Source of the DNA: Deltaproteobacteria bacterium
GTDB taxonomy: Bacteria > Desulfobacterota > Syntrophia > Syntrophales > UBA8958
Direction of reading: 5' to 3'
DNA: 32,960 nt
Assembly (NCBI GenBank): GCA_029561465.1
Contig: JAKQIZ010000017.1
Location: 1 to 32,960 of the forward strand
The translations under genes were made by a program, and so were the position numbers. Under the pieces are notes generated by a model. The model saw only the letters and a list, made by a program, of their open reading frames with translations, did not search any database and had not been told where the DNA came from. Positions 1 through 32,960 of the stretch are shown here, one piece after another (position 1 is the stretch's first letter; the number at the start of each line of letters is the position of its first letter).

Positions 1-1
1 G

Positions 2-841
2 AAGAACGGCCGGTTGCTCAAGCGGGAGGTTTCGGCCAATATCGACATCGAATCCCATGCCGACGGCCAGGGGATCACCGTCACCATCAAGCCGGGGACG
101 GTGAACGAGTCCGTTCATATCCCCGTCATCCTCAGTCAGGCGGGCCTTTATGACGTCGTTTACAACAACTTCATCATCGGCGCGGATTCCGACGTGACCA
201 TCATCGCCGGCTGCGGCATCCATTGCGGCGGTCTGGAGCCGGAAGGCCACGCCGGGATTCATGAATTCCGGATCGGCCCGAAGGCGAAGGTCAAGTATGT
301 GGAGAAACATTACGCCCGGGGCCCCGGTAGAGGGCGGCGCTCCCTGAATCCCACGACGAAGGTCTTTCTCGACGCCGGGGCGACGGCGGAGATGGAACTT
401 ACCCAGATCGGTGGTGTCGATGAGGCAAACCGGGTCAACGAGGCGGTCCTGGGACCCGACAGCCTGCTGCTGATCACCGAGCGGGTCCTTACGGAAGGAA
501 GCCAGAAGGCCGTCTCCACCAACAACATCACCCTGGAAGGGGCGGGGAGCCGGGCGAACATGATCTCCCGCTCCGTCATCAAGGGCGATTCCCAGCAGGA
601 TTTCTACGCCACCCTGGATGCCCTGGCCCCCTGTTTCGGCCACATCGAATGCGACGCCATCATCATGGACAGCGGCCGGAACGAGACGGTGCCGTCCCTC
701 AAGGCCCGTCATCCCGATGCCGCCCTCACCCACGAGGCCTCCATCGGCAAGATCGCCAGCGACCAGCTCATGAAACTCATGAGCCTGGGGCTGACCTACG
801 ACGAGGCGGTCAACCGCATCATCCAGGGATTTTTGAAGTGA
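2..841 (+). CDS. SufB/SufD-family Fe-S cluster assembly protein, 5'-truncated by window edge
   Basis: Members of the SufB/SufD family form the scaffold that, with the ATPase SufC, assembles Fe-S clusters in the cytoplasm. The frame is open from base 2 to the stop at 839-841, and the TTG at 14 is probably internal, so the true start lies upstream of the window. About 280 residues are visible. The C-terminal part carries the family signature HEASIGKI followed by QLMKLMSLGLTYDEA and a closing IIQGF, and the middle is the usual run of short beta-helix strands. A Cys-rich patch (GCGIHCGG) lies in the first third. The apparent size suits the short stand-alone SufBD type of archaea and anaerobes rather than the longer enterobacterial SufB. 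The next gene starts 15 bases later but is functionally unrelated. Family assignment is firm; whether it is SufB- or SufD-like is not resolved. Confidence 0.85.
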   Translation, partial: KNGRLLKREVSANIDIESHADGQGITVTIKPGTVNESVHIPVILSQAGLYDVVYNNFIIGADSDVTIIAGCGIHCGGLEPEGHAGIHEFRIGPKAKVKYVEKHYARGPGRGRRSLNPTTKVFLDAGATAEMELTQIGGVDEANRVNEAVLGPDSLLLITERVLTEGSQKAVSTNNITLEGAGSRANMISRSVIKGDSQQDFYATLDALAPCFGHIECDAIIMDSGRNETVPSLKARHPDAALTHEASIGKIASDQLMKLMSLGLTYDEAVNRIIQGFLK

Positions 842-856
842 GGAGTAACAACAAAT

Positions 857-1921
<1,065 letters not shown>

Positions 1922-2097
1922 ATTTGGTGCGTTGGTAAAATCCTTTGAGAGGTTCCAGGCCGAACAGCAGGAAAGCCCCCAGAAGACCATAATATGGAGA
2001 AGCGGCAAGCCCATGGTGGTGGGAAAAAATCAAGAGGAATTGGCTCATAGCATACCGATTTTTTGTGGCTGGGGGTGGAAATAAGGTCAATTGAAGA

Positions 2098-2126
2098 TTG
2101 ATTTTTTCGCCGGTTTCCTGTAGAGT
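2098..2126 (+). promoter_or_regulatory. Possible sigma-70 promoter for the permease leader
   Basis: TTGATT at 2098-2103 and TAGAGT at 2121-2126 are separated by 17 bases. If used, transcription would start near 2133 and give a leader of about 145 bases that includes the terminator-like hairpin at 2203-2240. The -10 match is only moderate. Confidence 0.35.
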
Positions 2127-2202
2127 CGCCAAAAATTTAGCTTGTATTGTCTTCTCCGATCATTAACGCCTGCGGGAGGGGTTATGAGGATGAGGTCCAG
2201 AA

Positions 2203-2240
2203 AATCCGCGTCATAGGGTGACGGCGGATTTTTTTTATTT
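2203..2240 (+). terminator. Intrinsic terminator / possible attenuator upstream of the permease gene
   Basis: AATCCGC (2203-2209) pairs with GCGGATT (2224-2230), and GTCA (2210-2213) pairs with TGAC (2219-2222) around a TAGGG loop with one bulged G. A long T run follows from 2229. It ends about 40 bases before the permease ATG, so it either ends an upstream transcript or acts as a conditional terminator in the leader. Confidence 0.75.
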
Positions 2241-2276
2241 TCATCACTGATCATTTTTTAAGAAGGAGGTGTTGTC

Positions 2277-3632
2277 ATGTTAAGGAAGCTTGCGTCGTTT
2301 TTCACCTATTTAATGCGTCATTATCTTCCCGACGCCTACTTGTTCGCCATCCTGCTCACGTTCATTTCGGCGATCCTGGCCCTGATCTTCACGCCGGCGG
2401 ACATCATGAAGGTGATCACCACCTGGGGCGGTGGATTTTATGGGATCATTGCCTTTGCCATGCAGATGATCCTGGTCCTGGTGACGGGATATATCCTGGC
2501 CCTGACGCCGCCCATGAAGAAGGTCCTCGACTGGGTAGCGACAAAGGCGGACACCCCCGTCAAGGGGGCGATGATCGTCGCCTTCGTCGGAGGGGTCGGC
2601 TCCTGGATCAACTGGGGCTTCGGCCTGATCTTCGCGGGGCTCCTGGCTCTCGAGGTGGCCCGGCGGACGAAAAAGGCCGACTTTCCCGTCCTCATCGGGG
2701 CGGCCTACAGCGGCTTCATCTGCTGGCATATGGGTTTCTCCAGTTCCATCGGTCTGCTGATCGCCACTCCTAAACATCCTCAGAACCTCATCGAGAAAAC
2801 CACTGGTCTGGTGGTTCCCGTGGCCGACACGATCTTTGCCCCCTGGAACCTGATCCCGGCGGCGATCATCATCCTGGGCCTTCCCGTCCTCTTTTATCTG
2901 ATTCATCCGAAGGAGGAGGAAACGATCAGCATCTCCCCGGATCGTCTCAAGGAGATGGAGGACCAGACGGTTAAAGTGGAGAAACCGGCCAGTCCCACCC
3001 TGGCGGAGCGTATCGACCACAGCTATGCGGTCAACATGATCTTCGCCGCCATGGGCATCTTCTATCTTTTCCTCCACTTCTCCAGCAAGGGCCTCGACCT
3101 CAACCTCAACATCGTCATCTTCATCTTCTTTATCGCCGGTGTTATCCTCCACGGCAAGCCGATCAACTATGTGAGCGCTATGAACATCGCCATCCGTTCC
3201 GCCGGCGGGATCGCCCTGCAGTTCCCCCTCTACGGCGGCATCATGGGGATCCTCATCGGCACCGGCCTGGCCAAGGTCATTGCCGGCTGGTTCGTCGCCG
3301 TCTCCACGCCGGAGACCTTCTACATGTTCCAGTTCTGGGGGGCCGGGGTGGTCAACCTCTTCGTCCCCTCCGGCGGCGGTCAGTGGGCCGTCCAGGGCCC
3401 CATCACCATCGAGGCGGCGAAGATGATGAATATCGATGCCGTGAAATCGGCCATGATGGTGGCCTGGGGCGACCAGTGGACCAACATGATCCAGCCCTTC
3501 TGGGCCCTGCCGCTCCTGGGTCTGGCGGGACTGTCCGCCAAGGACATCATGGGCTATACCACCATGACTTTACTCTGGGCCGGGCTGGTGCTGAGTGGTT
3601 TTGCCCTCCTCATCGGCTTCGGGGTGATGTAA
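2277..3632 (+). CDS. atoE: Short-chain fatty acid permease (AtoE/SCFA transporter family)
   Basis: An inner-membrane permease for short-chain fatty acids such as butyrate, acetoacetate or crotonate. The 451 residues are strongly hydrophobic, with about ten or more predicted membrane segments and a charged cytoplasmic loop near residues 215-245. The most diagnostic stretch is near residue 360: FWGAGVVNLFVPSGGGQWAV followed by QGP, the family's conserved core. ATG 2277 has an excellent ribosome binding site, AAGGAGGT at 2263-2270. The gene is monocistronic, bounded by a leader terminator upstream and a strong hairpin at 3655-3690 downstream. No atoDAB CoA-transferase or thiolase genes are adjacent. 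In a syntrophic or fermentative anaerobe it may import substrate or export product; the direction cannot be told from sequence. Confidence 0.92.
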   Translation: MLRKLASFFTYLMRHYLPDAYLFAILLTFISAILALIFTPADIMKVITTWGGGFYGIIAFAMQMILVLVTGYILALTPPMKKVLDWVATKADTPVKGAMIVAFVGGVGSWINWGFGLIFAGLLALEVARRTKKADFPVLIGAAYSGFICWHMGFSSSIGLLIATPKHPQNLIEKTTGLVVPVADTIFAPWNLIPAAIIILGLPVLFYLIHPKEEETISISPDRLKEMEDQTVKVEKPASPTLAERIDHSYAVNMIFAAMGIFYLFLHFSSKGLDLNLNIVIFIFFIAGVILHGKPINYVSAMNIAIRSAGGIALQFPLYGGIMGILIGTGLAKVIAGWFVAVSTPETFYMFQFWGAGVVNLFVPSGGGQWAVQGPITIEAAKMMNIDAVKSAMMVAWGDQWTNMIQPFWALPLLGLAGLSAKDIMGYTTMTLLWAGLVLSGFALLIGFGVM

Positions 3633-3654
3633 CGATTATTTGACCCGTCGATCA

Positions 3655-3690
3655 AACGGCCGCCTTTCCTTGCGGAAGGCGGCCGTTCTT
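3655..3690 (+). terminator. Intrinsic terminator after the permease gene
   Basis: AACGGCCGCCTTTCC (3655-3669) and GGAAGGCGGCCGTT (3674-3687) form a nearly perfect stem with one bulged T and a TTGC loop. The T run after it is short, so termination may be partial, but the position 22 bases after the stop codon is typical. Confidence 0.75.
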
Positions 3691-3743
3691 ATCCCCGCCG
3701 CATCCGGACCTGTCGTATCTTCAGAAGGATGCAAACATTCATA

Positions 3744-3772
3744 TTGACACCGCCACGGCGTTTTTTTATAGG
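3744..3772 (+). promoter_or_regulatory. Sigma-70 promoter for the AMIN-domain gene
   Basis: A consensus TTGACA at 3744-3749 is followed after 17 bases by TATAGG at 3767-3772. The expected start point near 3780 leaves about 30 bases of leader before ATG 3809. Confidence 0.65.
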
Positions 3773-3808
3773 CCGGAAGAATATAAAAATCGTGGGGAAG
3801 GATATCCA

Positions 3809-4276
3809 ATGATCGAAAAATATCCCGATAGAACAACCGGGAGGCGCCTCAGGAAAATCGTCTTGTTTAATGCCGCCCTGACGATGGCGACAGCGGGAAC
3901 GGTCGGGACCGTGGGTGCGGAAGGTTGTCTCATCAAGGAAATAAAATTGGAGAAACAAGAAAACCACGCCGATTCCGTCGTCATCAACATGACGGGATGT
4001 CCGGCCCCCAAGGTAAGCGGATTGGAAGGACCGACGCCGCGAATCGTCCTCGATTTCCCCGCAGGCCGTTTCCAGGGGTGCCGGACGTTGCAGATGGATG
4101 TTAGCGGCGGCAGCGTGGTCAAGATCAGGGGGGCGAAGCATGACCATCCGCTGAATATGTTCCGGATTGTTCTGGATTTGAAACCGCGGCGATCTTACGG
4201 CGCCGAACAAACCTGGCTTCAGGGAGAGGACAAGTATATCATCAAAGTCGCTCCGGAGACGCCAGCCTCCCCGTAG
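3809..4276 (+). CDS. Exported AMIN-domain protein
   Basis: A 155-residue protein with a basic N-terminus and a hydrophobic stretch (about residues 14-37) ending in an Ala-Glu that looks like a signal peptidase I site, so it is probably periplasmic. The rest reads as a single AMIN domain: alternating strands with VVINMTG, then RIVLDFPAGRF about 20 residues later, then FRIVLDL and a closing tyrosine strand. AMIN domains bind the cell wall or target partners in AmiC amidases and secretin (PilQ) proteins. Here the domain stands alone with no catalytic or secretin domain attached. ATG 3809 follows GGGGAAGG at about 3794-3801. It has its own promoter and no obvious operon partner. The family call is good; the specific role is unknown. 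Confidence 0.7.
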   Translation: MIEKYPDRTTGRRLRKIVLFNAALTMATAGTVGTVGAEGCLIKEIKLEKQENHADSVVINMTGCPAPKVSGLEGPTPRIVLDFPAGRFQGCRTLQMDVSGGSVVKIRGAKHDHPLNMFRIVLDLKPRRSYGAEQTWLQGEDKYIIKVAPETPASP

Positions 4277-4573
4277 ATCGAGACGCCCGGCTCCGGGAGC
4301 AATAGGGACATGACGGATCATCGATCCTCCCCCGGCAGGATAACCGTCAGTAAAGGCCTGTGGTCCCAACTGTTGCGAACGACATTTCGCACCGCAAAGA
4401 TGATTATCCGGTTTTCATTTTCCAGCCGCCATTCAGCAAAAAGCCATAAGAAACTTCTTCATAATTAAAATAAATACTTACAAATAGATGCCCGCTGTTC
4501 GATCCGTGCCGGATGTCTTGGTACGAATGCTGCTACGGGACGGATGACCTAACTTTCCAAAGGAGAGAATCTC
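4277..4573. promoter_or_regulatory. Intergenic region presumed to hold the promoter of the fatty-acid-like cluster
   Basis: A 297-base gap with no gene. The stretch from about 4448 to 4490 is far more AT-rich than its surroundings and contains TAAAAT (4466-4471) and CATAAT (4460-4465) as possible -10 elements, but no good -35 partner is visible. A small CCCGG/CCGGG inverted repeat lies near the start. The start of the downstream operon is inferred to be here. Confidence 0.35.
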
Positions 4574-5524
4574 ATGTCGATTGCCACGAAAAGCGTTGCC
4601 GTCGTATTTCCTGGTCAGGGGGCTCAAAGGCCGGGAATGGGAAGGGACTTCTGCGAAGAACTGAGTATCTGCCGTCATACTTATGAAGAGGCTGCCGACG
4701 CCCTGGGATGGGATGTCGGCGCGATCTGTTTCGGAACCGATGATCGTCTGGACCGAACGGAATATACCCAGCCTTGCCTCCTAACCACGGAAATCGCCAT
4801 GTTCCGGGGGCTGCAAGAACGGTTCGGACTATCCCCCACATACTTTGGCGGCCACAGCCTTGGGGAGTTCTCCGCCCTGGTGGCGGCCGGGGTCATGCCG
4901 CTGGGTGACACCGTACGGGTCGTGCATGCCCGGGGGCGCCTCATGCAGGAAGCCGTGCCGCCGGGGCTGGGAGGCATGGCGGCGGTTATTGCCGATGATC
5001 TCGATGCCGAGGAGTTGGAGGAAGTCCTGACGGACCTGCCGGTGGACATCGCCAATGTCAATTCGAACCGCCAGATCGTCATCAGCGGCCATACCGGAGC
5101 TCTGCCCGACGCGGCGGCGCGGATCACCGACATCCTGGGTGCGGATGCCGCCTGCCGCTTCGTTCCCCTCAACGTCAGCGCCCCGTTCCACAGCCGGTTC
5201 ATGCGTCCCGTGGAACGGGAGTTTTCCAATGTTCTCAAAGGTATCCGTGATGATGTGGACGCTCGGAAGGCGGTAGCGGTGACGTCCAATTACACGGGCC
5301 GTTTCCATACCCGCTACCCCGAAGATCTCTTCTGTTACCTTACCTATCAGTTGGGAAGCCGGGTCCGCTGGCGGGAGAACATGGAACTCATCGCCGCCGA
5401 AGCCGACACAATCTATGAGATAGGCCCGGGTCGGCCATTGCGAGATTTCTTCAAGACCCTGGGGGTCAACTGCCTCTCCGTGGTCACCCTTTCCGGAGCG
5501 GCGCGGATTTTCGGGAGCAACTGA
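4574..5524 (+). CDS. fabD: Malonyl-CoA:ACP transacylase (FabD-like), first gene of the cluster
   Basis: Transfers malonyl groups from CoA to the acyl carrier protein. At 316 residues it matches FabD. It shows FPGQGAQRPGMG near the N-terminus, YTQPCLLTTEIAMF, the nucleophile motif GHSLGEFSALVAAG with Ser95, a conserved Arg about 25 residues later (HARGRLMQEA), and the catalytic His206 in APFHSRF. The C-terminal YEIGPGRPL segment is close to the family's usual IGPGKVL. ATG 4574 is preceded by AAGGAGA at 4559-4565. It begins a run of ten same-strand genes with an acyl carrier protein, so a dedicated loading enzyme is the likely role, although it might also serve housekeeping fatty acid synthesis. 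A different extender than malonyl cannot be excluded. Confidence 0.9.
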   Translation: MSIATKSVAVVFPGQGAQRPGMGRDFCEELSICRHTYEEAADALGWDVGAICFGTDDRLDRTEYTQPCLLTTEIAMFRGLQERFGLSPTYFGGHSLGEFSALVAAGVMPLGDTVRVVHARGRLMQEAVPPGLGGMAAVIADDLDAEELEEVLTDLPVDIANVNSNRQIVISGHTGALPDAAARITDILGADAACRFVPLNVSAPFHSRFMRPVEREFSNVLKGIRDDVDARKAVAVTSNYTGRFHTRYPEDLFCYLTYQLGSRVRWRENMELIAAEADTIYEIGPGRPLRDFFKTLGVNCLSVVTLSGAARIFGSN

Positions 5525-5527
5525 GCC

Positions 5528-6727
5528 ATGGATTTAAATTTGTCGGCAACGCAAGGCATGTATGTAGAAACGGTGCGGAGATTCGTGAAAACGGAGATCC
5601 TTCCCGGTCTCCTGGAGGTTGAGAGAAAGCACGCTTTCCCCTTCTCCGTAGTTCGCCGGGCCTGGGAACTGGGAATCCTCAACCTGAGCATCCCGGCAGT
5701 GATCAAAGGCTTCGAGTTGGATGCCCTGTCCTCCGCCCTGATCATCGAGGAACTCGCTTATGGAGATTCCGGGATCGCCACCTCCGCCATGTGCAATGAC
5801 CTGGCCAATGCCGTCATCGCCCAACACGGCATACCTTCCCAGCAGGAGGCCTTTTTGCGTCCCTTTGTGGAAGAACCCCTGCTGGCATCCTTTTGTCTAA
5901 CGGAACCGGGGGCAGGTTCGGACAACAGCGCCATGACCACGTTCATGGTCCGGCGGGAGGATGGATCATATCTGCTCAACGGCACCAAGTGCTTCATAAC
6001 CAACGCGTCCTTCGCCTCCCAGTTCACCGTTTTCTGTAAGGTAGGCAAGCCAGCGGGGAATTTCATGGCTTGTGTCATCGTTCCCGTTCCACCTCCCGCG
6101 CTGGAAGCTATTGCCGGGGGCTTTCCGACGGGGAGGGAAATCTTCCTGCCGGCCGGGGGGTGTATCGCTGTGGGCAAGCCCGAGGACAAGCTGGGACAGC
6201 GCTTATCCAATACCGCGGCGGTCACCTTTGAAGAAGTGGTTGTTACCCCGGAACAGATCATCGGCGACCGGCGCCGGGGATTTCAGTACATAATCGACGT
6301 CCTCGATTATGCCCGCCCCATGGTGGCGGCCATCGGAGTCGGTCTGGCCCGCCGGGCCCTGGCGGTGACCATCGACTATACCCGGGAACGTCGGCAGTTC
6401 GGCCAGCGAATCTGCGACCTCCCGGTGGCCCGGGAAACGCTGACGGCGATGTGGAAAAAGGTGGAACTGGCTAAGCTCGCCCTCATAAAGGCCGCTGTCA
6501 CCCTGGATGAGAAAGGATCGGACCGGGGGTTATACGCCTCCCTGGCCAAGAACGCCGCCGCCGAGGCGGCCATTTTCTGCGCCAATGAAGGGCTCCATCT
6601 CCATGGCGGCTACGGATTCATGAACGAATATGAGATAGCCAAGCTGGCCCGGGATGCCCATATCATCGATATATACGAGGGGGTGCGGGAGGTGCAGAAC
6701 ATGATCATCGGTCGGGAGATCTGTTGA
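5528..6727 (+). CDS. Acyl-CoA dehydrogenase family flavoprotein, possibly acting on acyl-ACP
   Basis: An FAD enzyme of the acyl-CoA dehydrogenase fold, 399 residues, full length. The N-terminal helical domain is followed by the FAD/substrate segment FCLTEPGAGSDNSAM, the mid strand domain with GTKCFITNASFA, the arginine segment YTRERRQFGQRI, and the C-terminal LHLHGGYGFMNEYEIAKLAR then DIYEGVREVQ, where Glu384 of YEG is the expected catalytic base. It lies three bases after the malonyl transferase stop and just before KAS III, with no ETF or beta-oxidation genes nearby. Related enzymes in natural-product clusters desaturate carrier-bound substrates (for example PltE/RedW on prolyl carriers and TcsD in FK506 biosynthesis). 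Desaturation of an ACP-bound chain is therefore a reasonable inference, as is use as an unconventional enoyl reductase. Confidence 0.88.
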   Translation: MDLNLSATQGMYVETVRRFVKTEILPGLLEVERKHAFPFSVVRRAWELGILNLSIPAVIKGFELDALSSALIIEELAYGDSGIATSAMCNDLANAVIAQHGIPSQQEAFLRPFVEEPLLASFCLTEPGAGSDNSAMTTFMVRREDGSYLLNGTKCFITNASFASQFTVFCKVGKPAGNFMACVIVPVPPPALEAIAGGFPTGREIFLPAGGCIAVGKPEDKLGQRLSNTAAVTFEEVVVTPEQIIGDRRRGFQYIIDVLDYARPMVAAIGVGLARRALAVTIDYTRERRQFGQRICDLPVARETLTAMWKKVELAKLALIKAAVTLDEKGSDRGLYASLAKNAAAEAAIFCANEGLHLHGGYGFMNEYEIAKLARDAHIIDIYEGVREVQNMIIGREIC

Positions 6728-6729
6728 CC

Positions 6730-7854
6730 ATGCTTTATCTCCACGGTTTGGGACATTTTCATCCGGAAAACGTCATCACCAACCGCTTCCTGGCGGACCT
6801 GGACATCGGGACGAGTGACGAATGGGTTCTGGAGCGGGTGGGGATCCGGGAGCGGCGCACCTCCCTGGAGCTTGACTACATTCGGGAGACAAAGAATCAG
6901 GATCCCCGGGGGGCCTCCGAGGCAAGCCGTTACAACAATGCCGAGACCGGAGCGGCGGCGGCCCGTCAGGCCATGCGCCAGGCGGGGATTGCCGCGGCGG
7001 ACGTCGGTTTGGTCATTTCCGGCAGCTCCGCTCCCGACCATGTCACCCCCTCCGAGGCAGCAACCGTGGCGGCGGAACTGGGTATCGAGGCGCCCTGCCT
7101 GGATATCAACGCCGCCTGCGCCACCTTTGGCGTCCAATTGTCTTTTCTGGATCGGATGAGGCCGGAAACTCTGCCATCCTTCATCCTCGTCGTCAACCCG
7201 GAGAATCTCACGCGCTGTGTCGATTATGCGGATCGCAATACAGCCGTCCTTTTCGGGGATGGGAGCGCCGCCGCGGTTGTTTCGGCAAAGGAACCGGCAA
7301 GGTTGCGGCTCATGGACTGCCACTGCGCCTCGCAACCGTCAGCCTGGCAGAAGGCAGTCATTCCCCGGATGGGATATTTTCACCAGGAAGGAAATGCCGT
7401 CCAGGGTTTCGCCATCCGCAAGATGACCGAAGCCGTCCGGATCCATCGGGAGCGCTGGAAGAGTGGCCTGTCTTCACCAAACGCATGCCGTTCAGGTTTG
7501 AAAGGGGCGGCAGACCGGGTGGAAAAGCGGGTCGATGCGGATAGCGGGTCGGGTGAGACCATGGTGCTGACGGCTGAGGGAGAAGTTGCCGCCGGCGGCA
7601 ACGGCCGACGTCTGGTCTTTATCGGCCATCAGGCGAACCTCAGTGTGCTGAATACCGTCTGTGAACGTTCAGCGATATCCGATGACTGCCACTGGCGTAA
7701 TGTGGCCCTTTTCGGCAACACGGGAAGTTCCGGCGCCCCCGCCGTTATGAGCCAGCGTCAAAAGGATCTCCGGCCGGGGGATGTGCTGATCATGGCGCTG
7801 GTCGGCGCGGGCCTGACGTGGGCGACGCTGGTCTGGCAGGCCGGCGAGTGTTGA
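6730..7854 (+). CDS. 3-oxoacyl-ACP synthase III-type condensing enzyme (KAS III)
   Basis: A thiolase-fold condensing enzyme of the FabH class, which normally starts chains by joining an acyl-CoA to malonyl-ACP. The triad is intact: Cys130 in INAACATF, His300 in FIGHQANL and Asn330 in FGNTGSSGAP. The N-terminus MLYLHGLGHFHPENVITN follows the usual FabH pattern. At 374 residues it is longer than the roughly 320 of FabH; the surplus is an insert at about residues 235-285, rich in charged and small residues. ATG 6730 is preferred, with GGGAG at 6714-6718 about 11 bases before; a TTG at 6724 that overlaps the preceding stop is the alternative. The divergence and the insert suggest a non-acetyl primer, but this is inference. 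Confidence 0.87.
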   Translation: MLYLHGLGHFHPENVITNRFLADLDIGTSDEWVLERVGIRERRTSLELDYIRETKNQDPRGASEASRYNNAETGAAAARQAMRQAGIAAADVGLVISGSSAPDHVTPSEAATVAAELGIEAPCLDINAACATFGVQLSFLDRMRPETLPSFILVVNPENLTRCVDYADRNTAVLFGDGSAAAVVSAKEPARLRLMDCHCASQPSAWQKAVIPRMGYFHQEGNAVQGFAIRKMTEAVRIHRERWKSGLSSPNACRSGLKGAADRVEKRVDADSGSGETMVLTAEGEVAAGGNGRRLVFIGHQANLSVLNTVCERSAISDDCHWRNVALFGNTGSSGAPAVMSQRQKDLRPGDVLIMALVGAGLTWATLVWQAGEC

Positions 7855-7913
7855 AATCTTCGTTCGCGACCGGGAAGGCTCTAAGTGGCCACAGGCATTG
7901 AGGACAGAGCAGG

Positions 7914-8498
7914 ATGATGTTGCCTTATCAGAAGTTTATGGAGAAAAGTGACTTCGATCTACCCGAGTTGATCGCATTTTCGTATGGAAAGCTCGTGACC
8001 GATCCCCCCGCCGGTTTCGATGCCCGCCTGCCGGCCCCGCCATTCCTGATGATCGACCGCATCCTGATTCTGGAGGCGGACGGAAAGCGGGGAAGAATCG
8101 TGGCGGAGAAAGATATCCAGATCGACGCCTGGTATTTCCAGTGCCACATGCCCGGCGATCCGGTCCAGCCGGGATGTCTGGGAGTGGATGCCATCTGGCA
8201 GCTCCAGGGCTTCTACGGGGTCTGGCGGGGCGGCCTGGGGGCCGGACGGGCCCTGGGCTGCGAGGGCGTGAATTTCACGGGACAGGTGCGGCCTTATCAC
8301 CGTGTCGTCCGTTACGAGATAGCGATCCGGAGATTTACCGCCCTTGCTGAATCCGGGGCCAGCGTCATCATCGGCGACGGCGCCATTTCGGTAGACGGCG
8401 AGCTTATTGCCGAGGTCCATCAGGCCCGGACCGGCCTGTTCCGTGGTATTGTCTATGGCGACTATCCCTGGCTGCCTCCGGCCACGATGCAGACGTGA
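7914..8498 (+). CDS. fabA: FabA-type 3-hydroxyacyl-ACP dehydratase/isomerase
   Basis: A hotdog-fold dehydratase of the FabA class. FabA proteins dehydrate 3-hydroxyacyl-ACP and can isomerise trans-2 to cis-3 decenoyl-ACP, the branch point to unsaturated chains in anaerobic synthesis. The catalytic pair is visible: His78 in CHMPGDPVQPGCLGVDAIWQ and Asp92 in the same motif, 14 residues apart as in Escherichia coli FabA (His70/Asp84). The later GRALGCEGVNFTGQVRP block is also FabA-specific and absent from FabZ. The protein has 194 residues, about 20 longer than usual, with a C-terminal tail after the GLF motif. Two tandem ATGs (7914, 7917) follow GAGGACAGAG. A second, FabZ-type dehydratase is encoded downstream, so this one probably has a specialised substrate or isomerase role. 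Confidence 0.92.
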   Translation: MMLPYQKFMEKSDFDLPELIAFSYGKLVTDPPAGFDARLPAPPFLMIDRILILEADGKRGRIVAEKDIQIDAWYFQCHMPGDPVQPGCLGVDAIWQLQGFYGVWRGGLGAGRALGCEGVNFTGQVRPYHRVVRYEIAIRRFTALAESGASVIIGDGAISVDGELIAEVHQARTGLFRGIVYGDYPWLPPATMQT

Positions 8499-8607
8499 GG
8501 AACATGCCTTTTCCGGCGGATGGGATGAGAGAATATGCATTGGCGATCTCTGGAGAACATGGATAACCGGTTGTCGATTTCGACCGGAATGAAAGGGCAG
8601 AGAAGCA

Positions 8608-9336
8608 ATGGAAGATAAAAGAGTCGCCCTCGTAACCGGGGGAGGCACGGGAATCGGCGCCGCCTGTGTCCGCTCCCTGGCGGCGACAGGATTTCTGGTA
8701 GGCATCCATTACCACCGGAGTGAAGAAGGGGCGCGGGCCGTGCTGGCCGAGACGGGGGAAGGTCTGCTCCTGCCGGGGGATCTGACCCGCAGCGAGGATA
8801 TAGACGCCCTGGTGGAACAACTAAAGTCAGCCACCGGACGTCTGGACGTCCTGGTCCATAATGCCGGTGTTTCCCTCAACGCCGACATCAACGCTATGCG
8901 TCTGGAACAGTTCGATGCCCAGCGCCTCCTTGCCAGAGGGGTTTGGTATTTGACGAAGCGGGTCCTACGTCAGTTCATGCTCCGAAGGAATTCCGGAAGG
9001 ATCATCACTATATCCAGTGTCGTTGGCCATACCGGTAACGGCGGCCAGATCCCCTACACCATGGAAAAAGCCGCCCTGGATGCCTTTACCAAATCCCTGG
9101 CCAAAGAGCTTTCCGGTCGTAATATCCTTGTCAATGCCGTGGCCCCCGGCTTCATCGATACGGCGATGACGGCTTCCCTGCCTGAGGTGGCTCGGGAGCG
9201 GATCATGGCCAATATCCCCCTGCAGCGCATGGGACGCCCGGAAGAGGTGGCGGAGGTCGTGACCTTTCTCGCCACGGCCGGCACCTACATCACCGGTTCG
9301 GTCATCCATGTCAACGGAGGCCTCTATGGCGGCTGA
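8608..9336 (+). CDS. fabG: FabG-type 3-oxoacyl-ACP reductase (SDR) with replaced catalytic Asn
   Basis: A short-chain dehydrogenase of the FabG class, 242 residues, expected to reduce 3-oxoacyl-ACP with NADPH. It shows GGGTGIG near residue 11, HNAGVS, the catalytic Ser137 (ISSVVGHTGNGGQ), Tyr150 and Lys154 (YTMEK), and a C-terminal PGFIDTAMT and ITGSVIHVNGG typical of FabG. The tetrad Asn, Asn110 in the E. coli enzyme, is not present: aligning NLSSVFRLSK with LARGVWYLTK puts Leu108 there. The early GIHYHRSEEGA segment recalls the FabG2-type reductases of aryl polyene clusters (from memory, unchecked). ATG 8608 follows GGGCAGAGAAG. The next gene overlaps its end by 11 bases, so the two are translationally coupled. 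Confidence 0.9.
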   Translation: MEDKRVALVTGGGTGIGAACVRSLAATGFLVGIHYHRSEEGARAVLAETGEGLLLPGDLTRSEDIDALVEQLKSATGRLDVLVHNAGVSLNADINAMRLEQFDAQRLLARGVWYLTKRVLRQFMLRRNSGRIITISSVVGHTGNGGQIPYTMEKAALDAFTKSLAKELSGRNILVNAVAPGFIDTAMTASLPEVARERIMANIPLQRMGRPEEVAEVVTFLATAGTYITGSVIHVNGGLYGG

Positions 9337-9811
9337 TCAGACGATGCGGGAGACAATCCTGGCGGCGGTGCCCCAGCAGCCACCCTTTCGCTTCATCGAG
9401 GAGATCCGGGAACTGGACGAAGCGGGGATCGTGGGCTCCTATCGTTTCCGCCGGGAAGAGTATTTCTACCGGGGACACTTCCCCGGCCAGCCGGTGACCC
9501 CCGGGGTGATCCTTATCGAGGCCATGGCCCAGACGGGGGTGGTGGCTCAGGGCCTCTATCTTTCGCTGCTCAAGTCCGGGGCGGCCCTCAGGGACTTGAG
9601 GAAGATCACCACCCTGTTCACCCTGGCCGAAGAAGTGGAGTTCCTGGATATCGTGGCCCCCGGAGAGGAAATTGTCTTTCGGGGCCGTACGATCTATTTC
9701 CGCCGGGGCAGCCTGAAATCCGCCGTAACGGGAGAGCGGAAAAACGGGCAAATTGTATGCCGGGGGATCTTGGCGGGGGCGGGGATTGATAGGTCAGCCG
9801 GTTGTGAATGA
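9326..9811 (+). CDS. fabZ: FabZ-type 3-hydroxyacyl-ACP dehydratase
   Basis: A second hotdog dehydratase, of the FabZ class, 161 residues. The signature is YRGHFPGQPVTPGVILIEAM, with His51 and Glu65 as the catalytic pair. The N-terminal PPFRFIEEI matches FabZ's PFLLVD strand. ATG 9326 is chosen over ATG 9308 because GGAGG (9316-9320) sits five bases before it; this gives an 11-base overlap with the reductase gene and translational coupling. The C-terminus runs about 15 residues past the usual end. Together with the FabA-type enzyme it gives the cluster two distinct dehydratases, and no enoyl-ACP reductase is present to follow them. Confidence 0.9.
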   Translation: MAADQTMRETILAAVPQQPPFRFIEEIRELDEAGIVGSYRFRREEYFYRGHFPGQPVTPGVILIEAMAQTGVVAQGLYLSLLKSGAALRDLRKITTLFTLAEEVEFLDIVAPGEEIVFRGRTIYFRRGSLKSAVTGERKNGQIVCRGILAGAGIDRSAGCE

Positions 9812-9917
9812 AGGGTAAGTAAATAGAGGCCGCATGTTCCGGACGGGTGATGATCGGGATGGTAAGAGACCGTATCCCTTGCGAATTGCGAAAAGCAGAT
9901 AGGAGCGTATTTTGGTT

Positions 9918-11198
9918 ATGAACAAGAGAGTGGTGGTTACCGGTATGGGAGTGACCGCCCCGAATGCCCACGGATTGGACGACTTTACAACCGCCCTAAG
10001 AGCGGGACGTTCGGGGATCCGCCATATCAAGGAGCTGGAGGCGCTCAACTTCGCTTGTCAGGTAGGCGGCATTCCGGAAAATTTCGATGCGGTGCGCCGG
10101 AGCTATTTCGATCACGAAAAGCTCATGTCCATCAACGACAATATCGGATACGCCTCCGTATCCGCCATCGATGCCTGGCGTGACGCCGGTTTTGAGGTTC
10201 CCGAAGGGGACGGTGAGGACGTGGATTGGGATACCGGGGTGATTATCGGTTCCGGCATCGGCGGGATGGACACCATCGCCCGGACGGTAGTGCCCATGGT
10301 CAATGACGGCAAAGTCCGCCGCATGGGCAGCCGGATTGTGGAACAGGTGATGAACAGCGGAACCAGCGCCCGCATCGCCGGCCTCCTGGCCCTGGGCAAC
10401 CGGGTGACATCCAACTCCTCGGCCTGCTCCACGGGCAACGAGGCGATCATCGAAGCGGCTTGGCGGATCCGGGCGGGTCTGGCGAAGCGGATGCTCGCCG
10501 GGGGCTCCGAAGGCGCCTCGCCCTATATTTGGTCCGGCTTCGACGCCATGCGGGTGATCTGCCGGAAGTTCAATGACGATCCGGAGCGGGCCTCCCGCCC
10601 CCTGAGCGCCAGTGCCGCCGGTTTTGTTCCCGGCGCCGGGGGCGCCGTTCTGGTCCTGGAGGACCTGGAGACAGCCCAAAGGCGGGGGGCGCGGATCTAT
10701 GCCGAGGTGGCCGGCGGGGCGGTGAACTGCGGCGGCCAGCGCCGGGGCGGTTCCATGACGGCCCCCAATCCGGAGGGGGTCCGCCGGTGCATCCATCAGG
10801 CCATGGCCGACGCCGCTGTTTCGCCCCACGAGATTCAGGCGATCAACGGCCACCTGACGGCTACCTATGCCGATCCCGTGGAGGTGAAGAACTGGGCCGC
10901 GGCCCTAAATCGAACCCCGGCGGATTTTCCGTTCATAAATTCCACCAAATCCATGATCGGCCATTGTCTGGGGGCGGCGGGGGCTATCGAGTCAGTCGCC
11001 GTGATATTGCAGCTCTACGGCGGCTTTCTCCATCCTTCGGTCAACAGTGAGGATGTCCATCCCGAGATCGAGGCCTTTGGGGACAGCATCCCCCAGCAGG
11101 CGCTGGACATGCCGGATTTACGCGTCATCGCCAAGGCGGGCTTCGGTTTCGGCGATGTGAACAGTTGCCTGATCTTCAGGAGCTGGGAGGGGGCATGA
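9918..11198 (+). CDS. Divergent 3-oxoacyl-ACP synthase I/II (FabB/FabF-like)
   Basis: An elongating condensing enzyme with the complete Cys-His-His triad: Cys170 in NSSACSTGNEA, His312 in INGHLTATYADP and His349 in KSMIGHCLGAAGA. The N-terminus MNKRVVVTGMGVTAPNAHG is typical. The surrounding motifs are unusual: the first His block reads NGHLTAT rather than NAHGTST, and the C-terminal glycine motif is FGFGDVNSC rather than FGFGGTNA. It is therefore an active-looking but divergent member, not a chain-length factor (the Cys is present). AGGAG at 9901-9905 lies 6 bases before a TTG (9912) and 12 before ATG 9918, so the start may be two codons earlier. With 426 residues it is normal length. It probably elongates a specialised chain on the downstream ACP. 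Confidence 0.9.
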   Translation: MNKRVVVTGMGVTAPNAHGLDDFTTALRAGRSGIRHIKELEALNFACQVGGIPENFDAVRRSYFDHEKLMSINDNIGYASVSAIDAWRDAGFEVPEGDGEDVDWDTGVIIGSGIGGMDTIARTVVPMVNDGKVRRMGSRIVEQVMNSGTSARIAGLLALGNRVTSNSSACSTGNEAIIEAAWRIRAGLAKRMLAGGSEGASPYIWSGFDAMRVICRKFNDDPERASRPLSASAAGFVPGAGGAVLVLEDLETAQRRGARIYAEVAGGAVNCGGQRRGGSMTAPNPEGVRRCIHQAMADAAVSPHEIQAINGHLTATYADPVEVKNWAAALNRTPADFPFINSTKSMIGHCLGAAGAIESVAVILQLYGGFLHPSVNSEDVHPEIEAFGDSIPQQALDMPDLRVIAKAGFGFGDVNSCLIFRSWEGA

Positions 11199-11361
11199 TA
11201 GGGCGCGGAGACCGGAACTAATTGATTTTTATGTATTACGTATCAAACACGGAATGACGGAAGGGCGATTGCGGCACTTCGGCAATTGGCTCGGGGGATA
11301 ATAGACGGCGGCGGTTTAGCCGCTGCCGGGAATAAATCATAAAAAATGTAAGGAGAGGAAT

Positions 11362-11610
11362 ATGGAAGAGAAGGAAATATTCAAGGAAATGATCGATATC
11401 TTGAGGATCTATGCCAAGGACAAAGCAGGTTTGGATACGGCGACCATGGCCACCCACATCCTCGATGACCTTAAGGTGAATTCGGCACGTCTGGTGGATG
11501 TCATCATCAAATGCGAAGACGTCTTCGGGATCACCATCGAAGACGACGAGGCCGACAAGATTCGCACTATCGGCGATGCCGTGAATCTCATCAAGAACAA
11601 GCTCGGATAA
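11362..11610 (+). CDS. Acyl carrier protein of the cluster
   Basis: An 82-residue acidic four-helix carrier protein. The phosphopantetheine attachment residue is Ser41 in DDLKVNSARLVDV. The usual DSL motif reads NSA here, which marks it as distinct from housekeeping AcpP. The second half (KCEDVFGITIEDDEADKI then IRTIGDAVNLI) is classic for the family. ATG 11362 has a strong AAGGAGAGG. A 163-base gap before it contains a loose TTGAT/ATCAA inverted repeat (11222-11245) and might hold an internal promoter. Its companions are the condensing enzymes upstream and its own phosphopantetheinyl transferase downstream. Confidence 0.92.
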   Translation: MEEKEIFKEMIDILRIYAKDKAGLDTATMATHILDDLKVNSARLVDVIIKCEDVFGITIEDDEADKIRTIGDAVNLIKNKLG

Positions 11611-11670
11611 TGGGGGTACGATGGTGCCGTTGATTGGATGATAAGAGACGATAGCAATGCTGCAAGCTGA

Positions 11671-12519
11671 ATGATGAGTACGGTGGCTGGAGTTCATTAT
11701 AATCTATGGCGGCAGGAGGCCATGGGATTGCTCACTGTAGCGGTCGTCGGCCCCCTCTATTTTCTTTTTTTACGATGCCGGGGATACCGTCTCCGGGATT
11801 TGGATGCCACACGTCGTCACTGGGCGGAGTTGCGGCGCAGACACCCCGGCCCCTGGCTGATCTGTGGAAATCACCTGACCCTCATCGATTCCATGCTCCT
11901 GACCTATGGCCTCATGTCCCTGAGCTCTCATTTCAAAGAATTTCGCGCCCTTCCCTGGAACCTCCCCGAAAGGGCCAATTTCCAGAAACAGCTCTGGAAA
12001 GGGCTGCTCTGCTATCTGGCCAAGTGCATTCCGGTCAGCCGGGGCGGGGACAGGGAGGAGATGCAAACAACCCTGGGGAAATGCAACTGGGTTCTGCAAA
12101 ATAATCGGGTGTTGATGATCTTCCCGGAGGGGGGGCGTTCCCGTGCGGGCAGGATCGATCAGGAGAATTTCTCTTACGGCATCGGACGCTTTCTCCAGGA
12201 CCACCCGTCATGCCGGGTGCTCTGTGTCTATCTCCGGGGAGATCGTCAGGATGCTTACAGTGATCTTCCGGCCAGGGGGGAGTCATTTACCATCACCATC
12301 GATGTCTTTGAACCCCGGCGACCGGTAAAGGAGGGGCTTCGAGGACAGCGGGAGCTGGCGGGACAGATTGTTTCCCACCTGGCGCAAATGGAGGAGGAAT
12401 ATTTTGCTGGTCGTCGGCAACGACATTGTGGATTTGACCGATCCGTACAACCAGGGAAAGCTTCGGGACCGGCGCTTCCGCGGCCGGGTCTTCACGGCAG
12501 CGGAAGAACGGCGGATTGA
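11671..12519 (+). CDS. PlsC-type (LPLAT) acyltransferase
   Basis: A member of the lysophospholipid acyltransferase family, which moves an acyl chain from ACP or CoA to a hydroxyl acceptor at the membrane. Motif I is HLTLID (His68, Asp73; the HX4D pair) and motif III is FPEGGRSRAGRI at about residues 151-162. A hydrophobic segment near residues 21-33 (TVAVVGPLYFLFL) may anchor it. The chosen start ATG 11671 lacks a clear ribosome binding site; ATG 11722 has AGGAGG but only two bases away. The last 38 codons overlap the next gene out of frame (12404-12519). PlsC-like enzymes occur in aryl polyene and related clusters as well as in lipid synthesis, so the acceptor could be glycerol phosphate or something else. 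Confidence 0.87.
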   Translation: MMSTVAGVHYNLWRQEAMGLLTVAVVGPLYFLFLRCRGYRLRDLDATRRHWAELRRRHPGPWLICGNHLTLIDSMLLTYGLMSLSSHFKEFRALPWNLPERANFQKQLWKGLLCYLAKCIPVSRGGDREEMQTTLGKCNWVLQNNRVLMIFPEGGRSRAGRIDQENFSYGIGRFLQDHPSCRVLCVYLRGDRQDAYSDLPARGESFTITIDVFEPRRPVKEGLRGQRELAGQIVSHLAQMEEEYFAGRRQRHCGFDRSVQPGKASGPALPRPGLHGSGRTAD

Positions 12520-13186
12520 TGCTTCACCGCGTCCCGATGTAACGCTCTGGGCGTTCTGGGCCGCCAAAGAGTCGGCATTCAAGGCGGCGGTAAAGCTGAA
12601 ACCGGGATCGGGATTCATCCCAAAAGAATACATGGTTGTCAAGTATGAGATGGATCTCCCCGCGGCGGGGCTGTCTTCGCTTCCCGACGATTATCCCATC
12701 ATGGGGCTGGATGGCGAAAAAGGAACGGGGGAGGATCGAAAGCAGGAGCAGACCGTGGTTTTGTACTCGGGAGAGACAGTGGCTGCTTCCCCTCGTAAAT
12801 CCGGTTTGATCGCCACTCCGGTGGGATCCATGCCTTTGGAATTCACAATTTCCGAACAATGGATTCACTGTCTTGCGTTGGGGCGCCGGGGATGTGAAGA
12901 TACCGCCACCCCTGACAGGACGATTCATGTTGTGATGGAAAGTCGCGGGATGTGCATTGAACCGTCCGCCGCGGTACGGCGGGCCGCAGTTCATCATCTG
13001 GCCGATATTTTCCGGACTTCCCCGTATTACCTGGAAATCCGCCGGGCCAGGACTTCTTATGGTTATGGGGGGCCGCCCCAGGTATTTCTCGCTGGCCGGC
13101 AGACCGACGTCGATATCAGCCTAACCCATGACGGCTCCTATATTGCTTTTGCCCTCGTTACACCTGAAACGTCAACGGATCAATGA
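12404..13186 (+). CDS. 4'-phosphopantetheinyl transferase
   Basis: Transfers phosphopantetheine from CoA to the conserved Ser of carrier proteins. The N-terminus reads LVVGNDIVDLTDP, containing the Mg-binding Asp, and WAAKESAFKAA gives the Glu/Lys motif of the superfamily. The start is TTG 12404, because GGAGGAGG (12390-12397) sits six bases before it and the conserved GNDIVD block begins just after; longer versions of the frame have no support. At 260 residues it is about twice the size of AcpS, with a mid-protein insert of little conservation at roughly residues 75-130 and a C-terminal region ending DISLTHDGSYIAFAL. It overlaps the acyltransferase gene by 116 bases. It most likely activates the cluster's own ACP. 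Confidence 0.85.
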   Translation: MLVVGNDIVDLTDPYNQGKLRDRRFRGRVFTAAEERRIDASPRPDVTLWAFWAAKESAFKAAVKLKPGSGFIPKEYMVVKYEMDLPAAGLSSLPDDYPIMGLDGEKGTGEDRKQEQTVVLYSGETVAASPRKSGLIATPVGSMPLEFTISEQWIHCLALGRRGCEDTATPDRTIHVVMESRGMCIEPSAAVRRAAVHHLADIFRTSPYYLEIRRARTSYGYGGPPQVFLAGRQTDVDISLTHDGSYIAFALVTPETSTDQ

Positions 13187-14814
13187 GACGCCGCCGCGGG
13201 CTGAGAAGGCGTTTGCAGCGTCTTGAGTACATCGTCCACATAGGCGGTGGGAAAGTGATCCCCCCGGTGGCGTAGCAGGGCTTCGGGAAGACAATTCAGG
13301 AAGGCATTCATTACCCGAAGATCGAAATGACTCCCCGCCTGGGATTTCATCAGTTCGATCACCTCGGAAAGCGGTATCGGGGCGGCGTCGAGGGTATCTT
13401 CCGGGGTGTATTTGGGATAGTCGCGCTTTGATGTCAGGGCGTCGAAGACGTCGGCGACGGCGATAATCTTGGCCCCGAGGGGTATCTGATCGCCCGTGAG
13501 GCCGTCGGTGTAGCCGGTGCCGTCGATTCGTTCGTGGTGCCGGCAGGCGATTTCCGGAACGTTGCGCAGGTGCCGGGGGAAATGGAACTGCTCCAGGATG
13601 GTCTTGGTCTTCCGGGGATGGGTCTTCATTTCCTCCCAATCCTCCGGGGTAAACCGTCCCTCCTTCAGCAGGATCTCGTCCCGGATCCCGATCTTGCCGA
13701 TATCGTGAAGGATGGCGGCGTATTTGATGGCCTCCTGCTCTTCCTTGCCCAGCTTCATCACCTTGGCGATCATCTGGGCGTATTCCGTGACCCGTTCGGA
13801 ATGTCCCGCGGTCATTGGATGGCGGGAATCGACGGTGGCGGAGAGGGTTTTGATCGAGGCCTCGAAAGAAAGTTTCATCTCATCAACCAGCAGGGAGTTT
13901 TCCAGGGCGATGCCCACCTGGGAAACCAATCCCTTCAGGAAAGTTTCATCCTCCTCCTCGAAACGATCCTTTCCCTGTTTGTTGATTACCTGCACCACGC
14001 CGATCGTCTTGCCGAATCGCCCCCGGATTGGCTGGCAAAGGACGGAACGGGTCCGGAAATTATTTCTCTCATCGAAGGAGCGGTCAAAATAGGGCAATTC
14101 CCATGCATCCGGCACGTTGATGATTTCTCCCGTTGCCGCGACCCGGCCACTGATGCCCTGCCCCAGCGGCAGCCGGATCTGTTGCACCCCTTCGGCGACC
14201 ATCGTCCAAAGCTCCCGGCGGTCCCAATCCACGACGTAGAGGCTGGTCCTTTCCGCCTCCATGGCCTGGGTCACGTTGCCGATGATGAGGGGAAACAGCC
14301 GGTCGAAATCCAACTCCGAGGTAAGGTTGGCGGACACCCCGATCAATCGGGCGAGCAGATCCTTGATGTGGTTGCGTTCGGCAAGCTGGTCGGCCGCGGT
14401 CTGGAAGATGGTATTGAAAGAACGGATGAGACTCTGGATTTCATTTTCCTCCGGCTGCGGCGGGGCCACGGGGTCGGCATAGTCATTGGTTTTGTCGATC
14501 TTCTGGCCTGCGAACTCCTCTTCCCTGCTGGCCACGGCCTGGGTCTTGGAGACGATTTCCGTCGTGACATTCTCGAGGGAATTAAGCCACCGGAACATGA
14601 GAAAAAAGCTCAACAGCGGGAAAAATAGCATGGTACTCGCGCCGAGTTGGAGGATAAACCTCAAACGCTCCGCATCTTCGGCGGACAGGAAGGGAAGCAC
14701 GTACTGGCGCATGATGAAAATGGCGATGAGAATGGGGAGCAGGGATGCCAAAGCAAAAAATGTTAGAAATATCTTCTTGGAACGGGAATGGACGATGGAT
14801 GTGTTAAAGGTCAT
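13180..14814 (-). CDS. Membrane GAF / HD-GYP signalling protein (putative c-di-GMP phosphodiesterase)
   Basis: HD-GYP proteins hydrolyse cyclic di-GMP. The 544 residues show two N-terminal membrane segments (about 15-40 and 52-76), a linker, a GAF sensory domain (about 160-308), and an HD-GYP domain from about 325. Metal-binding residues are visible: His338 in AGHSERV, His370-Asp371 in ILHDIGKIGI, His399 in MKTHP, and His426-His427 in CRHHE. The name-giving triplet is GYT (434-436) instead of GYP, within DGTGYTDGL; the following IPLGAKIIAVADVFDALTS is standard. ATG 14814 follows GGGAG at ten bases. It converges with the phosphopantetheinyl transferase gene, overlapping by 7 bases, with no terminator between. 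What the GAF domain senses is not known. Confidence 0.9.
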   Translation of the reverse strand: MTFNTSIVHSRSKKIFLTFFALASLLPILIAIFIMRQYVLPFLSAEDAERLRFILQLGASTMLFFPLLSFFLMFRWLNSLENVTTEIVSKTQAVASREEEFAGQKIDKTNDYADPVAPPQPEENEIQSLIRSFNTIFQTAADQLAERNHIKDLLARLIGVSANLTSELDFDRLFPLIIGNVTQAMEAERTSLYVVDWDRRELWTMVAEGVQQIRLPLGQGISGRVAATGEIINVPDAWELPYFDRSFDERNNFRTRSVLCQPIRGRFGKTIGVVQVINKQGKDRFEEEDETFLKGLVSQVGIALENSLLVDEMKLSFEASIKTLSATVDSRHPMTAGHSERVTEYAQMIAKVMKLGKEEQEAIKYAAILHDIGKIGIRDEILLKEGRFTPEDWEEMKTHPRKTKTILEQFHFPRHLRNVPEIACRHHERIDGTGYTDGLTGDQIPLGAKIIAVADVFDALTSKRDYPKYTPEDTLDAAPIPLSEVIELMKSQAGSHFDLRVMNAFLNCLPEALLRHRGDHFPTAYVDDVLKTLQTPSQPAAASH

Positions 14815-14933
14815 AAGTTCACAACTCCCGATGCATTGATGATCTGGACCGGGACTTCTTTACGGCAACCATCCCGGTGGGATTTCATCCCGGGATCGGA
14901 AACGGATCGGGAGTGCGAAGTTGCCGGTGGAGC

Positions 14934-15962
14934 TTATCTTGCTCCGCCTTCACCGGCATTGATGATCGCCGCCACCTGATCCTTGCCGAATGACCTGATA
15001 AAATCTCCCATGGCCGCTTCCATGACCCGGTACCAGGCAGCCTTGTCGATATCTTTGCTTACCGTCATGCCGGCGGCGGCCAGAGCCGCGATCTGCTTCT
15101 CCTCGCTTTCCCTTCCCAATCGCCGCTGATAGGGGGCCACTTCCCGGGCGGTTTTTATGAGCATATCCTGGTCTTCCTTGCCAAGGTTCAGCCAGGTTTT
15201 AGGGCTGACGATCAGAAGGGCCGGGGAATAGACATGCTGGGTCAGGGAGAGGTAGCGCTGTACCTCGTTGAATTTGCCGGTGTAGATGACGGCGACGGGA
15301 TTTTCCTGGCCGTCGATTTCCTTTCGTTGCAGGGCGCCGTAGAGTTCGCCATAGGCCATCGGTATGGGCTGAACGCCGACGGCCTTCCAGGCGGCCAAAT
15401 GCAGCTTGTTTTCCATGGTGCGGATCTTCAGCCCCCTGGCATCGCCCGGTGTTTTTACGGCCCTTTTCGAGTTGGTCAGGTTGCGGAAGCCGTTTTCCCA
15501 GAAGGCCAGACCCTTGAGATTGGCCTTCTCGAGATCCGTCAGGAGCCTGTTGCCGACCGAACCGTCCAGTACCTGGTCCGCGTGGCTGTAGTCACGGAAC
15601 AGAAAGGGCAGATCCAGGATGCCCATGGACGGACTGAAGCCGCTGAGGGGGCCTGTGGAACCTACGTAAAAGTCTATACTTCCCTCCTGAATGGCTTCCA
15701 GTAATTCCCGTTCCCCCTTGGCCAACTCTCCATTGGGATAAACGGCAATCTCGATGCGCCCCCGGCTCCTTTCCCTGACCAGTTGGGCGAACCGGACCGC
15801 CCCCTGATTGTAGGTATGTTCCATGGGCGTCATCGAGGCAAGCCTGAAGACGGTCTTCGCTTCACCTTCCAACGACGTCTGTCCCCTGCTGGCGCAACAG
15901 CCGGCGACAAGCAGGGCCGGGATGACGAATAAAGCTATAAATGCTAATCGTTTAAATAACAT
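14934..15962 (-). CDS. dctP: TRAP transporter solute-binding lipoprotein (DctP family), orphan
   Basis: The extracytoplasmic receptor of a TRAP-type organic acid transporter, 342 residues. The signal sequence ends in a lipobox LVAGC, so it is likely a lipoprotein rather than the free periplasmic form. Family motifs include FRLASMTPMEHTYNQGA at the start of the mature part, the ligand-contacting Arg in GLKIRTMEN, and DGQENPVAVI. ATG 15962 has a good AGGAGG six bases upstream. The partner membrane subunits DctQ and DctM are not within the window. It may serve transporters elsewhere or be a stand-alone sensor protein. The ligand is probably a carboxylate, from family knowledge. Confidence 0.88.
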   Translation of the reverse strand: MLFKRLAFIALFVIPALLVAGCCASRGQTSLEGEAKTVFRLASMTPMEHTYNQGAVRFAQLVRERSRGRIEIAVYPNGELAKGERELLEAIQEGSIDFYVGSTGPLSGFSPSMGILDLPFLFRDYSHADQVLDGSVGNRLLTDLEKANLKGLAFWENGFRNLTNSKRAVKTPGDARGLKIRTMENKLHLAAWKAVGVQPIPMAYGELYGALQRKEIDGQENPVAVIYTGKFNEVQRYLSLTQHVYSPALLIVSPKTWLNLGKEDQDMLIKTAREVAPYQRRLGRESEEKQIAALAAAGMTVSKDIDKAAWYRVMEAAMGDFIRSFGKDQVAAIINAGEGGAR

Positions 15963-16190
15963 ATGATGCCTCCTTGCTTTGCGATCCGCTCATGACGAAG
16001 ATATTAAACGTAAGCCCAAGGCTGGGAAAAGCAATGTCGCCTTCGGGATTAAAAATATTCCGTTGCGCATTGTCCGGATAAAGCCATAACCCGTAGCCAA
16101 CTCCCGCTTGCTTATCCAAGCAAATATAAGACAACCTGTCCGGGAAAGTCAAAGATTAATTACCGGAGTGAATCTCTTTTTGAATTGCAG

Positions 16191-16367
16191 TCTTGTCTGA
16201 CGGCATCGTAAAAAGTCCGGATGCTTCGTTGCGCTTCATCCCTCGTCACTGCGACGTACGTCCAAGTACGCCTCATTCCTCAGGATTCGCGCGCCTTGCC
16301 TGCGGATCTTTTTACGATGCCGTCCCAAATGGGACATTTTTTGACTTTTTACGATGTCTTCTTGTCT
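16191..16367. mobile_element. MITE-like inverted-repeat element with possible 8-bp target duplication
   Basis: The 17-base arm GACGGCATCGTAAAAAG (16199-16215) recurs perfectly inverted at 16308-16324. A third, shorter arm GACTTTTTACGATGTC lies at 16343-16358 and matches the left arm's outer and inner ends better (both include AAAAAGTC) apart from a 3-base gap. The whole is bracketed by an 8-base direct repeat TCTTGTCT at 16191-16198 and 16360-16367. The interior has no coding capacity. This fits a non-autonomous transposable element or a genome-wide palindromic repeat; similar TTTTTACGA-ended repeats are, from memory, common in deltaproteobacterial genomes. Confidence 0.7.
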
Positions 16368-16390
16368 ACTGCATGCAGTTTGAGGATAAA
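16362..16390 (+). promoter_or_regulatory. Possible promoter and palindromic operator before the acyl-CoA ligase gene
   Basis: TTGTCT (16362-16367) and GATAAA (16385-16390) are 17 bases apart. The spacer begins with the perfect 12-base palindrome ACTGCATGCAGT (16368-16379), a position where a repressor would block polymerase. The promoter match is weak. The -35-like hexamer lies inside the right-hand TCTTGTCT repeat of the mobile element. Confidence 0.3.
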
Positions 16391-16468
16391 TATATTTGAA
16401 ATAAAAAAACTAATCGGATAAAATACAGATGGAAGAAGGAGGGGGAATTCTTTTTCCAAGGAGGCAGT

Positions 16469-18271
16469 ATGCACATTTATCAATTGGACAAACCGGACAA
16501 CCTGGTGGCGTTGCTGGAGGAGAGCCTTGCCAAGTATCCCGACAATCTCCTGTTTGGCACCAAGAACAGGCAGGGCGTTTACGAGTGGATTACCTATCGG
16601 GAATTCGGCAAGCGGGTGGACAACCTCCGCGGCGGCTTGGCGCAACTGGAGGTGACCAAAGGTGACGCGGTCGGAATCATAGCCAACAACCGCGTCGAAT
16701 GGGCCGTCGCCTCCTTTGCCACCTACGGACTGGGGGGGCGCTTCGTCCCCATGTACGAGGCGGAGCTTCTCCATGTCTGGAAGTACATCGTCAAGGACAG
16801 CGGGATCAAGATCCTCTTTGTTTCCAAACCGGAGATTTTCGAAAAAGTCAAAGATTTTACCAAGGATATTTCTTCTTTGGAAAAGATCTTTATCATCGAG
16901 AGCACCGGAGACGGCAGCATGGCCGCGGTGGAGAAATGGGGGGAGTCCAAACCGGTGGCGTCACTACGTCCCCAACCGGACGACATTGCCGGGCTTATCT
17001 ACACCTCCGGGACGACGGGGGATCCGAAAGGAGTTCTCCTTTCCCATGCCAATCTGACCAGCAACAGCCTGGCGGGCATCAAGAAATATCCGGAACTGAA
17101 TGAGACGGCGCGCACCCTGGCCATCCTGCCCTGGGCCCACTCTTACGGACAGACGGCGGAACTGCACGCCATCATCAGGCTGGGGGCCTCCATGGGGCTG
17201 GCCGAAAGTGCGGCCACCGTGGCCGCGGATCTGGCCCTGGTGAAGCCGAACTGGCTTGTCGCTGTCCCCCGGGTCTTCAACCGCATCTATGACGGCCTCC
17301 AGAAGAAGATGGAGGAAACGGGCGGGCTGGCCAAGACCCTCTTCGACATGGGGGTCGCCGCGGCGCAGAAACGGCGGGAGCTGGCGGCGCAAGGCAAGTC
17401 CTGTTTCCTCACCAATCTGAAATTCAAGATCGCCGACAAGGTGGTCTTCGCGAAGGTCCGGGAAAAGATGGGCGGGCGCCTTATGGGCTGCATGAGCGGC
17501 AGCGCCGCCATGAACCCCGATATTGCCCAGTTCTTCTTCGACATAGGTATTCCCATTTACGACTGTTACGGGATGACGGAAACCTCGCCGGCCATTGCCA
17601 TGAACGCCTCTTATGCCTACCGGCTGGGCACCGTGGGCCAGGCTATCGACAAGGTCAAGATCGTCATCGATTCCTCGGTGGTTCAAGAAGGGGCCACGGA
17701 CGGCGAGATCGTCGTTTACGGACCCAACGTGATGAAGGGGTATCACAACAAGCCTGAGCAGACCCGGGAGGTCATGACCGGTGACGGCGGGATTCGCACC
17801 GGCGATCGGGGACGTCTCGACCAGGACGGCTATCTCTACATCACCGGCCGGATCAAGGAGCAGTTCAAGCTGGAAAACGGCAAATTTGTCTTTCCCGCCG
17901 CCATGGAGGAGGACATCTGCCTCCACCCCTATGTGCAGAACGCCGTGATCTACGGAGAGAACAGACCGTACACGATCTGCCTGGTGGTACCCGACTTTGC
18001 CGCCGTAGAGGCATACGCGGAGAAGAATCAGCTACCCAAGGATATGGATGCCCTCATGGAACGGGAGGAAATCCGCTCCCTGATCAGCAACGGGATTACG
18101 GAACTTCTGAAGAAGAAATACGGTGGTTATGAGATCCCCAAAAAGTTCGTCTTCCTGACGGAGAATTTCACCCTGGAAAACGGCCTTTTGACCCAGACGA
18201 TGAAACTGAAACGCCGGGTAGTCGTTGACAGATTCAAGGAACATATCGAGGCCCAGTACGCCAAAAAGTGA
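16469..18271 (+). CDS. fadD: AMP-forming long-chain acyl-CoA synthetase
   Basis: Activates fatty acids to acyl-CoA via an acyl-adenylate. At 600 residues it matches the FadD15-like long-chain group. It shows the P-loop-like YTSGTTGDPKG (about residues 178-188), the YGMTETSPAIAMN adenine-site motif near residue 370, and the C-terminal TGDRGRLDQDGYLYITGRIK containing the conserved Asp and hinge, followed by ENGKFVFPAAMEE. ATG 16469 has AAGGAGG eight bases ahead. It is monocistronic, divergent from the TRAP receptor and convergent with groESL. It may activate imported fatty acids for degradation; no beta-oxidation genes are adjacent. Aryl or dicarboxylic substrates cannot be excluded from sequence alone. 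Confidence 0.9.
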   Translation: MHIYQLDKPDNLVALLEESLAKYPDNLLFGTKNRQGVYEWITYREFGKRVDNLRGGLAQLEVTKGDAVGIIANNRVEWAVASFATYGLGGRFVPMYEAELLHVWKYIVKDSGIKILFVSKPEIFEKVKDFTKDISSLEKIFIIESTGDGSMAAVEKWGESKPVASLRPQPDDIAGLIYTSGTTGDPKGVLLSHANLTSNSLAGIKKYPELNETARTLAILPWAHSYGQTAELHAIIRLGASMGLAESAATVAADLALVKPNWLVAVPRVFNRIYDGLQKKMEETGGLAKTLFDMGVAAAQKRRELAAQGKSCFLTNLKFKIADKVVFAKVREKMGGRLMGCMSGSAAMNPDIAQFFFDIGIPIYDCYGMTETSPAIAMNASYAYRLGTVGQAIDKVKIVIDSSVVQEGATDGEIVVYGPNVMKGYHNKPEQTREVMTGDGGIRTGDRGRLDQDGYLYITGRIKEQFKLENGKFVFPAAMEEDICLHPYVQNAVIYGENRPYTICLVVPDFAAVEAYAEKNQLPKDMDALMEREEIRSLISNGITELLKKKYGGYEIPKKFVFLTENFTLENGLLTQTMKLKRRVVVDRFKEHIEAQYAKK

Positions 18272-18450
18272 ACGGCGCGGCTGATGAGCCCGTTTTGGAT
18301 CTGTTCCGTTTGTCTCTTGCCTTACGGGGGGAAGTTCGGATGGATGGGGCATGAGCTTGTATGGCGGCGTATAAACCCATCCCCGCCCCGGCCCCCCCTG
18401 ACGGGGAGGGAGCTGTAGGGATGAAGAGCGATACCGCCCGTCCCGGCGGA

Positions 18451-18487
18451 AGAAAAAAGCGGCTGGAGATTTTGATCTCCAGCCGCT
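18451..18487 (-). terminator. Intrinsic terminator of the groESL operon
   Basis: AGCGGCTGGAGAT (18458-18470) and ATCTCCAGCCGCT (18475-18487) form a perfect 13-base stem with a 4-base loop. The A-rich sequence immediately before it reads as a run of T's on the minus strand, so it ends transcription coming from groEL. It lies about 105 bases after the groEL stop and may also act on the plus strand. Confidence 0.88.
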
Positions 18488-18512
18488 GCTGTTTTCGGAC
18501 ATCTTTTCGAAT

Positions 18513-18560
18513 CCGGGCCAAAATATCGATGCATCTTCCGGCCGGATATTTTGGCCCCGG
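18513..18560 (-). repeat. Long hairpin in the groEL 3' untranslated region
   Basis: CCGGGCCAAAATATC (18513-18527) pairs with GATATTTTGGCCCCGG (18545-18560), a 15-base stem with one bulged base and a 17-base loop. It has no T run on either strand, so it is not a simple terminator. It sits between the groEL stop (18593) and the operon terminator, where it could protect the mRNA from 3' decay or mark an old inserted repeat. Confidence 0.6.
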
Positions 18561-18592
18561 TTCCGCCGGGTCAGGATATGATCCCGTCCCGA

Positions 18593-20269
<1,677 letters not shown>

Positions 20270-20560
20270 TTATGATTCCAAAACGCCGAGAATGTCGTCC
20301 ACTCTCATCATTAGATGTTCCACACCATCGATCTTGATTTCTGTACCGGCATAACGTCCGAACAGGACCCGCTCGCCTTCCTTGACCTCTATGGGGATGC
20401 GCTTCCCGTCCTTGTTCATCTTGCCGGGACCTACGGCGACCAGCCTTCCTTCGATCGGCTTTTCCTTGGCCGTGTCGGGAATGATGATGCCTCCGGCGGT
20501 CTTCTGTTCGCTTTCCTGACGGATAACGAGTACTTGATCGTGCAGCGGTCTAATGTTCAT
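20270..20560 (-). CDS. groES: Co-chaperonin GroES (10 kDa)
   Basis: The heptameric lid of GroEL, 96 residues, full length. It begins [14 protein letters not shown], has the mobile-loop region [17 protein letters not shown], and [18 protein letters not shown] near the end. ATG at 20560 (minus) is preceded by GGGAGGT. It is the first gene of the groES-groEL operon and shares its upstream region with a divergent CsoR-family regulator. No CIRCE element (TTAGCACTC-N9-GAGTGCTAA) is visible in that region. Confidence 0.98.
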
Positions 20561-20613
20561 AGGCCATACCTCCCATTATGAAAAATTTATTTCTTTGTGT
20601 ATGTAATAAATTA

Positions 20614-20625
20614 TTGAAATTTCAA
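20614..20625. promoter_or_regulatory. Perfect 12-bp palindrome in the groES leader
   Basis: TTGAAATTTCAA is a perfect palindrome in an AT-rich leader between the groES promoter and its start codon. It could be a repressor site, but chance is possible in AT-rich sequence. Confidence 0.3.
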
Positions 20626-20644
20626 CTAATAAAATCACGCCGCC

Positions 20645-20672
20645 AATATAATCACGATCCCGGGCTTGTCAA
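20645..20672 (-). promoter_or_regulatory. Sigma-70 promoter for groES-groEL
   Basis: On the minus strand TTGACA (plus positions 20667-20672) and TATATT (20645-20650) are separated by 16 bases. The -35 is consensus and the -10 differs at one base. The start point would lie about 80 bases upstream of the groES ATG. Confidence 0.7.
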
Positions 20673-20694
20673 GGAGGGGTATGAAAAAAAGCCA

Positions 20695-20723
20695 TTGACA
20701 GGAGTGGGGTTAGTGCCTAACAT
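20695..20723 (+). promoter_or_regulatory. Promoter of the CsoR-family regulator operon
   Basis: TTGACA at 20695-20700 and TAACAT at 20718-20723 are spaced 17 bases apart. The -10 overlaps the inverted repeat at 20722-20738, so the repressor would block transcription directly. Expected transcription start is near 20730, about 12 bases before ATG 20742. Confidence 0.65.
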
Positions 20724-20738
20724 ACCCCCAAGGGGTAT
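20722..20738. promoter_or_regulatory. CsoR-type operator
   Basis: ATACCCC (20722-20728), CAA, GGGGTAT (20732-20738) form a perfect 7+3+7 inverted repeat. This resembles published CsoR/CstR operators built on ATACCC/GGGTAT. It overlaps both the -10 element and the AAGGGG (20730-20735) that would serve as ribosome binding site of the regulator. A further single half-site, GGGGTAT, occurs at 20676-20682 next to the groES -35. Confidence 0.75.
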
Positions 20739-20741
20739 AAC

Positions 20742-21005
20742 ATGGAAGGCAAACGCAAGCGTATAATGGATCGTTTCAAGCGGATCGAGGGTCAGTTGCG
20801 GGGCCTCCAGAATATGGTGGCCAACGAAGGGCGATGTGAGGACATCCTGATCCAAGTGGCGGCGGTGACGGCGGCGATGAAGAGGGCGGGTGCCGCCATT
20901 GTTGAGGCGTATCTGGAGGAGTGTCTGCAAAAGGCCCGGCAAGAGCCGGAAGAGGCCTTGGCCGACTTTCGGAAGATCCTGACCCGCTACATGGATCTCG
21001 CTTGA
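20742..21005 (+). CDS. CsoR/RcnR-family transcriptional repressor, CstR-like
   Basis: A small all-helical repressor of the CsoR/RcnR (DUF156) family, 87 residues. Members bind operator DNA and release it on binding Cu(I), Ni/Co, formaldehyde, or persulfides. Here the first cysteine is Cys32 (RCEDILIQVAAV) and the last is Cys61 (AYLEEC), but the copper-ligand His between them is replaced by Tyr57. Loss of His with both Cys kept is the pattern of CstR-type persulfide sensors rather than copper sensors; this is inference. The RLRGLQ-type helix (RIEGQLRGLQNMV) is standard. It is followed 12 bases later by the Fe-S protein gene and is preceded by its own operator, so it probably represses the three-gene operon. 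Confidence 0.88.
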   Translation: MEGKRKRIMDRFKRIEGQLRGLQNMVANEGRCEDILIQVAAVTAAMKRAGAAIVEAYLEECLQKARQEPEEALADFRKILTRYMDLA

Positions 21006-21017
21006 AGGAGGATGGAG

Positions 21018-22028
21018 ATGAATGAAGAACGGAAAAGCGGCCTGAACCGCCGGTCGTTTCTTAAGGTGGCGGCGGGCATCGCCTCGGCGGGGGCCGGAAT
21101 GTCCCGGCCCGGCAGGGCGATCGCCGCCGGGGAAGGACGCCTGGCGACCCTGATCGACCTGAGCCTTTGCGACGGTTGTGCGGACCGGGCGATCCCGGCC
21201 TGCGTGGCCGTCTGCAAGGAGATCAACAAAGACAAAATCCCCCCGATTCATGAGCCGATTCCCGTGCCCTGGCCACGGAAGGCGGTGGAGGACTGGTCTC
21301 GGCGTCGGGAGGTGTTCGACCGTCTGACGCCCTATAACTTCATCTATGTCCACCGGGCTGAGGTCGAGGTCGAGGGCCGACCGCGGACCGTCTTCGTGCC
21401 GCGACGATGCATGCACTGCGATAATCCCGCCTGCGCCACTATCTGTCCTTTTTCGGCGAACCACAAGCATGAAAACGGCGCGGTGGTTATCGACCCGGAC
21501 CTCTGTTTCGGCGGCGCCAAGTGTAAGTCCGTCTGTCCCTGGGAGATTCCCCAGCGGCAGTCCGGCGTGGGGATCTACCTCCACATTTTGCCCAATCTGG
21601 CGGGCAACGGCGTCATGTACAAGTGTGACCTCTGCCGGGAGCGGCTGGCGACGGGTAAACTTCCCGGATGCATCGAGGCCTGCCCACGCCAGGCCATGCT
21701 CATCGGTCCCCGCCGACAGATCTTCGCTCAGGGGGAGGAACAGGCCAAGGCGATGGGCGGCTATATCTATGGGAAGAAGGAAAATGGCGGGACAGCCACC
21801 CTTTATATCTCCCCCGTTCCGATTGCCGCATTAAACGCGACGATGAAGAAACAGCCGGGACGGCCGGACATGAAGGCAGAACAGAGACGGATGGCGGAGA
21901 CGGATCGCATAGGCAAGGCGGTGCTGCAGGCGCCGCTCTATGGAATCGCCGCTGGGGTGGTCGGGGCCTTCCTTTCTCTTTCCCGGAGAAAGGACCGCCG
22001 GAAAGGAGGGGAAAAAGACCATGAGTGA
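21018..22028 (+). CDS. Tat-exported 4Fe-4S electron-transfer protein (FdnH/HybA-like)
   Basis: An electron-transfer subunit of the FdnH/HybA/PsrB type, 336 residues. A twin-arginine signal (NRRSFLK, residues 10-16) precedes the mature part. Cysteine sets lie at 51/54/62/66, 131/134/139/143, 163/169/173 and 203/206/218/222: 15 cysteines instead of the usual 16. The third set lacks its second Cys (CFGGAKC instead of CxxCxxC), so one site may hold a [3Fe-4S] cluster, as known for NarH. A hydrophobic segment near the C-terminus (about residues 302-320) could anchor it as in FdnH. ATG 21018 is chosen because AAGGAGG (21005-21011) is six bases before it. The cytochrome b gene overlaps its end by eight bases. 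No catalytic molybdopterin or hydrogenase subunit is next to it. Confidence 0.88.
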   Translation: MNEERKSGLNRRSFLKVAAGIASAGAGMSRPGRAIAAGEGRLATLIDLSLCDGCADRAIPACVAVCKEINKDKIPPIHEPIPVPWPRKAVEDWSRRREVFDRLTPYNFIYVHRAEVEVEGRPRTVFVPRRCMHCDNPACATICPFSANHKHENGAVVIDPDLCFGGAKCKSVCPWEIPQRQSGVGIYLHILPNLAGNGVMYKCDLCRERLATGKLPGCIEACPRQAMLIGPRRQIFAQGEEQAKAMGGYIYGKKENGGTATLYISPVPIAALNATMKKQPGRPDMKAEQRRMAETDRIGKAVLQAPLYGIAAGVVGAFLSLSRRKDRRKGGEKDHE

Positions 22029-22950
22029 CAGGATCTTGCCGGAAAAAGGACTCGTAGTCCGCCACGGCATCGTCGAGATCGTGGAGCACTGGGCGATCGC
22101 CATTTCCGGGCTCGTCCTCCTGGCGACGGGAATGTTCGAGCTGCCCATGGCGAACCGTTACTACATAACCTCCCTGCCCGGTCTCGGCTGGTCCGGGGAT
22201 TTCATCAAGGCCCTCTATATCCATTATGCCGCCTCGGTGATCTTTATCACCGCCTCGGTGTTCCATTTACTTTATCACGGCATCCGCGGTGAACGGGGCA
22301 TGCTGCCCCAACCGGAGGACATCAAGACGTCGATTCTGGTGCTCAAGAGCTTCTTCGGCAAGGGGGAAGAACCGCTGTTTCACAAGTATCTGCCGGAGCA
22401 GCGCCTCGCCTACGTGGGCATGGCCGTCATCATTGCCATGCTGATCCTGTCGGGGCTCGTCAAGACCTACAAGAACCTTTACGCCCCCGACATGCCCCTG
22501 ACCCTGGTGCTCTGGGCGACCTGGATCCACAATGTCTTCTTCGTTCTCTTCATCTTGGCCTTGGCGGCTCATATCGGCGCCTTGGTTATAAAGCCGAACC
22601 GACCGATGTTCCGGGGGATCTTCACCGGGACGGTGCGCCTCGACTACGCCCGTCGCCGCCACCCCCTCTGGATCGCGGAGATGGATCCGGAGGAGATGGG
22701 GAGGTTACCGGAGGTGAGGTTACCCGAGGGTAACGTGTCGGAGGGGAGGGAGGCGGAGGCCGGGGATTTGGATAGTCTCTACGCTGAGATTCCGAATGAC
22801 GGGGAGGACGGCCGGGGTGGACCGGCGCCGAAGATGAGACCGGTGGCGGAGGATCCCAGTGAATTGGATAAGTCTGAAAGCCCGCCGGTGCCGCCGTCAT
22901 CCCCCGATACAGATGCGGGAGACCGGGAGAACGAACAACGGGACGCCTGA
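22021..22950 (+). CDS. Cytochrome b561-type membrane subunit (FdnI-like) with acidic C-terminal tail
   Basis: A di-heme cytochrome b of the formate dehydrogenase gamma/b561 type that passes electrons between a periplasmic Fe-S protein and the quinone pool. Four membrane segments are seen, roughly residues 16-38, 62-85, 121-138 and 156-178. Candidate heme ligands are histidines in VRHGIVEIVEHW, YIHYAAS, FHLLYH and WIHNVFF. After about residue 200 the protein has an extra tail of about 100 residues rich in Glu, Asp, Pro and Gly, with no visible fold. ATG 22021 follows GGAGGGG by about nine bases and overlaps the upstream stop, implying coupled translation. Its partner is the Fe-S protein; the oxidoreductase they serve is not in the window. 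Confidence 0.85.
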   Translation: MSDRILPEKGLVVRHGIVEIVEHWAIAISGLVLLATGMFELPMANRYYITSLPGLGWSGDFIKALYIHYAASVIFITASVFHLLYHGIRGERGMLPQPEDIKTSILVLKSFFGKGEEPLFHKYLPEQRLAYVGMAVIIAMLILSGLVKTYKNLYAPDMPLTLVLWATWIHNVFFVLFILALAAHIGALVIKPNRPMFRGIFTGTVRLDYARRRHPLWIAEMDPEEMGRLPEVRLPEGNVSEGREAEAGDLDSLYAEIPNDGEDGRGGPAPKMRPVAEDPSELDKSESPPVPPSSPDTDAGDRENEQRDA

Positions 22951-22977
22951 TCGATGCTTTTGAAAGAATGGTCGTTC

Positions 22978-23004
22978 TTGACAAATGACCGACCTTAATA
23001 TAAA
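22978..23004 (+). promoter_or_regulatory. Possible promoter of the 68-aa protein gene
   Basis: TTGACA (22978-22983) and TATAAA (22999-23004) are good hexamers, but the spacer is 15 bases, shorter than ideal. An imperfect inverted repeat, GGTCGTT/AAATGACC, spans the -35 (about 22970-22990) and could be an operator. Confidence 0.45.
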
Positions 23005-23043
23005 TCGGCGGCAAACAGGATAAACTAACCGGGAGGATTGAAG

Positions 23044-23250
23044 ATGGCATTGAGCAGTTCGGCGGAAAAATTGAAGAAGATGATTGACAAAGCGATCGAG
23101 GATCACGAGATCACGGTTTTGGAGTATGAAAAAATACTCCACATCGCCAGCGAGGACAACAAGATCGATGCTCAGGAGCGGGCGTTGCTCCAGACCCTCC
23201 AGGATCTTATCGAAAGCGGCGCGGTCAAGCGGGTTCAGGACAGAAGATAG
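23044..23250 (+). CDS. Small hypothetical helical protein (68 aa)
   Basis: Not recognised. The 68 residues are mostly charged and helical, with no signal peptide, cysteines or membrane segment. The middle (EDNKIDAQERALLQTLQ) resembles the helix-loop-helix spacing of TerB/EF-hand-like small domains, but the match is weak. ATG 23044 is chosen over TTG 23038 because GGGAGG (23031-23036) is seven bases away. It has its own candidate promoter and is followed by a hairpin (23286-23317), so it looks like an independently transcribed gene. Confidence 0.7.
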   Translation: MALSSSAEKLKKMIDKAIEDHEITVLEYEKILHIASEDNKIDAQERALLQTLQDLIESGAVKRVQDRR

Positions 23251-23285
23251 GATTGAACGATACCGCCCCCGATTCCGCGGGGGAG

Positions 23286-23317
23286 GGGGCTGATAAACAT
23301 TTCTTTTATCAAGCCCC
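23286..23317. terminator. Hairpin between convergent genes, possible bidirectional terminator
   Basis: GGGGCTGATAAA (23286-23297) pairs with TTTATCAAGCCCC (23305-23317) with one bulge and a 7-base loop. No T run follows on either strand, but it lies between the ends of the 68-aa gene and panE, where a shared terminator is expected. A second short C5/G5 stem precedes it (23266-23283). Confidence 0.5.
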
Positions 23318-23355
23318 GCGACGGCTATGTAAACCTTTGCAAAACCCGGGCGCCT

Positions 23356-24276
23356 TCACCTTTTACCCTTTTTCTTCTCCAGTTCGCTAATCTGTCGGTA
23401 AAGACGTTCATTCACCGGGACCGCCACGCCGTGCTTTCGCCCTAAGGCCATGACCACCCCGGAGAGCATCTCCACCTCCGTCTTCCTACCGGCCTCCACA
23501 TCCTGGAGCATGGAGGTCTTCCCCCCCGGGCCGAGGGAGGCCAGAACGGCATACCATCTTTCCACGTCGTCGGAGTCCAGGGGGATGCCCAGCTTCCGGG
23601 CCAGGGCGATGACCTCTCCCATGGCCGCATCCATCAACTCCCGCTCCGGACCGGCCTGCTGAAAGACGCCGTAGTTTCCCCCGGTGACGGCCGAGGCCTG
23701 GTTGATCCCCACGTTGATCATGAACTTCCACCAAATATCTCTCATGATGTCTTCGGGCGCAACATAATTTATCCCGGCCCGGTCGAAGAGCTCCCCAACC
23801 CGCCCCACCCGGTGGGAAGGCGTCCCCGCTTTCTTTTCCCCGAAGAAGATCTTCCCCTGATTGGTATATGTCACCCGGTTGCCCTGGCGCAGGGCATCGA
23901 TGCCTATCACTAACGCGTAGAGAAGCTTCTCCGGCCCGTAAACGGCGCCGATCCGTTCTTCGCTGTCGATGCCGTTCATCAGGGACATGACGATGGTTTC
24001 GGGACCGATGCTGTTTTTCATTTCGGCGATGGCCTGGTCGAGGTGATAATGCTTGACGGCCACGAGCAGTAGTTTCGCGGCGGGATGAATCTCCCCGCTA
24101 TCGAGGACGGGGATCAAATATTCCTTGCCGTTGACTACGATACCTTCCTTACGGAGCCGTTCCCGGCGCTCGCCGGAGGCGACGAAGGAAACGCATCGCG
24201 GGTCCATATCGTGCAGGAGCGCCCCATAGGCCGCCCCGACGGCCCCGGCGCCGATTATGTGAATGTTGCCGATCAT
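23356..24276 (-). CDS. panE: Ketopantoate reductase (PanE/ApbA family)
   Basis: Reduces 2-dehydropantoate to pantoate with NADPH in pantothenate/CoA synthesis. The 306 residues match the family. Visible features are the nucleotide-binding IIGAGAVGAAYGALL at the N-terminus, the catalytic Lys in VAVKHYHLDQA, MSLMNGIDSEERI, and NVGINQASAVTGGNYG in the C-terminal helical domain. The start at 24276 is chosen because AAGGAGG is nine bases before it and the dinucleotide motif begins immediately after; an upstream in-frame start (24300) has no ribosome binding site. No other pan genes are nearby. Related reductases can act on other 2-keto acids, so the substrate is likely but not certain. Confidence 0.85.
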   Translation of the reverse strand: MIGNIHIIGAGAVGAAYGALLHDMDPRCVSFVASGERRERLRKEGIVVNGKEYLIPVLDSGEIHPAAKLLLVAVKHYHLDQAIAEMKNSIGPETIVMSLMNGIDSEERIGAVYGPEKLLYALVIGIDALRQGNRVTYTNQGKIFFGEKKAGTPSHRVGRVGELFDRAGINYVAPEDIMRDIWWKFMINVGINQASAVTGGNYGVFQQAGPERELMDAAMGEVIALARKLGIPLDSDDVERWYAVLASLGPGGKTSMLQDVEAGRKTEVEMLSGVVMALGRKHGVAVPVNERLYRQISELEKKKGKR

Positions 24277-24349
24277 TAGCTTGTTCCTCCTTTTCCTCAA
24301 ATGGAAGTACTCTATCAGGATTTATTGAAATAGGCAAATTCCCTTGTTG

Positions 24350-24378
24350 TTGACAGCGATTGGAAACTGGGTTAAACA
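24350..24378 (+). promoter_or_regulatory. Possible promoter of the biotin carboxylase gene
   Basis: TTGACA at 24350-24355 is consensus; 17 bases later TAAACA (24373-24378) is a poor -10. The start point would lie about 30 bases before ATG 24415. Confidence 0.35.
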
Positions 24379-24414
24379 CCGACAACAAAAAGGTCGGCCA
24401 GAGAGAAAAGGGAC

Positions 24415-26169
24415 ATGAAGAAAATCAAAAGGATTTTAATTGCCAACCGGGGGGAGATCGCCCTGCGGATCATCCGCACGGTGCGGGACATGAACCTCGA
24501 AGCGATCGCCATCTATGAAAAACCGGACAGTGACGCCTATTTCCACCGCTTTGCCGACCGGGTCGTCCAGATCGGCAACGAACCGAACCGGGGCTACCTG
24601 GATATCGAAAGGATCATCCGGGCCGCAGTGAATACCGGTGCCGACGCCATCCATCCCGGGTACGGATTCCTGGCGGAAAACGCAGATTTTGCCGAGGCCT
24701 GTCACCGGGAGGGCATCGTCTTCATCGGTCCTCCCCCGGAGGTGATTCGCGCTCTGGGCAACAAGGTCCTGGCGCGGGAGATGATGATCGCGGCCAGCAT
24801 CCCCGTGGTTCCGGGAACTGACAGTCTGCCGGTGGGCCAGGAAGGGGTGGAGGCGGCCGCCGCTTTTGGACGGAACGTCGGATATCCCATCATCCTCAAG
24901 GCAACGGCTGGCGGTGGCGGCCGGGGGGTGAGGCGGATCAATAACGAGCAGGAACTAAAGCTCAATATCCCCGCGGCGCGGTCCGAAGCGATCGCCGCCT
25001 TCCATGACGATCGGCTGTATGTGGAAAAATATATCGAAAAACCGCGCCACATAGAGGTCCAGATCCTGGCTGACCAGTACGGACATGTTATCCACTTGGG
25101 AACCCGGGATTGTTCCATCCAACGACGGCACCAGAAATTGCTGGAGATCGCCCCGGCGGATCTGCCCGCGCCGGTTCTCGAAGCCGTCCACGCGGCGGCG
25201 GTGCGGGCGGCCCGGGCGGCTGGTTACGTGAGCGCCGGCACCGTGGAGTTCCTCGTCGATTCCCGGACCAATGAATTCTGGTTCATGGAGGTGAATACCC
25301 GCCTCCAGGTGGAGCATACGGTCACCGAGATGATCACCGGCGAGGATCTGGTGCAGGAACAGATCCGGATCGCCGAAGGGAGACCACTGCAGATCCTTCA
25401 GGAGGACGTGCGCCTACACGGCATAGCCGTGGAGGTGCGCATCAACGCCGAGGATCCGAAAAACAACTTTCTTCCCGAAGGCGGGAAACTTATCGAGATC
25501 TATCATCCGCCCGGAGGACCGGGCATTCGCATTGACGGCAACGCTTACAAGGGCTACCTCGTCCCCACCGTTTACGATTCCCTCCTGGCCAAACTCATCG
25601 TCTGGGGCTACGAATGGGAACAAACGGTAAGTCGCCTCCAGCGGGCCCTGAAGGATTTCAACATCGTCTGGCCGAAAACCACGATTCCCCTGTATATGGC
25701 CATCTGCGACGAAGACGATTTCCGCCACCGCCGCTTCCATACCGGTTACCTGGATGAGCACCCCGAGTTGTTCAAATATCCCGATATGGAACATTTCGTT
25801 TTAGACGATGCACTTTACAAACTGATGCTGGCCCCCCATGAAGGAATGGAAGGACGGTCGGGGGAAGAGCGCAAGAAAGACCGCCAGCCCGGCTGGTGGA
25901 TGAACAAACGCATCCTGACCGCCCAGGAGATTGAAGAACTCAAGAAAGAGGGGATTGTCAAGTCTTCCATCAAGGGAAAGGTGACGGATATCCCTGTCGA
26001 GGTAGGCGACGAGGTGATGGTGGGAGACGTCCTGGTGGATCTGGAGGCGATGAAGATGCACCACCACGTCATCTGTGAAGTGGACGGGAAAGTGGCCGAC
26101 ATCCTTGTCGAACCCGGCGATGCCGTGGATGTCGGCGACACCCTGGTCATCGTGAATGTCCGCGGTTAG
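24415..26169 (+). CDS. Biotin carboxylase fused to a biotin carboxyl carrier domain
   Basis: Carboxylates an enzyme-bound biotin using bicarbonate and ATP, for transfer to an acyl-CoA or keto acid by a separate carboxyltransferase. The 584 residues hold a complete biotin carboxylase domain (about 1-450): ILIANRGEIALRIIR, the ATP-grasp glycine loop KATAGGGGRGVRRI, RDCSIQRRHQKLLE, and EVNTRLQVEHTVTE with catalytic residues. After a linker a biotinyl domain starts near residue 510 and carries EAMKMHH, with the biotinylated Lys547 37 residues from the end. This BC-BCCP layout is that of acyl-CoA carboxylase alpha chains. No carboxyltransferase or birA gene is adjacent, so the acceptor (acetyl-, propionyl-CoA, pyruvate or other) is undetermined. 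Confidence 0.9.
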   Translation: MKKIKRILIANRGEIALRIIRTVRDMNLEAIAIYEKPDSDAYFHRFADRVVQIGNEPNRGYLDIERIIRAAVNTGADAIHPGYGFLAENADFAEACHREGIVFIGPPPEVIRALGNKVLAREMMIAASIPVVPGTDSLPVGQEGVEAAAAFGRNVGYPIILKATAGGGGRGVRRINNEQELKLNIPAARSEAIAAFHDDRLYVEKYIEKPRHIEVQILADQYGHVIHLGTRDCSIQRRHQKLLEIAPADLPAPVLEAVHAAAVRAARAAGYVSAGTVEFLVDSRTNEFWFMEVNTRLQVEHTVTEMITGEDLVQEQIRIAEGRPLQILQEDVRLHGIAVEVRINAEDPKNNFLPEGGKLIEIYHPPGGPGIRIDGNAYKGYLVPTVYDSLLAKLIVWGYEWEQTVSRLQRALKDFNIVWPKTTIPLYMAICDEDDFRHRRFHTGYLDEHPELFKYPDMEHFVLDDALYKLMLAPHEGMEGRSGEERKKDRQPGWWMNKRILTAQEIEELKKEGIVKSSIKGKVTDIPVEVGDEVMVGDVLVDLEAMKMHHHVICEVDGKVADILVEPGDAVDVGDTLVIVNVRG

Positions 26170-26210
26170 CGCGGCCCGAATCATCGGGACGACGACTGCC
26201 GAAAACATAA

Positions 26211-26244
26211 AAAACCCCGCCAGCGGTGCAAACCGGCGGGGGTT
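26211..26244. terminator. Bidirectional intrinsic terminator between convergent genes
   Basis: AACCCCGCC (26213-26221) and GGCGGGGGTT (26235-26244) form a GC-rich stem, with an inner CGGT/ACCG pairing around a GCAA tetraloop. The six A's before it become a T run on the minus strand, so it is strong for the helicase transcript and weaker for the biotin carboxylase gene, which ends 44 bases upstream. Confidence 0.85.
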
Positions 26245-26371
26245 CCAATTATTGTCCGCGGCTTTTCCGTTTGTGTTCAAAGAACTTCACCGTATGCGAG
26301 GCAATTTGCGGCCATAGCTTGCGGATATTTACCCAAATACAAGTTTTCCCTTCATCTCATCCGAACCGGCA

Positions 26372-27874
26372 TCAGAAGTGAGGACGCCGGGGGCGGGGCC
26401 GGGACTTTCCGCCGCCGGGGCGGCGGGTGCTTCGGGGACGGACTTTCTTTTCCGGATATAGGGCTTCCGGTTTGACCAGCATCTCCTCGTCCGGCTCAAT
26501 GCAAGGAAGCCTCCGGCCCATGAACTCCTCGATGGGGGCGATGTAAAAGGCGTCTCCCTCGTCGGCGAAGCTCACCGCCGTCCCGCTCTGTCCCGCCCGG
26601 CCGGTGCGCCCGATACGGTGGACATAGTCTTCCGGATCGTGGGGCAGGGTGAAATTTATGACATGATCCATGCTCTCGATATGGATGCCTCGGCCAGCCA
26701 CGTCCGTGGCCACCAGGACCCTGATCTTGCCGCTCTTGAAATCTTCGAGACGGCGGATCCGGCTTTTCTGCGGGATGTCGCCGGAAAGTTCGGAACAGTT
26801 GACACCGTAGCGGGTCAGACGTTCGGCGAGGCGCCTTACCTCATCGCGGCGGTTGCAGAAGACCAGGACTCTTTCCAGATCCTGCCGGACGATTATATTA
26901 TGCAGGAGATCGAATTTCTGCTCCTCCGTAACGATATAGACGATCTGCTCCACTGTATCCACGGCCACCTGCTCCGGCTCTATCTCCACCATGACGGGAT
27001 CCACAGTCCAGGAGGAGGCAAGGCGGATGATCGTCCCCGTGAGGGTGGCGCTGAACATGAGGGTCTGGCGCTTTTCCTTGGGAGGGGTGCTATGGATGAT
27101 CATCCGGACGTCGGGGATGAACCCCATATCGAGCATTCGGTCCGCTTCGTCGATGACGAGGACCTCGATCTTCTTGAGCACCACGTCACCGCGGCGCTGG
27201 AAGTCCAAGAGCCGGCCCGGCGTGGCCACGATGATATCGGCCGGCCCGGCGGCAAGCTGGTGGCGCTGCTTTTCATAATCCATGCCGCCGAAAACAGAAA
27301 CGATTCTTATTCCGCAATACTTGGCAAGCTGGCGGGCCTCGGCGGAGATCTGGAGGGCCAACTCCCGGGTCGGAGCAAGAATCAGGGCCCGGGGCGTGCC
27401 GAACGGACGCTCTTCCGTGTGGGGATGGTTGATCAACCGGGTAATGATGGCGATGAGAAAGGCGGCGGTCTTGCCGGTGCCGGTTTGCGCCCGGCCGCTG
27501 GCATCCTTGCCGGAGAGGGCGCTGGGGAGGATTTCCGCTTGGATGGGGGTGCAGTACTGGAACCCAAGATCGCTGATGGTGTGGAGAAGCGGTGCCGGCA
27601 GATCGAAATCTTGAAACCTGGTTTTGCCGGGAGCGGCAGGAACCTTGAACTGTCTGGGATCCCAGGAATCGTCGGTAACCGGTGCGGGTTCGGGAACAGC
27701 GCCGGCGTCGATAGCTTCGGGCCGTTTTTTCCCCTTCCTAGAGGGACGGCGGCGACGGGTGCTTTGTCGCCTTTCCGAAGTCAGCGAATCCGCTCCGCCG
27801 CCGGCATCGCTTCCCTCCGCCTCGGGTACCGGTGACGAAGGTATGGTTTTTGTAAGGTTTTCTGTGTCCTCCAT
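26372..27874 (-). CDS. rhlE: DEAD-box RNA helicase (RhlE-like)
   Basis: An ATP-dependent RNA helicase involved in RNA unwinding, ribosome assembly or decay. The protein (500 residues from the chosen start) has a basic, low-complexity N-terminal extension of about 75 residues, then all core motifs: the Q motif [75 protein letters not shown] and [11 protein letters not shown]. It ends in an Arg/Pro-rich tail. The start at 27874 is preferred over 27946 because a promoter-like -10 (TATGAT) overlaps the upstream candidate. It is divergent from the lipoprotein hydrolase gene. Confidence 0.93.
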
Positions 27875-27941
27875 AGGGCTCTCTTCTCTCTGTCGGCGGT
27901 CTCTTAGTGCCGCGGAACGTTTATGAGCTAATTTTGTGCGA

Positions 27942-27971
27942 ATCATAATCTCATCCGATACCGGATGGCAA
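27942..27971 (-). promoter_or_regulatory. Promoter of the helicase gene
   Basis: On the minus strand TTGCCA (plus 27966-27971) and TATGAT (27942-27947) are 18 bases apart. A CATCCG-ATAC-CGGATG inverted repeat (27952-27967) fills the spacer and could be a regulatory site. Transcription would begin near 27935, giving about 60 bases of leader. Confidence 0.5.
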
Positions 27972-28013
27972 GGATTATTATGCCCGGGGATTGGAGAGAC
28001 CGGGGCGACGCCC

Positions 28014-28042
28014 TTGACCGGATGGCGGAACTGGGCTATAAA
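28014..28042 (+). promoter_or_regulatory. Sigma-70 promoter of the lipoprotein hydrolase gene
   Basis: TTGACC (28014-28019) and TATAAA (28037-28042) are separated by 17 bases; each differs from consensus at one position. The expected start near 28050 leaves about 70 bases of leader. Confidence 0.75.
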
Positions 28043-28119
28043 TAAATCAGGTGCGACATTGGGGAGCTAGGAGTGATCGCGGTCGTAATCAGAATGATTT
28101 CAAGGAGGCAATACCTGAG

Positions 28120-29373
28120 ATGAAGATAGAGATATGCGCTGCGTCTGGTTGTGCCCGGGCGATAATCATGATCACCTTTGTCGTGGGATGCTTGTTGTCC
28201 GGCTGTGCCGCCGGGCCGCCACGCCTCCAGCCCTCGGGACTCAATACCGTCTTCGCCGGAAAAGACGGCATGCCTTTCGCTGACTATATCAAACAGACCC
28301 GGGCAATGATGCTCCGAGCCCGGGTGGATATTAATGACGGCAACCGGGAAATGGTCCTCAACGCCAACCTGCCCTTTGAACTCGCGCCGGACACCAACCT
28401 TTTCCCGCTAGGGAAGGACGGGAAACACCGCCGGGGCGCCCTTCTCGTCCACGGACTCTCCGACTCGCCGTATATGCTGCAACCCCTGGCCCGCCACCTC
28501 CGGAACCGCGGTTTTCTCGTCCGGACGATCCTCCTCCCCGGGCATGGGACGGCTCCCGGAGACCTGCTGGAGGTGCACTGGCAGGAATGGAGACGGGCCG
28601 TGCAATATGGGATCGACGGCATGAAGGGAGAGGTTGAGGAACTCTACCTAGGCGGCTTTTCCACCGGCGCCGCCCTGGGCGTGCTGTCCGTCTTGAGCGG
28701 TGAAGACATAAAGGGATTGATTCTCATTTCTCCGGCCCTGGGGGTGAAAGACCGGCGTGTGGCGTTGGCCGGGGCGCTCCGGAGTGTGAGGGACTGGGTC
28801 GGCGACATCCGGGACGATGTGGATTACGCGAAGTATGAAACCTTTGCGGTGAATGCCGCCTATCAGATCTACCTTCTTACCGGGGAGATAGACAGGCTTC
28901 TCGCTGCGGGTAAACGTATTGAAGTCCCCGTATTCGCTGCCTTATCCGCGGAAGATGTCACCGTCGACGCCGGGCGGGCCCAAGAGGTTTTTCGGCGTTA
29001 CACAACCTCGGAACATAACGTCGTGATCCTGTATGCGCGAGATCCGCGGCCGGAGATATGTGCCGGATCAGGAACGATTTATTGCGAGGGGAGTTATCTG
29101 CCGGAGCTGCGGATACTGGATTTCTCCCATGTCGCCCTGCCGATGCCTTGCGATGATCCCCATTACGGTCTGCGGGGAGGATACAAAAGCTGCCTCCATT
29201 ACGGAGCCGATCGAGAAAAAAGAGGGATTTGCCGGAATGACGACACGATTTGGCAGGGAGAGATATCCGACGCCAATCTCCAGTCCTTCACCCTGCGTCG
29301 TCTGACCTGTAATCCCAAATTCCCTGGTATGCGGGAGCGGCTCGATCAATTCATCAGAAACGTTGCCCGATAA
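28120..29373 (+). CDS. Lipoprotein alpha/beta-hydrolase (serine esterase/lipase-like)
   Basis: A membrane-attached serine hydrolase, 417 residues. The N-terminal hydrophobic segment ends in the lipobox LLSGC, so it is probably anchored by a lipid. The fold shows the oxyanion strand LLVHGLSDSPYM, the nucleophile elbow GGFSTGAALG with Ser181, the likely acid Asp279 in SAEDVTVD, and His337 in DFSHVALPM, giving a complete catalytic triad. The closest general resemblance is to carboxylesterases and monoacylglycerol lipases; the substrate is unknown. ATG 28120 follows AAGGAGG (28102-28108) by 11 bases; the frame is open further upstream but without support. Its 3' end overlaps the convergent patatin gene by 20 bases. 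Confidence 0.82.
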   Translation: MKIEICAASGCARAIIMITFVVGCLLSGCAAGPPRLQPSGLNTVFAGKDGMPFADYIKQTRAMMLRARVDINDGNREMVLNANLPFELAPDTNLFPLGKDGKHRRGALLVHGLSDSPYMLQPLARHLRNRGFLVRTILLPGHGTAPGDLLEVHWQEWRRAVQYGIDGMKGEVEELYLGGFSTGAALGVLSVLSGEDIKGLILISPALGVKDRRVALAGALRSVRDWVGDIRDDVDYAKYETFAVNAAYQIYLLTGEIDRLLAAGKRIEVPVFAALSAEDVTVDAGRAQEVFRRYTTSEHNVVILYARDPRPEICAGSGTIYCEGSYLPELRILDFSHVALPMPCDDPHYGLRGGYKSCLHYGADREKRGICRNDDTIWQGEISDANLQSFTLRRLTCNPKFPGMRERLDQFIRNVAR

Positions 29374-31726
29374 ACAGACCCAGGGTTTGGTGTCCTCCCT
29401 CGGCGAACCCGTAAGCAATATAGGCCGGCCCGATGAAGGTGTCCGCCCCGATGAAGGCGCTGCCGGCGTAAATAAGAGAACCCAGAGTGATGTCGCTCCG
29501 TTTCTGCCAGGCCTTGCCTGCTTCCACGGAGAAGCCCAGATAAAGGGTGGTGCGAAAATCGCCGAGGCCGGCGGCCCCCATATTCCGGAAGCAGACGATC
29601 CGCGCCAGGCCCACCTCCTGACCCGACAGCTCATCGGTCAGGTACCCGGAGAGATTCAAGAACCCGCCAATACTGTACGAATCCTGAATCTTGCTGTCGC
29701 CGTCCAGGGTGCCACCGTAGATGATTCCAGGGATGAAGGTCAGGCGTCCCCAGGTCTTGGCGCCCTGGATGTTGGCATTGATCCCGGCGACCTTGTAGTC
29801 GGAACCCATTTCCGGGAGATTGAACTGGCTGGTCACGTTGGCGCTTAAGCCCCGCTGGGGAAAATTGAAGTTGTCCATGGTGTCGTAGGTCAAAGATGAA
29901 AAGAAACCGCCGATATTGAAACTGTCCGTGGGCAGGTCGGCGGCCCCGACATTGACCCGGTAGGCGCCGTAGCCGCGGCGGATGCCCAGGCGCAACTCCC
30001 CCCAGTTGCCAAACTGCCGACCAAGATCCAGACCCCCTGAAAATTCCTTGAGCCGATATTTAGCCATGATATCCGCTGTATATTCCGGGCTGTAGATGTA
30101 GGCATTCCATTCCCGGTATTCGAGCCGGGGGGCGAAAAAATAATGCGTGGAGTAATCAATGGGCTGGTAAAATTCCGAAAACAAGCGTGTCGTTTCGCCG
30201 ATCTGCAATTCATTCCGCCATTCGGCGCCCAAGGTGTTGATCTCGGTCTGGGTAATCCGCGTGCCGACGGTATAGGAACTGGAGCCTTTGAAATTGTCCG
30301 CCAGACTGATGTTGAAGCGCATGTAAGTGGGACCCCACGATTTTTCAATGGGATTGAAAACCAGGCCGGTTTTGTTCCTTCTCCTTTCGAGATGAAAATC
30401 GACCCGTTCAAAGGTGTCCAGACCATAAAGGCGGGTTATATCCTTTTCGAGGGTTTCTATGTTCAGTTTTTCCCCCGCCTTGGTTTCGATCTGGGCCTCG
30501 AGTACCCGGGGAGAAATCTTGGTACGGTTTTCCGCCCTCGTCTTGACACCCGGCAAGTGTGCCAGTTTGCTTCCCAGGTCGATCTCCTTTCCTTCGCTGC
30601 CGGTTTTAACCGACGGAAGGGGAGATGCCTGGGCGGGGGACGCTGATTTGAATTCCACCTTCACGTAATCAATGACCGGCGGCTCGGAGGGCTGCCGCCG
30701 CTGATGGGCCAGATAAACCTGGAATTTTTCCGGGGCAATGGAAAGACCGGCAAGGCGTTCCTTCATTTTGCCCACCGCCGCCGCGCCGATCTTCATAGCC
30801 GTTTCGGTTTTAGAAAAATCCGTGGTTCCCAGCGGGCCGAGATCGGGCTGGATGAGGATGTCATCCGGCTTCAGGGTCCTTAGTTGGGCCTGGACATTTC
30901 TCTGGATGAGGATGGTCATGACCTGGGCGGTGATACTGGCAGTGGAATTGAGCCCCTCCCTGGTCCTGAGGGGGGTGCCGATATCGACGACGATGATGAT
31001 GTCGGCCCCCATGGCGCGAGCCACGCTTACCGGAAGGTTGTTGGCGATTCCGCCGTCCACGAGCATCCGTCCGTTGATCTCCATGGGTACGAAGATCCCC
31101 GGAATGGACATGCTCGCCCGGAGTGCCTCCGCCAGATCTCCCTTACCCAGAACAACGGTGTCACCGGTTTCGATGTCCGCCGCCACAGCCCGAAAGGGAA
31201 TCTTGAGGTGATCGAAATCCTTGATGTCCGCGGTGTGCAGCAGGAGTTTCTTCAGGAGGATATTCAGATTCTGTCCCTGGACCAGGCCTCGGGAGGTGGC
31301 CAGGCGGCCGTTTCGGACCCCGAGGTTAAAGTCGATTTTATAATCCATGGAGTCCTGCTTGCGGCGGAAGGAGAGTTTATCCACCGTCTGCTTATCCGTG
31401 AAGGCCTCATGCCAAGGGATGCCGGTTACAAGTTTTTCCAACTCCTCCGGGGAGGAACCCGCCGCGTAGAGTCCGCCGACTATGGCCCCCATGCTGGTCC
31501 CCGCGATACAATGGATGGGCACCCGCATTTCCTCCAGGACCTTCAGCACCCCGATATGGGCAATCCCCCGGGCACCGCCGCCGCTCAATACCAGACCGAT
31601 CCGAAGCGGCCGCGGCTCTTCGGCTCCGGTCATGGAAGGTGCAATGATGTTTAAACAAAGGAAAAGAAAGATGAAGATCGCCCGGAAGGGCAAAGAAAAC
31701 GGCCGGCGTTTTCGCGGAGGCATCAT
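29354..31726 (-). CDS. Patatin-like phospholipase with POTRA/Omp85 barrel (PlpD-type outer membrane protein)
   Basis: An outer membrane protein combining a patatin lipase with a BamA/TamA-type beta-barrel, the architecture of type Vd autotransporters such as PlpD. Residue numbers count from GTG 31765. After a signal sequence (about 25-48) the patatin domain has SGGGARGIAHIGVL, the nucleophile Ser91 in GTSMG, and the catalytic Asp237 in DGGIANNLP. A region near residues 405-460 fits a single POTRA domain (QIETKAGEKLNIETLEKDI). The remaining half consists of alternating strands ending in a terminal aromatic (FIGQRF), as expected for barrel proteins. The start is uncertain: ATG 31726 and GTG 31765 are both possible and neither has a good ribosome binding site. 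It lies downstream of the RRM gene on the same strand. Confidence 0.88.
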   Translation of the reverse strand: MMPPRKRRPFSLPFRAIFIFLFLCLNIIAPSMTGAEEPRPLRIGLVLSGGGARGIAHIGVLKVLEEMRVPIHCIAGTSMGAIVGGLYAAGSSPEELEKLVTGIPWHEAFTDKQTVDKLSFRRKQDSMDYKIDFNLGVRNGRLATSRGLVQGQNLNILLKKLLLHTADIKDFDHLKIPFRAVAADIETGDTVVLGKGDLAEALRASMSIPGIFVPMEINGRMLVDGGIANNLPVSVARAMGADIIIVVDIGTPLRTREGLNSTASITAQVMTILIQRNVQAQLRTLKPDDILIQPDLGPLGTTDFSKTETAMKIGAAAVGKMKERLAGLSIAPEKFQVYLAHQRRQPSEPPVIDYVKVEFKSASPAQASPLPSVKTGSEGKEIDLGSKLAHLPGVKTRAENRTKISPRVLEAQIETKAGEKLNIETLEKDITRLYGLDTFERVDFHLERRRNKTGLVFNPIEKSWGPTYMRFNISLADNFKGSSSYTVGTRITQTEINTLGAEWRNELQIGETTRLFSEFYQPIDYSTHYFFAPRLEYREWNAYIYSPEYTADIMAKYRLKEFSGGLDLGRQFGNWGELRLGIRRGYGAYRVNVGAADLPTDSFNIGGFFSSLTYDTMDNFNFPQRGLSANVTSQFNLPEMGSDYKVAGINANIQGAKTWGRLTFIPGIIYGGTLDGDSKIQDSYSIGGFLNLSGYLTDELSGQEVGLARIVCFRNMGAAGLGDFRTTLYLGFSVEAGKAWQKRSDITLGSLIYAGSAFIGADTFIGPAYIAYGFAEGGHQTLGLFIGQRF

Positions 31727-31821
31727 AGGGGTCGGAATATTCCTTCTTTTCTCTTTCCCGGCCACGATTAGCTGACCTGTGACGTTTTGTCAATCCGGAC
31801 GTTTACGCCGCGGAAGCAGGA

Positions 31822-32193
31822 TCAGAACTGGCGTCCTTCCCGCCCCCCACCGCCACTCCGCCGGGGGCCGCCGCCGCGTCGAGGCGCTTGGCTGCTGAAA
31901 CCGCCGTGCCTGCTGCCCGTTCCCCGGGGCCGTTCGTCCTGATCTCCCTTCGGTTTGGCCTCATCGACCCGGATTGTCCTGCCGAGCAGTTCGCCGCCGT
32001 TGAATGTTTGGATGGCTTCCTGGGCCTGCGCTTCCGTTGCCATCTCCACGAATCCAAATCCCCGGCTCAGACCGGTGATCTTGTCCCGAATTATCGCCAG
32101 AGAAACCACCTTGCCGATCTCACTGAAATTGGCCATTAAATCATCTTCAGTAACACCCTCCGCCAGGTTGCCGATGTAAAGCTTTTTTACCAT
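31822..32193 (-). CDS. RRM-type RNA-binding protein with glycine-rich tail
   Basis: A small single-stranded-RNA-binding protein of the bacterial RRM family, often cold-inducible, 123 residues. One RRM domain (about 1-80) has RNP2 LYIGNL near the start and RNP1 RGFGFVEM. The C-terminal 40 residues are rich in Gly, Arg and Ser, as in cyanobacterial Rbp and plant glycine-rich proteins. ATG at 32193 has an ideal AAGGAGG upstream. The frame stays open upstream to 32415, but that part is leader, including a terminator-like hairpin. A regulated 5' leader fits a stress- or cold-responsive gene, which is inference. Confidence 0.9.
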   Translation of the reverse strand: MVKKLYIGNLAEGVTEDDLMANFSEIGKVVSLAIIRDKITGLSRGFGFVEMATEAQAQEAIQTFNGGELLGRTIRVDEAKPKGDQDERPRGTGSRHGGFSSQAPRRGGGPRRSGGGGREGRQF

Positions 32194-32272
32194 GCTTTCT
32201 TCCTCCTTGCTTCCCCTTTTGACCCGTCGCCATGCCCGGCAGAGCCGCCATCCATCGGCATTGATGGCATAT

Positions 32273-32304
32273 AAAAAACCACCGGACTCTGCGGAGCACG
32301 GTGG
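32273..32304 (-). terminator. Terminator-like hairpin in the RRM gene leader (possible attenuator)
   Basis: CCACCG (32279-32284) pairs with CGGTGG (32299-32304), extended by an inner CTC/GAG pairing. On the minus strand it is followed directly by six T's. It lies about 85 bases upstream of the RRM start codon and downstream of the candidate promoter (32387-32415), so it must be bypassed for expression. Confidence 0.78.
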
Positions 32305-32386
32305 CCTTCCTTGTTCCACACCTTGCAGACAGGATGCTCTGATTTTCTCTTGACCCAAATCAGCAGGAAAATAATATAGATGGTTC

Positions 32387-32415
32387 TCTCTAATCTCCTT
32401 GACCGGGAATGTCAA
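32387..32415 (-). promoter_or_regulatory. Possible promoter of the RRM gene
   Basis: On the minus strand TTGACA (plus 32410-32415) and TAGAGA (32387-32392) are 17 bases apart. The -35 is consensus and the -10 is weak. The leader from here to the start codon would be about 185 bases. Confidence 0.5.
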
Positions 32416-32474
32416 ACGATATTTTGCGGAACGGACAAAAGCTGCTATTCTTACTTCAACGGTAAATTATCTTG

Positions 32475-32480
32475 TTGACA
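32475..32480 (+). promoter_or_regulatory. -35 element of the nrdJ promoter
   Basis: A consensus TTGACA lies directly before the first NrdR-like box, so a bound repressor would cover the promoter core. The matching -10 is unclear: CAAGTA (32498-32503) at 17 bases is weak, and TACTAG (32514-32519) would pair with a different -35. Confidence 0.4.
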
Positions 32481-32481
32481 T

Positions 32482-32497
32482 CATCAATATGTTGTGG
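32482..32497. promoter_or_regulatory. NrdR box 1
   Basis: CATCAATATGTTGTGG matches the published NrdR consensus acaCwAtATaTwGtgt at most of its conserved positions (core CAATATGTTGTG). It is followed 31 bases later by a second box. Confidence 0.75.
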
Positions 32498-32512
32498 CAA
32501 GTAGGGCACCTC

Positions 32513-32528
32513 ATACTAGATATTGTAT
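32513..32528. promoter_or_regulatory. NrdR box 2
   Basis: ATACTAGATATTGTAT matches the NrdR consensus at nearly all conserved positions. Start-to-start distance from box 1 is 31 bases, three helical turns, the usual spacing of paired NrdR boxes. Confidence 0.75.
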
Positions 32529-32573
32529 TTAAAAAATCATTTTCATTATTTATGAAGCGAGGAGACAAATGAA

Positions 32574-32960
32574 ATGAAAAAGAAGACTTCCCCGTCCGCC
32601 ATCCCCTGCCTGACCAAAAATGCCATTACCGTCCTGGAAAGACGCTACCTAAGGAGGCACACGGACGGCCGCGTCCTCGAAACGCCGGCCCACATGTTCA
32701 GGAGAGTGGCGGAGAGCATTGCCGCGGCGGAACGGATATTCAGCCCCCAGGCTGATACAGGGAAGCTGGTGGAGAAGTTCTATCGCATCATGGCCGACCT
32801 GGAATTCCTTCCCAATTCTCCCACCCTGATGAATGCCGGCCGGGAGCTGGGGCAGTTGTCGGCCTGTTTCGTCCTCCCGGTGGGGGACTCCATGGAAGAG
32901 ATCTTCGATGCCGTAAAATATACCGCCCTGATCCACAAGTCCGGCGGCGGCACCGGTTTT
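32574..32960 (+). CDS. nrdJ: Class II (adenosylcobalamin-dependent) ribonucleotide reductase, 3'-truncated
   Basis: The first 129 codons of a B12-dependent ribonucleoside-diphosphate reductase, which makes deoxynucleotides with or without oxygen. The frame runs open to the window edge. Family features are the N-terminal [14 protein letters not shown], then [20 protein letters not shown] and [14 protein letters not shown] with the first active-site Cys, and [10 protein letters not shown] at the end of the visible part. ATG 32574 follows GCGAGGAG at about 32557-32564; the earlier ATG at 32569 is closed by a stop after one codon. NrdR-like boxes upstream support its identity as an nrd gene. Confidence 0.9.

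Follow-up and report, generated by a model that had tools for sequence, protein, structure and literature searches.

A ten-gene block that probably encodes a complete type II fatty acid synthase in Syntrophales, with an acyl-CoA dehydrogenase-fold protein at the proposed enoyl reductase position

Layout of the gene block

The window, i.e. the whole stretch of 32,960 nucleotides that was analysed, contains a block of ten genes, all on the plus strand, at positions 4574-13186 (Table 1). A preliminary description had assigned these genes to families and had noted that several of them overlap, and both points are confirmed by Pfam and NCBIfam, by the coordinates and by the spacing. The FabD and ACAD genes are 3 bases apart and ACAD and KASIII 2 bases, FabG overlaps FabZ by 11 bases and LPLAT overlaps PPTase by 116 bases, and wider gaps of 106-163 bases are found at FabA/FabG, FabZ/FabF and FabF/ACP. 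The starts given for KASIII, FabZ, FabF and PPTase are refined, likely ones; that of PPTase, at about 12404, is likely a TTG, and the longest frame begins at 12368. The ten genes are likely to share one transcript.

Table 1. Genes of the block, with positions in the window, family matches and residues conserved in the aligned loci.
Gene product	Position	Strand	Matches and residues
FabD, malonyl-CoA:ACP transacylase	4574..5524	+	PF00698; TIGR00128 244.9 bits, below the cut-off of 260.9
ACAD-fold flavoprotein, proposed enoyl-ACP reductase	5528..6727	+	Pfam ACAD domains
KASIII (FabH-like)	6730..7854	+	PF08545/PF08541; Cys-His-Asn kept
FabA, dehydratase/isomerase	7914..8498	+	NF003509 186 bits, cut-off 124; His and Asp 39/39
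FabG, ketoacyl-ACP reductase, Y-x3-K	8608..9336	+	TIGR01830 230 bits, below cut-off
FabZ-like dehydratase	9326..9811	+	PF07977 51 bits; His 79/79, Glu 78/79
FabF-like ketosynthase, motif NGHLTAT	9918..11198	+	PF00109/PF02801; Cys-His-His 80/80
ACP, Asn-Ser-Ala triad	11362..11610	+	PF00550
LPLAT-type acyltransferase, HX4D	11671..12519	+	PF01553; His and Asp 78/78
PPTase	12404..13186	+	PF01648; Asp, Lys, Glu 78/78

Discrete proteins are present for malonyl transfer, priming, elongation, ketoreduction, dehydration and the carrier, as in a type II fatty acid synthase, and the earlier statement that the set is self-contained, with its own carrier, PPTase and acyltransferase, is borne out. According to Pfam and NCBIfam, none of the ten genes belongs to the FabI, FabK, FabL or FabV class of enoyl reductases, and the slot is occupied by ACAD. 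Among the NCBIfam matches listed, FabA alone exceeds its curated cut-off, which indicates that the set is divergent. KASIII contains ~45 additional residues that are missing from most relatives (absent in the 13 relatives aligned).

The eight flanking genes were considered as part of the system and rejected: they recur in at most 3 of the 87 cluster loci, although the flanks are short in many of these, and the ten genes therefore look like the unit. A fusion of KASIII with FabA, hinted at by long open frames, was likewise discarded, as 0 of 60 adjacent pairs form one stop-free frame. A Pfam scan of 29 window frames gave no MMPL, ammonia-lyase, glycosyltransferase or radical-SAM family and no second ketosynthase of the KAS I/II type.

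Spread and conservation

The block recurs across Syntrophales, in Syntrophus, Smithella and many MAGs, with the catalytic residues retained. A ketosynthase-profile scan of GTDB contigs yielded 349 confirmed relatives, of which 80 were kept; they are titled Syntrophus, Smithella, Syntrophaceae, Syntrophales, Syntrophobacterales, Deltaproteobacteria and the like. Both flanks are present in 46 of these loci, a count that leaves out 34 of the 80. ACAD, FabZ, FabF, ACP, LPLAT and PPTase are each found in all 46, FabG in 45, KASIII in 41, FabD in 40 and FabA in 24. The complete set is present in 17 of the 46, with the gene order of the window in 17 of 17. ACAD was found in all 55 loci with enough sequence upstream of the ketosynthase (25 of the 80 are left out here). 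Both counts go beyond coincidence.

Of 108 Syntrophales loci in total, 13 gave no ACAD hit: two of these (L046 and L047) consist of FabA alone, and in the other eleven the contig stops close to the ketosynthase. It should be noted that the 108 loci are not 108 species, and that L035-L054 and L056-L135 overlap in their source genomes. The catalytic residues that were checked are kept in all aligned loci except one FabZ, a single locus with Glu changed to Ala, and a few rows have gaps. Ser95 in the active site of FabD is present in 50 of 51 loci, the remaining one being a gap, and the Ser-Tyr-Lys set of FabG is kept in 76 of 76.

Of 149 Syntrophales genomes, 121 contain FabA, in some cases outside the cluster. 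The 20 stretches examined around FabA include 15 with all ten genes in order; one of the others is cut by the contig end, two lack one gene, and two have FabA alone. FabA is absent from 22 of the 46 two-flank loci. This counts against the reading preferred below, and it means that cis-unsaturation cannot be a general duty of the block.

When 394 genomes from the phylum, each with a completeness of at least 85%, were searched with the ketosynthase profile, 23 matched at E 1e-150 or better, namely 16 Syntrophales and seven others. The block can be recognised in these seven Desulfobacterota but is partly rearranged, another point against the preferred reading. With the window proteins as tblastn queries, FabF, FabZ and ACP were found in all seven, PPTase in six (with a PPTase-like frame in the seventh), FabD and LPLAT in five, FabG in four, KASIII in four (with a weak hit in a fifth locus) and FabA in three.

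The carrier and the ketosynthase set the family apart. An ACP hit was obtained in 79 of the 80 Syntrophales loci, and its serine stands within Asn-Ser-Ala in all 79, as it does in 7 of 7 loci outside the order; in four Syntrophales genomes, by contrast, the canonical ACP reads Asp-Ser-Leu. The motif NGHLTAT is present in 79 of the 80 kept loci, for which the scan used it as search pattern, and in only 3 of 7 loci outside Syntrophales; it was thus dismissed as a mark of the whole family and marks Syntrophales. A tree with 35 rows places the ketosynthases of the clusters in a single clade (100/99), apart from four canonical FabFs and one other ketosynthase. The non-Syntrophales relatives sit inside Syntrophales at two places of this tree, which also speaks against the preferred reading.

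Other synthase genes in the same genomes

Fourteen Syntrophales genomes and eight other genomes of the phylum were searched for further synthase genes. With FabA and matches in giant PUFA-synthase-like frames set aside, none of the 14 Syntrophales has a strong canonical FabZ at E 1e-35 or better, compared to seven of the eight others; such a FabZ is also present in four of five cluster-bearing genomes outside Syntrophales. In six of the 14, the FabA/FabZ family is limited to the two dehydratases of the cluster, and others have weaker members; G014 and G082 possess a separate FabA besides the cluster. The cluster FabD is the sole FabD in seven of the 14, with further FabD hits in the other seven, and the cluster KASIII is the sole KASIII in three, with further hits in eleven. 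These further hits go against the preferred reading, and so do two other results: G011 gave no match at all to the FabA/FabZ family, and the source MAG has a second KASIII-FabD pair (L156).

As to enoyl reductases, the hits of the E. coli FabI query that were read, at ten loci of eight Syntrophales genomes, all have Y-x3-K; those in G069 and G082 and some of those in G003, G009, G011 and G012 were left unread, and three Syntrophales genomes gave no hit. G014 has a Y-x6-K FabI-like gene outside the cluster, and G082 has a similar hit, one of the unread ones, which weighs against the preferred reading. FabK was found above the cut-off in 0 of the 22 genomes. Most of the Syntrophales searched do have FabK homologues that stay below the cut-off, with up to 308 bits in the source MAG, again an unfavourable point; in the single-contig Syntrophales genome G036 (3,179,300 bases) the FabK matches are trivial only. 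The FabV search gave no signal in the control genomes.

The canonical region of the source MAG reads, by Pfam, ribBA, ribE, nrdR, deaminase, glyA, rpiB, fabF, acpP, yceD and gltX, with no plsX, fabH, fabD or fabG between yceD and acpP. In G036 the order of the source MAG is kept for fabF, an acpP frame, yceD and gltX, and G012 also keeps FabD at the ancestral locus. These three loci indicate that the old operon has been eroded to differing degrees. In G036 there is no other FabD, no Y-x6-K FabI, no FabK and no FabL-like match, and with the ancestral locus eroded, the ten genes account for nearly all of the synthase steps found there.

These results bear on the possibility that the block is a second synthase, dedicated to a special lipid or polyketide-like chain, which would operate beside a housekeeping synthase made up of acpP-fabF and enzymes that escaped recognition. 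We consider this unlikely. The divergent ACP and ketosynthase with their own PPTase would fit such a role, as would the canonical FabZ in the cluster-bearing genomes outside the order, the FabK-like homologues, and the canonical acpP-fabF retained in G000, G036, G012 and G051, a retention that also counts against our own interpretation. The absence of a strong canonical FabZ from all 14 Syntrophales and the gene content of G036, on the other hand, count against a separate housekeeping synthase. The preliminary description had called the cluster dedicated. The reading as an additional, dedicated synthase is weakened, since the block accounts for most synthase genes found in Syntrophales genomes; the odd ACP and the FabZ distribution outside Syntrophales still speak for a dedicated one. 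The same description had stated that it would fail if these were the only fatty acid synthase genes of the organism. This is largely the case, but not wholly: acpP-fabF is still present at another place, and some spare genes remain in other genomes.

The proposed enoyl reductase position

ACAD was found in none of the seven non-Syntrophales cluster loci, all of which contain an SDR of ~312 residues. The SDR is flanked by FabD and the next fab gene in five loci; in the other two, whose stretches showed no FabD, it immediately precedes KASIII or FabG. Its best NCBIfam model is FabL in four of the five proteins scanned and FabL is second in the fifth, always below the cut-off; among PDB chains, 2,4-dienoyl-CoA reductase comes first and FabL is among the first five. 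All seven have Y-x6-K, as in E. coli FabI, in contrast to the Y-x3-K of the block's FabG. The SDR could also be another Y-x6-K enzyme, e.g. a dienoyl reductase. In the five cluster-bearing non-Syntrophales genomes searched whole, it is present as a single copy, inside the cluster. In Syntrophales, 13 of 14 genomes gave no match to the FabL-like SDR and G016 a weak partial hit, and nothing above 67 bits was found among the 108 loci.

Two related observations can be mentioned here. A similar Y-x6-K protein of 304 residues is encoded in G166, a genome without the cluster. The extra SDR downstream of the cluster in Smithella-type genomes was considered as a second enoyl reductase; this was rejected, as it has Y-x3-K in the four loci read.

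One position of a conserved operon thus holds either of two unrelated redox enzymes and never both, which suggests a functional replacement. Because the SDR at that slot carries an enoyl-reductase signature, the gene order would most simply make ACAD the enoyl-ACP reductase. The preliminary description had treated ACAD as an extra component. It is probably not one, since the corresponding place in other Desulfobacterota is taken by a FabL-like enoyl reductase.

Some ACADs work as reductases, namely on acryloyl-CoA and caffeyl-CoA. The best NCBIfam match of ACAD is acryloyl-CoA reductase, at 254 bits with a cut-off of 640, and CarC is among its PDB matches. Glu384, which is conserved in 68 of 68 loci, aligns with what we take to be the catalytic base position of MCAD. 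The structure model (mean pLDDT 85, 37 sequences) has the medium-chain ACAD fold, with a TM score of 0.88 on the query. Compared to pig MCAD there are ~20 more residues, mostly between 173 and 210, and it is conceivable that these form an ACP docking place; the model confirms the ACAD fold only, and ACP binding is outside its reach.

Another option is that ACAD is an acyl-ACP dehydrogenase that adds a double bond, the enoyl reductase being some other, unrecognised enzyme. ACADs with carrier-bound substrates are known, and prolyl-carrier dehydrogenases are among the family matches. TamT is likewise predicted, in an excerpt from PMC5939613, to dehydrogenate a carrier-bound C12 chain. However, the sister clusters hold a Y-x6-K reductase at the slot, and G036 revealed no other enoyl reductase class when searched for FabI, FabK and FabL-like proteins, so that we judge the dehydrogenase role improbable.

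Proposed function

We conclude that the block probably represents a type II fatty acid synthase that is complete and self-contained, and probably the main one in Syntrophales, in which ACAD would be the enoyl-ACP reductase. The basis for this is the gene set, its conserved order, the catalytic residues, the mutual exclusion of ACAD and the Y-x6-K protein, and the scarcity of other synthase genes. We infer from it the enzyme activities throughout, the direction of the ACAD reaction, the electron donor, the acceptor lipid, the product and the role as main synthase. In the proposed cycle, PPTase would activate the NSA-type ACP, FabD would load malonyl and KASIII would prime the synthesis. The FabF-like ketosynthase would then elongate the chain and FabG reduce it, followed by dehydration by FabA and the FabZ-like enzyme, of which FabA may also set a cis double bond. 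The ACAD-fold flavoprotein would reduce trans-2-enoyl-ACP, replacing FabI, FabK or FabL, and LPLAT would finally hand the chain to a glycerolipid.

We regard it as very improbable that the block is a cluster for aryl-polyene-like or other polyenes that does without enoyl reduction, for although the two dehydratases, the LPLAT and the own ACP are like those of aryl polyene clusters and the window has no FabI, the ketosynthase is a lone Cys-His-His one without a chain-length-factor partner, no transporter or glycosyltransferase occurs in the window frames scanned, and the sister clusters bear an enoyl reductase signature.

The polyketide-like product suggested in the preliminary description is less to be expected for the synthase proposed here, since the set could run a full reducing fatty acid cycle with ACAD. 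Judged by its genes, the block is likelier to be a complete reducing fatty acid synthase than a dedicated polyketide-like cluster, a reading which these data support only in part.

A further, tentative proposal, for which we see slightly less than even chances, is that Syntrophales make their membrane fatty acids with an ACAD-fold enoyl-ACP reductase that could, through an electron-transfer flavoprotein (ETF), receive the electrons from acyl-CoA oxidation that are difficult to dispose of in syntrophic growth, so that synthesis would serve as an electron sink. No other step of bacterial fatty acid synthesis has as many unrelated replacements as that of the enoyl reductase, an enzyme that is also a drug target. 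We know of no description of an ACAD-fold class of enoyl-ACP reductase, and among the literature matches listed (titles and abstract openings, with few subscription journals covered) neither the cluster nor an ACAD enoyl-ACP reductase is described. If the proposal is correct, a flavoprotein from a fatty-acid-degrading family would add a new class of enoyl reductase, and biosynthesis would be tied to the energy bottleneck of the syntrophs, which feed methane formation. What might have been annotated as a cryptic natural-product cluster would then be probable core metabolism of an order.

Comparison with known systems

Ladderane clusters contain radical SAM and desaturase-like genes, and flexirubin clusters contain ammonia-lyase and dialkylresorcinol genes. 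None of these four families was found among the 29 window frames, and the FabG of the block reaches 179 bits against the FlxB model, whose cut-off is 340. Aryl polyene clusters share with the block a fatty acid synthase-like set of two dehydratases, ketoreductase, ACP and acyltransferase. In an excerpt from PMC8041823 they are described as having a CLF-KS heterodimer and two ACPs and as lacking an enoyl reductase. The block, in contrast, has neither a second ketosynthase nor a second ACP, and its one KAS I/II-type ketosynthase has no chain-length-factor partner in the window. The earlier view that this is not a standard aryl polyene, flexirubin or ladderane cluster therefore holds, as the marker families are missing from the window frames.

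The acryloyl-CoA and caffeyl-CoA reductases and other ACADs share family and fold with the ACAD of the block, which differs from them in its ~20 extra residues and in its location in a fatty acid synthase operon. The FabL-type SDR of the sister clusters occupies the same slot, but with its SDR fold and Y-x6-K it is unrelated to ACAD.

The canonical bacterial type II synthase has the order plsX-fabH-fabD-fabG-acpP-fabF, with fabZ and fabI/K/L/V located elsewhere. Every enzymatic step of it is also represented in the block, with the catalytic residues kept. The block is unlike it in that ACAD takes the place of a known enoyl reductase, that PPTase and LPLAT lie inside the operon, that the ACP has NSA instead of DSL, and that the ketosynthase belongs to a separate clade.

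The ketosynthase III (KASIII) of the cluster in the window is set apart by about 45 additional residues, located at about residues 243-292 of the protein. This insert is shared with the close relative L056, while it is missing from 13 aligned relatives and also from L057-L059. Among the loci compared, L056 is also the only one besides the window in which a short-chain fatty acid transporter gene was seen near the cluster.

In some Smithella-type clusters (L140 and L141), a carboxyltransferase-like gene, which might be a supplier of malonyl units, sits between FabD and ACAD. In clusters L151 and L152, where no LPLAT, FabA or FabG was found, the two halves of the PPTase are separated by a long segment without Pfam match. 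The cluster of the Syntrophales genome G011 (L142) is without both FabA and FabZ, and no members of these families were found across that genome, which is 96% complete.

Positions of the genes and gene groups discussed
Feature	Location	Remarks
Short-chain fatty acid transporter	window 2277-3632	directly upstream of cluster
KASIII with insert	window 6730-7854	
Patatin-like phospholipase, POTRA and Omp85-type domains in one protein	window 29357-31765	minus strand
Carboxyltransferase-like	L140:3677-5149	PycB/OadA/5S type by family match
Carboxyltransferase-like	L141:7354-8796	start of sequence resembles L140 gene
PPTase frame	L151:37-1608	523 residues
PPTase frame	L152:10094-12085	663 residues
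Second KASIII/FabD group	L156:293-3878	same genome as window (G000), contig C29
Second KASIII/FabD group	L158:3680-7538	genome G026
ACP and ketosynthase group	L159:12515-19001	genome G036

Further synthase-type genes occur outside the cluster. A second KASIII and a FabD lie on either side of a 548-residue frame at L156 and L158, accompanied at the latter by an ACP. At L159, an ACP and a ketosynthase are found among aminotransferase III, aminotransferase I/II and AAA_26 genes, which resemble bioA, bioF and bioD; this group could represent a pimeloyl route. Finally, the phospholipase fusion protein of the window resembles a self-secreting lipase.
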